Positions 1 to 33,306 of a stretch of 33,306 bases of DNA are shown here, piece after piece. Location of the stretch: the NCBI GenBank assembly GCA_017308185.1, contig JAFKFP010000166.1, positions 1 through 33,306 of the forward strand, written 5' to 3'. The DNA is from a bacterium. GTDB lineage: Bacteria > Chloroflexota > Dehalococcoidia > Tepidiformales > Tepidiformaceae. Below the pieces are notes generated by a model. The model ran no database searches. It was not told the DNA's origin and saw nothing but the letters and a program-made list of their open reading frames with translations. Position 1 is the first letter of the stretch, and every line of letters starts with the position of its first letter. The translations under genes were made by a program, and so were the position numbers.

Positions 1-224
1 CCTGCAAGCAGATGGGTGGCCCCTGTGATATGGCCTTCCAGGGCAAGGACGCCAACGAAGTGATCAACGCGCAGGATGCCCATCTCAAGGCCGCCACCGC
101 GGCCGGCGATGAGACCCACGCCGAGGCAGCGAAAGCCATGCGCGGCCGCTGGAAGAATCCCATCAAAGGCATGGGATGGTACCGGCAAGTGAAAAAGGAT
201 TTCGCGGCCCTGCCGGATGACTGA
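1..224 (+). CDS. DUF1059-like small protein, C-terminal part
   Basis: The reading frame is open from the first base of the window and stops at 222-224, so the start lies upstream. About 74 residues are visible, beginning C-K-Q-M-G-G-P-C-D. A cysteine pair around a GGPC motif, followed by a short helical region with H residues (DAHLKAA, ETHAEAA), resembles small DUF1059-type proteins. The C-terminus is a W-Y-R...F-A-A-L-P-D-D tail. An internal ATG at 12 is unlikely to be the start because the conserved-looking CKQM lies before it. No function is known for this family. The two cysteines and two histidines would suit metal binding, but that is only inference. Confidence 0.55.
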   Translation, partial: CKQMGGPCDMAFQGKDANEVINAQDAHLKAATAAGDETHAEAAKAMRGRWKNPIKGMGWYRQVKKDFAALPDD

Positions 225-293
225 CCGGAGGGCCCGTCATGCGCGCATCAGACTTCCCCAGCTCACGTTTCGAAAAAGAGGAAGCGCTACCCT

Positions 294-695
294 ATGCCGA
301 TGAAACACGACACTCCAGCGGACACACAGGCGGGCCCATCACCATCCGAACTCATTGATCGAAGGATCGCCGAACTCGGCGACTGGCGCGGCGAGATGCT
401 CGCGCATATCCGCGCGCTGATTAAGGAAGCCGACCCGGAGGTCGTCGAACAGTGGAAGTGGCGCGGCGTCCCCACCTGGTACCACGGCAAGATTGTCTGC
501 ACGGGCGAGACCTATAGGGAGCATGTGAAGGTCACGTTCGCCAAGGGCGCATCTCTCCCGGATCCGTTCGGGCTTTTCAACTCCAGCATGGGCGGTAATG
601 TGCGGCGCGCCATCGATTTCCACGCCGGCGACATCATCAATGAGGATGGCTTCAAGGCGCTCGTCCGCGCGGCGGTCGCGCTCAACGAATCCTGA
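294..695 (+). CDS. DUF1801 domain protein (YdhG-like)
   Basis: This protein of 133 residues matches the DUF1801 fold. It has an N-terminal helix (ELIDRRIAELGDWRGEM), a central W-K-W-R-G-V-P-T-W motif around residues 54-62, a strand with HVKVTFAKGA, and a final helix (GFKALVRAAVAL). Length and motif order are normal. The family is small, soluble and of uncertain function, and is sometimes linked to iron or stress responses. Two starts are possible. ATG 294 has a purine-rich AGAGGAAG at 277-284. ATG 300 sits six bases after TACCCT (288-293), the spacing seen at other predicted leaderless starts here. The gene converges on obg. Confidence 0.85.
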   Translation: MPMKHDTPADTQAGPSPSELIDRRIAELGDWRGEMLAHIRALIKEADPEVVEQWKWRGVPTWYHGKIVCTGETYREHVKVTFAKGASLPDPFGLFNSSMGGNVRRAIDFHAGDIINEDGFKALVRAAVALNES

Positions 696-747
696 GCCTG
701 CATGCCGTGGCGGTGGTCGCGGCCCCGTTGTCTTGATCTGCGAATCG

Positions 748-2007
748 TCACTCTTCGAGGCGCCACTCCGCCTCGCCGAAGACCACCACGTCGCCATCGA
801 CAGCGCCGGCCCGCCGGAGCGCGCGGATCACACCCCAACGCTCCAGACGCCGATGTACCTCATCCTGCGAGCCCTCCATGTCCGTGTCCATCATCTCTAC
901 GAATGTCACCACCCGCCGCCCGTCGACAGCGAATCGGCCCGGTCCGATGGGGCGAACGCTGAATCTCTCGCGCGGCTCCGGACGGAGGACGGTGATCTCC
1001 TCAGGCTCCTCATCCGCGGTGCGGGCGCGTTCGCTCTGCACGATAGCGAAGAGTTCGCGTACCAGGGCATCCGTGCCCTCGCCAGCATCCGCCGAAACGA
1101 TGCGCACTGCCTTGCCCAGGTGTGCCGAAAGCGCCGCCGCCGATACCTCGGCCGCGGCCTCATCGAGGTCGGCCTTGGTCACAGCCACGACGCGCGGCAC
1201 ATCATCCAGCTTCGCATCGTACGCGCGGAGTTCGGTCTCGATGAGTTCGTAGTCGGTGACCGGGTCGGGTGAGCTGCTATCGATCACGTGGAGTAGCACG
1301 CGGCAGCGCCGGATGTGCTTCAGGAACTCGAACCCGAGCCCGTAGCCCTCACTAGCGCCTTCGACGAGCCCCGGAAGATCGGCGAGCGTGAAACGGTCGT
1401 AGTCAACGTTCACGACACCCAACATCGGCTCAAGCGTCGTGAATGGGTAAGCCGCGATCTTCGGCCTGGCGTTCGAAACGTTCGCCAGCAGCGTCGATTT
1501 CCCCGCGTTCGGCAATCCGATGAGCCCGACATCCGCCAAGAGCCGCAGCTCCAGCCGGATAGCGACGGTCTCACCTTCGTGGCCTTTTTGAGAGAATGAC
1601 GGCGTCTGGTTTGTGCTGGTGGCGAAACGCTTGTTGCCCCAGCCACCGCGGCCGCCGTATGCCACGAGCACCGTCTCGCCAACCGTTTCGAGGTCAGCGA
1701 TAAGCTCGCCGGTTTCGTCGTCATGGATGATCGTGCCGGCCGGCACGTCGAGCGTCAGGTCGGCGCCGTTCGCCCCCTTACGGAGATTCGGTCCGCCGTT
1801 CACGCCGTTGCCCGCCTGGAACTTCTTCTTCGAACGGTACTGTTCCAGCGTGTACACATCATCCACTGCACGGAGGAAGACCCTTCCTCCGCGGCCACCG
1901 TCGCCGCCATCGGGCCCGCCCTCGGGGACGAACTTTTCACGGCGGTAGCTGACCACGCCATGGCCGCCAGTCCCCCCCGCTACATGAATAACGATCGCAT
2001 CAAGCAT
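748..2007 (-). CDS. obg: GTPase Obg/CgtA
   Basis: Obg is an essential GTPase of 50S ribosome maturation and stress signalling. The 419-residue protein has all three Obg parts. These are the glycine-rich N-terminal Obg fold (about 1-158, rich in GGxGG motifs), the G domain with P-loop GLPNAGKS and switch II DLPGLVEGA, and the C-terminal OCT domain (about 340-419, RFAVDGRRVVTFVEMMD). The G4 motif reads TKAD instead of the usual NKxD, so the first position is conservatively changed. A GGTGAG or GGAAG stretch lies just before ATG 2007. rplU and rpmA, which commonly precede obg, are not adjacent here. The long frames on the opposite strand are GC-driven shadows. Confidence 0.97.
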   Translation of the reverse strand: MLDAIVIHVAGGTGGHGVVSYRREKFVPEGGPDGGDGGRGGRVFLRAVDDVYTLEQYRSKKKFQAGNGVNGGPNLRKGANGADLTLDVPAGTIIHDDETGELIADLETVGETVLVAYGGRGGWGNKRFATSTNQTPSFSQKGHEGETVAIRLELRLLADVGLIGLPNAGKSTLLANVSNARPKIAAYPFTTLEPMLGVVNVDYDRFTLADLPGLVEGASEGYGLGFEFLKHIRRCRVLLHVIDSSSPDPVTDYELIETELRAYDAKLDDVPRVVAVTKADLDEAAAEVSAAALSAHLGKAVRIVSADAGEGTDALVRELFAIVQSERARTADEEPEEITVLRPEPRERFSVRPIGPGRFAVDGRRVVTFVEMMDTDMEGSQDEVHRRLERWGVIRALRRAGAVDGDVVVFGEAEWRLEE

Positions 2008-2335
2008 GCTTCCATCTCACCAGACGCAGGGAGTTGTGGGAACTCAGATGATAATGATGATAGGCCGTCGGGGACGTTGGGGTGTGGGAGCGTAACCGTA
2101 TCTGCCGCCCGGAAGTGAGGAGTCTTCCACCCTGTTGGGGATACCGGCGGTGTTGTGCAGGGGATGTGGGGGCAGCGCGGCGGTTTGCGTTGGGAACGCG
2201 GCCGCGCCGCGCAAGATCGGCCGGCAGCGCGCCGTAGATACTCGACGCATTACAAATGCATCGCACAACTGCCCTACAGCATCCCAACGATCTCCCACGC
2301 GCTTCCCCCGCCGAAGCTGGTAGGATAGGCCCGGT
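2008..2335. other. Intergenic region between divergent obg and clpS-like gene
   Basis: This 328-base gap has no convincing gene. It should hold the promoters of both divergent genes. Near 2050-2063 there is an AT-rich patch with repeated GATGATA-type words, unusual for this GC-rich DNA and a possible obg promoter region. At 2245-2263 there is an imperfect palindrome with arms GCATT and AATGC around ACA, a possible operator. No T-tailed hairpin was seen. Confidence 0.4.
2321..2326 (+). promoter_or_regulatory. Candidate -10 box (TAGGAT) of the clpS-like gene
   Basis: TAGGAT lies nine bases before ATG 2336, and no Shine-Dalgarno sequence is visible. Transcription would begin within about three bases of the start codon, giving a nearly leaderless mRNA. 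No clear -35 box was found. Confidence 0.35.
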
Positions 2336-2665
2336 ATGGCGACACTCCCGAACCCCGGCACGCAGGTCATCGAACGGACTGACACCGACAACGAACTGGA
2401 GAAGCCCTACCACCTCATCCTGCTCGATGACGACCAGCACACCTACCAGTACGTCATCCAGATGTTGAACGCCATCTTCGGGTACCCGCGCGACAAAGGG
2501 TTCGCCATCGCATGCATGGTGGACAAGCAGGGGCAGGCCATCGTGATGACAGCATCGAGGGACAAGGTGTCGCTCAAACAGCAACTGATCCACTCCTTCG
2601 GGGCGGACCCGCTCATGGAAGGCTCCGCCGGGAGCATGTCGGCGATCATCGAGCCGGTGGCGTAG
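2336..2665 (+). CDS. clpS: ClpS-like adaptor for Clp protease
   Basis: This protein of 109 residues has the ClpS core: LLDDDQHTYQYVIQML (about 29-44), then GYPRDKGFAIACMVDKQGQAIV (about 49-70). ClpS delivers N-degron substrates to ClpAP or ClpCP. Relative to the E. coli protein, the asparagine of the VNDD motif is Asp31. The histidine of the VHxxG motif, which contacts the substrate alpha-amino group, is Asp63. The fold assignment is firm, but canonical N-degron recognition is uncertain. The N-terminal 23 residues are variable, as is usual. The next gene is antisense and ends nine bases downstream. Confidence 0.9.
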   Translation: MATLPNPGTQVIERTDTDNELEKPYHLILLDDDQHTYQYVIQMLNAIFGYPRDKGFAIACMVDKQGQAIVMTASRDKVSLKQQLIHSFGADPLMEGSAGSMSAIIEPVA

Positions 2666-2674
2666 CAGCTCCGC

Positions 2675-5023
2675 TTAACGGCCGGTCAGCGACGGCCGGG
2701 TTGAGAGCGGAGCAGGCTCCTCCGCGGCCTGCACGGCAGCACCGGAGGCGAGCAGTTCCTGTATGCGCGCTTCGGAGAATCCCCACTCGTGAAGTACTTC
2801 GACGGTGTGTTCTCCGAGGAGCGGCGCGCGCCGCGGATAACCGGAATCGCTGCGGCTCCACTCCGAGAGTGTGCGTTGCGCGCGGATGTGTCCCGCCTGT
2901 GGATGCTCCTCGTGGCCGAAGTAGTGGTTCTCTTCCACCCACGGACTCGCCATGAACTCGGCTTTGGAGAAGGCGGGCGCCGCAGGCACGCCGCGCACGA
3001 GCAGGCGGTCCAGTGCTTCTTCGCGCGGCATCGTACCGAGTGCCTCGGAGATGAGGGCGGCCAGTCCGCCTTCGATGGGCTGCGCAAAAGCCGCCTCGGC
3101 CGTCATCCGCGCGGACCACTCGTTGTGGCCGAGCGCGAGACACACCTGCGCGAACTGCTCGGGCTTCGAACACGCGAGCGCAATCCAGCCGTCTGCGCAG
3201 GCATAGAGGCGGTCGAGTGCATGGACGCCGAGGCAATCACGGCCGCCCGGTGGATTCGCCGGCCGCCCTTCGTACCAGGTGAGTTCACCGGATTGGCAGA
3301 GGATGCTCTGGTTCGCCAGACATGTCTGAATGTCCTGGCCCTCCCCGGTACGCGCACGCGCATTCAGCGCCGTGATCATGCCGAACGCGGCCATGAGTGC
3401 CGACGCGTCATCGTTGATCGGGATCGTGTAAAACACCGGCTCCTCATCCGAACCCTGCGAATGCATGAGTCCGCTCCGCGCCTGCAACAGTGGGTCGAAC
3501 CCTGGGTCGGATGAGAGGTGGCCTTCGAGACCATAGCCCGTAACCGAGCAACTGATGATGCGCGGATTCACAGCGCGAAGCGTCTCGTAGCCGATGCCCA
3601 GCCTTTCGCGCACCCCTGCGCGGTAGTTATCCAGCACGACGTCGGCGTCGCGCACCATGTCGAGGAACGCCTCGCGCCCGGCAGGCTGCTTGAGGTCGAG
3701 CACGACGCTCCGCTTACCCCGGTTGTGACCCATGAAGCCGAGCAGCCCGATCCGGAACGGGTCGCCGTCAGGCGGTTCGACCTTGATAACCTCCGCGCCC
3801 CACTGGGACAGGATGGCAGGGGCGTACGTGCCTGCGATGAACGCGCCAATATCCAGCACACGAATCCCCGCGAGCGGCCCGCCGGCAACTGCCTCGCCCG
3901 GGGAGACCAGCGGGGTGTGACTCGTGATTGCCTCCGCGTCGCCCGGTGAAGGCAGTCCGCGGATCTCCCCGGGCGTTGCGCTCAGTTTCACGGGGAGCCC
4001 CGGGATGTCGACTCGGCCCAGGCGGGGATGGCTGAATGTGAGCCGCATCTGGTTGGCCGCTACCGTTTCGCCCGCGAACCACTCTTCTGACGTGCCCACC
4101 GGGCCGCGGGGCACGTCCGCATCGTGCAAGATCTGCATCCACTCGTCGCGCGTTTTTTCGAGGAACCGCTCGTCGAGGGCATCTCCGACGCGCTCACGGT
4201 TGCCGGGTTGCATCATGCGCGCGTAATCGCCTTCGATGCCTTCGCCCACGTAGAGGTCCATGAGGTCCAGCGCATCGAGTGCGCGGATGAAGAACTGCGG
4301 CGTGAGCGCTCCAAGGAAGAGCCAGAGGCCGTCCTTGCAGCGGTAGAGACGGTAGTTCGGCGTGCCGCCGCGGCTGGAGGCCGCGCGCGGGTAGGGTGGC
4401 AGGTTCGAAGCTTCCATCGTGCCCGATGCCTGCAACGCCGCCAGGGCGTGGAGCCCGCTCACCACGAGCGCCTGCCCCTCGCCCGATCGCATCCGTTCGA
4501 ACAGACCCGCAGCTATTGCGCCCGCTGCGAGCATCCCGTGACCATAGCTCACCTGCGGCGTGACCAGGTGGACAGGCCGATCCTCGTAGCTCATTTGCGA
4601 GTACGAGGCCATGCCCACTGCTGAGAGAAGCCCGTGATCGGGCGGCAGGGCCGACCAACGGCCCGCAACACCGTATGGCGGCAGCCACGCATGCAGCAGA
4701 GCCGGGTTCCTGGTCCGCAGCGAGACCGCATCAAGCCCGCGCCGTTCCAACTCTCCGGGGAGCCAGTCGAACACCGCAACGTCGGCCGTGGCCAGGAGCG
4801 CCTTCGCCTGCGCGAGTCCCTCGTAGCGCGTGAAGTCAAGCGTGACGACCTGCTTATTGCGGTTCCAGCAGAGGTAGCCGGGATGATCCTTCATCCGGTC
4901 CCCCGCGGGTGGTTCGACCTTGATTACTTCTGCTCCGAAATCGGCGAGGTGCATGCAGGCCATCGGCCCGGCGATGCCCTGCGTGAAGTCGAGCACGCGG
5001 ATGCCTTCGAATGCGGTGGTCAT
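2675..5023 (-). CDS. Tandem-fused class III (CaiB/BaiF) CoA-transferase
   Basis: The protein has 782 residues, about twice the usual family length, because two CaiB/BaiF domains are fused (about 1-370 and 383-750). Each begins with the typical GIRVLD...GxxAG...GAEVIKVEPP block. Family III enzymes move CoA between carboxylic acids through an aspartyl-CoA intermediate. Aligned by hand to formyl-CoA transferase, the second domain keeps an Asp in IND-DASALM (about residue 538). The first has PQVSYGHG at that place (about Ser159) and lacks the Asp. The C-terminal domain is therefore probably catalytic and the N-terminal one structural or regulatory. The substrate is unknown. The start ATG is eight bases after TATACT, with no Shine-Dalgarno sequence. 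Confidence 0.93.
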   Translation of the reverse strand: MTTAFEGIRVLDFTQGIAGPMACMHLADFGAEVIKVEPPAGDRMKDHPGYLCWNRNKQVVTLDFTRYEGLAQAKALLATADVAVFDWLPGELERRGLDAVSLRTRNPALLHAWLPPYGVAGRWSALPPDHGLLSAVGMASYSQMSYEDRPVHLVTPQVSYGHGMLAAGAIAAGLFERMRSGEGQALVVSGLHALAALQASGTMEASNLPPYPRAASSRGGTPNYRLYRCKDGLWLFLGALTPQFFIRALDALDLMDLYVGEGIEGDYARMMQPGNRERVGDALDERFLEKTRDEWMQILHDADVPRGPVGTSEEWFAGETVAANQMRLTFSHPRLGRVDIPGLPVKLSATPGEIRGLPSPGDAEAITSHTPLVSPGEAVAGGPLAGIRVLDIGAFIAGTYAPAILSQWGAEVIKVEPPDGDPFRIGLLGFMGHNRGKRSVVLDLKQPAGREAFLDMVRDADVVLDNYRAGVRERLGIGYETLRAVNPRIISCSVTGYGLEGHLSSDPGFDPLLQARSGLMHSQGSDEEPVFYTIPINDDASALMAAFGMITALNARARTGEGQDIQTCLANQSILCQSGELTWYEGRPANPPGGRDCLGVHALDRLYACADGWIALACSKPEQFAQVCLALGHNEWSARMTAEAAFAQPIEGGLAALISEALGTMPREEALDRLLVRGVPAAPAFSKAEFMASPWVEENHYFGHEEHPQAGHIRAQRTLSEWSRSDSGYPRRAPLLGEHTVEVLHEWGFSEARIQELLASGAAVQAAEEPAPLSTRPSLTGR

Positions 5024-5031
5024 GCCCGGGG

Positions 5032-5037
5032 AGTATA
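5032..5037 (-). promoter_or_regulatory. -10 box TATACT before the CoA-transferase gene
   Basis: On the minus strand TATACT is followed by eight bases and then the ATG at 5023. There is no Shine-Dalgarno sequence between them. The predicted transcript has a leader of at most a few bases. No good -35 box is visible at the expected distance. Confidence 0.5.
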
Positions 5038-5104
5038 CGCACGGGCGGGACGCTCTGCGAAATGATCAAAGCGGCAGACAGCTGCAAAGAGGCTCGCCGT
5101 GAGG

Positions 5105-5569
5105 CTAGCTTGCCGGGGCTTTCCATTTCCGATAGAGGGGTGGCCACTGCCCCCGCCGCTCGTACGTCGCCAGCAAGGCATTCGCAATATCGAATTCGAA
5201 CAACTCTTCGTCGCCGGTGGTGGTGCCGCCAGTGGCCACGAACGCCGCGCGTACTCGTCCTGTCAGTTCCCCGTCGGGGATGGAGCGTGCGTTTCCGGTG
5301 ACGTAGAACTCGTCGTCCACGTTCTCCGGCTGCAGCGCGTGGATGGCATAGCGGCCGTCGCGATGAAGGTCGCGGCGCTTGGGCGAGGGGACGATCAATC
5401 CATACAGGCCGCCATTCAACACGACGGGACAGAACGGATGCATCCGTGGGCCACCGTCGGCCCTGACGGTGGCCAGAAACCCGAGGCCGATGCCGTACTG
5501 ATAGAGCAGCTTGTGCCCGCCCGATGCAATCTCCGGCGCGCTCTGTGCGAATACTTCCCAGGTGGCCAT
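5105..5569 (-). CDS. Pyridoxamine 5'-phosphate oxidase-family FMN-binding protein
   Basis: The 154 residues match the split-barrel flavin-binding family. They include GLGFLATVRADGGPRMHPFCPVVLNGGLYGLI (about 28-59), where the enzyme binds FMN or a related cofactor, and a following KRRDLHRDGRYAIHAL segment. Members act as oxidases, heme-handling proteins or F420/FMN reductases. The substrate cannot be told here. A strong AAGGAGG lies five bases before the ATG, so the start is secure. It is transcribed in the same direction as the CoA-transferase gene downstream, with about 80 bases between them that contain that gene's own -10 box. Confidence 0.82.
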   Translation of the reverse strand: MATWEVFAQSAPEIASGGHKLLYQYGIGLGFLATVRADGGPRMHPFCPVVLNGGLYGLIVPSPKRRDLHRDGRYAIHALQPENVDDEFYVTGNARSIPDGELTGRVRAAFVATGGTTTGDEELFEFDIANALLATYERRGQWPPLYRKWKAPAS

Positions 5570-5743
5570 GGCCGCCTCCTTCGCGTTGTGCTCGTCGACG
5601 CCGAACCATGCCAGTGTTTCGCGTCATCTACTGACGTTGGCGCCGTTGCGCCTTTGATACGCGCCGGGGCGTGGGGGCGATGCCTCTGTCTCCGCGCCCT
5701 CGATACGATCGTGCAACACACCTGTACGAGGGGATACGACCGA

Positions 5744-6232
5744 ATGACCAGCATCATGAACCCGCAGTCGCTCCCGGGCGAGGCGCTCGAAGCGAGCCGG
5801 CGCGCGGCGATCATTTCCGGTCTCAATGCGAACCTGGCGAACCTCATTGACGTGGCGGCCGCGGCCAAGCAGGCGCACTGGAATGTGCGCGGCCCGAACT
5901 TCCAGGGGTTGCACACCCTGTTCGATACCATCGCCGAGGAAGCGCGCGCGTACAGCGACCTCTGTGCCGAGCGTGCGGCCACACTGGGCGGTACCGCCCA
6001 CGGGACGATCCAGGACGTCCACGAAGGGACGGCGCTGACGCCGTTTCCAACCGACGTGCAGGCGTGGGAGACGCTCGTCCGGGCCTTCCGCGAGCGCATC
6101 CACCGCACGACCGAGCATATCCGGGGAGAGTTGAAGGACCTCGAAGATGACCTCGCGACGCAGGATATGTACATCCAGATTGTCCGCGGCCTCGAGATGC
6201 GCGGATGGATGCTGGGCGCGCACCTCACCTGA
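5744..6232 (+). CDS. dps: Dps/bacterioferritin-like DNA-protection protein
   Basis: Dps forms a 12-subunit shell that oxidises and stores iron with hydrogen peroxide and shields DNA. The 162-residue protein shows the family signature KQAHWNVRGPNFQGLH. The five ferroxidase ligands align with those of E. coli Dps: His45, His57, Asp61, Asp72 and Glu76, with the same spacing. GAGGGG at 5728-5733 lies before ATG 5744. A longer in-frame reading upstream overlaps the divergent flavoprotein gene and is not coding. No Fur-like or OxyR-like box could be identified in the 174-base divergent gap. Confidence 0.95.
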   Translation: MTSIMNPQSLPGEALEASRRAAIISGLNANLANLIDVAAAAKQAHWNVRGPNFQGLHTLFDTIAEEARAYSDLCAERAATLGGTAHGTIQDVHEGTALTPFPTDVQAWETLVRAFRERIHRTTEHIRGELKDLEDDLATQDMYIQIVRGLEMRGWMLGAHLT

Positions 6233-6309
6233 GCGCGCCGGCGGCGGCCGCGGCGTACTGGGCGATCGATGTCACCTCCCAGTGCTCCGTGGCTGCGGTG
6301 CGCCGCCCT

Positions 6310-7494
6310 CTACTCGTCCCGCAGGCCCAGCAATTCAGCCTCGATGATCCGCTGCACTGCGAGCACGGGGAGACCCCGTTCGGTGCTGATACGCCGCACA
6401 TCCTCGAACTCGGGCGTCACGCGAGTCACGGCACCATAGCTGCTCACCTTGATCGCCACGAGCCCCAGCGAACTCTGGAACGAGCGGTGCACCCGCGTCA
6501 TTTCGAACCGTTCGTACGACGTGAAGCGGACGCCGAGGGTCGTCGTTTCGCGCAGGAAGAGTGCCGCGAACCGTTCCTCTTCGCCCGTCCGGACGAGGGC
6601 GCAAAGCTTCGCGCCAGGCCGTCCCTTCTTCATACCAATCGCCTCCGTCCATGCGTCGAGCGCTCCTGCCGACATTAGCCGGTCGCGCACCTCGGAAAGC
6701 ATGACGGGGGTCATGTCATCGATGTTGGCGGCCAACTCCGATACCGTATGGGCGCCGCCCCCAGCCGCAGCGCCGATGAACACTCGTAACGCGTTCGGCC
6801 GCTCCTCCGGGTTGAACGTACCGGCGCCAGTCCCGCTCGCTGAAAGGCGAAGCGTCGTGCCGCCAGGCTGGGCGACTGCTGCAAGGATCGCCGCGCCGGT
6901 CGGCGTCACCATCTCGTGCGCTGACTGGGTGAACCGCAGGGCGAAGGCGTGCTCGCGAAGAATGGCTGCGGCTGCCGGCCCGGGTGATGCAGGAATCACG
7001 CCATGCTCGGCTCGGGCAATTGCGCCCCCTCCCACGGTGACGACCGGGCAGAAGCACTGGCTCACATTGAGCGCTTCGAGGGCGAGCATCGAACCACAGA
7101 TATCGATCAGCGCATCGACCCCGCCGGCCTCGTGGAGGTGTGGCTGACTGGTCCTGTGCGCCTCGGATTCGCCGGCCACGAGCGCGGATACGGTGCCCAG
7201 TGCTCGCCGAGTGACGCGCGCGGGGAAGCCGGCAGCTTCGATCTTCGCTCGCATCTCGTCTGCCCCGTACGTCTGTTCGCGCTCGATCGCTACGTGCAGC
7301 AACCCCGCTTCGATTCCGCCGCGTCGCACTGTCTCAATGGAGAGCGAGAACGGCGGGATGGCGAGCGCCCGCAGCTGTGCGCTGATACCTTCGAGCGATG
7401 CGCCTGCACCGACGAGTGCTGCAACCGTCATGTCTCCCGCTATGCCGGAGAAGCAGTCGAATATGGCGACGTTTCCGCCGTCACGCGCCGCCAC
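6310..7494 (-). CDS. larC: LarC, nickel insertion protein for the nickel-pincer cofactor
   Basis: LarC is a CTP-dependent enzyme that inserts nickel into the pincer cofactor of lactate racemase and related enzymes. The 394-residue protein begins with the signature [13 protein letters not shown] (about 10-22). It carries [14 protein letters not shown] (about 119-132) and the C-terminal half seen in full LarC ([21 protein letters not shown]). It is one continuous frame, unlike the frameshifted larC of Lactiplantibacillus plantarum. Its start overlaps the end of larB by 14 bases, so the two form an operon read from larB. The sulfur transferase LarE and a LarA racemase are not in the window. Confidence 0.95.
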
Positions 7495-8205
7495 GAGGCG
7501 CGCCCTCCGCCGCGACGGAGCCAGCCCGCACCGCCAACCTGTTGATCGACCCCGCGATGTAACCCGCGCCGAAGCCGTTATCGATGTTCACCACGGCTAT
7601 CCCTGCGGCGCACGTATTCAACATCCCTAGCAGGGCCGCCAGGCCGCCGAATGATGCGCCGTACCCCACCGAGGTGGGCGTCGCTATCACAGGGTTCGCC
7701 ACCAGGCCGCCGATGACGCTTGGCAGCGCTCCTTCCATCCCCGCCACCACGACGACCACGTTCGCCGCCCGAAGCGTCTCCAGGTGGGGCGTCACGCCGC
7801 CTCTTCCGCCACCGGGATATCCGATGTGCCCGCCGACACAACTGCAACGTGGCCTTCGCGAGGGCGCGGGTCCGGGTCTGACCACGCCAGCCGGCCGTCG
7901 GCATTATGTTGAATAGCCGGCATCGCCTCGCGCAGGGCCGCCAGCTGCGCCTCGTTTACCCGTGTCACAAGCACACGGCCGGCGACGGAGGCGATCTCCC
8001 GTGCGATCTGTGCTACCTGCGCCGGCGTCTTTCCCTGCCCGAGAATGACCTCCGGGAGGCCTTCGCGCTGTGCGCGATGGTGGTCGATTGTAGCGAACCC
8101 GAGATCCTGTGCGGGCGCCACGTCCAGTGACCGTGCTGCCTCGTCAACGGTGAGTTCGCCCTGGGCAACACCCTCGAGAAGCTGGCGCAGCACGTCGCGA
8201 TCCAC
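7481..8205 (-). pseudogene. larB: larB, disrupted by a frameshift and internal deletion
   Basis: LarB carboxylates nicotinic acid adenine dinucleotide, the first step of nickel-pincer cofactor synthesis. The N-terminal frame is typical: QDLGFATIDHHRAQREGLPEVILGQGKTPAQ, then [16 protein letters not shown]. It meets a stop near 7792. The other part continues in a second frame with [37 protein letters not shown] and [19 protein letters not shown]. About 20-25 residues that normally join these parts (the LG..V..LYDVGVAGLHRLL region) are missing, together with one base of frame. One deletion of 3n+1 bases would explain both. It may be a real null allele or an assembly error. GTG 8205, six bases after GACAAT, is the likely start; an ATG at 8277 is possible. 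Confidence 0.85.
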
Positions 8206-8262
8206 GCCCCCATTGTCGATTCGAACACGGTGGTTGTCGATCGGGTGCCGTATGGCCGCTGA

Positions 8263-8268
8263 TATACT
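8263..8268 (+). promoter_or_regulatory. -10 box TATACT before the Uma2-family gene
   Basis: TATACT is followed by seven bases and ATG 8276. No Shine-Dalgarno sequence is present, which predicts a leaderless message. The box lies in the short gap between divergent larB and this gene. Confidence 0.5.
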
Positions 8269-8275
8269 GGAGTGC

Positions 8276-8929
8276 ATGACGACAGCCACGCGCCTTTCCG
8301 ACAGCCGCCGCGGAGCTCTGCCGCTAGAATCGGGCGACCGTCTCACACGCGCTGAATTCGAACGGCGTTATGCGTGCCACCCCGAGATTCGCCGGGCGGA
8401 ACTCATCGAAGGAGTGGTCTACGTGGCCTCACCCGTCAAGATCGAACACCACGGGAACCCACATTTCCGCGTTATCACCTGGCTCGGCGCATACGAAACA
8501 AGCTCCGATGGCGTTATTGGCGCTGATAACGCGACCGTGCGTTTGGATGCCGATAACGAACCGCAGCCCGACGCCCTCCTGATGTGGGATGCCGAACGCG
8601 GTGGACAGGCGCACATCGATGAAGACGATTTTGTGGTCGGTGCGCCCGAACTCGTAGTCGAAGTGGCGGCCAGCTCAGCTGCCTACGACCTGCACGACAA
8701 ACTCCACGCCTACCGGCGCAACGGCGTGCGCGAGTACGTCGTCTGGCAGGTGTTGGAAGAACGCATCGATTGGTTCCGTCTCGCCGAGGGAGAATATGTC
8801 GCTGTGCCACAGGACAACCGCGGTATCATCGAGTCCAGTACCTTCCCGGGATTGCGCCTGAACGTGCCCGCGATGCTCAAGGGCGACATGCGCGCAGTCC
8901 TCGCTGAATTGGACCATCCTGCTAAGTGA
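8276..8929 (+). CDS. Uma2-family PD-(D/E)XK nuclease-like protein
   Basis: The 217-residue protein has the Uma2 pattern. RRAELIEGVVYVASP is near residues 38-52. PQPDALLM supplies the acidic residue of the PD motif, and ELVVEVAASSAAYDLHDKLHAYRRNGVREYVVW gives the E-x-K region and the following helix. The family has a restriction-endonuclease-like fold and is expanded in cyanobacteria and Chloroflexota. Its role is unknown, though mobile or regulatory nuclease functions have been proposed. ATG 8276 is chosen because TATACT sits seven bases before it. In-frame sequence further upstream lies inside larB. Confidence 0.88.
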   Translation: MTTATRLSDSRRGALPLESGDRLTRAEFERRYACHPEIRRAELIEGVVYVASPVKIEHHGNPHFRVITWLGAYETSSDGVIGADNATVRLDADNEPQPDALLMWDAERGGQAHIDEDDFVVGAPELVVEVAASSAAYDLHDKLHAYRRNGVREYVVWQVLEERIDWFRLAEGEYVAVPQDNRGIIESSTFPGLRLNVPAMLKGDMRAVLAELDHPAK

Positions 8930-8946
8930 CGTAAACGGTCACCGGC

Positions 8947-8965
8947 AAGGCATCGTTCGCCTTCT
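8947..8965 (+). terminator. Weak candidate terminator after the Uma2 gene
   Basis: A short hairpin with arms AAGGC and GCCTT around a seven-base loop is followed only by CTT. The stem is five base pairs and the T-run is poor, so termination activity is doubtful. Confidence 0.2.
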
Positions 8966-9015
8966 TACCGATTTGCGGTCGACCCAACAGCGAGCCTGAT
9001 GCAGGCTGAGGCTAT

Positions 9016-9978
9016 ATGCGCCGCGCAGCCATGCTCGCCATCCTTGGACTCGTGCTCACCACTTGCATCGTGGCGAGTGCCTGCGGAGAGAAGAATGCCA
9101 ACGCCGACGTCGCAGTCCAGTTCGCCTCCGCATCACCGGCCGCGTCAGCGTCAGCGCCGGCGCCCATTAAGGACCAGACCTCAATCCCACCACCGCAGCT
9201 GGTCCTCTCCACGCTGACCGTGCCCCAGGGCGGAGCAATCCTCGTTTCCGTCGTAGGCTCGGTTACCGGTGGTTCGATCGGCTTCCTCGGGAGGACCTAC
9301 CAGCTCGCGCAGGGCGCAAAGAGCATGTACAGCTTCGTCGGAGTGGCACCGGAAGATCCTGTCGGGCCGGCGAAAGTGGCCGTACAGTTCACCATGACGA
9401 ACGGCACGAAGGGCACGCTCGTCGATGATGTGACCGTCGAAAAGACGCAGTGGACCGTAGACTCCCTCGAATTCAACGGCGAAACGGAGCAACTGGCCGA
9501 CCCCAAAGTGCTCGCGGCCGACCAGGACAAACTCCAGGGCATCTATCGCCGCGCGACGCCGAAAAAGCTGTGGGATGGCCCATGGCAGATGCCGGTGGAC
9601 GGCAAGATCACCGCGAAATTCGGCGAACAGCGGTCGGTTGATGGCGGGCCGGTATCCGGCCATCATCCGGGGTCGGATATTGGCGTTGCCGTAGGCACGG
9701 ATGTCCGCGCACCCAATAGTGGCACGGTGTCATTCACCGGCCAGCTCCAGGCCTATGGGAACGTCATCGTGATCGACCACGGCGGCGGCCTCTACTCCAC
9801 ATTCGGCCACCTGAGTGAGATCGGCGTCCACGAGGGGCAGGCCGTCAAGACCGGCGACATCATCGGGAAGAGTGGCAACACCGGGCTTTCGACAGGCCCG
9901 CATCTGCACTGGGAGATGGCGATCGATGGCGTCCTGATCGATGCCACGAAGCTGGTAGATGGCACAGACGGTGTGTGA
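9016..9978 (+). CDS. M23-family (LytM-like) peptidoglycan endopeptidase lipoprotein
   Basis: This protein of 320 residues starts with a signal peptide that ends in V-A-S-A-C-G, a plausible lipobox, so it is probably a lipid-anchored surface protein. A Ser/Ala/Pro-rich linker (about 37-50) is followed by a beta-rich domain and a C-terminal M23 domain. The zinc ligands are visible as H-x3-D in GHHPGSDIGV and H-x-H in GPHLHWEM, which argues for an active metallopeptidase that cuts peptide cross-links. GAGG a few bases before ATG 9016 may be the ribosome site. It stands alone, with no FtsE/FtsX or Slt partner next to it. Confidence 0.93.
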   Translation: MRRAAMLAILGLVLTTCIVASACGEKNANADVAVQFASASPAASASAPAPIKDQTSIPPPQLVLSTLTVPQGGAILVSVVGSVTGGSIGFLGRTYQLAQGAKSMYSFVGVAPEDPVGPAKVAVQFTMTNGTKGTLVDDVTVEKTQWTVDSLEFNGETEQLADPKVLAADQDKLQGIYRRATPKKLWDGPWQMPVDGKITAKFGEQRSVDGGPVSGHHPGSDIGVAVGTDVRAPNSGTVSFTGQLQAYGNVIVIDHGGGLYSTFGHLSEIGVHEGQAVKTGDIIGKSGNTGLSTGPHLHWEMAIDGVLIDATKLVDGTDGV

Positions 9979-10018
9979 CCCCCGCCGCAGCCCAGTCGCC
10001 CTAACTGCACCTCGCCGC

Positions 10019-10024
10019 TACCCT
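10019..10024 (+). promoter_or_regulatory. Candidate -10 box TACCCT of the 10031 operon
   Basis: TACCCT is exactly six bases before ATG 10031, and no Shine-Dalgarno sequence is present. The spacing matches the other predicted leaderless starts in this window. Confidence 0.4.
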
Positions 10025-10030
10025 CAAAGT

Positions 10031-10459
10031 ATGCGCCTTGAGCTCGAAGTCGAAGGTCAGGCTGAGCGGTTCACCCCACCCGGGGGCGGCGCCAACCTTG
10101 CAGCCTTCCTCTCATTCGTGGCCATGCGCGGCTTCGGTGCGCAGCACCCGCTGATTGCGCTCGCTGATCGCCTGCACGACCAGTTCAAAGTAAAGCTCGG
10201 CCCGATGACCACCTTCTATGAAGCAGATGCCGACGACGACGAAGATCGCGCGAAGCTCGAACATGCCTGGCAGGATCCCGGGCTTCTTCGTGAGGCGTTC
10301 GAACAGTCCGCGTGCGCCTGCACCGCCGATGACCAGTGCCAGGCGCTCCTCCGGCGCGCGAGTGCGCCAGGTCTGCCCGCCGAAATGACATCGATGGTCG
10401 CCCCGCTGCAAAGAGCGGAAGCCTCCGGCGCGCGCGTCCGCATGGTGTACACCCTATGA
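10031..10459 (+). CDS. Conserved-looking hypothetical protein, coupled to a methyltransferase
   Basis: I do not recognise this 142-residue protein. It is acidic, has no signal peptide or membrane segment, and looks soluble and largely helical. A cysteine cluster near residues 95-106 (SACACTADDQC) could bind metal or form a disulfide. The N-terminus (MRLELEVEGQAERFTPP) looks like beta strands. The stop codon overlaps the next gene in an ATGA arrangement, so its translation is probably coupled to the methyltransferase and the two may act together. Codon use matches the neighbours. Confidence 0.7.
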   Translation: MRLELEVEGQAERFTPPGGGANLAAFLSFVAMRGFGAQHPLIALADRLHDQFKVKLGPMTTFYEADADDDEDRAKLEHAWQDPGLLREAFEQSACACTADDQCQALLRRASAPGLPAEMTSMVAPLQRAEASGARVRMVYTL

Positions 10460-11097
10460 TGCGCCGCCGCCGATCCACGCGTGAGGCCCGCGAACGCTGG
10501 GTGTATGGCCGTACCGCACCGCTTGCCCGCCTCGTCGCAAGCCAGCCCCTCCAGGCGATGATCACCCCACGAGCGGACCGCATCATCGACCTCGTCCAGC
10601 TCGCGCCTGGCAAGCGCTACCTCGATATCGGCTGCGGGACAGCTACCTACGCCCACCTGCTCGCCAATCGCGCCGGTCTCGATGATGCGCCAGTCACCGT
10701 GGACCTGGTAGGCGCACCGTTTCCCGTTGACGTTCTCGCGGCCCCGGAACACCTGCCGTTCGCGAATGAGAGCTTCGACTGCATCACGAGCCTGTACTAC
10801 ATCCACCGCTTCGATGACGATGCAGTCCACGGACTGGGACGGGAGATTCGCCGCATCCTCGCACCAGGCGGCGCTGCCCTGGTGATGGATGTCGCACCCG
10901 TGTACAACGGTCCCCTCAATCGTCTCCACACATCGCTCATGAGCGCCGGGTGTGTGACTGCAGACCTGCGCGGCTGGGGGCGGCTTGCAGCACTCTTCAC
11001 CGAGGCCGGCTACGACGCCATCGATCTCGTGAACGTAGGCCCGTTCTTCCTGCCGCCCGTCCCGCGCGTCGGGGTGTTGCTCAGACTTGGCAGCTAG
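10456..11097 (+). CDS. Class I SAM-dependent methyltransferase
   Basis: The 213-residue protein has SAM-binding motif I as YLDIGCGTATYA (about 53-64). There is an acidic loop after strand 2 (TVDLVGAPFPVD), motif II/III-like residues around SFDCITSLYYIHRFDD, and a post-motif LAPGGAALVMDVAP, all as in Methyltransf_11-type enzymes. The N-terminus is very basic (MMRRRRSTREAR). Two adjacent ATG codons (10456 and 10459) are possible. The first overlaps the upstream stop and is preferred. The C-terminal PFFLPPVPRVGVLLRL is unusually hydrophobic and could be a membrane contact. The substrate is unknown. Confidence 0.85.
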   Translation: MMRRRRSTREARERWVYGRTAPLARLVASQPLQAMITPRADRIIDLVQLAPGKRYLDIGCGTATYAHLLANRAGLDDAPVTVDLVGAPFPVDVLAAPEHLPFANESFDCITSLYYIHRFDDDAVHGLGREIRRILAPGGAALVMDVAPVYNGPLNRLHTSLMSAGCVTADLRGWGRLAALFTEAGYDAIDLVNVGPFFLPPVPRVGVLLRLGS

Positions 11098-11103
11098 TCT
11101 CGC

Positions 11104-11337
11104 CTACGGCTTGCCGATGCGGACGCGCCAGTCGGTGGGGCCCTGTTCGATGTAATCCCACGTGAACTCGCCCTTGTGCTCGGCTTCGAACTGGTAGTAC
11201 AGCGGCTTGGGATCGTGGTCGTTGATCAGGATGAATCCACGGCCGGGGCCGAGCTTCTCGTACGTCTCGAAGATCATTTCGTGGCGGCGCGCGGGCGGCT
11301 CGGACCGGATATCGAGTTCGGCATCAGTTGCGGGCAT
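11104..11337 (-). CDS. DUF2249 domain protein
   Basis: This small 77-residue protein is all DUF2249: DIRSEPPARRHEMIFETYEKLGPGRGFILINDHDPKPLYYQFEAEHKGEFTWDYIEQGPTDWRVRIGK. The family has a TusA-like fold and is often found beside nitric-oxide and iron-sulfur genes. GGAGG seven bases before ATG 11337 sets the start. An in-frame extension to 11475 exists but lies outside the domain and lacks its own ribosome site. The gene is divergent from the DUF59 gene next to it, with a gap of about 170 bases. Its function is undefined in general. Confidence 0.88.
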   Translation of the reverse strand: MPATDAELDIRSEPPARRHEMIFETYEKLGPGRGFILINDHDPKPLYYQFEAEHKGEFTWDYIEQGPTDWRVRIGKP

Positions 11338-11510
11338 GGCGTTGCCTCCATGTTCGTTGTGTTGATTGCAGCATGGCACATCCTCGCGCCCCGCTTGATA
11401 GACGTCATGACTATCCCCATAGGAAGTACACGCCGCCCTGTCCAGGCCGCTTGCGAATCTTTGCGTGGCGAGCAAAGCTCAGGGTGAGATCGCCGGAGGT
11501 GACCCTGGCC

Positions 11511-11852
11511 ATGCCGAATATCCAGGATCTTCTTGAGAAGCCAGCTGACGCCAAACCGCTCGTCATGGAACTGCTCCACCGCGTCGATGACCCGGAGGTG
11601 GGCGTCAACATTGTGGATCTTGGCCTCGTCCGAAATGTGCAGATCGAGGATGACGGCGACGTTCGCGTAGAAATGACGCTCACTACGCCGGCCTGCCCGC
11701 TGGGGCCGTACATGCAGGATTCGATTGTCGATGTGCTCGGCGATGCCTCATGGGTGCGTGACGTCGATGTGAAGATCGTTTGGGAGCCGCCATGGAACCC
11801 GCACCAGGACATGACCGACGTGGCGAAGCGCCACCTCGGCTGGATTCGTTAG
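11511..11852 (+). CDS. DUF59/MIP18-type metal-sulfur cluster assembly factor (SufT/PaaD-like)
   Basis: The 113-residue protein has the DUF59 pattern. LLHRVDDPEVGVNIVDLGLVRNVQIEDDGDVRVEMTLTTPACPLG spans about 22-66 and contains the conserved DPE, DLGL and TTPACP motifs with one cysteine. Members help mature or repair Fe-S proteins. GGAGGTGA at 11495-11502 is spaced eight bases from ATG 11511. A GTG at 11499 overlaps that site and is not used. The next gene begins inside its last 61 bases, so the two are translationally linked. Confidence 0.92.
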   Translation: MPNIQDLLEKPADAKPLVMELLHRVDDPEVGVNIVDLGLVRNVQIEDDGDVRVEMTLTTPACPLGPYMQDSIVDVLGDASWVRDVDVKIVWEPPWNPHQDMTDVAKRHLGWIR

Positions 11853-13009
11853 CCGGCCTTCGCCGCAAGGCGCCGCTCCTGGTGCTCGTGGCCTTCTGCC
11901 TGCTTGCCGGGCTTTGGGCCGGGCTCCTGCGGCTTGGGCTCGATGTACCCGAGCTGGACGCCTCCCTCCCCGCCGACCACGGCCCGCTGATGATTCTCGG
12001 GTTCCTCGGGACGCTCATCTCGCTTGAGCGCGCGGTTGCGCTTGGGCAGAAATGGGCGTTCCTCGCACCGCTCGGCGCCGGGCTTGGCATGGTGGTGACC
12101 CTCTTCGGAGGCGAAATCCCCGGCAACTGGCTGCTTGTTGGCGCGGGCGCGGTGCTGACCGCGGCCGCCATCGTCATCTTCATCCGGCAGCCTGCGTTGC
12201 ACTCAGCCGTCATGGGCGGCGGCGCAGTCTCGTGGCTCGTCGGCGCCGCGCTCTGGCTCGATGGACGCACTGACCTGACGACGTTCGCGTGGCTCGCCGG
12301 CTTCCTCGTGCTCACGGTTACGGGCGAGCGCCTCGAACTCGCACGCTTCACACGCCTCGAACCACTCGCCCGCAACCTCTTCCTCGGCGCATCCGCCATC
12401 TTCGGCCTCGGCCTGCTCCTCATGTTCGCCGATGAGACGCTCGGCGCGCGCGTCGTCGGAGTGGGCTTGCTGGCGCTGGCCGCCTGGCTTGGCCGCTATG
12501 ACCTCGCGCGCCGCACCATCCGCACGTCAGGGCTCACCCGCTACATGGCGGCCTGCCTGCTTGCCGGCTATGCCTGGCTCGCCATCGCCGGCGGTACCTG
12601 GATCGTCTCCGGGGCCGCCTACGGCTGGTCATACGACGCGAAGCTGCACACCGTCTTCCTCGGCTTCGTCATGTCGATGGTCTTTGGGCACGCTGCCGTG
12701 ATCTTCCCGGCTGTATTCCGTGTGGCCGTCCCCTACAAGACGGCGTTCTGGGGACATCTGGTCTTGCTCCACGCGGGCCTGGCCGTGCGTATCCTTGGTG
12801 ACGCCACCGCCAACCGCGATGCCTGGCAAACCGGCGGCGTCATCAACGAGATCGCGATCCTATTATTCATCGCCGTCGTTGGCGGCACCGCGTTCCGCGC
12901 GACACGCGCCCGCGCGCGCCGCCAGGGGCGTTCCCCAAACCTGGCGCCCGGCCTCTCCGCGCACGACCAGTTGCCCTCCATGCCACCTGCGGGCGACTTC
13001 GAAGCCTGA
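11792..13009 (+). CDS. Polytopic membrane protein with conserved histidines (NnrS-like?)
   Basis: The 405-residue protein has about 12 hydrophobic segments. Histidine motifs sit at predicted membrane positions: DHGPLMILGFLGTLISLERAVALG early, and KLHTVFLGFVMSMVFGHAAVIFPAV late. This layout recalls NnrS-type proteins of nitric-oxide metabolism, which bind heme and copper. Identity with that family is only suggestive. Neighbouring DUF59 and DUF2249 genes are a known context for such proteins. GGGAG at 11782-11786 is five bases before ATG 11792, inside the DUF59 gene. The C-terminal 35 residues are basic, then proline-rich, and probably cytosolic. Confidence 0.6.
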   Translation: MEPAPGHDRRGEAPPRLDSLAGLRRKAPLLVLVAFCLLAGLWAGLLRLGLDVPELDASLPADHGPLMILGFLGTLISLERAVALGQKWAFLAPLGAGLGMVVTLFGGEIPGNWLLVGAGAVLTAAAIVIFIRQPALHSAVMGGGAVSWLVGAALWLDGRTDLTTFAWLAGFLVLTVTGERLELARFTRLEPLARNLFLGASAIFGLGLLLMFADETLGARVVGVGLLALAAWLGRYDLARRTIRTSGLTRYMAACLLAGYAWLAIAGGTWIVSGAAYGWSYDAKLHTVFLGFVMSMVFGHAAVIFPAVFRVAVPYKTAFWGHLVLLHAGLAVRILGDATANRDAWQTGGVINEIAILLFIAVVGGTAFRATRARARRQGRSPNLAPGLSAHDQLPSMPPAGDFEA

Positions 13010-13040
13010 CCCTGGGCAGGCGTGCCCGTTCCCACGGTTG

Positions 13041-13514
13041 CTAATGCACGACGAGGCCGCCAACGGGAGCTGCCTCCACGTGGCCAGTCGCAGGGCGCTG
13101 CACCGCGAGCGCCAGCGCCACTTCGACCAGTGACGACCTGCGCAGGCCGGCGACTTCGGCGAGCGGCGTCCACGCCAATTCGACAATGTCGCCGCCGCGC
13201 TGCGGGCACAACGCTCCGCCGGAGATGCGGACCGCGTAGAAAATCCCGACGTTTTGGTGCGGCCCGGGTCCTGGCGCGCGCTTCTCCCCCGCCGGGATCA
13301 CGCGAGAATCGACTCCCAGCAACTGCTCAACGATGCATTCGCAACCCGTCTCCTCGGCGAATTCGCGCACCACGGCATCAAACGGATCTTCGCCGCGTTC
13401 GACGCGGCCGCCAGGCAGCGTCCAGTTAGTCTGGCCCGCTGGCGAAACGTACCGCGCGAGCAACACGCGCCCGTCCTCGATGCACACCGCGTAAGCCGCG
13501 AGGCGAAAGCTCAT
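13041..13514 (-). CDS. Nudix hydrolase
   Basis: Nudix enzymes cleave nucleoside diphosphates linked to another moiety. The 157-residue protein has a complete Nudix box, GGRVERGEDPFDAVVREFAEETG, with the G-x5-E-x7-R-E-x2-E-E-x-G spacing intact, so it should be active. The substrate cannot be predicted. ATG 13514 is preferred over ATG 13523 because TACGAT on the minus strand ends seven bases before it, with no Shine-Dalgarno sequence. The C-terminal 30 residues beyond the domain have no recognised motif. It converges with the membrane-protein gene. Confidence 0.93.
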   Translation of the reverse strand: MSFRLAAYAVCIEDGRVLLARYVSPAGQTNWTLPGGRVERGEDPFDAVVREFAEETGCECIVEQLLGVDSRVIPAGEKRAPGPGPHQNVGIFYAVRISGGALCPQRGGDIVELAWTPLAEVAGLRRSSLVEVALALAVQRPATGHVEAAPVGGLVVH

Positions 13515-13521
13515 CGGCTCC

Positions 13522-13527
13522 ATCGTA
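13522..13527 (-). promoter_or_regulatory. Candidate -10 box TACGAT of the Nudix gene
   Basis: TACGAT is followed by seven bases and the ATG at 13514. It overlaps the alternative ATG at 13523, which argues against that codon being the start. Confidence 0.35.
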
Positions 13528-13553
13528 ATCCACGCCTTTCCGCGGCTGCCCCG

Positions 13554-14720
13554 CTAGGGAATCTGCAGCCCCGGGGGCGTCACCACGTTAGCGACACGTC
13601 CGCCGCGATGGTAAAGCCGCGGCAGACGCGCCTGCAGTGCTGCGAACACCTCCCAGGTGATCGTCCCCGCTGTGTCCGCGACCTCATCCGCTCCGATGCA
13701 AGCCTCGCCCTGGTGTCCGACGAGTACCGCCTCATCACCTTCCGCCACACCCTCGACATCAGTGACATCGACGAGGAACTGGTCCATGCAAATGCGCCCC
13801 GCAGTGGGGCACCGTTGACCGTGAATCAGCACTGCGCCGGCGTTTGAATGGCTCCGCTGCCAGCCATCTGCGTAACCAACCGGGATGAGCGCCACCCGCG
13901 ACGGACGTTCCGCCCGCCACGTGAGCCCGTAGCTCACGCCTTCACCCGCGGGTACGGCTGCCACACGCGCGACGCGCGCCTTGAGCGACAGAATGGGACG
14001 AAACCCGGGCGACGAACTGTTAGGCGGCAGTACCCCGTGCAGCGCGAGCCCAACCCGGACGCCGTTGTATCGCAATTCCGCCCGCCGCAACGCCGTCGCC
14101 GAATTCGCAGTGTGCCGGTAGGGGATCCAGGGCAGCCGCTCGGCGGCCACGGCGAACACCGCATGCTGCCTCTCCGCGAACGAGTCGTCGGCTTCGTCGG
14201 CGTTCGCCATATGCGTCGTGAGTCCTTCGACTTCGATGCCGGGCGACCGCCGCAGTTCCCCGGCCAGAGCCACCGCATCCTCGACGTCGAGCCCGAAGCG
14301 ATGCAGCCCCGAATCGACTTTGACATGCACCTTCGCCGCGCGTCCCTGCGCCACAGCAGCCTCCGAAAGCGCCCGCCCCAACTCGCTCGAGTTCACTGTA
14401 AGTATTATGTCGTGCAACACAGCAGCCGCGGCATCGCGCGGGAAAGCGTGTCCCAACACCACGATTGGCCGCGTCACACCGAGTTGACGCAGCGCAATCG
14501 CCTCCGACGGCCACACTACCGCGAACCGCTCGACTCCCGCTCGCTCCAGCGCCGGCGCGATCCCTTCGACACCGGCACCGTACGCGTTCGCCTTTACAAC
14601 CGCGATGATTTCGACCCGCGGCCCAACCGCGGCCCGCACCGCGGCCACATTGGCATCGAGCGCGTCGAGGTCGATTTCGATCCAACTGTTCAGTTCGCGC
14701 GTGGCCGGTTCGAGCAACAT
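13554..14720 (-). CDS. alr: Alanine racemase
   Basis: Alr makes D-alanine for peptidoglycan using PLP. The 388-residue protein has the PLP lysine in AVVKANAYGAG (Lys43), the racemase Arg in HRFGL (about Arg141) and the catalytic tyrosine in GVSYGLTW (about Tyr264). A two-domain barrel plus C-terminal beta domain of normal length is present. Start ATG 14720 has GGAG seven bases before it. An upstream in-frame ATG at 14771 would add 17 basic residues without a ribosome site. It is divergent from the lytic transglycosylase, so two cell-wall genes share one intergenic region. Confidence 0.96.
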   Translation of the reverse strand: MLLEPATRELNSWIEIDLDALDANVAAVRAAVGPRVEIIAVVKANAYGAGVEGIAPALERAGVERFAVVWPSEAIALRQLGVTRPIVVLGHAFPRDAAAAVLHDIILTVNSSELGRALSEAAVAQGRAAKVHVKVDSGLHRFGLDVEDAVALAGELRRSPGIEVEGLTTHMANADEADDSFAERQHAVFAVAAERLPWIPYRHTANSATALRRAELRYNGVRVGLALHGVLPPNSSSPGFRPILSLKARVARVAAVPAGEGVSYGLTWRAERPSRVALIPVGYADGWQRSHSNAGAVLIHGQRCPTAGRICMDQFLVDVTDVEGVAEGDEAVLVGHQGEACIGADEVADTAGTITWEVFAALQARLPRLYHRGGRVANVVTPPGLQIP

Positions 14721-14784
14721 GCGGCGTCTCCGGTGAGCTTCGGCCCCTGGCGGCGGCGCGCCTTTTCCCACCCTTGTTGGTGCT

Positions 14785-14814
14785 TTGACCGCTAACCCGC
14801 CCGCAACCTAGCAT
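14785..14814 (+). promoter_or_regulatory. Sigma-70-type promoter TTGACC-N18-TAGCAT driving a leaderless gene
   Basis: TTGACC (14785-14790) and TAGCAT (14809-14814) are spaced by 18 bases. The GTG at 14822 starts seven bases after the -10 box, so the mRNA is predicted to begin at or next to the start codon. This is the best -35/-10 pair among the predicted leaderless promoters here. Confidence 0.65.
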
Positions 14815-14821
14815 CGACCGG

Positions 14822-16990
14822 GTGACGGGCACAGGCAACCGGCGCCGCCTCGCGCGTGGCTGGTGGTCCGTGATGGCGGTGGCTTGCCTTTGCGGAATAC
14901 TGGCGGCCTGCGGTGGCGGCAACTCTCGTGGGCCCGCGTTGCCGGCCCTCGCTGGAGCACCTCAGCTCACCTCCGGCACGGAGACCGCTCGCGCAGCCAT
15001 GGGCCTCTATGCGGTGCGCGCAGTCACGGCGCCCGAAGCTGTGGTTCGCGCTCAGGCGGCCCTCAATACCGCGATACTCCTTCGGCGGGCGTCGCCCGAT
15101 GCACAGGTCGCAGCGCTGCTTCAGTTCGCCGCCGGCTCCGCACCCGCGCAGTCGCCCCTTGCCACCAGCGCGACCTATCTGCTCGGACGCGAACTTGCCC
15201 CGCACGACCCGGGTGCCGCCGCGAAAGCGCTGAAGCCGCTCGCGCAGCGTGACGGGCCGCTGCATCCTTACATCCTCGCGGCGTACGCATCGGCCCTGGA
15301 TGCCGGCGGACACGCCTCCGCCGCCACAGACCAATGGAAGAAGTTGATTGCGCTCGATGCGCCGCCCCAGGCACTCCGCGAGCAGGCGTACCGCGCGCTG
15401 GCCGGTGACGCGCGCGGCGCGAAGGACCGGGCCGCGTGGCTAACGAAGCTCGTACAGCTAACCGCCGCGCCTGGAGACAGGTTCCTGCTCGCACAGGCCG
15501 CGAAAGACGCCGGTGATCGCGCGACCTTCCAGGCGCAGCTCGAGGCGATCATCACGGGCGCGCCCGGCGCCCATGAAGCGGTTCTCGCTGTCCAGGCATT
15601 GAAGACGGCCGGCCTACCCTTGGACGCGGGTGACGAGGCCCTTGTGGACTACCGCCACAGCGACTTCACCGCTGCCGAGCAGCTCCTGACCTCCGCCGCC
15701 GCCGCGCCCGGCATCACCCCCGCACAACGTACGTTCCGCCTCTATTACCTGGCCGCCAGCTACGAAGCCCAGGGCCAAAAGGCCAGGGCGATAGACACGT
15801 ACGACAAGGCCGCCGCGACCGGCGCCGACTCGCCGTTTGTCCACCGGGCGAGGTATTGGGCCGCAGAAGTTATGGCAACTACCGGCGATGCGAAAGACGC
15901 CTCTGCGCGCTACGCCGCACTGGTGAAGGACGGTCCGGCCGGGGAGTTCACCGCCGAAGCTGCATTCCAGGCAGGTTACCTGCTCCTGCAGGCAGGCGAC
16001 TCCGCGGGTGCCGTCGCAACGTGGCAGAGCCTTGGCCCGGCGCTCTCCTCCAATCCGAGAGCGCTCTACTGGGAAGGCCGCGCGGCCACCACCGCCGGGA
16101 TGTCTGCTGCGGCCGCTTCGGCATTTCAGGCGGCCGCGAAGGCCGCGCCCTCAGGCTTCTATGGCATCGAAGCCTCCGCGGCGCTCACCGGCGCCGCATT
16201 CGATGTCAGCTTTCACGACCTACGGCCCGACCCAACAATCGACTGGGACTCCGTGAAAACCTGGTTGACGAAGGTCAAGGGGCCCGGCGCTATCCCGGGG
16301 CCTGCAACGGCTGCTGCAGAACTCGCTGCCGTGGGATTGCGCGCCGATGCACGGCAGGCGCTCATCGACCAGGGAACCGCGGCGGACCCATGGGCCCTGT
16401 TGGGGCTCATTCGCGAAGCCCGCGCCGCTGGTCTGTACGATGCGTCCGGGACGCTCGCATCGAAACTCGTGTCCTCACTCGGACTCACCGACGACGACCT
16501 GCCCCCTGCCGTGCTGAGACTCGAGTTCCCGCTGAATTATGTTGAGTCGCTCGTCAGGGCAGCCTCGGCGAACAACATTGACCCGCTGTTCCTCGCTGCG
16601 ACGATCTATCAGGAGAGCGCCTGGGACCCCGAAGCGGGTTCCAGCGCGGGGGCGATGGGGCTTATGCAGCTGATCGAACCGACGGCTGCGAGCGTGGCGC
16701 AAGACCACGGCCTCGGCTCCGTTTCCGTGGCAGACCTTTTCCAGCCGGACCTCAGTATCGAACTTGGCGCCAGCTTCCTTGGCGACCAGTTGAAGACGTT
16801 CGGAGGCCCGGCGCTCGCGCTTGCGGCGTACAACGCCGGGCCGGGCAACGCGGCACGCTGGCAGGCCGGTTGGGACGGAGTGGATGCCGCCACACTGGTC
16901 GCAGAGATGGACTTCAGCGAGACCGCAACTTATGTCGAGAATATCTATGCCTGGTACGTGCTCTACAGGGCAGCCTATGTACCCGGATGA
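14822..16990 (+). CDS. Slt-type soluble lytic transglycosylase lipoprotein
   Basis: The 722-residue protein has a signal peptide ending in the lipobox L-A-A-C-G (about residues 27-31). A long alpha-helical repeat region (about 50-540) resembles the Slt70 superhelix, and a C-terminal SLT domain follows. The catalytic Glu598 is in IYQESAWDPEA, followed by GAMGLMQLIEPTA and LAAYNAGPGN, all diagnostic. It cleaves the glycan strand of peptidoglycan to make 1,6-anhydro ends. GTG 14822 is chosen from the promoter spacing. The helical part is rich in Ala and Gly, as often in GC-rich genomes. Confidence 0.94.
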   Translation: MTGTGNRRRLARGWWSVMAVACLCGILAACGGGNSRGPALPALAGAPQLTSGTETARAAMGLYAVRAVTAPEAVVRAQAALNTAILLRRASPDAQVAALLQFAAGSAPAQSPLATSATYLLGRELAPHDPGAAAKALKPLAQRDGPLHPYILAAYASALDAGGHASAATDQWKKLIALDAPPQALREQAYRALAGDARGAKDRAAWLTKLVQLTAAPGDRFLLAQAAKDAGDRATFQAQLEAIITGAPGAHEAVLAVQALKTAGLPLDAGDEALVDYRHSDFTAAEQLLTSAAAAPGITPAQRTFRLYYLAASYEAQGQKARAIDTYDKAAATGADSPFVHRARYWAAEVMATTGDAKDASARYAALVKDGPAGEFTAEAAFQAGYLLLQAGDSAGAVATWQSLGPALSSNPRALYWEGRAATTAGMSAAAASAFQAAAKAAPSGFYGIEASAALTGAAFDVSFHDLRPDPTIDWDSVKTWLTKVKGPGAIPGPATAAAELAAVGLRADARQALIDQGTAADPWALLGLIREARAAGLYDASGTLASKLVSSLGLTDDDLPPAVLRLEFPLNYVESLVRAASANNIDPLFLAATIYQESAWDPEAGSSAGAMGLMQLIEPTAASVAQDHGLGSVSVADLFQPDLSIELGASFLGDQLKTFGGPALALAAYNAGPGNAARWQAGWDGVDAATLVAEMDFSETATYVENIYAWYVLYRAAYVPG

Positions 16991-17025
16991 ACGCGACGGA
17001 CGCATTCGCGCCTGCGGTTGACGCG

Positions 17026-17034
17026 TGCTATGTT
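17026..17034 (+). promoter_or_regulatory. Candidate extended -10 box (TGCTATGTT) of rpmH
   Basis: TGC-TATGTT is an extended -10 motif 35 bases before the rpmH GTG, leaving room for the Shine-Dalgarno sequence GGAGG at 17057-17061. No good -35 box is seen at 17 bases, which the extended -10 may offset. A TTGACG at 17018-17023 is too close to serve it. Confidence 0.35.
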
Positions 17035-17068
17035 CAGTGTTCACGTCATCAGCATCGGAGGCGCCACT

Positions 17069-17212
17069 GTGGCGACCAAGCGCACGTACCAACCACATCG
17101 AATCCCTCGCAAGCGTAACCACGGCTTCATGAAGCGCATGTCAACGCGCGCAGGCCGCCTCGTGCTCAAGGCGCGGCGTGCTCGTGGCCGCAAGCGCCTG
17201 ACCGTCGTCTAG
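17069..17212 (+). CDS. rpmH: 50S ribosomal protein L34
   Basis: The 47-residue product [20 protein letters not shown] is unmistakably bL34, with the usual basic tail GRKRLTVV. It is a late-assembly 50S protein. The start is GTG with GGAGG seven bases upstream. An in-frame ATG-like start further up (17018) would add 17 residues not found in the family. rnpA follows after 18 bases in the classic rpmH-rnpA order. Confidence 0.98.
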
Positions 17213-17230
17213 GCTGAAGGAGGCCGCGGC

Positions 17231-17578
17231 ATGGACCGCGCCCATCGCCTTCGTAAAGGCCCGGAGTTTGAGCGCACATACCGCGAGGGGACCGTGACGA
17301 GCGGTCCCCTCGTCGTTTTGCGCCTTGTATCGAATGATATGGGGCTGACCAGGTGGGGCTTTGCGGTGGGGAAGCGCGTTTCGAAGCGTTCAGTCGTGCG
17401 CAATCGTATTCGGCGACGCCTCAGAGAGGCCGCGCGCACGCTCGCGGTGCGGGAAGGGTACGATGTAGTCGTGACTGCGCGAACCGGCACGATTGAGGCG
17501 AGTTACAAACACCTGTCGAAGGCACTTGAGCGCGCGGCGCACCGCGCTGGGCTCTTGGCGGACGCTCCCCATGCTTAA
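17231..17578 (+). CDS. rnpA: RNase P protein component
   Basis: RnpA binds the catalytic RNA of RNase P and helps mature the 5' ends of tRNAs. The 115-residue protein has HRLRKGPEFERTYREG at the start, GFAVGKRVSKRSVVRNRIRRRLREAAR (the RNR signature helix, about 38-64) and YDVVVTAR. AAGGAGG precedes ATG 17231. Codons for residues about 18-30 form a perfect hairpin with a T-run (listed separately), a possible attenuator. The end overlaps yidD by eight bases. Confidence 0.98.
   Translation: MDRAHRLRKGPEFERTYREGTVTSGPLVVLRLVSNDMGLTRWGFAVGKRVSKRSVVRNRIRRRLREAARTLAVREGYDVVVTARTGTIEASYKHLSKALERAAHRAGLLADAPHA
17284..17319 (+). terminator. Intragenic terminator-like hairpin inside rnpA
   Basis: Arms CGAGGGGACCG (17284-17294) and CGGTCCCCTCG (17302-17312) pair perfectly over 11 base pairs around a seven-base loop, and TTTT follows at 17316-17319. 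It lies within the first 90 bases of rnpA. The codons GTT and TTG that make the T-run are atypical for this GC-rich DNA. It may end many rpmH transcripts early and so lower rnpA-yidD output relative to L34. Confidence 0.55.
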
Positions 17579-17783
17579 GTACCCGTTGCTATGGCTGATT
17601 CGCGGTTACCAGGCGACATTCTCCGTAATTTTGCCTGCGAGTTGCCGCTTTGAACCCTCCTGCTCGCACTACGCCTACGAAGCCGTTGACCGCTATGGCG
17701 TATTCAAAGGCACGTGGCTGGCGATCAAGCGACTGTCGCGATGTCGTCCTGGGGGCGGAAGCGGCATCGACCCGGTCCCCTGA
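17571..17783 (+). CDS. yidD: Membrane protein insertion efficiency factor YidD
   Basis: The 70-residue protein has the YidD pattern CRFEPSCSHYAYEAVDRYGVFKGTWLAIKRLSRCRPGGGSGIDPVP (about 25-70), with its conserved cysteines. YidD helps YidC insert membrane proteins and lies between rnpA and yidC in many genomes. ATG 17571 is inside the end of rnpA, which gives tight coupling. Here yidC is not immediate: about 1.5 kb with parS sites and a lipoprotein gene intervene. Confidence 0.96.
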   Translation: MLKYPLLWLIRGYQATFSVILPASCRFEPSCSHYAYEAVDRYGVFKGTWLAIKRLSRCRPGGGSGIDPVP

Positions 17784-17816
17784 CATACAAGGGCGAGGGT
17801 TGCTTCGGCGCGAACG

Positions 17817-17832
17817 TGTTTCACGTGAAACA
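17817..17832. other. parS: parS centromere site, perfect
   Basis: TGTTTCACGTGAAACA is the exact consensus 16-bp palindrome bound by ParB. ParB loads here, binds CTP and spreads as a sliding clamp to organise the origin region. parA and parB are about 4-5 kb downstream. Confidence 0.95.
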
Positions 17833-18028
17833 TCAACCCGAAGATCGCCGGTCGCACCTTGCGACCATTGCACAGGTCTGCGGCAGGTCATCAACACGGG
17901 GGCACCTGCGGTACATAACTCCTGCCAATGGCGTTGGTCTCTGCAGGGAGCCAGCGCCGGTATCGCACAGCGCGCCATGGCGGGCATCGATCCATGAGTG
18001 TGAAGAACGTATGTTCGTACCGCCAAGA

Positions 18029-18044
18029 CGTTTCACGTGGAACT
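18029..18044. other. parS: parS-like site, 13 of 16 bases
   Basis: CGTTTCACGTGGAACT matches the parS consensus at 13 of 16 positions and keeps the central TTTCACGTG. It lies 212 bases from the perfect site and is probably a weaker ParB site. Confidence 0.65.
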
Positions 18045-18109
18045 CTTTCCGTTCATCGGCTCCCGCGAAAGACCTTTCCTCCCCCTCTGCCCCTTACGTC
18101 GAGCCCTGC

Positions 18110-18115
18110 TACCAT
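18110..18115 (+). promoter_or_regulatory. Candidate -10 box TACCAT of the beta-propeller lipoprotein gene
   Basis: TACCAT lies six bases before GTG 18122, and no Shine-Dalgarno sequence is present. This is the same arrangement as the other predicted leaderless starts. A -35 box was not found. Confidence 0.4.
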
Positions 18116-18121
18116 CAACCC

Positions 18122-19288
18122 GTGAAGTCGCCCCGCCGGCTGGCGTTCCTGCCTGCCCTCATCGCCCTCGTCTTCCTTGCCACTGCTTGCGTTGGGACCG
18201 TCAACCCCGAGGGTTGGGCCGCGCCTGTGTTCAATGGCAACAACATCTACTTCCTCCAATCGCACAACCGCCTGGCGCAGGCGCGCATCCCCAGTGACAA
18301 CAAGACGAACCTCGATTGGGTGTTCCCCGATAAGAACAACGCCGAACAGAAAAACGACAAGCTGCAGGCGGTCTACGGCGCTCCAGTCATTCAGGACGGC
18401 GTTATCTACCTGACGTCGTACTCCGGAGGCGTCTACGCGCTTGACCAGGCGACCGGCAAGCCCAAGTGGCACGTCACCGGAAGCACGATCAGCGGCGACG
18501 TCGTGGGGGGCGCCGGCGTCGGCGCCGGGGTGGTCGCATTTGGCACGACTAACGGCCACCTCTATGTCGTGAACATGTCGGATGGCAAACCCGCGCCGAA
18601 TTGGCCGAAAGACGGCTTGACGCTTTCCGACGGCGTTTGGGCCGACCCCATCGAGCACAACGGCACCCTCTATGTGGCGACCATGGGGGGAGACCTGTTC
18701 GCTTATTCGGTCGCAAATGGGCCCGGTAACCCCGTCTGGGGGGAACCCTTCCACACTGAAGGCGGTGGGGCCATACCTGACCTCGCGCTGCTCGACGACA
18801 CGCACCTCTTCGTCCCGAGCATCAACCGCCACGTGTATGTGCTCGATATCTCCAATGCCGCAGCATCCAGGACGCAGGTCGATTTCAAGGCGTCGGACTG
18901 GGTATGGACGAAGCCGGCGTTCAAGAACAACGTCATGTACTTCGGCGACTTCGCGGGACACATCTACGCAGTCGACATAACAGGTGGCCCAAATGGGAAG
19001 ATGATGTGGCCACAGCCTGCGACCGCCGACGGGAACCGCGTGAAATCTGGGCCCGCGATCGTGGACAATGTCCTCGTCGTGGCCGACCGAAATCCCATCG
19101 TGCGCTTCATCGACTTGCAGAGCGGCAAGCAGCTCAACGCTGTGCCTATCACAGGCAACGGCACCGTACGCGCCGACCTCGAGACGCATGGCAACGAGGT
19201 CTACATCGTCACCACAAGCGGAGGCCTGTACATCGCCCATCCCGATAACCGATCGGTGACGGAAGTCCAGGTAGGTGGGCGGCAGTAA
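18122..19288 (+). CDS. PQQ-like beta-propeller lipoprotein
   Basis: The 388-residue protein has a signal peptide ending in LATAC (about residues 17-21), a lipobox-like site. Repeated blades follow, such as GVIYLTSYSGGVYALDQATGKPKW, GHLYVVNMSDGKP, GTLYVATMGGDLFAYS and GHIYAVDITGG, typical of PQQ-like/WD-type propellers. It should sit on the outer face of the membrane as a scaffold or binding protein. The layout resembles BamB, but no outer-membrane machinery is visible, so that name is not used. It overlaps yidC by one base (TAATG), which suggests a role tied to membrane-protein insertion. Confidence 0.88.
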   Translation: MKSPRRLAFLPALIALVFLATACVGTVNPEGWAAPVFNGNNIYFLQSHNRLAQARIPSDNKTNLDWVFPDKNNAEQKNDKLQAVYGAPVIQDGVIYLTSYSGGVYALDQATGKPKWHVTGSTISGDVVGGAGVGAGVVAFGTTNGHLYVVNMSDGKPAPNWPKDGLTLSDGVWADPIEHNGTLYVATMGGDLFAYSVANGPGNPVWGEPFHTEGGGAIPDLALLDDTHLFVPSINRHVYVLDISNAAASRTQVDFKASDWVWTKPAFKNNVMYFGDFAGHIYAVDITGGPNGKMMWPQPATADGNRVKSGPAIVDNVLVVADRNPIVRFIDLQSGKQLNAVPITGNGTVRADLETHGNEVYIVTTSGGLYIAHPDNRSVTEVQVGGRQ

Positions 19289-20166
19289 TGGGCGAGATCA
19301 GTGCCATCTTCAATGTCGCCCTCCTGAACCCGATGATCGCGTTCCTGATCATCCTGAATAACCTGTTGTTCAACAGCTTCGGGCTCGCGATCATCGCCTT
19401 CACCATCATCATCCGCCTCGTGACGCTTCCCCTGACGTTGCGCCAGCTTCACGCGACGCGCGCCATGCAAACCATCCAGCCCAGGATCCAGGAGGTAAAT
19501 AAGAAATTCAGCGACCCCCGGCGCCGCCAGGAAGAGATCATGAAGCTCTACCGTGAAGCCGGCGTCAACCCACTTGGCTGCGTCGGCCCAATGATCATCC
19601 AGCTCCCGATCCTCTGGGCCCTGTATGACGCCGTCCGCCTTGCCCTCGGGACAGCCCCCGAAGCGCTCGAACGCCTCTCCGGCCACCTCTACTCCTGGAG
19701 CTTCCTCCAGCACGCCGTCCCTCTCCAGGACCACTTCCTCGGCATGGACCTCCGTACAGCCAACTGGCTCATGGTCGTGCTGGTGGCCGTTACCACGTGG
19801 GCGCAGACCAAGACATCGACGACGGCCGTCGTCGACGATAAGCAGAAGGCTCAGCAACAGATGATGGCTTACATGATGCCAATCGTCTTCGCCTTCTTCG
19901 CCCTGAGCTTCCCGAGCGGTGTCAGTCTCTACTGGGTCGTGAACTCCATCGTCGGGGTGGTCTTCAATGTATTTGTCTATGGCCTCCATATCCCGATGAT
20001 GAACATCAGCATCGACCCCCTTCTCAAGCCGGCCAGGTCGGCCCCCGCCCTTGTTGCCGGCGGGCATGGCGACTCGGCTGCTGCTGCAGTTACACCCGTT
20101 CCAGAATTGAGGACGACCAATGGATCAAGCCGAAGCAAGCGGCAAAACCGTAGAAGACGCTCTTAA
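19288..20166 (+). CDS. yidC: Membrane protein insertase YidC/Oxa1
   Basis: The 292-residue protein is the short YidC type, without the periplasmic P1 domain. It has the hydrophilic-groove arginine in FTIIIRLVTLPLT (Arg43), the cytosolic hairpin RIQEVNKKFSDPRRRQEEIMKLYREAGVNPLGC (about 68-100), and later segments ending in FPSGVSLYWVVNSIVGVV. The C-terminal tail SSRSKRQNRRRRS is very basic and fits ribosome contact. That tail is encoded in the 47 bases shared with jag. No lipoprotein cysteine is present at the N-terminus. Confidence 0.96.
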   Translation: MGEISAIFNVALLNPMIAFLIILNNLLFNSFGLAIIAFTIIIRLVTLPLTLRQLHATRAMQTIQPRIQEVNKKFSDPRRRQEEIMKLYREAGVNPLGCVGPMIIQLPILWALYDAVRLALGTAPEALERLSGHLYSWSFLQHAVPLQDHFLGMDLRTANWLMVVLVAVTTWAQTKTSTTAVVDDKQKAQQQMMAYMMPIVFAFFALSFPSGVSLYWVVNSIVGVVFNVFVYGLHIPMMNISIDPLLKPARSAPALVAGGHGDSAAAAVTPVPELRTTNGSSRSKRQNRRRRS

Positions 20167-21124
20167 GCAGGCTCTCTCGCGCCTGGGCGCTCGCGCCGAT
20201 GAAGTCGAGATAACCGTCCTGGATGAAGGCAAGCGCGGCTTCTTTGGCCGCGGTGGCCGCGATGCCCACGTCCGCGTGGTACGCGCCGAAGGTGGCAGCT
20301 ATGAACCGGCTGCCGCCGCCCCGCCCGATACCCGCATCCCGCACAAACCCGCGGGATCAGCTCCCCGCCAACGCTCCGGGCAGGGCCAGCGCAACGGCGG
20401 CGGCAGGCGCACGCAGGGACGCAACCGCCCAGCGGCCGACGCCGCTGCTCCGAAACTCACCGCCGAGGACTTCCTTGTGCCCGGCCAGAAGCCGGCCTCT
20501 GCCCCAGATGCCCGCGGAGGCCGCCCCGCAGGTGGCCGGGGCCGCGGCGAACGGAGCGGCGGCGGCGACCGGCCGCAGCGCAGCGGCCGCAGCTCCCAGC
20601 ACCGCGAACATCACCGCGACGACGAGCCCCACATCGACCCGGACATCAACGCCGAAGAGGTAGACTTCGCCGCTGGCATCGTCGACGATCTGCTGCGCAT
20701 TCTCGACATAACGGCAGAGATCTCGATCCGCGAGCCCGTCACGCCCGGCGATGGACTCGGAAACGCATTGGCCGTCATCGACATCATGGGAGATGACCTC
20801 GGGCTTCTCATCGGCCGCCGTGGCGAGACGCTGCTCTCGATGCAGTACCTCGTAAACCTCATCGTCGGCCGCCGCTACCCGGGCCGCGGTGGAGTCACCG
20901 TCGATGTCGAGCACTACCGGCACCGCCGTGAAGAGCAGGTCATCGCCCTGGCGCACCGCATGGCCGACCGCGTTAAGGAAACCGGCGCCCCGATCACGCT
21001 CGAACCGATGACTCCAGCCGAGCGCCGCCTCGTCCACATCGCCTTCGTCGATGACGAAGAGATCGCAACGAATAGCGTCGGCGAGGGTGACAACCGGAAA
21101 GTCGTCATTAGTCTCAAGCAGTGA
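20120..21124 (+). CDS. jag: Jag/KhpB RNA-binding protein (Jag_N, KH, R3H)
   Basis: The 334-residue protein has Jag_N (GKTVEDALKQALSRLG...LDEGKRGFFGRGGRDAHV, about 8-55) and a long basic, Gly/Arg-rich disordered linker (about 60-175). A KH domain follows with GRRGETLLSMQYLVNLIV, then an R3H domain (ERRLVHIAF). Jag/KhpB works with KhpA and affects cell-wall synthesis and small-RNA control. The start is fixed by the Jag_N motif and lies inside yidC, so the 47-base overlap is real. The linker is longer than in most firmicute homologues. Confidence 0.95.
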   Translation: MDQAEASGKTVEDALKQALSRLGARADEVEITVLDEGKRGFFGRGGRDAHVRVVRAEGGSYEPAAAAPPDTRIPHKPAGSAPRQRSGQGQRNGGGRRTQGRNRPAADAAAPKLTAEDFLVPGQKPASAPDARGGRPAGGRGRGERSGGGDRPQRSGRSSQHREHHRDDEPHIDPDINAEEVDFAAGIVDDLLRILDITAEISIREPVTPGDGLGNALAVIDIMGDDLGLLIGRRGETLLSMQYLVNLIVGRRYPGRGGVTVDVEHYRHRREEQVIALAHRMADRVKETGAPITLEPMTPAERRLVHIAFVDDEEIATNSVGEGDNRKVVISLKQ

Positions 21125-21134
21125 GGTATCGCCA

Positions 21135-21986
21135 GTGGCCAGCCCACGAGTCGTCGTAGCCGGAAACCTGGTCCTGGACCAGGCCGATGGCGGCGCGTGG
21201 GTACCCGGCGGCCCGGCCCTGTATGCTGCCCGCATGGCGAAGGCGCTCGGTGCCGAGGTGACGCTCGTGACTGGCCGGCCTGCTGGTTACCCGGCGGGGG
21301 CTCTCCGCGGCCTCGATCTCATCGAGCGTCCCGCCGAGGCGGCCTGCCGCTACGCGAATACGTACGACGCCCAGGGCAACCGCGCACAGGTCCTGCTCGA
21401 CCCCGGTGAGCCGCTTGTTAGCGAGACATGGCCCGGTGGGCTCATCGATGCCCTCATCGTCGCTCCCGCCTACCACGAACTCACCGCGCTTCCGCCGGTC
21501 GATGCACGTGTGGTGATGGTGAGCCTCCAGGGCCCGCTTCGATCCGTCGACGGCGATCGGCGCGTGGTGCACGCGGCCGATGCTGTTGCTGCGGCCACGC
21601 CCTTCATAGAACCCGGCGCCTTCGCCTCCTTCAGCGATGAAGACGTCGCCGACCCGGAAGCGCTCGCCCGCCACCTCGCCGCCCGGCGGATGACCGTGGC
21701 GGTGACGCGCGGCCACCGCGGCGCCACGCTGTTTGAAGGCGGATTTCGGCGAGAAGTGGCGTCGCTCCCTGCCGACCCGGTCGACCCAACGGGCGCCGGC
21801 GATTGTTTCGCTGCCGCGTGGGCTGTGCGCTTCGCCGAAACTGGCGACCTGGGCGAGGCGTGTGCATTCGCCCTCGCGGCAGGCGCCCTCGCCACGGAGA
21901 AGCCGGGCCTTGAGGGTGTCCCCACCCGCCGTGAGGTCGAAGAGCGGGCGCGTCACGCACAATCGCCGAAAGGAGTGGTGGCATGA
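21135..21986 (+). CDS. PfkB-family carbohydrate/nucleoside kinase
   Basis: The 283-residue protein shows the PfkB ribokinase fold. There is a strand followed by GGPALYAARMAKALGAEVTLVTG near the N-terminus. The second signature, DPTGAGDCFAAAW, near the C-terminus holds the catalytic base (about Asp223). The phosphorylated sugar is unknown. GTG 21135 is preferred because GAGG lies eight bases before it and the upstream frame overlaps jag. Its stop overlaps the parA start (ATGA), so it is in one operon with the segregation genes, a setting I do not recognise as standard. Confidence 0.88.
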   Translation: MASPRVVVAGNLVLDQADGGAWVPGGPALYAARMAKALGAEVTLVTGRPAGYPAGALRGLDLIERPAEAACRYANTYDAQGNRAQVLLDPGEPLVSETWPGGLIDALIVAPAYHELTALPPVDARVVMVSLQGPLRSVDGDRRVVHAADAVAAATPFIEPGAFASFSDEDVADPEALARHLAARRMTVAVTRGHRGATLFEGGFRREVASLPADPVDPTGAGDCFAAAWAVRFAETGDLGEACAFALAAGALATEKPGLEGVPTRREVEERARHAQSPKGVVA

Positions 21987-22753
21987 CGGCCCGCGTGGTC
22001 ACATTCGCAAACCAGAAAGGCGGCGTGGGGAAGACCACGACCGCGGTCTCACTCGCCGCTGCCCTTGCCCGGCACACCCAGAAAGTGCTCCTCGTCGACC
22101 TCGACGCGCAGGCGAACGCCACCAGCGCGCTTGGCGTCGATAGCAGCAGCCAGCCCGGCATCTACGATGCGTTGCTCGATGGCCGCGAGATTGCAGAGTG
22201 CGTGGTCGAACTGCCCGAGGAGGGCATCAGCATCATCCCGGCGAGCCGCGAACTCTCCGGCGCCGAAGTCGAACTCGTCCCCCTCATGGCACGTGAACAG
22301 CGGCTCACCACCACCCTCGCGCCGCTCCTCGAGAGTTACGACTGGATCCTGCTCGACTGCCCACCCTCGCTGGGATTGGTGACGATTAACGCGCTCACCG
22401 CGAGCACGAACGTCGTCATCCCGGTGCAGTGCGAGTACATGGCGCTCGAAGGGCTTAGCCGCCTGACGGAAACCCTGGAATTGGTGCGCCGGAACCTGAA
22501 CCCGCAGCTTTCCATCCTTGGCGTGGTCCTTACGATGTTCGATGTCCGCACCCGCCTCTCCCAGGACGTCGTCGATGAGGTGCGCAAACACTTCGCGGAG
22601 ACGCTCGCGACGGTCATCCCGCGCTCAGTGAGGCTCAGTGAAGCCCCAAGCCATGGCTGCTCCATCTTTCGGTACGAACCAGAGGGGCGTGCTGCCCAGG
22701 CATATGATTCGGTCGCCCGGGAACTGCTCGAACGCGTGAGGGTTGCCGTATGA
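21983..22753 (+). CDS. parA: Chromosome-partitioning ATPase ParA/Soj
   Basis: The 256-residue protein has the deviant Walker A KGGVGKTTT (about 12-20), LLVDLDAQANATSALG (A' motif) and ILLDCPPSLG (Walker B). ParA binds nonspecific DNA with ATP and moves ParB-parS complexes along the nucleoid. The N-terminus is short, as in Soj, with no DNA-binding extension of the plasmid P1 type. Its end overlaps parB by four bases. Confidence 0.97.
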   Translation: MTARVVTFANQKGGVGKTTTAVSLAAALARHTQKVLLVDLDAQANATSALGVDSSSQPGIYDALLDGREIAECVVELPEEGISIIPASRELSGAEVELVPLMAREQRLTTTLAPLLESYDWILLDCPPSLGLVTINALTASTNVVIPVQCEYMALEGLSRLTETLELVRRNLNPQLSILGVVLTMFDVRTRLSQDVVDEVRKHFAETLATVIPRSVRLSEAPSHGCSIFRYEPEGRAAQAYDSVARELLERVRVAV

Positions 22754-23697
22754 CACAACCACGCCGCGGCCTCGGGAGAGGACTCGACGCACTCTTCGGT
22801 ACGCACACAGCCCCGGATGGCGACACTCCCGCCGCAGTCGAAGCCGCGACCGCCGATGCCCCGGCCGTGCCGCCTTCGGCCGAGCAGCCTCGGCGCGCGC
22901 CCGAACGGCTCGACATCGACCTCATCTCGCCGAACCCCGAACAGCCGCGCACCCACTTCGAACCGGACCAACTGCGCGAACTGGCCGAGTCGATCCGCGA
23001 GCACGGCATCCTCCAGCCGCTCGTCGTAAGCCGCGATGAAGATGGCGGCTACCGGCTCATCGCGGGTGAACGCCGCCTCCAGGCGGCGCGCCTGGCCGGG
23101 CTTCCCACCGTTCCCGTCGTCATCCGTGAGGCGTCGGGCACCGACCTGCTCGAACTCGCACTCATCGAAAACATCCAGCGCGCCGACCTGAATGCCATCG
23201 AAGAAGCGATGGCCTACCGCCGCCTCACGGAGGAGTACGGCCTCACACAGGAAGAGGCGGCGAAGCGCGTGGGCAAGAGCCGCGTCACGGTTGCGAACGC
23301 GCTGCGCCTGCTCCAGCTCGAATCCGAGATTCGCCGCAGCCTCGTGGCGGGCGAAATAAGCGAGGGGCATGCGCGTGCCTTGCTCGGGCTGCCCGAAGGC
23401 CGCGGCCGCGTGAACGCCTGGCGCGAGGTCATCGCCCGCTCGCTGAGTGTGCGCGAGACGGAAGCGCTCGTGCGCCGCACGCTTGCGGCCGCCGATGCTC
23501 CCTCTGCGGACCCTCAGCGCGAGACGAGCCCGCGGCGCGATGCCAACCTCGCCGATATCGAAGGACGGTTACGCCGCCGGCTCAGCACACGTGTCACCGT
23601 CACTCGTGCCCGCAAGGGTGCGCGCATCGCCATCGAATGCTACAGCGCCGAGGAATTCGCGGGCGTTGTCCAACAACTCCTGGGGGAAGAACTATGA
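22750..23697 (+). CDS. parB: Chromosome-partitioning protein ParB/Spo0J
   Basis: The 315-residue protein has an N-terminal CTP-binding domain with LRELAESIREHGILQPLVV, GERRLQAARLAGL and ENIQRADLNAIEEA. The helix-turn-helix that reads parS follows (LTQEEAAKRVGKSRVTVANALRLLQL), then a dimerisation tail. The CTPase motifs are intact. An arginine-rich N-terminus (PRRGLGRGLDALFG) likely contacts ParA. Its natural targets are the sites at 17817 and 18029. Confidence 0.97.
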   Translation: MTQPRRGLGRGLDALFGTHTAPDGDTPAAVEAATADAPAVPPSAEQPRRAPERLDIDLISPNPEQPRTHFEPDQLRELAESIREHGILQPLVVSRDEDGGYRLIAGERRLQAARLAGLPTVPVVIREASGTDLLELALIENIQRADLNAIEEAMAYRRLTEEYGLTQEEAAKRVGKSRVTVANALRLLQLESEIRRSLVAGEISEGHARALLGLPEGRGRVNAWREVIARSLSVRETEALVRRTLAAADAPSADPQRETSPRRDANLADIEGRLRRRLSTRVTVTRARKGARIAIECYSAEEFAGVVQQLLGEEL

Positions 23698-24158
23698 GCG
23701 CCGAATCCCGGCTCACCGAGCTTGGCATAACATTGCCACCCGTCCCGAAGGCCGCCGGCCTATATGCGCCACTCGTGCAGACGGGCAATCTCGTCTTCAT
23801 CGCCGGTCAGGTGCCCGTTGTCGATGGCAAGCCGGCGTCGCTTGGCAAATGCGGGGATGCGGTGAGCATCGAGCATGGCGCTGAGCTTGCGCGGCAGTGC
23901 AGCCTCCAGGCGCTTGCGCTCGTACGCGCGCACCTCGGGACGCTTGATCGCGTGGTGAGTGTGCCGCGCGTCGCGGGCTATGTCGCCGCGGCGCCCGGCT
24001 TCACCGATGCACCGCTCGTGGTGAATGGCGCATCGCAGGTGCTGCTCGACCTATTCGGCGAACCGGGACGCCACGCACGCGTGGCTATCGGCGTGGCCGA
24101 ACTCCCGCTGAACGTCCCGGTGGAAGTGGAGTACCTGTTCGAGGTGAGCGCGGGGTAG
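23694..24158 (+). CDS. RidA/YjgF-family enamine/imine deaminase-like protein
   Basis: The 154-residue protein shows RidA features: GNLVFIAGQVPVVDG (about 32-46), an HLGTLDRVVSVPRVAGYVAAAPGF block, and RVAIGVAELPLNVPVEVEYLFEV at the end. RidA proteins clear reactive enamines made by PLP enzymes. Whether this member deaminates or has another role is unknown. It overlaps the parB stop by four bases and a GGGGGAAG lies just before ATG 23694, so it is the last gene of the parAB operon. Confidence 0.88.
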   Translation: MSAESRLTELGITLPPVPKAAGLYAPLVQTGNLVFIAGQVPVVDGKPASLGKCGDAVSIEHGAELARQCSLQALALVRAHLGTLDRVVSVPRVAGYVAAAPGFTDAPLVVNGASQVLLDLFGEPGRHARVAIGVAELPLNVPVEVEYLFEVSAG

Positions 24159-24184
24159 CGCCCACCTCGTCCGACGCATTCGCG

Positions 24185-24964
24185 CTAGAGTCCCTGTTCG
24201 CGGCAGAGGTCCTCATCGAACTTGATGTTGCCGGTATAAGCCGGCGGCTGCTCGCAGATCCAGACTGCGCCCTTCGCCATGTAGACGGCGCGTTCGAAAT
24301 TGAGGTCCGGGTTCTCCTTATCGTTCCCGGCGAAGAGGTTGCCGGGCGTCTTGATGCGCCCCTGCGGCGAAAGGACATTGACCGAGATCTTGTCGTCCTG
24401 GAGGTCGATCGCCAGCGACTGGCTGAGCCGCTCGAGGCCAGCTTTGACCATCCCATAGAAAGGCCCGCCCCCGCGCTTATCCTTGTACGGCCCGGGCCCG
24501 GGAAACACGCCCGCCACCGAGGACACATTGATGATGTGGCCGCCGCCCGCCGCGCGCATGTGCGGGATAGCTTCGCGCATGAGCATGATCGGGCCGCGCA
24601 AGTCCACCTGCCAGATGAGTTCGATGTGCCGCGGCTGGATGGATTCGATGCTGCCTGGCACGAGGATCGCCGCGTTGTTGACGACGATATCGAGCCGTCC
24701 GAAGGTGTCGATCGTCTTCTGCACACCTGCGGTGATGCTCTCGGTGTCGCGCATATCTATGCGGATGGCCGCCGCCTTGCCGCCGGCCGAGGTGATCTCC
24801 TGCGCGACGCTGTGTATCGTCCCGGGCAGGCGCGGGTCGGTGACTTGCTCGGTCCGTGCTGTGACAGCGACGCTTGCACCCGCCGCGCCCAGCGCAAGTG
24901 CAATATCTTCGCCGATGCCGCGGCTTGCACCGGTCACCAGCGCGACCTTTCCTTCCAGGCTCAT
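24185..24964 (-). CDS. Short-chain dehydrogenase/reductase (SDR)
   Basis: The 259-residue protein is a classical SDR: cofactor motif TGASRGIG (about 11-18), NNAA (about 97-100), catalytic Ser in NVSSVAG, and the Y-x3-K pair in FYGMVKAG. An insertion before the tyrosine (FPGPGPYKDKRGGGP) may shape substrate specificity. The substrate is unknown. AAGGAG seven bases before ATG 24964 sets the start. A TAGAAT box on the minus strand (25003-25008) gives a leader of about 30 bases. Confidence 0.94.
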   Translation of the reverse strand: MSLEGKVALVTGASRGIGEDIALALGAAGASVAVTARTEQVTDPRLPGTIHSVAQEITSAGGKAAAIRIDMRDTESITAGVQKTIDTFGRLDIVVNNAAILVPGSIESIQPRHIELIWQVDLRGPIMLMREAIPHMRAAGGGHIINVSSVAGVFPGPGPYKDKRGGGPFYGMVKAGLERLSQSLAIDLQDDKISVNVLSPQGRIKTPGNLFAGNDKENPDLNFERAVYMAKGAVWICEQPPAYTGNIKFDEDLCREQGL

Positions 24965-25002
24965 GTCTGTGCTCCTTCGTGTTCAGATGAATGGTGGTGC
25001 GG

Positions 25003-25008
25003 ATTCTA
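25003..25008 (-). promoter_or_regulatory. -10 box TAGAAT of the SDR gene
   Basis: On the minus strand TAGAAT lies about 38 bases before ATG 24964, leaving a leader with the AAGGAG ribosome site. This contrasts with the leaderless genes nearby. No clear -35 box was found. Confidence 0.4.
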
Positions 25009-25086
25009 CTCGCAACTACGAAACAAGGCTCCGCGGCCACGAGCCGCCGGTACCGTGACCAGCTGGTGATCGCTGGCGCCGGATGG

Positions 25087-25653
25087 CTAACGCAACGGCC
25101 ACTCGTGTGGCAGGGCGGCGAACCACATGACGTCGCAGCGCTGACCCTGCCAGACGCCGTGATCGCGCATTGTCCCTTCGTACTGGAAGCCTGCCCGGCG
25201 GGCCACAGCGATGGAGGCCTCGTTGTCTGTCACGATGGTCACGAACGCCCGCGCGGCGCCAAGCTCGAACAGCCAGCGCGTCATCAGGATCGCTGCACGA
25301 GTCGCATAGCCGTGTCCGCGCGCAGCCGGCGCGAGCCAGTAGCCGAACTGCACGACGTCCGCCTTTGACCAATCGTCCATGCCACAGCAACCAGCCAGCT
25401 CCCTCGTCTTCGCGTCTACGATCGCGAAGACGACCGGCGAACGGCCGCCGCCGGCGTCGAATGCACGCCAGTCCGCAGCCCAGCCATCAATGATGGCCTC
25501 GGCGTCGCCGAGCGATACCGGTGATGGGCGTCCAAGCCGGTCGAGTGCGCCGTTGAAACGCAGGATTGCCGGGTCGGCGAACGCTTCTGCCATGAAGCCC
25601 GCGTCGTCTTTCAACCACGGCCGGAGAGTGACCACGCCGTCGGAAAGCTCCAT
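25087..25653 (-). CDS. GNAT-family N-acetyltransferase (RimJ/RimL-like)
   Basis: The 188-residue protein has GNAT motifs. TLRPWLKDDAGFMAEAF is at the N-terminus. VQFGYWLAPAARGHGYATRAAILMTRWLF supplies the acetyl-CoA pyrophosphate loop R-G-H-G-Y-A. DNEASIAVARRAGFQYEG is the C-terminal signature of RimJ-like members. It may acetylate a protein N-terminus or a small amine. The start ATG 25653 is six bases after GATACT on the minus strand. A longer upstream frame overlaps the mini-GntR gene and is not coding. Confidence 0.88.
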   Translation of the reverse strand: MELSDGVVTLRPWLKDDAGFMAEAFADPAILRFNGALDRLGRPSPVSLGDAEAIIDGWAADWRAFDAGGGRSPVVFAIVDAKTRELAGCCGMDDWSKADVVQFGYWLAPAARGHGYATRAAILMTRWLFELGAARAFVTIVTDNEASIAVARRAGFQYEGTMRDHGVWQGQRCDVMWFAALPHEWPLR

Positions 25654-25659
25654 GCGAAA

Positions 25660-25665
25660 AGTATC
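25660..25665 (-). promoter_or_regulatory. Candidate -10 box GATACT of the GNAT gene
   Basis: GATACT on the minus strand ends six bases before ATG 25653 with no Shine-Dalgarno sequence. It matches the -10 consensus at four of six positions. Confidence 0.3.
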
Positions 25666-25757
25666 AAGGCAGGCCCCCGCAGGCGTCCACGGAGGATCGC
25701 GCCTATCCGCTCCCGTGCCTGTTTTCCCCCTCCGCCTGTGCGCCTCGCATGCGGTGG

Positions 25758-25763
25758 TATGCT
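25758..25763 (+). promoter_or_regulatory. Candidate -10 box TATGCT of the mini-GntR gene
   Basis: TATGCT is six bases before ATG 25770, and no Shine-Dalgarno sequence is present. This is another predicted leaderless start, facing away from the GNAT promoter. Confidence 0.45.
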
Positions 25764-25769
25764 GTCTCC

Positions 25770-26096
25770 ATGGCGCTCGATAGGGCCGCGCGGCGCACCA
25801 AAGCCGAACTCGTCTACGAGGCGCTTCAGACTGCCATCCTCTCCGGCCGCATTGGCGAAGGCGAACACCTGCGCCAGGAGGACATCGCCGCGAAGTGGGG
25901 CGTCTCCCAGACACCCGTGCGCGAAGCTTTCCGGCGGCTCGAATCCGAGGGACTCGTGGAGCACGCACCGAACCGCGGCATCGTGGTGAGAGGCATTCCA
26001 TGGACGCCGCCGCCCGCGCCACTCGATGCCCTCGCCCGCCGCTGGGACGAACTCGTGCGCGACCCCGATTCCGTGCCCGGCAGCGATTTTCCCTAG
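25770..26096 (+). CDS. Stand-alone GntR-type winged-helix regulator
   Basis: The 108-residue protein is a FadR-like GntR DNA-binding domain: LVYEALQTAILSGRIGEGEHLRQEDIAAKWGVSQTPVREAFRRLESEGLVEHAPNRGIVV (about 15-74). It lacks the usual FCD ligand domain. Only about 34 proline-rich residues follow. Typical family members are more than 200 residues, so this is either a natural mini-regulator or a remnant that lost its effector domain. No frame continuing an FCD domain was seen downstream. Targets may be the divergent GNAT gene or the sulfurtransferase downstream. Confidence 0.85.
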   Translation: MALDRAARRTKAELVYEALQTAILSGRIGEGEHLRQEDIAAKWGVSQTPVREAFRRLESEGLVEHAPNRGIVVRGIPWTPPPAPLDALARRWDELVRDPDSVPGSDFP

Positions 26097-26215
26097 GCCG
26101 CCGAGAATTGTTGACCACATTCGTCGATTTTGTCGCCTAACTGCGCTACGGTAGAAGCGCCACGAGCGTCCCCGTGCCCGTGCCGTACACATCCCCATTG
26201 CCGGAGGCAAGTGCC

Positions 26216-27091
26216 ATGACGTCCCCCACGGCCGCGATCGAAGACCGCGGCTACGCCCACCCTGATGTACTCGTTTCAACCGATTGGGTGGCCGCCCATC
26301 TCACCGATCCTGGTGTCCGTATCGTCGAATCGAACGAAGACCAGCTCCTGTATCCCTCGGGCCATATCCCGGGCGCCGTCCAGGTAGACTGGGCCGCTGA
26401 CCTGAATGACCAGGTGCGGCGCGATTACCTCAGCAAGGCCGGCTTCGAAGCACTCATGAGCCGCATCGGCGTCACCCGCGATACGACCGTCGTGTTCTAC
26501 GGCGACAAGAACAACTGGTGGGCGACATACGCCTTCTGGGTGTTCCAACTCTTCGGCCACACCAATGCGAAGGTCATGGATGGCGGACGCTTGAAGTGGG
26601 AGCAGGAAGGCCGCGAGATGACGCGCGAAGTGCCGTCGTACCCGGCCACCAGCTATACCGCCCCCGAGCGCGACGACTCTACGGAACGCATCTTCCGCGA
26701 TGAGGTGCTTCGCTATCAGGCGGCAGGCAAGCAGCTCGTGGATGTCCGCAGCCCCGGCGAGTTCAGCGGCGAAGTCACCCACATGGCCGGTTACCCGCAG
26801 GAGGGCGTGCTCCGCGGCGGCCACATCCCCGGCGCGAAGAGTGTCCCGTGGAGCCGCGCTGCCAATACCGATGACGGCACCTACAAATCTGCCGATGAGC
26901 TCCGCGCCATCTACGAGCAGGAACAGGGCATCAACGGAAAGGATGAGGTGGTCACCTATTGCCGTATCGGCGAGCGCAGCAGCCACACCTGGTTCGCCCT
27001 CAAATACCTGCTCGGCTACCCCAACGTCCGCAACTACGACGGAAGCTGGACCGAGTGGGGCAACTCGGTGAACGTCCCCGTCGAGAAGTAA
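26216..27091 (+). CDS. Tandem-rhodanese thiosulfate sulfurtransferase
   Basis: The 291-residue protein has two rhodanese domains. The first is inactive, with YGD where the catalytic cysteine would be ([11 protein letters not shown]). The second has the active loop C-R-I-G-E-R-S (Cys249) and HIPGA motifs. It moves a sulfane sulfur, usually from thiosulfate to cyanide or a thiol acceptor. GGAGG eight bases before ATG 26216 sets the start. A GTG-led extension of 14 residues is unsupported. A SufE gene lies about 500 bases downstream, with a terminator between them. Confidence 0.94.
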
Positions 27092-27115
27092 CACCTCGGC
27101 AGTAGCCCGTGGGAG

Positions 27116-27143
27116 AGGCGTGGGAACTTTTCCCGCGCCTTTT
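27116..27143 (+). terminator. Rho-independent terminator after the sulfurtransferase gene
   Basis: An 11-bp stem (arms AGGCGTGGGAA and TTCCCGCGCCT, one G-U pair) with a CTT loop is followed by TTTT within 25-50 bases of the stop codon. It is a classic intrinsic terminator. Confidence 0.85.
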
Positions 27144-27225
27144 CCGTTGGGGCCTATGCGGCACTTTTCAGACACACGCCGCGGGCCTACGGTGCCAGGG
27201 AAGGGCCCGGGAAGGAGCGCACACC

Positions 27226-27573
27226 ATGTCTCGGATGAACCACCATCTGCACCGTTGCCTGTTCCTGGCCGCCGCCGCCCTGGCCGCACTCGGCATCGCT
27301 GGCGCCGTTTTCGCCCAGGGCGCGCCGATGACGCCGGTGACGACGCCCTCGGCGTCCCCATCGAGCGTAAGCACCTATACAGCATCCGTGACCGCGACAG
27401 CGACAGTTGCCGGCGGACAGCCGACGCCGAACGCGCCAGCCACGGGCTCCGGCGCGGCCGCGTCCCGCCCCTATGACGCGTGGCTCCTCGGCGCGGGCAT
27501 CGCTGCGATGATTGTGGTTGCCGTCGCGGGTGGATGGGTGGCCCTCAATGGGGTCTCCCGCCCTGAGCGATAG
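27226..27573 (+). CDS. Secreted Ser/Thr/Pro-rich protein with C-terminal membrane anchor
   Basis: I do not recognise this 115-residue protein. It has an N-terminal signal peptide (CLFLAAAALAALGIAGAVFAQG, with a likely cut after A-Q). A Ser/Thr/Pro/Ala-rich stretch spans about 35-80, then comes a membrane segment (AWLLGAGIAAMIVVAVAGGWVAL, about 83-105) and a short tail ending RPER. The layout (secreted, low-complexity, hydrophobic helix, Arg tail) recalls cell-surface or sorted proteins. The PATGSG before the helix is only loosely like an LPxTG signal. A strong GAAGGAG precedes ATG 27226. Confidence 0.65.
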   Translation: MSRMNHHLHRCLFLAAAALAALGIAGAVFAQGAPMTPVTTPSASPSSVSTYTASVTATATVAGGQPTPNAPATGSGAAASRPYDAWLLGAGIAAMIVVAVAGGWVALNGVSRPER

Positions 27574-27603
27574 CTCCCGCGGCGCACGCTCGACGGGCCT
27601 TGT

Positions 27604-27609
27604 TAGACT
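27604..27609 (+). promoter_or_regulatory. Candidate -10 box TAGACT of sufE
   Basis: TAGACT lies exactly six bases before ATG 27616, and no Shine-Dalgarno sequence is present. It fits the leaderless pattern in this window. Confidence 0.45.
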
Positions 27610-27615
27610 GTATAC

Positions 27616-28077
27616 ATGACCACCATTCCCGCACCGCTCGAGACGGTGCTTGCTGACTTCGATTTCGTCGACCGTGCCGAGCGCATTGAACTTCTTATCG
27701 AGGCCGCCGACCGCTTCGAGGAAGTCCCGCCGCGCATCGCCGAACGCCCATTCTCTGAAGAAAACCACGTCCAGCACTGCGAATCCGAAGCCTACGTCTG
27801 GGCGGAGGACAACCCTGATGGCACGCTCAAGTTCTTCTTCGCTGTCGAAAATCCCCAGGGCATCTCTGCCAAGTCGTGGGCTGTCATCATGGACGAGACG
27901 CTCTCCGGTCAGCCGCTCGAACAGGTGGCCGCTGTGGACGCACAGACGGTGTTCCGCATCTACGGCAAGGACCTCTCCATGGGCAAAGGCCAGGGCCTGA
28001 CGGGCATGCTCTCGCACGTCACGCACGCGGCCCGGCTTCGTTTGGACGCGCGACGAACCGCTTCTGCCCGCAGCTGA
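27616..28077 (+). CDS. sufE: SufE-family sulfur acceptor
   Basis: The 153-residue protein has the SufE signature: VDRAERIELLIEAADRFEEVPPRI, then HVQHCESEAYVW, where Cys55 takes sulfur from the SufS cysteine desulfurase, then SGQPLEQVAAVDAQTVFRIYGKDL. The C-terminal LTGMLSHVTHAA matches the family. The partner sufS and the SUF scaffold are not in the window. The rhodanese upstream offers another sulfur donor, but a terminator separates them, so a pathway link is inference. Confidence 0.92.
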   Translation: MTTIPAPLETVLADFDFVDRAERIELLIEAADRFEEVPPRIAERPFSEENHVQHCESEAYVWAEDNPDGTLKFFFAVENPQGISAKSWAVIMDETLSGQPLEQVAAVDAQTVFRIYGKDLSMGKGQGLTGMLSHVTHAARLRLDARRTASARS

Positions 28078-28143
28078 ACGGCGGCAGCCGCTGCCGTTTA
28101 GGCCACTGGCGCGCGTAGCCGGAAACGCGCAGACTGAAGAGCG

Positions 28144-28413
28144 ATGTGGATCGTTATTGTTGTGGTGGCGGTGGCTGCGCTCGTTGGCGTGCTGGCACTC
28201 ATCTGGTACCTCACACGCAACGTGGACCGCTCCGAAGAGGGCCGCGAGCCGAAGCCGTGGATCGACCATTCGCTCGACGACTGGCGCAAACAGCGCAACG
28301 CCGAAGCTGAGGCCGATCGCATCGCGCGTGCCCATGCCCCACGCGACCTGCACGAAGGCGCTGCAGCCGAAGAACAGGCCATCCAGAAGACACACACGCG
28401 CTGGGGCGGCTGA
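28144..28413 (+). CDS. Small single-pass membrane protein
   Basis: I do not recognise this 89-residue protein. One N-terminal membrane helix (WIVIVVVAVAALVGVLALIWYLT, about 2-24) is followed by a charged tail with D-D-W-R-K-Q-R and many Glu, Ala and Arg residues. It probably anchors in the membrane with its tail in the cytosol or outside. Coding use looks like its neighbours, but no family pattern was seen. It lies between SufE and the VOC gene, on the same strand. Confidence 0.55.
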   Translation: MWIVIVVVAVAALVGVLALIWYLTRNVDRSEEGREPKPWIDHSLDDWRKQRNAEAEADRIARAHAPRDLHEGAAAEEQAIQKTHTRWGG

Positions 28414-28508
28414 ACGCGCCGCGCTTTCCAGGAACTTTCCTCCCCTGCTAGACACGGTATACAAACCCAACCGATGATAGGCGTCCACCACTGAATCGGA
28501 GGACTGTC

Positions 28509-28970
28509 ATGGCTGAAGCAGCCGTCCCTACACCGCCGGGCGTTGTGCCCTACCTGACCATCGCCGGCGCGAGCGACGCGATCGAGTTCTACAAGAAGGC
28601 GTTCGGCGCAACGGAGCTGTCGCGCATGCCAGGCCCTGACGGCAAGCTCATGCATGCCGCACTCGCGGTCAATGGCGGCGTAATCTTCCTCTCGGACGAC
28701 TTCCCGGAGATGAACGATGGCAAGGGCGGCAGCCCGAAGGCACTCGGCGGTTCGGCCGTAACGATCCACCTGACGCTTTCCGATGTTGATGCCGCTTGGG
28801 CGCAGGCTGTCGCAGCGGGGGCCGAGGTGGTGATGCCCCTCGAAACACAGTTTTGGGGCGACCGCTACGACCAACTCCGCGACCCCTTCGGCCACTCGTG
28901 GTCGCTCTCGCAGCCGGGCGCTGCACTGTCACCCGAGGAGATCGAGAAGGCGATGCAGGCGCAGCGGTAG
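28509..28970 (+). CDS. VOC-family (PhnB-like) protein
   Basis: The 153-residue protein has the VOC (glyoxalase/bleomycin-resistance) fold with PhnB features: VPYLTIAGASDAIEFYKKAFGATELSRMPGPDGKLMHAALAVNGGVIFLSDD, then HLTLSDVDAAWAQAVAAGAEVVMPLETQFWGDRYDQLRDPFGHSWSLS. The latter carries the Glu and Asp metal residues. Its substrate is unknown. GGAGGA precedes ATG 28509. The C-terminal EEIEKAMQAQR is typical of the group. Confidence 0.92.
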   Translation: MAEAAVPTPPGVVPYLTIAGASDAIEFYKKAFGATELSRMPGPDGKLMHAALAVNGGVIFLSDDFPEMNDGKGGSPKALGGSAVTIHLTLSDVDAAWAQAVAAGAEVVMPLETQFWGDRYDQLRDPFGHSWSLSQPGAALSPEEIEKAMQAQR

Positions 28971-29010
28971 GTGCCCCGGCACCAAGTCCAGGTCGGGCCA
29001 GCGTCGTCGG

Positions 29011-29119
29011 TACCGCGACCGCCAGGGAGCGGCAGTGGCCAGCACCCGAACGCCCATCGAGTCCGATGGGCGTGTCGAGCCGGATCGGGGTCAGTACCGC
29101 GACCGGCAGGGAGCGGCGG
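29011..29119. repeat. Two near-identical 25-base repeats flanking a perfect hairpin
   Basis: Units at 29011-29035 and 29095-29119, 84 bases apart, share TACCGCGACCG and CAGGGAGCGGC and differ at a few bases. Between them 29051-29072 is a perfect hairpin, with nine-base arms CGCCCATCG and CGATGGGCG around AGTC. The block lies in the noncoding gap after the VOC gene. It could be a dispersed intergenic repeat or a regulatory element ahead of rplJ. Confidence 0.6.
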
Positions 29120-29144
29120 CCTCGCACGCAGTCCCGCGTTTTGA

Positions 29145-29173
29145 TTGCCCGCAACACCCGCCTGCCGTACCGT
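29145..29173 (+). promoter_or_regulatory. Candidate promoter of the rplJ-rplL leader
   Basis: TTGCCC (29145-29150) and TACCGT (29168-29173) are 17 bases apart and lie just before the L10 leader. Matches are moderate. Transcription would start near 29180 and contain the whole leader. Confidence 0.35.
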
Positions 29174-29192
29174 GCATAACGACAACACAAGA

Positions 29193-29340
29193 GCCGGAGA
29201 CAGCAGGTCCCTGTGTGACCGCCGCGAGGCGGAGGGATAAGCCGTAAGGCGCCTGCCGAGGCAGTGGATAGCGACTCGCCGCGTGTGCGCGCGACTCGCA
29301 CGCGATCCCTGCCCTGCGCGGGGATTTTCTGTCTCCCGGC
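29193..29340 (+). ncRNA. L10 (rplJ) ribosomal-protein leader
   Basis: The leader begins with GCCGGAGACAG (29193-29203) and ends with CTGTCTCCCGGC (29329-29340). These pair as the closing helix with one bulge. Inside, GCAGG after the first arm can pair with the CCTGC of GCCTGCCGAGGCAG (29251-29264), the conserved kink-turn element of L10 leaders. The L10(L12)4 complex is known to bind such leaders and repress rplJL. A further 6-bp hairpin (29351-29366) lies between the leader and the start codon. Confidence 0.8.
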
Positions 29341-29386
29341 CGACGAATGCGCGGGCCCCGGCCCGCACCAACAGCCGGAGATGCGT

Positions 29387-29917
29387 ATGCCTACTCCCCG
29401 GAAGGCCGCAATGCTGAGCGAGATCAAGGACCGCATGGAGCGGGCCTCGGTCGCCATCAGCGCGGATTACCGCGGCCTCACCGTCGCCCAGATCACCGCA
29501 CTTCGCCGGGCGCTCCGCCCGGCCGATGTCGATGTGAAAGTCGTCAAGAATACCATCGCCGCCATGGCCGCCAAAGAAGCCGGCCGCGCCGAGATGGCCG
29601 AACTGCTCCAGGGCCCCACGGCTCTCGCCATCGGCTTTGGCGACCCCATCGCTCCCGTCAAAGCCTTCACCGAGCATGTCCGCGCGAGCAGGCTCACCAT
29701 CCAGGTGCATGGCGGGTGGCTCGAAGGCAAGGTCCTCACGCCCGCCGAAGTCGAGTCGCTCGCCACGCTCCCGTCGAAGGACCAACTCATTGCTGACGTC
29801 GTCGGCAAGCTGCAGAGCCCGCTCTACAACTTCGCCGGCCTTATCACCGCGACGATGCGCAACTTCGCCGGGCTGGTGGATGCCCGCGCGACACAACTCG
29901 AAGAACAGGGCGCCTGA
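29387..29917 (+). CDS. rplJ: 50S ribosomal protein L10
   Basis: The 176-residue protein matches uL10: AMLSEIKDRMERASVAISADYRGLTVAQITALRRALR (about 8-44), VKVVKNTIAAMAA, and the C-terminal helix LYNFAGLITATMRNFAGLVDARATQLEEQ that carries L12 dimers. ATG 29387 is preferred, with GGAG six bases before it. An in-frame ATG at 29381 overlaps that site. The upstream in-frame reading through the leader is not coding. rplL follows after about 30 bases. rplK and rplA, usually upstream, are absent here. Confidence 0.96.
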   Translation: MPTPRKAAMLSEIKDRMERASVAISADYRGLTVAQITALRRALRPADVDVKVVKNTIAAMAAKEAGRAEMAELLQGPTALAIGFGDPIAPVKAFTEHVRASRLTIQVHGGWLEGKVLTPAEVESLATLPSKDQLIADVVGKLQSPLYNFAGLITATMRNFAGLVDARATQLEEQGA

Positions 29918-29950
29918 GCGCACCCCAACAACCAAGGAGACAACACTCAC

Positions 29951-30343
29951 ATGGCAACGAAAGTCGAAGACGCACTCGAAATCATCAAGGGCATGACCAT
30001 CCTCGAACTTCGCGACCTGAACAAGGCCATCGAAGATGAGTTCGGCATCACCGCCAGCGCGCCGATGATGGTCGCCGCTGGCGCGGCAGCTGGTGGTGGC
30101 GCTGCCCCGGCCGCCGCCGAAGAGGAGAAGACGGAATTCAACGTCACCCTCAAGAGCTTTGGCGACAACAAGATCAACGTGATCAAAGCGATCCGCGAAG
30201 TCGTCTCCGGTCTGGGCCTCAAGGAGGCCAAGGACCTGGTCGAGTCCGCGCCCGCCAAGATCAAGGAAGGCACCTCTAAGGAAGACGCTGAAGCCATCAA
30301 GGCGAAGCTCTCCGAGGCTGGCGCCGAAGTCACCATCGACTAA
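29951..30343 (+). CDS. rplL: 50S ribosomal protein L7/L12
   Basis: The 130-residue protein has the N-terminal dimer helix ([26 protein letters not shown]), an Ala/Gly-rich hinge (about 37-57), and the C-terminal domain [45 protein letters not shown] that binds translation factors. AAGGAG precedes the ATG. rpoB does not follow. A strong terminator closes the unit instead, so rplJL is a two-gene operon. Confidence 0.98.
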
Positions 30344-30367
30344 CTTCGAATCTCACGGTTCGAATCG

Positions 30368-30400
30368 CGGGGGCAGGCTCCACGGCCTGCCCCCGTTTGT
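30368..30400 (+). terminator. Rho-independent terminator after rplL
   Basis: An 11-bp perfect stem (arms CGGGGGCAGGC and GCCTGCCCCCG) with a six-base loop is followed by TTTGT, 25 bases after the rplL stop. It ends the L10-L12 operon. It also lies just after the convergent LuxR-type gene. Confidence 0.88.
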
Positions 30401-30403
30401 GAT

Positions 30404-30936
30404 CTAGCGGAAAAGCCGCTCGATCAGGTCGTCGCGGCTCAGGCCGAAGTGGTCTCGAACCGCAGCCAGGATGGCACTCGTGCGGATTGTGGTCGGCGTA
30501 CCGATCAGCGTGCCGGTCACCCCCGCGGCAGCTGTTGCGAAGGGGGCCGCCGCCGGTGGCGTCGCCGTCGCGGTGGGGTCGCTTGTGTGCCGACAGCACC
30601 ATCGCCGCCATGCGATTCGTTGGCTGCCCGCACGGCCAGGTACCCGCCCGCCGACACGGCCACAACGGCGATGACTCCTGCCGCCGGTGCGAGCCAGCCG
30701 GTGAACGCGAGCGGCAACCAGCCCCATCGCCGTCCGCTCGCGGATGCAAGGGCCGCGCGCTGTCCATCGGTCATGAGCTTGGCGTGGAGATGCTTGAGGT
30801 GGAAGCGGAGCGCGTTGTGCTTGAGGCCGAGGCGCTCGGCGATCTCGTTGTTACTCAGCCCTTCGCGGGCGAGGCGCAAAATTTCGCGTTCGCGGGGTGT
30901 GAGTTCCTCGCCGCGCCGATGGCGGTCGTCGTCCAC
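30404..30936 (-). pseudogene. LuxR-type HTH membrane regulator, frameshifted
   Basis: Starting at GTG 30936, with GGGAG five bases before it, the frame encodes a GerE/LuxR helix-turn-helix (LTPREREILRLAREGLSNNEIAERLGLKHNALRFHLKHL, about 12-50). A membrane helix follows (WLAPAAGVIAVVAVSAGGYLAV). After GAVGTQATP the frame turns into an arginine-rich, out-of-frame-looking tail ending at 30517. The other frame continues with TATATPPAAAPFATAAAGVTG and ends DHFGLSRDDLIERLFR at 30404. One extra C in the CCCC run near 30572 would join them. So it is either a recent mutation, a sequencing error or, less likely, slippage. The intended product is a one-pass membrane regulator with a Thr/Pro-rich outer part. 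Confidence 0.72.
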
Positions 30937-31019
30937 GGAGTCTCCCTGTCACTTTCGGTGGTGGATCGACGATATTGCCCACGTGAGCCAGGTGTCGCTA
31001 CCCCTATGCACCGCCTGTT

Positions 31020-32531
31020 CTAGGCGCCCGAAATCCGCACGCTCCGCCCCTCCCAGAACGGTGCCCGGAGCTCGCGCTTCAGGATCTTCCCTGCGCCCGA
31101 TTTCGGCAGCGGCCCCTCGCTGATATCGATCTGCTTCGGCGCCTTGTACGCCGCGATCAGTGCGTGGCAGTGCGCGATCAGCGCCGCCGGCTCGATGGGT
31201 TCGCGGAGCACCACCGTCGCATGTACCGCCTCGCCCCAGCGCTCGTCCGGCACACCGAACACCGCCGCCTCGAGTACCGCGGGGTGGCTGTAGAGCGCCT
31301 CCTCGACTTCCGTGCTGTACACGTTCTCCCCTCCAGTCACGATCATGTCTTTCGCGCGGTCGACGAGGAACAGGTACGAATCTTCGTCCATGTACCCCAC
31401 GTCGCCCGTGCGGAACCAGCCCTCGTTGAGCACCTGCGCCGTCTCGCCGGGCAGCTTCCAGTAGCCGGCCATCACATTCGCACCGCGGATGGCGACTTCC
31501 CCCACAGCGCCGCGGGCGGCATCGTTCCCTTCTGTGTCGAGCACACGGATATCGACGCCGATGATTGGCTGCCCGCAAGACCTTGCCCGCGGCGTATCGA
31601 GGATCCCCTCCTCGCCCACAAGCATCGTCGCGAATGGCGACGTTTCCGTGGCGCCGTAGCTGTGGATCAGGCTCGCGCCGGGGAAGTTTGCGTGTGCGTG
31701 ACGCAGCGTCTGGGTGGCGATCGGCGACCCACCGTGATGGATCGCGCGAAGCGACGAGACATCTCGTGGGCGGCGCGCCTGTTCCTCGTTGATGGCCGCC
31801 AGCATCGTCGGCACGAAGAGCGCATCGGTGACCCGGTGCTGTTCCACGAGATCAAGCGCAGCCGCTGCCTCGAATGCCGGCAAGATGACCTGCAGGCCCG
31901 CATGCCAGACCGTGGGCAGGACTGCTACGGAGCCGGCCGCGTGGTAGAGGGGCGCAGCTACCAGCCAGCGCGTCCGTGGTGTGAACGGCGCCTCGGCCTG
32001 GAAGTGCAACGCGTTCGCGATGAGGTTCCCGTGGGTGAGCATCACGCCCTTCGGCTTGCCCGTAGTCCCGCCCGTATAGAACAACCCGGCGATGTCGTCT
32101 TCGCGCACATCGTCCGGGAAGGGTGACCGTGGAGCGTGCGTCAGCAACTCTTCGTACTCGGAGTCCAGCCGGATGACGTGCTCCACGCCAGAACCGAATG
32201 GCCCCGCATCGCGGTCGCAGAACAGCACGCGCGCCCCCGAATCATCGAGGGCGTAGCGCAGTTCGGTATCCGTGTGGCGATGGTTGAGCGGCACGATAGC
32301 AAACCCCGCACCGGGCGCCGCTTGATAGAGCTCGAGGTAGCGGTGGCAGTTCGCGCCCATCACGGCCACGCGGTCGCCACGGCGCATCCCCATTGCGGTA
32401 AGGGCTCCGGCGAGCCGCTGGCAACGATCCCAGGTTTCGGCGTACGTGAGCGTGAACTCGCCGCATTTCACCGCCTGCGCCGCAGAGGCGACCGTCGCCG
32501 CACGGCGCAGCGGGTCGATCATCGTAGTCAT
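31020..32531 (-). CDS. AMP-binding acyl-CoA synthetase (long-chain-fatty-acid-CoA ligase-like)
   Basis: The 503-residue protein activates a carboxylic acid with ATP and joins it to CoA. It shows the P-loop YTGGTTGKPKGVMLTHGN, the A5 motif SYGATETSP, and GWFRTGDVGYMDEDSYLFLVDRAKDMIVTGGENVYSTEVEEAL. The catalytic lysine is near the end, in PKSGAGKILKREL. The acyl substrate is not evident; the fold suits medium- or long-chain acids. ATG 32531 with GAGGG seven bases before it is preferred over ATG 32588. TATACT about 40 bases upstream supports a leader. Confidence 0.93.
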   Translation of the reverse strand: MTTMIDPLRRAATVASAAQAVKCGEFTLTYAETWDRCQRLAGALTAMGMRRGDRVAVMGANCHRYLELYQAAPGAGFAIVPLNHRHTDTELRYALDDSGARVLFCDRDAGPFGSGVEHVIRLDSEYEELLTHAPRSPFPDDVREDDIAGLFYTGGTTGKPKGVMLTHGNLIANALHFQAEAPFTPRTRWLVAAPLYHAAGSVAVLPTVWHAGLQVILPAFEAAAALDLVEQHRVTDALFVPTMLAAINEEQARRPRDVSSLRAIHHGGSPIATQTLRHAHANFPGASLIHSYGATETSPFATMLVGEEGILDTPRARSCGQPIIGVDIRVLDTEGNDAARGAVGEVAIRGANVMAGYWKLPGETAQVLNEGWFRTGDVGYMDEDSYLFLVDRAKDMIVTGGENVYSTEVEEALYSHPAVLEAAVFGVPDERWGEAVHATVVLREPIEPAALIAHCHALIAAYKAPKQIDISEGPLPKSGAGKILKRELRAPFWEGRSVRISGA

Positions 32532-32570
32532 GGGGCGGCCCTCGATTCCACGATGGGAGTGGTGCGCGGC

Positions 32571-32576
32571 AGTATA
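32571..32576 (-). promoter_or_regulatory. -10 box TATACT of the acyl-CoA synthetase gene
   Basis: On the minus strand TATACT is about 40 bases before ATG 32531. The transcript would include the GAGGG ribosome site, so this gene uses a leader, unlike others that share the same box. Confidence 0.45.
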
Positions 32577-32759
32577 CCGAGTCATCAACGGTCAGTCCTC
32601 CCGCCCCTTACCCACTGCGATCGCGCCCGTGGATGCGCTACGATGGGATCATCACAAGCGGGAAAGCATATCTATTGCTCAAGTCCATACGCTCGGTGAA
32701 TCATCGCGCAGTTCTTCCTCCCGGCATTGCCCACCACGACGCCGGTGCCGGTTTGGCTC

Positions 32760-33306
32760 ATGCCTGACCCCGCGGTCTCTTCCAAACAGCGCCGCACGGT
32801 AGGTGTGCTTGCCCTCCAGGGCGATTTTCGCGAACACCGCGAGATCCTCCAGTCCATGGGCCACACGGTTATCGAAGTCCGTAAACCCGGCCAACTCGAT
32901 GGGCTTGATGCGCTCATCATCCCCGGTGGCGAAAGCACTACCATCGCGCGCCTCATCCTGAGCAACGGGTTTCAGCAGCCGCTGCGCGATTTCTGCGCCA
33001 GCGGCCGCCCCGTCTGGGGCACCTGTGCGGGCGCAATCCTCCTGGCGAAACATGTAGACAACCTCGACCGGCCCGGCATCGAGGCCATGGAGATCTCGAT
33101 TCGGCGCAACGCCTTCGGCCGCCAGGTCGATAGCTTCGAGGCCGACCTCGATATCAAAGGCGTGGAGGGCGGACCGTTCCGCGCGCTCTTCATCCGCGCC
33201 CCCATCTTCGATGAAGTCGCGGCCCCCGCCGGCGCCATTGCCAAGCTCGAAAACGGCACCGTCGTGGCCGCGCGCCAGGCCAATATGCTCGCCACCTCGT
33301 TCCACC
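32760..33306 (+). CDS. pdxT: Pyridoxal 5'-phosphate synthase glutaminase subunit PdxT, 5' part
   Basis: The frame is open from ATG 32760 to the window end, about 182 residues without the C-terminus. It encodes TVGVLALQGDFREHREILQSMG, IIPGGESTTIARL, VWGTCAGAILLAKH with the nucleophile Cys, and MLATSFH with the catalytic His at the edge. PdxT supplies ammonia from glutamine to PdxS for PLP synthesis. About 13 residues precede the usual start. No Shine-Dalgarno sequence is visible, so the start is less certain. pdxS, its usual upstream partner, is absent; the acyl-CoA synthetase gene is divergent. Confidence 0.95.
   Translation, partial: MPDPAVSSKQRRTVGVLALQGDFREHREILQSMGHTVIEVRKPGQLDGLDALIIPGGESTTIARLILSNGFQQPLRDFCASGRPVWGTCAGAILLAKHVDNLDRPGIEAMEISIRRNAFGRQVDSFEADLDIKGVEGGPFRALFIRAPIFDEVAAPAGAIAKLENGTVVAARQANMLATSFH

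Follow-up and report, generated by a model that had tools for sequence, protein, structure and literature searches.

Heme–copper oxidase (HCO) subunit I holds its low-spin heme through a histidine in TM2 and the second histidine of an HxH motif in TM10, its high-spin heme through the first histidine of that motif, and CuB through one histidine in TM6 and two in TM7. NnrS of Rhodobacter contains heme and copper. NnrS is also said to belong to a set of noncatalytic 12-helix HCO homologues (HCOH, three-unit families) reportedly described by Pei et al. in 2014 (Protein Sci 23:1220), a class for which two conserved histidines, a proposed single heme and denitrification contexts are reported. PMC1274295 places NnrS in the NsrR, NorR, DNR and NnrR regulons of various proteobacteria, and PMC11218638, citing Pei et al. 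2014, associates DUF2249 with the HCO superfamily.

Here we analyze a bacterial locus in which genes for a DUF2249 protein and a DUF59 protein accompany a membrane protein (MP) that lacks a named family. Judged by its predicted structure, MP is most likely a catalytically reduced homologue of HCO subunit I, of the NnrS-like kind.

A divergent DUF2249/DUF59–MP locus

The window, the whole stretch of DNA analyzed (33,306 nucleotides), is contig C19 of a Chloroflexota genome assembled in 443 contigs. In it, the DUF2249 gene is divergent from a DUF59–MP pair (Table 1); the three genes lie where the initial annotation had placed them, and Pfam confirms the assignment of the first two. The DUF2249 protein matches PF10006 over residues 1 to 70 of 70 (E 3.8e-29; 100.8 bits against a gathering score of 29.5), and the DUF59 protein matches PF01883 (E 1.8e-18; 67 bits, cut-off 23.5); relatives of the latter on plasmids are annotated as metal-sulfur cluster assembly factor. 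Because it scores 87.5 bits on TIGR02945, under the cut-off of 143.4, the DUF59 protein is not SufT proper. It is likewise under the cut-off of TIGR03406 (84.1 bits against 202.6) and under both curated cut-offs of the PaaD models TIGR02159 and NF041868. As the likely MP start is the ATG at 11792, the MP gene overlaps the DUF59 gene by 61 bases.

Table 1. Coordinates of the features discussed, as positions in the window.
Feature	Position	Strand	Basis or remark
DUF2249 protein	ORF 11104-11475; likely ATG 11337 (11104..11337)	-	Pfam; start inferred from sequence
Intergenic region, 173 bases, presumed promoters, holds TTGATagacGTCAT	11338..11510	.	Sequence
DUF59 / FeS_assembly_P protein, SufT/PaaD-like	11511..11852	+	PF01883
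Membrane protein (MP)	ORF 11780-13009 from TTG 11780; likely ATG 11792 (11792..13009)	+	Start inferred; AlphaFold2 model
His63 codon, start of TM2 (HGPLM)	11978..11980	+	Invariant 79/79; proposed low-spin heme ligand
His286 codon, TM10 (KLHTVFLGF)	12647..12649	+	Invariant 79/79; proposed second low-spin heme ligand
His300 codon, TM10 (FGHAAV)	12689..12691	+	Invariant 79/79; family-specific

The sequence TTGATagacGTCAT in the intergenic region agrees with the FNR/DNR box at 8 of 10 positions. FNR/DNR control of the DUF2249 and DUF59–MP genes is nevertheless unsupported, as the MP family shows no upstream enrichment of them over other stretches of its loci: sites of at least 8/10 occur in 16/80 upstream stretches (the window's included), in 15% of 1508 random stretches from the same loci, and in 7.5% of 1600 shuffles, with one of 80 loci dropped as too short. 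Among the seven window ORFs put to Pfam, no NO gene was recognized; flanking genes were assigned to methyltransferase and NUDIX families. Elsewhere in the window, a 166-residue ORF (9959-10459, +) overlaps the terminal part of an M23 peptidase gene and has no Pfam or NCBIfam match, and a 782-residue ORF (2675-5023, -) contains, by eye, a tandem pair of halves that resemble CoA-transferase family III.

MP itself matches no Pfam family at E up to 1; its NCBIfam match is at chance level (E 0.27), and neither PDB sequences, searched with the single sequence or a profile, nor PHROGs returned a match. Relatives were found in 6 of 61 genomes near the window, its own included, two of these matches (L008 and L009) being distant, NnrS-like rows, and on 11 plasmid records. 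A scan of species genomes matched at least 593 stretches, of which at least 560 were confirmed as encoding the MP family. The best 80 of these confirmed stretches are the loci used below; alignment A3 (79 rows) comprises 78 of them plus the window, L072 and L087, whose MP is split by a frameshift, being left out. Rows of a quick tree span ten phylum-level groups and place the window among mostly actinobacterial rows at an open, weakly supported fork, from which no transfer is claimed. The family is thus widespread, and it is without a Pfam or NCBIfam model here.

Three histidines that had been singled out as conserved from the window sequence alone, H63 (in HGPLM), H286 (KLHTVFLGF) and H300 (FGHAAV; numbering from ATG 11792), proved to be exactly that: each is invariant in all 79 rows, and the three motifs are also present in L072 and the frameshifted L087. 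Alignment A1, whose 11 rows include two NnrS-like intermediates, also has H300 throughout (there numbered 304). Other invariant residues include E79, R80, E179, R180, D237, W262, M296, T175 and R333, and H327 in TM11 is kept in 68/79 rows.

Predicted fold and heme ligands

The AlphaFold2 model of MP, built with 79 rows, has a mean pLDDT of 91.6, a pTM of 0.88 and 12 long helices, in agreement with the 12 membrane segments counted by the initial annotation. In a Foldseek search of the PDB, chains of cbb3 oxidases ranked first, with a best E of 3.7e-3 and no match reaching 1e-3, and all chains of the first 45 ranks came from entries of oxidases, NO reductases or respiratory supercomplexes; the lack of non-HCO families in this search says nothing on other folds. 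VIA-align superposed the model on CcoN (8smr_E) with Z 28.5 (3.5 A over 349 residues, 14% identity), on the NO reductase cNorB (4xyd_A) with Z 26.4, and on a second NO reductase with Z 25.5. By the tool's own note, mostly helical models that match nothing clearly reach a typical best Z of 14. Because the best value is about twice that, the model firmly predicts a 12-helix HCO subunit I fold for MP.

At the level of sequence profiles, MP and CcoN align weakly in hhalign (P 0.065, 133 columns), and MP against NorB gave P 0.42. NnrS fared no better against CcoN (P 0.61) or NorB (P 0.19), with a NorB profile set of three rows; CcoN against NorB gave P 1.9e-9. No COX1 (PF00115) match was found in the window MP or in members of the family. 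The link of MP to the HCO superfamily is thus carried by the model, since the MP–CcoN alignment is weak and NnrS against CcoN finds nothing.

H286 aligns with the second histidine of the CcoN HxH motif (within that weak overall alignment, P 0.065) and with the histidine of the NnrS LHALTVG motif. H63 aligns in the region of the NnrS TM2 HxHEM motif, and we tentatively take it to be the position of the CcoN TM2 histidine, matched by hand and via NnrS. MP position 284, which lies under the first histidine of the CcoN HxH motif and would hold a high-spin heme, is not conserved in the 79 rows. For CuB, no histidine is present in at least 75% of the 79 rows within the helices at residues 162-184 and 191-210 (TM6 and TM7). 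Given this placement of H63 and H286, and the lack of conservation at position 284 and of TM6/TM7 histidines, a binuclear center is not expected, and MP probably holds one low-spin b heme between H63 of TM2 and H286 of TM10. With the CuB and high-spin heme sites gone, MP is not predicted to catalyze the O2 or NO reduction known from oxidases and NO reductases. The suggestion that MP might carry heme has thereby gained two invariant histidines at putative low-spin heme positions, and binding itself stays a prediction, as do the sidedness and function of MP.

A three-fold internal repeat with E79, E179 and H300 in register was considered and rejected. An hhalign comparison of the family with itself returned nothing, and by internal-repeat window score the TM2/TM6 pair ranked 6292 of 69378, with both TM10 pairs below the middle.

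MP is not NnrS by the Pfam model: against the PF05940 gathering score of 28 bits, the window MP has no match and a single member of 79 reaches only E 0.038. The two families are nonetheless linked, weakly, by collinear profile alignment. Against 31 NnrS rows, hhalign aligned 342 collinear columns with P 4.3e-4 (0.075 for a reversed-NnrS control) at a low probability of 33.8, and an earlier profile alignment with four NnrS rows gave P 0.0097. Two sequences, L018 and L019, appear intermediate; they match MP at E 1e-11 and 1e-4, and NnrS at 5.5e-7 (over the cut-off) and 0.028. Because the alignment is collinear and intermediates exist, yet the NnrS cut-off is missed, MP is better regarded as a sister family than as NnrS. 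The comparison with NnrS and HCO profiles that the initial annotation had proposed ends with neither Pfam model matched and a collinear alignment with NnrS. Its proviso that an MP other than NnrS would be a separate family sharing the NO setting was essentially right.

MP shows the HCO-like 12-helix fold, two conserved histidines and NO context that reportedly mark the HCOH class. MP is most likely a new member of it alongside NnrS. If the class is as Pei et al. reportedly described it, the kind of family to which MP belongs is already known. A literature search on HCO and NnrS did not return the term HCOH, which is no proof that the MP family is unpublished.

Gene neighborhoods and association with NirK

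We counted a gene as near MP when it lay between 3 kb upstream and 4 kb downstream of the MP start. By this measure, among the best 80 loci, DUF59 is near MP in 47, DUF2249 in 31, both in 20 and neither in 22. Eighteen of the 22 are Chloroflexi lineages by record title. In 20 the contig continues for 1.5 kb or more upstream of MP, and in the other two (L020 and L073) it stops no further than 332 bases upstream. In one locus, L076, DUF59 and MP form a single ORF of 491 residues, a natural fusion. Five of the 11 plasmid matches were examined. Four are annotated around MP, and in 4/4 of these DUF59 and DUF2249 lie within about 1 kb of MP; the fifth, from Methylobacterium, has no annotation there. 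On pHG1 of Cupriavidus necator H16, whose MP homologue is WP_011154151, norR, ytfE, norB and a hemerythrin gene are found near MP, DUF59 and DUF2249; the Jiella pelagia plasmid has NnrS, nosR, nosD and hmp near MP, the Paraburkholderia fungorum plasmid has NnrS and hemerythrins, and the Variovorax boronicumulans plasmid has DUF2249, DUF59, MP and NnrS in a row. Rrf2 is also among the genes in these plasmid neighborhoods. The three genes do recur together elsewhere, as in the 20 loci with both partners. To judge by the four annotated plasmids and by the DUF2249 genes close to MP within the phylum (below), the grouping goes beyond chance; it is not universal.

Other neighbors were tallied by Pfam: of the 157 ORFs that flank MP most closely in the 80 loci, 141 were scanned. 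The leading 25 of 116 families include HDOD, Rrf2, hemerythrin and IclR HTH (6 each) and COX1 and cupin (5 each), raw counts for which no enrichment is claimed. An HMM search found Rrf2 regulator genes in 9/80 loci, and NnrS lies within the flanks examined in only 3/80. For 32 of the 80 loci (23 proteobacterial, 9 actinobacterial), NnrS was searched for across the genome; 22 genomes have a match over the cut-off and one more a weak match, with none found in 9/9 of the actinobacterial genomes.

Several loci hold unusual relatives of respiratory or metal-handling genes. In G145, a DUF59-Mrp type NTPase, a CopD-like protein, a cupin and a small COX1-like protein are close to MP. L165 encodes, adjoining the MP locus (9601-10884, +), a DUF59 domain joined to an Mrp/NUBPL-type iron-transfer NTPase. 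One ORF of L084 (8040-9584, +) comprises MP and a PCu(A)C copper chaperone, through fusion or a lost stop, and its PCu(A)C part begins with an apparent lipoprotein signal. Small COX1-like proteins below the cut-off are encoded near MP in L075 (9069-9488, +; 139 aa, COX1 positions 314-393 of 436), where the protein belongs to a cluster found in 8/80 loci, and in L165 (5726-6280, -; 184 aa, COX1 positions 4-103 of 436). These two may be single four-helix oxidase units.

Within the phylum of the window, 62 of 400 genomes match MP at E up to 1e-3. We kept 51 as MP genomes (E < ~1e-40), the other 11 being fragments or weak matches, and compared them with the remaining 349. NirK over the TIGR02376 cut-off is present in 26/51 MP genomes and 26/349 others (Fisher p 4.2e-13), leaving 25/51 without; at a looser E of 1e-40 the counts are 35/51 and 71/349 (p 1e-11). 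DUF2249 occurs in 33/51 and 74/349 (p 9.9e-10), and within 3 kb of MP in at least 19/51, the window included. NnrS shows a weaker association (9/51 and 20/349, p 0.006), and all these Fisher p-values overstate independence because the genomes are related. A crude family-level count for NirK gives 11/18 against 8/88, with the total of 106 families assumed from numbering. In G262 and G327, MP and nirK are on one strand at a distance of about 0.35 kb, and in G302 at 1.9 kb. The genome of the window has NirK (304.6 bits, cut-off 296.3), and no NnrS match was found in it. The NO setting that the initial annotation had guessed from DUF59 and DUF2249 therefore stands, through the co-occurrence of NirK and DUF2249 and the plasmid genes for YtfE, norB, norR, NnrS, nosR/nosD, hmp and hemerythrin.

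In the same genome, DUF2249 matches four places, split between two contigs. Three lie in a row on one strand of contig C117 (14468-15237), where the scanned downstream genes encode a TetR regulator and a GH38 mannosidase. On contig C213, a 459-residue membrane protein (L175:760-2139, -) matches COX1 weakly (E 2.5e-7, over positions 5-206 of 436) and is possibly another noncatalytic oxidase-like paralogue.

Proposed role and comparison with known systems

On balance, the genomic context suggests that MP is a heme protein acting with the DUF59 and DUF2249 proteins in NO tolerance. Where cells make NO or encounter it, MP would be the membrane heme protein, and DUF59, of Fe-S carrier type, and DUF2249 its cytosolic partners. 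In the simplest version, MP would pass electrons, or handle NO at its heme, and NO-damaged Fe-S or other metal centers would be protected or repaired. Counting against this role are the 22 loci with neither partner near MP, the 25 of 51 MP genomes in which no NirK passes the cut-off, the failure to recognize an NO gene among the seven window ORFs put to Pfam, and the FNR/DNR-type site that is not enriched upstream. A more elaborate form, which we consider doubtful, would have MP and DUF59 form a single membrane machine in which a b cytochrome of oxidase fold serves a docked Fe-S carrier, with DUF2249. Quinol electrons, or NO taken at the heme, would go to the docked DUF59, and NO-damaged iron-sulfur centers would be rebuilt; the invariant E79-R80, E179-R180 and H300 would form, on the cytoplasmic side, a cofactor or docking site that replaces the lost CuB site.

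MP could instead traffic heme, copper or iron, or serve as a maturation protein in the assembly of NirK, NO reductase or an oxidase, and have no part in NO defense itself. The co-occurrence with NirK fits such a role, as do the cupins, CopD-like proteins, PCu(A)C and small COX1-like proteins near MP in some loci and the L084 ORF that joins MP to PCu(A)C; the commonest recognized neighbors are nevertheless DUF59 and DUF2249, not copper genes, and in 25 of the 51 MP genomes no NirK scores above the cut-off; we hold this role unlikely. Less plausible is a membrane device of MP and DUF2249 that senses nitrate or NO, for which the divergent layout of the window and the DUF2249 proteins of other organisms speak. 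PMC6282519 presents Thermus DrpA and DrpB, DUF2249-type proteins (two domains in DrpB), as proposed nitrate sensors that affect nitrate respiration and alter nar expression and maturation, and PMC11218638 reports DUF2249 genes induced in denitrification in Haloferax mediterranei. Against such a device, MP has no output domain or kinase (no Pfam domain), Rrf2 genes occur in only the 9/80 loci noted above, and DUF59 is of the metal-cluster assembly type, not a signaling type. That MP is an ordinary transporter with histidines conserved by chance, as 12 helices and the lack of a named Pfam family might allow, is extremely improbable and already contradicted by the fold match, with a Z of 28 to HCO subunit I at about twice the typical best for unmatched helical models, invariance of the histidines in 79/79 rows and collinearity with NnrS; the firm match to an unrelated transporter family that would have spoken against the initial annotation did not arise.

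The defined three-gene module and the natural DUF59–MP fusion offer a testable handle on the roles of DUF2249, DUF59 and NnrS-like proteins in denitrification. The MP family tracks NirK-bearing bacteria, and MP adds a case of an oxidase fold retained after loss of the catalytic metal site.

Among described systems, SufT (TIGR02945/TIGR03406) and PaaD (TIGR02159, NF041868) share their domain match with the window DUF59 protein, which scores under their curated cut-offs; unlike SufT and PaaD, its relative in L076 is joined to the membrane protein. The catalytic HCO and NO reductase subunits CcoN and NorB (PF00115) have the 12-helix fold in common with MP, whereas their CuB ligands and high-spin heme histidine are not conserved in MP, which has no COX1 Pfam match. 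The NnrS (PF05940) motifs His-x3-Met-x2-Gly-Phe in TM2 and Leu-His-Ala-x3-Gly in TM10 are collinear with those of MP, the two families share NO and denitrification neighborhoods, and NnrS adjoins MP on the Variovorax plasmid. MP differs from NnrS by a single TM2 histidine and by the family-specific E79-R80, E179-R180 and H300.
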